The translations under genes were made by a program, and so were the position numbers. Under the pieces are notes generated by a model, which had not been told where the DNA came from, made no database searches, and saw nothing but the letters and a program-made list of their open reading frames with translations. From Pseudomonadota bacterium (GTDB lineage Bacteria; Pseudomonadota; Gammaproteobacteria; Xanthomonadales; Xanthomonadaceae), in contig JAEXBT010000115.1 in the NCBI GenBank assembly GCA_023393895.1, positions 1-5,249 of the forward strand: a stretch of 5,249 bases of DNA, in the 5' to 3' direction. Of the stretch, positions 1-5,249 are shown one piece after another. The number at the start of each line of letters is the position of its first letter. The stretch's first letter is position 1.

Positions 1-131
1 ACCACGAACTGGTCGAAGGACTCGATCGTCCCCTGCAGCTTGATGCCGTTGACCAGGTAGATCGACACCGGCACGCGCTCGCGGCGCAGCGCATTGAGGA
101 AGGGATCCTGCAAGGATTGGGCTTTCGACAC
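1..131 (-). CDS. hfq: RNA chaperone Hfq, partial (first 43 codons, cut by the left window edge)
   Basis: Read on the minus strand from a GTG at 131-129, the frame gives (M)[18 protein letters not shown] followed by [25 protein letters not shown], which is almost residue for residue the N-terminal helix and first Sm1 strands of E. coli Hfq. Known family role: a homohexameric Sm-like ring that pairs small RNAs with mRNAs and controls their stability and translation in the cytoplasm. The visible part includes Q8 and the SFDQFV stretch around the proximal-face uridine pocket; the YKH motif and C-terminal tail lie outside the window. The GTG start is chosen because it aligns with the family N-terminus, has an AGGGG ribosome site 6 nt upstream, and no in-frame ATG lies nearby upstream. 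It follows miaA by 90 nt in the usual miaA-hfq order. The 5' leader carries an A-rich ARN-repeat tract suggesting self-regulation (inference). Confidence 0.97.
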
Positions 132-137
132 GTCTTT

Positions 138-142
138 CCCCT
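138..142 (-). promoter_or_regulatory. Ribosome binding site of hfq
   Basis: AGGGG on the minus strand lies 6 nt before the GTG at 131. It is the strongest Shine-Dalgarno match in the intergenic region and decides the non-ATG start. Its first bases overlap the end of the A-rich tract, so anything bound to that tract would cover it. Confidence 0.75.
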
Positions 143-163
143 GTTCTTGTTTGTTGTTGTTCT
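140..163 (-). promoter_or_regulatory. A-rich ARN/AAN-repeat tract in the hfq leader, candidate Hfq binding site
   Basis: On the minus strand the leader reads AG, then AAC AAC AAC AAA, one C, then AAG AAC AGG, ending inside the Shine-Dalgarno of hfq. That is four plus three triplets of the form A-R-N in a very GC-rich context. Known: the distal face of gammaproteobacterial Hfq binds (ARN)n repeats, the Hfq/Crc system of Pseudomonas uses AANAANAA motifs, and E. coli Hfq represses its own mRNA through its 5' leader. Inferred: this is an autoregulatory Hfq site. An alternative is a simple unstructured A/C-rich translation enhancer. No binding can be shown from sequence alone. Confidence 0.5.
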
Positions 164-189
164 GGTGAATCCAGGCCGGCCCCCACTTG

Positions 190-221
190 GCCGGACCCCC
201 GAGTGTATCGCACGGTCCGGC
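190..221 (-). repeat. Inverted repeat / hairpin just after the miaA stop, with a competing hairpin at 176-194
   Basis: Positions 190-197 (GCCGGACC on the plus strand) are perfectly complementary to 214-221, giving an 8-bp stem. Inside the loop GTG (203-205) can pair with CAC (211-213) across a 5-nt bulge. A second 6-bp stem, 176-181 with 189-194, uses the same bases and excludes the first. The stem begins right at the end of the miaA stop codon. There is no run of T on either strand afterwards, so it is not a standard terminator. It may be an mRNA-processing or 3'-protecting structure, an operator-like dyad around a TACACT hexamer, or chance in GC-rich DNA. Confidence 0.4.
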
Positions 222-1181
222 TCACGCGTGCGTGAAACGGCGCACCGCTTCGACCAGCCGCCCGGCATCGGCGTGCGGATCGAACCAGCGCGCATCGAGC
301 TGGCCGCGGAGCCAGGTCAGCTGGCGCTTGGCCAGCTGGCGGGTGGCGAAGATGGCGCGGTTGCGGAACGTCGCGGCATCGAACCGCCCGTCCAGATGCT
401 CCCATGCCTGCCGGTAACCGACCGCACGGATGGCCGGCAGGTCGAGCGGCGCCGGGTGGTCACGCAGTTCCGGTAGGTCACGCAGTCCACGCACCTCATC
501 AAGGAAGCCCGCGTCCAGCATCGTGTCGAAGCGAGTTTCGATGCGCCGGTGCAGACTGCCGCGATCGACCGGCGCCAGCACCAGCTTCAGCACCTTCGCC
601 GGCAACCGCGGATGGGCTGCGGCCCCTTCCCGCTGCCATTGCGAGATCGGCTTGCCGGTCAGCCGCCAGACTTCAAGCGCGCGCTGGATCCGTTGCGGAT
701 CGGTGGGATGGATGCGCGATGCGGCTTCGGGGTCCACCTTCGCCAACTGTTCGTGCAGCGCCAGCCAGCCGCCCCGTGCAGCCTCCTCCGCGATCTGCGC
801 GCGCAATGCCGGATCAGCCTCCGGCATCGACGCCAGCCCGCACAGCAATGCCTGGAAGTAGAGGCCGGTGCCGCCGGCGAGGATCGGCATCCGCCCACGT
901 GCGAGGATGCCATCGATCGCTTCGCGCGCCCCCGCCGCGAACTCCGCCGCCGAGTACGGCTGCCAGGGCTCGCGCAGGTCGATCATGTGATGCGGGGCGC
1001 ACGCGAGTTCCGCAGGGGTCGGCTTGGCCGCGCCGATGTCCAGGCGCCGGTACACCAGCGCCGAGTCCACGCTGACGATCTCGCCGCCATACCGGTCGGC
1101 CAGCGTCAGTGCGAACGCCGTCTTTCCCGACGCGGTCGGGCCCATCACCGCGATCGCCGGCGGGCGACGATCGACGGGCAT
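222..1181 (-). CDS. miaA: tRNA dimethylallyltransferase MiaA (319 aa)
   Basis: The enzyme transfers the dimethylallyl group of DMAPP to N6 of A37 in tRNAs reading UNN codons, the first step of ms2i6A synthesis, which supports accurate decoding. Visible motifs: P-loop GPTASGKT at residues 14-21; SVDSALVY at 37-44 with the catalytic-type Asp39; DIGAAKP at 48-54; GGTGLYF at 103-109; [16 protein letters not shown] at 156-171; and the C-terminal RAVGYRQAW and [15 protein letters not shown] segments. The length fits the family (E. coli 316 aa). The start is the ATG at 1181-1179, which shares one base with the putP stop (TGATG) and places the P-loop as in other MiaA proteins. The frame stays open upstream to 1391, but that extension lies inside putP and is low-complexity Arg/Gly-rich, so it is rejected. 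No clear ribosome site precedes the start, so translation is probably coupled to putP. hfq follows, as in many gammaproteobacteria. Confidence 0.97.
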
Positions 1182-2671
1182 CAGTAGCCGGTCTGCGCCA
1201 GTTCCGCGCGCACCGCGTCGTGGGTCGCCAGCACGTCGGGTGAAGGCGCCCGGCTCAACAGGCTGGCCACGACCGCCGCCAGCGTGCCCGCGATGAAGCC
1301 CGGCACGATCTCGTACAGCGCACTGCCGGCGTACTGCTTCCAGAGGATCACCGTCGCCGCCCCCGCCACGATGCCGGCCAGAGCGCCCCACCCGTTCATC
1401 CGCCGCCAGAACAACGACAGCAGCACCACCGGACCGAAAGCCGCGCCGAATCCAGCCCAGGCGTAGCTCACCAGACCGAGCACGCGGCTGTCCGGGTCAC
1501 GCGCGATGAAGATTGCGACCAGCGCGACCAGCGCCACCATCGCCCGCCCCACCCACACCAGCTCTCGCTCGCCCGCATGGGGCCGCACGAAGCCGCGGTA
1601 AAAATCCTCGGTGAGCGCGCTGGAGCACACCAGCAGCTGGCAGGACAGCGTGCTCATCACCGCCGCGAGGATCGCCGACAGCAGCACGCCGGCGATCCAC
1701 GGGTTGAACAGCGTTTCCGCCAGCACGATGAAGACGCGCTCGGGGTTCGCGGTCACCGGCGCAGCCTGGTCCGCATGCGAAAGGAAATAGGGGATGCCGA
1801 AGAAGCCGACGAGGATCGCGCCAGCCAGGCACAGGATCATCCAGGTCATGCCGATGCGCCGCGCCTGCGGGATGGTGCGCACGCTCTCGGCGGCCATGAA
1901 ACGCGCAAGGATGTGTGGCTGGCCGAAGTAGCCGAGGCCCCAGGCCAGCGCCGACACCACCGCGATGGCGCCGCCGGCGCCGATCCACGAGAGTTTCCCC
2001 GGGACCTGCTCGCCGACAATGGCGATGCTGGCCTGCGGACCACCGACGGCGAACATCACGATCAGCGGCGTCAGGATCAGCGCGAAGATCATCAGCGTCG
2101 CCTGCACGGTATCGGTCCAGCTGACCGCAAGGAAGCCGCCGATCACCGTGTAGGCGATCGTGGCCGCAGCACCCCACCACAGCGCCTGCGCGTACGGCAG
2201 GCCGAACACGCTCTCGAACAGGCGGGCGCCGGCCACGATGCCACTGGCGCAATAGAGTGCGAAGAACACCAGGATCACCAGCGCCGAAACCACGCGCAGC
2301 AGCTTGCCGTTCTCGCCGAAGCGCGTGGTGAAGTAATCCGGCAGCGTGAGTGCATCAGCGCTGCGCTCGGTGTAGAGGCGCAGCGGGCCCGCCACGAAAC
2401 GCCAGTTGAGGTAGGCGCCGATGACCAGCCCCACCGCGATCCATGCCTCGCTCATGCCGGTCAGGTAGATCGCCCCCGGCAGGCCCATCAGCAGCCAGCC
2501 GCTCATGTCGGACGCGCCGGCCGACAACGCGGTCACGTAGCCGCCGAATGAGCGCCCGCCGAGGATGTAATCGTCGAAGTCGCGCGTGCGCCGCCAGGCG
2601 ATGAAGCCGATGGCGACCATCGCCACCAGGTAAAGCCCGAAGGTGATCAGGAGCGGCGTGCTGGCGGTCAT
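1181..2671 (-). CDS. putP: Sodium/proline symporter PutP (496 aa)
   Basis: An inner-membrane member of the sodium:solute symporter family that imports L-proline with Na+ for use as a nutrient or osmoprotectant. The sequence aligns almost without gaps to E. coli PutP (502 aa), so literature numbering carries over. Asp55 and Ser57 lie in [14 protein letters not shown], Tyr140 in [15 protein letters not shown], Trp244 and Tyr248 in [14 protein letters not shown], and Ser340/Thr341 in [11 protein letters not shown]. All these Na+- or proline-binding positions known from E. coli are retained. The hydrophobic pattern fits the family's 13-helix LeuT-like fold, with strong conservation in [15 protein letters not shown] (402-416). 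The ATG at 2671 has a GGGGA site 7 nt upstream and aligns with the E. coli N-terminus. It lies 49 nt after folP and its stop overlaps the miaA start. No proline dehydrogenase (putA) is in the window. Its role is sure; why it sits among housekeeping genes is unclear. Confidence 0.97.
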
Positions 2672-2677
2672 GCGGAA

Positions 2678-2682
2678 TCCCC
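2678..2682 (-). promoter_or_regulatory. Ribosome binding site of putP
   Basis: GGGGA on the minus strand ends 6-7 nt before the ATG at 2671 and supports this start. It is clearly better than the sites in front of the small membrane protein, folP or miaA, in line with independent initiation of putP. Confidence 0.65.
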
Positions 2683-2696
2683 GTGGCGATGCGGCG

Positions 2697-2724
2697 AGTG
2701 TACCCGCAGCCCGCGTGTGGTCAT
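2697..2724 (-). promoter_or_regulatory. Candidate sigma-70-type promoter for putP-miaA
   Basis: On the minus strand ATGACC (2724-2719; four of six matches to TTGACA) is followed after 16 nt by TACACT (2702-2697; four of six matches to TATAAT). Transcription would start near 2690, giving a leader of about 19 nt with the putP ribosome site. The -35 box overlaps the folP stop codon. Spacing is good but the hexamers are only moderate, and GC-rich DNA gives such matches by chance. Confidence 0.33.
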
Positions 2725-2732
2725 TCCGGCCA
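2720..2732. repeat. 13-bp direct repeat, copy 1 (folP stop region)
   Basis: GTCATTCCGGCCA, identical to 3642-3654. On the minus strand it encodes the last residues WPE and the stop of folP plus one base. The two copies flank folP exactly. They may be chance, a shared remnant of an old duplication, or a degenerate intergenic repeat unit. Confidence 0.4.
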
Positions 2733-3614
2733 GTCGATTACCGGCGTAGCCCGTTCCGCGCGCGGCGCCGGCACTGCGGCGACCGCTTCCCAGACCTTCA
2801 ACGCGTCGACCGTGGCGGCGACATCGTGCACGCGGACGATCCGCGCACCGTTCTGCGCGGCGATCAGGTGCGCAGCCACCGAGGCATGCACGCGCTCGGC
2901 CGGCACTTCGCGACCGGTCAGCTCGCCGAGCGTGCGCTTGCGCGAGAGTCCGGCCAGCACCGGCACGCCCAGCTCGGTGAATCGATCCAGCCGTGCCAGC
3001 AGCTCGAGGTTGTGCGCCCGACTCTTGCCGAAGCCGAAGCCCGGGTCGGCCACCAGCTTCCTCTTGTCGATGCCGGCCATCTCGCAGGCGAAGATGCGTT
3101 CGGCGAGAAAGCGATGCACCTCGCCGACCACGTCGTCGTAACGCGGCTCGGACTGCATGGTGCGCGGCTCACCGAGCATGTGCATCAGCACCACCGCCGC
3201 ACCACTTTCGGCCGCTGCATCCGGCGCGCCCTCGCGGCGCAGGGCATACACATCGTTGATCATGCCGGCGCCGGCCGCGACCGCGGCGCGCATCACCTCC
3301 GGCTTGGAAGTGTCGATGCTGATCGGCACCCCGACCCGTGCGGCCAGCGCCTCGATCACCGGGATGACCCTGCGCAGTTCCTCGTCGACCGGCACCTCCG
3401 CCGCGCCTGGCCGGGTGGATTCGCCACCGATGTCGAGCAGGTCGGCACCCGCTTCCACCAGCTGCAGGCCATGGGCGATGGCGGCTTCGACGGTGTCGTG
3501 CGCGCCGCCGTCGGAGAACGAGTCGGGGGTGACGTTGACGATGCCCATCACCCGGCAGCGATCGAGTTTCAGGATGCGACCGGCGCAGTCGAGTTGCGGC
3601 GAAGTGTCGAACAT
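2721..3614 (-). CDS. folP: Dihydropteroate synthase FolP (297 aa)
   Basis: A cytoplasmic folate-pathway enzyme that joins 6-hydroxymethyl-7,8-dihydropterin pyrophosphate to p-aminobenzoate; it is the target of sulfonamides. A TIM-barrel DHPS with the full set of signatures: NVTPDSFSDGG at residues 27-37, DIGGESTRPGA at 61-71, DTSKPEV at 101-107, Asn120, LMHMLGEPRTMQ at 143-154, DPGFGFGK at 190-197, SRK at 224-226 and RVHDV at 261-265. Expected ligand residues Asn27, Asp101, Asn120, Asp190, Lys226, Arg261 and His263 are all present, so it should be active. It is slightly longer than E. coli FolP (282 aa) owing to short tails. The ATG at 3614 is the only reasonable start, as the next Met is inside the conserved core. 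The upstream Shine-Dalgarno is weak (GGGC) and lies in a possible 5-bp hairpin (3617-3621 with 3632-3636). It lies 28 nt after the small membrane protein. ftsH-folP linkage is widespread in gammaproteobacteria. Confidence 0.97.
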   Translation of the reverse strand: MFDTSPQLDCAGRILKLDRCRVMGIVNVTPDSFSDGGAHDTVEAAIAHGLQLVEAGADLLDIGGESTRPGAAEVPVDEELRRVIPVIEALAARVGVPISIDTSKPEVMRAAVAAGAGMINDVYALRREGAPDAAAESGAAVVLMHMLGEPRTMQSEPRYDDVVGEVHRFLAERIFACEMAGIDKRKLVADPGFGFGKSRAHNLELLARLDRFTELGVPVLAGLSRKRTLGELTGREVPAERVHASVAAHLIAAQNGARIVRVHDVAATVDALKVWEAVAAVPAPRAERATPVIDWPE

Positions 3615-3641
3615 CAGCGGGTGCCCAACGCCCCGCGCCGT

Positions 3642-3654
3642 GTCATTCCGGCCA
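3642..3654. repeat. 13-bp direct repeat, copy 2 (stop region of the small membrane protein)
   Basis: Identical to 2720-2732 and in the same position relative to its gene: it encodes the final WPE and the stop codon. Identity ends at once on both sides, so no longer duplicated block is visible. Confidence 0.4.
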
Positions 3655-3876
3655 CTGCTCGGCCTTGCGACGGCAATACACCCCGAATGCGAGCAGGGGC
3701 GAGCCGATGAGAAGCAGGGTAAGCGTCATCGCGACCGGCGGGTCGCCAAGCAGTGCATGCGCGAACGCCAAACCCACCATCGTCAGCCCGCCCCCGGCTG
3801 CGCCGGAGGCATAACGACCCCACGCCTCGGCCGTCGTATGCGGATTCGGAGTGGGCGTGGCTTGGCCGGACATCAT
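3643..3876 (-). CDS. Small two-helix inner-membrane protein of unknown function (77 aa)
   Basis: I do not recognise a family. The protein has a short polar, Pro/Thr-rich N-terminus (residues 1-20, no cleavable signal), a Gly/Ala-rich hydrophobic stretch at about 24-43, a Gly-Asp-Pro-Pro turn at 44-47, a second strongly hydrophobic stretch at about 48-67, and a basic tail [10 protein letters not shown]. The pattern predicts a helical hairpin in the inner membrane with both ends in the cytoplasm by the positive-inside rule. It starts with two Met codons: the first (3876) overlaps the ftsH stop by 4 nt, the second (3873) by 1 nt. No good ribosome site precedes either, so translation is probably coupled to ftsH. 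Overlap with ftsH and a believable membrane topology make it a real gene rather than a shadow. A role as an FtsH partner or modulator is only a guess from position. Confidence 0.75.
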
Positions 3877-5249
3877 GCGGTCGGCTGCACACCACCCAGG
3901 TTGATCGTCTTCGGCTCCTCGGTAGCCGGGCCACCCGGCGACCAGCCGGCCGGCGGCGGCGGCTCGCGGCCTTCCATGATCGCGTCGATCTGCGGGCCAT
4001 CGATCGTCTCGTACTTGAGCAACAGCTTGGCCATGGCGTGCAGCTTGTCCATGTGCTCGGTGAGGATGTCGGTGGTGCGCGCATAGGCGCGATCAAGGAT
4101 CCCGCGGACGACCACGTCGATCTTGCGCGCGGTCTCGTCCGATACGTGCTTGGTCTGCGACACCGAACGGCCGAGGAACACTTCCTCCTCGTCCTCGGCG
4201 TAGGTGATCGGGCCAAGCTCGTCCGACAGGCCCCACTTGGTCACCATGTTGCGCGCCACCTTGGTCGCGCGCTCGATGTCGTTGGAGGCGCCGGTGGTCA
4301 CCTTGTCGGCACCGAAGATCAGTTCCTCGGCCACGCGCCCGCCGTACAGCGAGGCCAGCTGCGACTCGATCGCCACCTTGTTGAGCGAATACTTGTCGCC
4401 TTCCGGCAGGTACATGGTGACGCCCAGCGCGCGGCCGCGCGGGATGATCGTGACCTTGTAGACCGGGTCATGTTCCGGAACCATTCGCCCGACGATGGCG
4501 TGACCGGCCTCGTGGTAGGCGGTGAGCGTCTTCTCCTCCTCGCTCATCGCCATCGAGCGGCGCTCGGCGCCCATCAGGATCTTGTCGCGCGCCTTGTCGA
4601 AGTGGTCCATGCGCACGTTCTTGGCGTTCTCGCGGGTCGCGAACAGCGCCGCCTCGTTCACCAGGTTGGCGAGGTCCGCGCCGGAGAAGCCGGGCGTGCC
4701 GCGGGCCACGATCATCGGCTCGACGTCATCGGCCAGCGGCACCTTGCGCATGTGCACGCGCAGGATCTGCTCGCGGCCCTTGACGTCCGGCAGGCCTACG
4801 ACGACCTGCCGGTCGAATCGGCCCGGGCGCAGCAGCGCCGGGTCGAGCACGTCGGGACGGTTGGTCGCGGCGATCACGATCACGCCCTCGCCGCCCTCGA
4901 AGCCGTCCATCTCGACCAGCAGCTGGTTGAGCGTCTGCTCGCGCTCGTCGTGGCCGCCGCCAAGGCCCGCGCCGCGATGGCGGCCGACCGCGTCGATCTC
5001 GTCGATGAAGATGATGCAGGGCGCCTGCTTCTTCGCCTGTTCGAACATGTCGCGCACGCGCGAGGCGCCCACGCCGACGAACATCTCGACGAAGTCGGAG
5101 CCGGAAATGGAGAAGAACGGCACCTTGGCCTCGTCGCAGCCGGCGACGTCGGCGAAGGTCACCTTCACCTGGTCGTCGGAGAGCAGCTTGGCGCGGGATT
5201 TGCCGAAGGACATCGCGCCCTTGCTGCCGCCCTGCTGCATCTGCCGCAT
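3873..5249 (-). CDS. ftsH: ATP-dependent zinc metalloprotease FtsH, 5' partial, with an internal in-frame loss of the Walker A region
   Basis: A membrane-anchored hexameric AAA+ protease that extracts and degrades membrane and regulatory proteins. The first visible residues, [23 protein letters not shown], match the region just after the second transmembrane helix, so the N-terminal ~120 residues lie outside the window and the Met at 5249 is internal. Visible motifs (window residue numbers): Walker B IIFIDEID 79-86; second region of homology ending LLRPGRFDR 139-147 with arginine fingers 141 and 144; zinc site HEAGH 246-250 with third ligand Asp324 in GASND. The C-terminal tail is short ([13 protein letters not shown]). 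Odd: DVAGCDEAK (34-42) runs straight into [14 protein letters not shown]. Compared with E. coli FtsH, about 49 residues including GPPGTGKT are absent. Without Walker A the subunit should not bind ATP. The rest is near full identity and in frame, so this is either a real deletion allele or an assembly or editing artefact. The stop overlaps the next gene by 4 nt. Confidence 0.95.
5124..5132 (-). other. Deletion junction in ftsH (9-bp GAGGCCAAG)
   Basis: The minus-strand 9-mer GAGGCCAAG encodes Glu-Ala-Lys. In intact FtsH proteins this tripeptide occurs twice near here: at the end of VAGCDEAK and again in AKAIAGEAKVPFF. Here one copy remains and joins the left flank of the first to the right flank of the second. 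That is the expected product of slippage or recombination between two short direct repeats about 147 bp apart, or of a repeat-collapsed assembly. Confidence 0.8.

Follow-up and report, generated by a model that had tools for sequence, protein, structure and literature searches.

Canonical bacterial FtsH (TIGR01241; best solved-structure match PDB 7vhp, which we take to come from E. coli) is the reference for any FtsH sequence that lacks one of its motifs. FtsH relatives without one activity are known in plants: the FtsHi pseudo-proteases have lost the zinc site, not the P-loop, and they form established gene families. Spontaneous small deletions in a Salmonella culture are described, in the available part of the source, as carrying direct repeats at their junctions, with 12 of the 15 tested deletions verified and a deduced cut-off of 8 bp (PMC3411829).

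The DNA analysed here (the window, 5,249 nucleotides in its whole length) is Lysobacteraceae-like and carries on the minus strand, in this order, ftsH, a 77-codon ORF, folP, putP and miaA. The ftsH frame (3873-5249, minus strand) has 458 codons and a stop; its N-terminus is cut off by the window end, and the frame begins MRQMQQGG. The 77-codon ORF (3643-3876, minus strand), whose start shares 4 bases with the ftsH stop, had no match in Pfam and NCBIfam profile searches. It is followed by folP, for dihydropteroate synthase (2721-3614, minus strand; TIGR01496, 331 bits), by putP, for a sodium/proline symporter (1181-2671, minus strand; 1491 bp, between folP and miaA), and by miaA, for tRNA dimethylallyltransferase (222-1184, minus strand; TIGR00174, 291.7 bits), which also lies downstream of ftsH in Xanthomonas sacchari. 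The gene order in X. sacchari is rlmE, ftsH, miaA, hfq, and a joined blastn match, beginning at base 1 of the window, covers the annotated ftsH, miaA and hfq of the X. sacchari record; thus, the window ftsH stands at the ordinary ftsH locus. The ftsH-miaA gap of X. sacchari measures 1182 bp, contains no listed gene, and is too small for the 1491-bp putP of the window.

In the window FtsH, DVAGCDEAK runs directly into VPFF, and 49 codons (147 bp) are absent, the P-loop among them. The D-E-A-K codons on the left side of the junction lie at 5124-5135 (minus strand; GACGAGGCCAAG at 5135-5124), and the V-P-F-F codons on the right side at 5112-5123 (minus strand; GTG CCG TTC TTC). A P-loop motif was sought in the ftsH frame and none was found. 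Pfam matched Peptidase_M41 (246 bits; PF01434, 2.9e-73), AAA_lid_3 and AAA, the last only from profile position 19 onward, and the GPPGTGKT of Walker A was not found. The whole-protein score for TIGR01241 was 700.7 bits (cut-off 600), while that for the narrower NF008004 was 775.2, below its cut-off of 1008. The HEXXH of the M41 peptidase domain is kept as HEAGH (residues 246-250), and the arginine region and the M41 site are retained. IIFIDEID and a further stretch, which we take to be Walker B and the second region of homology, are present as well, and alignment A1 is invariant at most of their positions. A first, sequence-only reading of this DNA had described an in-frame loss of about 147 bp that removes Walker A; the ORF, the junction codons, the Pfam matches and the spacing in homologues bear this out, as the frame and the domain matches do for the motifs that it listed as kept (Walker B, the arginine fingers, HEAGH and the third zinc ligand).

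The protein searches scored about 8,000 candidates sharing most words and listed 120 of them, so that homologue counts, those of deleted forms included, hold among the matches listed. The spacing from DEAK to VPFF was 49 residues in 223 of the 228 homologues listed and 0 in two (P0043 and P0103); the other three have EEAK instead of DEAK and were left out of the measurement. A G.PG.GKT motif stood ahead of VPFF in 343 of the 348 proteins among the matches listed, the five others being three deleted proteins (P0043, P0103 and P0229) and two point variants with the spacing of 49 (P0204 and P0218). Single changes in the P-loop, free of any deletion, were seen in P0115, P0162, P0173, P0204 and P0218 (GQPGTGKT, GSPGTGKT twice, GPQGTGKT, GPPGTSKT). 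Outside the gap, the window FtsH is 97.2% identical to P0001 and P0002. One could suppose that nothing was deleted and that close relatives naturally carry a shorter FtsH, as three other proteins (P0043, P0103 and P0229) are short too. There is next to no chance of this: the six nearest relatives among the matches listed (P0001-P0006, 95.6-97.2% identity outside the gap) all have the spacing of 49 and the P-loop, which rules out a natural short FtsH in relatives. An alignment with close relatives was a check named at the outset, and it returned full-length proteins and no natural short form among these six.

The best DNA relative found for the window ftsH was the X. sacchari ftsH (L084), with 86% identity over 95% of the query. 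This gene contains an 11-bp direct repeat, CGAGGCCAAGG, twice, the copies exactly 147 bp apart and located at both breakpoints; the same pair, again with a spacing of 147 bp, occupies the breakpoint positions in the Methylomagnum ftsH (L085). By comparison with L084, the window has a single remaining copy, at 5123-5133 (minus strand), across the deletion junction. The pattern is that of a short-direct-repeat deletion, with the repeat at both breakpoints in intact relatives and one copy at the window junction. The two copies in L084 can also be defined as a 14-nt repeat, 93% alike. We then have to consider how often such homology would arise by chance: a junction homology of at least 11 bp is seen for 63 of the 309,993 in-frame cuts (30-600 bp) of the X. 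sacchari gene, about 2 per 10,000, and for 63 of the 926,733 cuts in any frame. Given the repeat 147 bp apart in relatives and the few random cuts with such homology, a repeat-mediated join is the best reading of the deletion, whether it occurred in the cell, in the tube or in software. Judging from these relatives, the species of the window probably carried the 11-bp repeat before the loss. The sequence-only reading had overlooked this repeat at the breakpoints in relatives, which is the likely cause.

In both DEAK and GEAK, the EAK is encoded by this repeat. Among the matches listed, AGEAK precedes VPFF or IPFF in 211 of 228 proteins and AGEAR in 14 of 228. The near relatives P0002 and P0003 have AGEAR, not AGEAK, and the repeat would be shorter there, which counts against an artefact at the repeat. 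The four further loci measured (L002, L082, L086 and L087) gave a longest breakpoint match of 5-6 bp; in L002, a 76% protein relative with 60% GC, it was 5 bp. The viral-contig loci measured had 0-2 bp of homology at the breakpoints, and all except L002 were below 45% GC.

Some further features of the X. sacchari gene were recorded. The left copy of the 11-bp repeat is enclosed by a 12-nt inverted repeat (24-nt loop; L084:5100-5147), which could favour strand slippage. All six direct repeats of at least 11 bp found within 1000 bp in the gene (L084:4611-6548) are spaced by multiples of three, so repeat-mediated deletions in the X. sacchari ftsH would tend to preserve the reading frame. As a cause, a strong hairpin within the lost segment was considered and rejected (DNA fold of L084:5080-5280, z -1.64; 13 of 200 shuffles as good).

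The identical junction, also overlooked in the sequence-only reading, is present in other FtsH proteins encoded on very short contigs: P0043 (596 aa, contig of 2427 bp), P0103 (586 aa, 1838 bp) and P0229 (583 aa, 2496 bp), the last found with a probe altered to VPFFT. Each is a one-member cluster from one contig, all below 2.5 kb. P0043 shares 81% identity with P0103, P0229 shares 65% with each of them, and by pairwise identity the junction-bearing proteins do not group. P0043 and P0103 are on the two shortest of the 119 contigs of stated size among the matches listed, an outcome with a probability of 1.4e-4 under random labelling in a post hoc test; the search that gave P0229 listed many fragments on short contigs, and the test is limited to the list with P0043 and P0103. 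Two observations go against an artefact: P0043, P0103 and P0229 have at least 160 residues N-terminal of the junction, which is thus not at a contig tip, and the window, with 5.2 kb, exceeds the other three junction contigs in size. The contigs of these three proteins and of P0017 (see below) are presumed to be metagenomic, and the source table gives jgi or ena.

Furthermore, the junction pattern (C-D-E-A-K and then V/I-P-F-F) was searched in genome_contigs, which covers 84,980 species and holds no contigs below 3 kb. It returned no FtsH, a zero that depends on contig size, and one match in an unrelated gene; this sole match, in a non-FtsH gene of Chitinophagaceae, was set aside as due to chance. 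In the viral contigs, the junction pattern gave 0 matches, and the exact intact repeat pair was not found either, the latter being a narrow pattern and so uninformative.

Then, we looked at the integrity of the remaining gene by counting unusual residues in columns with a conservation of at least 95%: there is 1 in the window, 2 in P0043 and 1 in P0103, and the median over 155 sequences is 1; the comparison covers the first 430 window residues and sequences of at least 580 aa that are at least 85% identical, a set that P0229 falls outside. Gene decay after the loss was rejected, as 104 of the 155 sequences (counting the window) equal or exceed the window in this number. Between the deletion junction and the window end there are 114 bp. 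Another anomalous ftsH was found in P0017, a protein from a 4581-bp contig (source ena). From residue 301 to the end it is 100% identical to a Solilutibacter FtsH, while over residues 1-200 its identity to the Solilutibacter protein is 24-68%; its residues 1-300 are 86% identical to the FtsH of Shinella, an alphaproteobacterium. On these alignments P0017 is a cross-class ftsH chimera, so these data do contain false joins in ftsH.

On balance, we consider it probable that the window holds an ordinary Lysobacteraceae-like ftsH minus 147 bp, that this allele most likely supports no living cell, and that a false technical join was made at the repeat. The intact ftsH would carry two CGAGGCCAAGG copies 147 bp apart around the P-loop segment, and a false join at the repeat during the making, stitching or assembling of reads would remove one copy together with 147 bp. 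Candidate steps are the merging of read pairs on an 11-bp chance overlap, PCR polymerase jumping, or gap closing on a short overlap. The technical nature of the join is what we infer from several observations: the short contigs of P0043, P0103 and P0229 and the recurrence in quite different FtsH lineages, the genome_contigs scan without an FtsH match (in a collection without contigs below 3 kb), the lack of decay in the remaining gene, the position of the junction close to the window end, and the second false ftsH join in P0017. Minimum overlaps down to 10 bases are used in read stitching, a matter of general practice rather than of these data, according to the available parts of PMC5915699 and PMC6083499. 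In its available part, PMC5915699 ascribes falsely stitched reads to contaminants of unexpected length, not to repeats, and a role of repeats in false stitching here would be our own extension. We found no literature on gap closing by assemblers. The sequence-only reading had named a second ftsH copy, a mixed population or a tolerant host, with an assembly or editing artefact as equally possible, and did not decide among them; its caution was justified. The evidence leans to an artefact, and no observation speaks for a second copy.

A genuine deletion is the less likely explanation of the junction. The 11-bp repeats may have led to the loss of the 147 bp through replication slippage or strand annealing, in a single cell line or a minority of cells, leaving a dead or dominant-negative FtsH, recent and bound to be lost; we regard this as possible but rather unlikely. 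It would agree with the intact remainder of the gene and with the 11-bp direct repeat at the junction, which matches verified spontaneous bacterial deletions in the available part of PMC3411829. The same part uses long junction homology as a mark of a true deletion against a ligation chimera, which speaks against an artefact. Moreover, ftsH can be lost in some bacteria: a review, as far as its available part goes, has it dispensable in Pseudomonas aeruginosa, Caulobacter and others (PMC9020784), so that the earlier argument from the essentiality of ftsH settles the matter neither way. However, the same rare event in four FtsH lineages would need a high rate, the other three copies are on contigs below 2.5 kb, and genome_contigs, which has no contigs below 3 kb, yielded no FtsH with the junction. 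A bolder form of the genuine deletion takes the P-loop segment as a deletion hotspot, through a DEAK/GEAK repeat forced on high-GC ftsH by the conserved AAA sequence, so that Walker-A-less, dominant-negative FtsH would keep arising in natural bacterial populations and adjust proteolysis in a minority of the cells; we give this very little credence.

It could also be proposed that the window encodes a retained, functional Walker-A-less FtsH subunit, acting in mixed hexamers with a second, intact FtsH. The same junction in four FtsH lineages, the preserved reading frame and protease motifs, and the lack of decay are what a kept variant would show. Nevertheless, the gene is at its ordinary place, followed downstream by miaA and hfq just as X. 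sacchari has them, the junction-bearing proteins do not group by pairwise identity, none of the other three copies is on a contig above 2.5 kb, and the cut takes a strand and helices besides the P-loop (in a low-confidence model); this proposal is therefore highly improbable. According to the secondary structure predicted for intact P0001, the cut takes out the helices 166-180 (except the first four residues) and 182-187, the strand 195-199, the P-loop and the helix 206-217. The missing strand is central in the AAA+ sheet. The AlphaFold models rest on shallow alignments and are of low confidence (mean pLDDT 62.5 for the window protein with 42 alignment rows, 66.1 for P0001 with 39 rows); from them we used only the secondary structure of P0001, the intact protein, and the model of the shortened protein does not prove that it misfolds. 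As the ATP-binding loop is lost together with the predicted strand and helices of the ATPase core, the window FtsH, if made, would more likely be a misfolded or dominant-negative subunit than a free-standing peptidase. The peptidase without unfoldase activity suggested earlier is doubtful, since the cut also takes the predicted helices and strand beside the P-loop in this low-confidence model.

Returning to the preferred reading, a false join at the repeat, the main value of the case is as a warning: the in-frame loss of a catalytic motif can mimic a designed inactive enzyme and may be nothing more than two short repeats joined, and public protein collections contain this join more than once. 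Should the deletion prove real and recurrent, then a protease gene that is often essential would have, in its conserved coding repeat, a natural hotspot for deletions, open to direct measurement.

Compared with the known systems, the window FtsH shares with canonical bacterial FtsH the remainder of the AAA domain, the AAA lid, the M41 domain, Walker B and HEAGH, and differs from it in the absence of 49 residues with the P-loop and the neighbouring predicted helices and strand. Like the plant FtsHi, it is an FtsH relative minus one activity; unlike them, it keeps the zinc site while the P-loop is gone. It resembles the spontaneous short-homology deletions of PMC3411829, as presented in the available part, in being a small deletion with a direct repeat of at least 8 bp at the junction; those deletions were verified by padlock probe or PCR, whereas that of the window is read from an assembled contig. 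With the chimera P0017 it has in common an ftsH frame that joins places not belonging together, sequences from two bacterial classes in P0017 and two places within one gene in the window. Taken together, the window junction suggests an error of sequencing or assembly, or else a mutation by chance, rather than an enzyme of a new kind.
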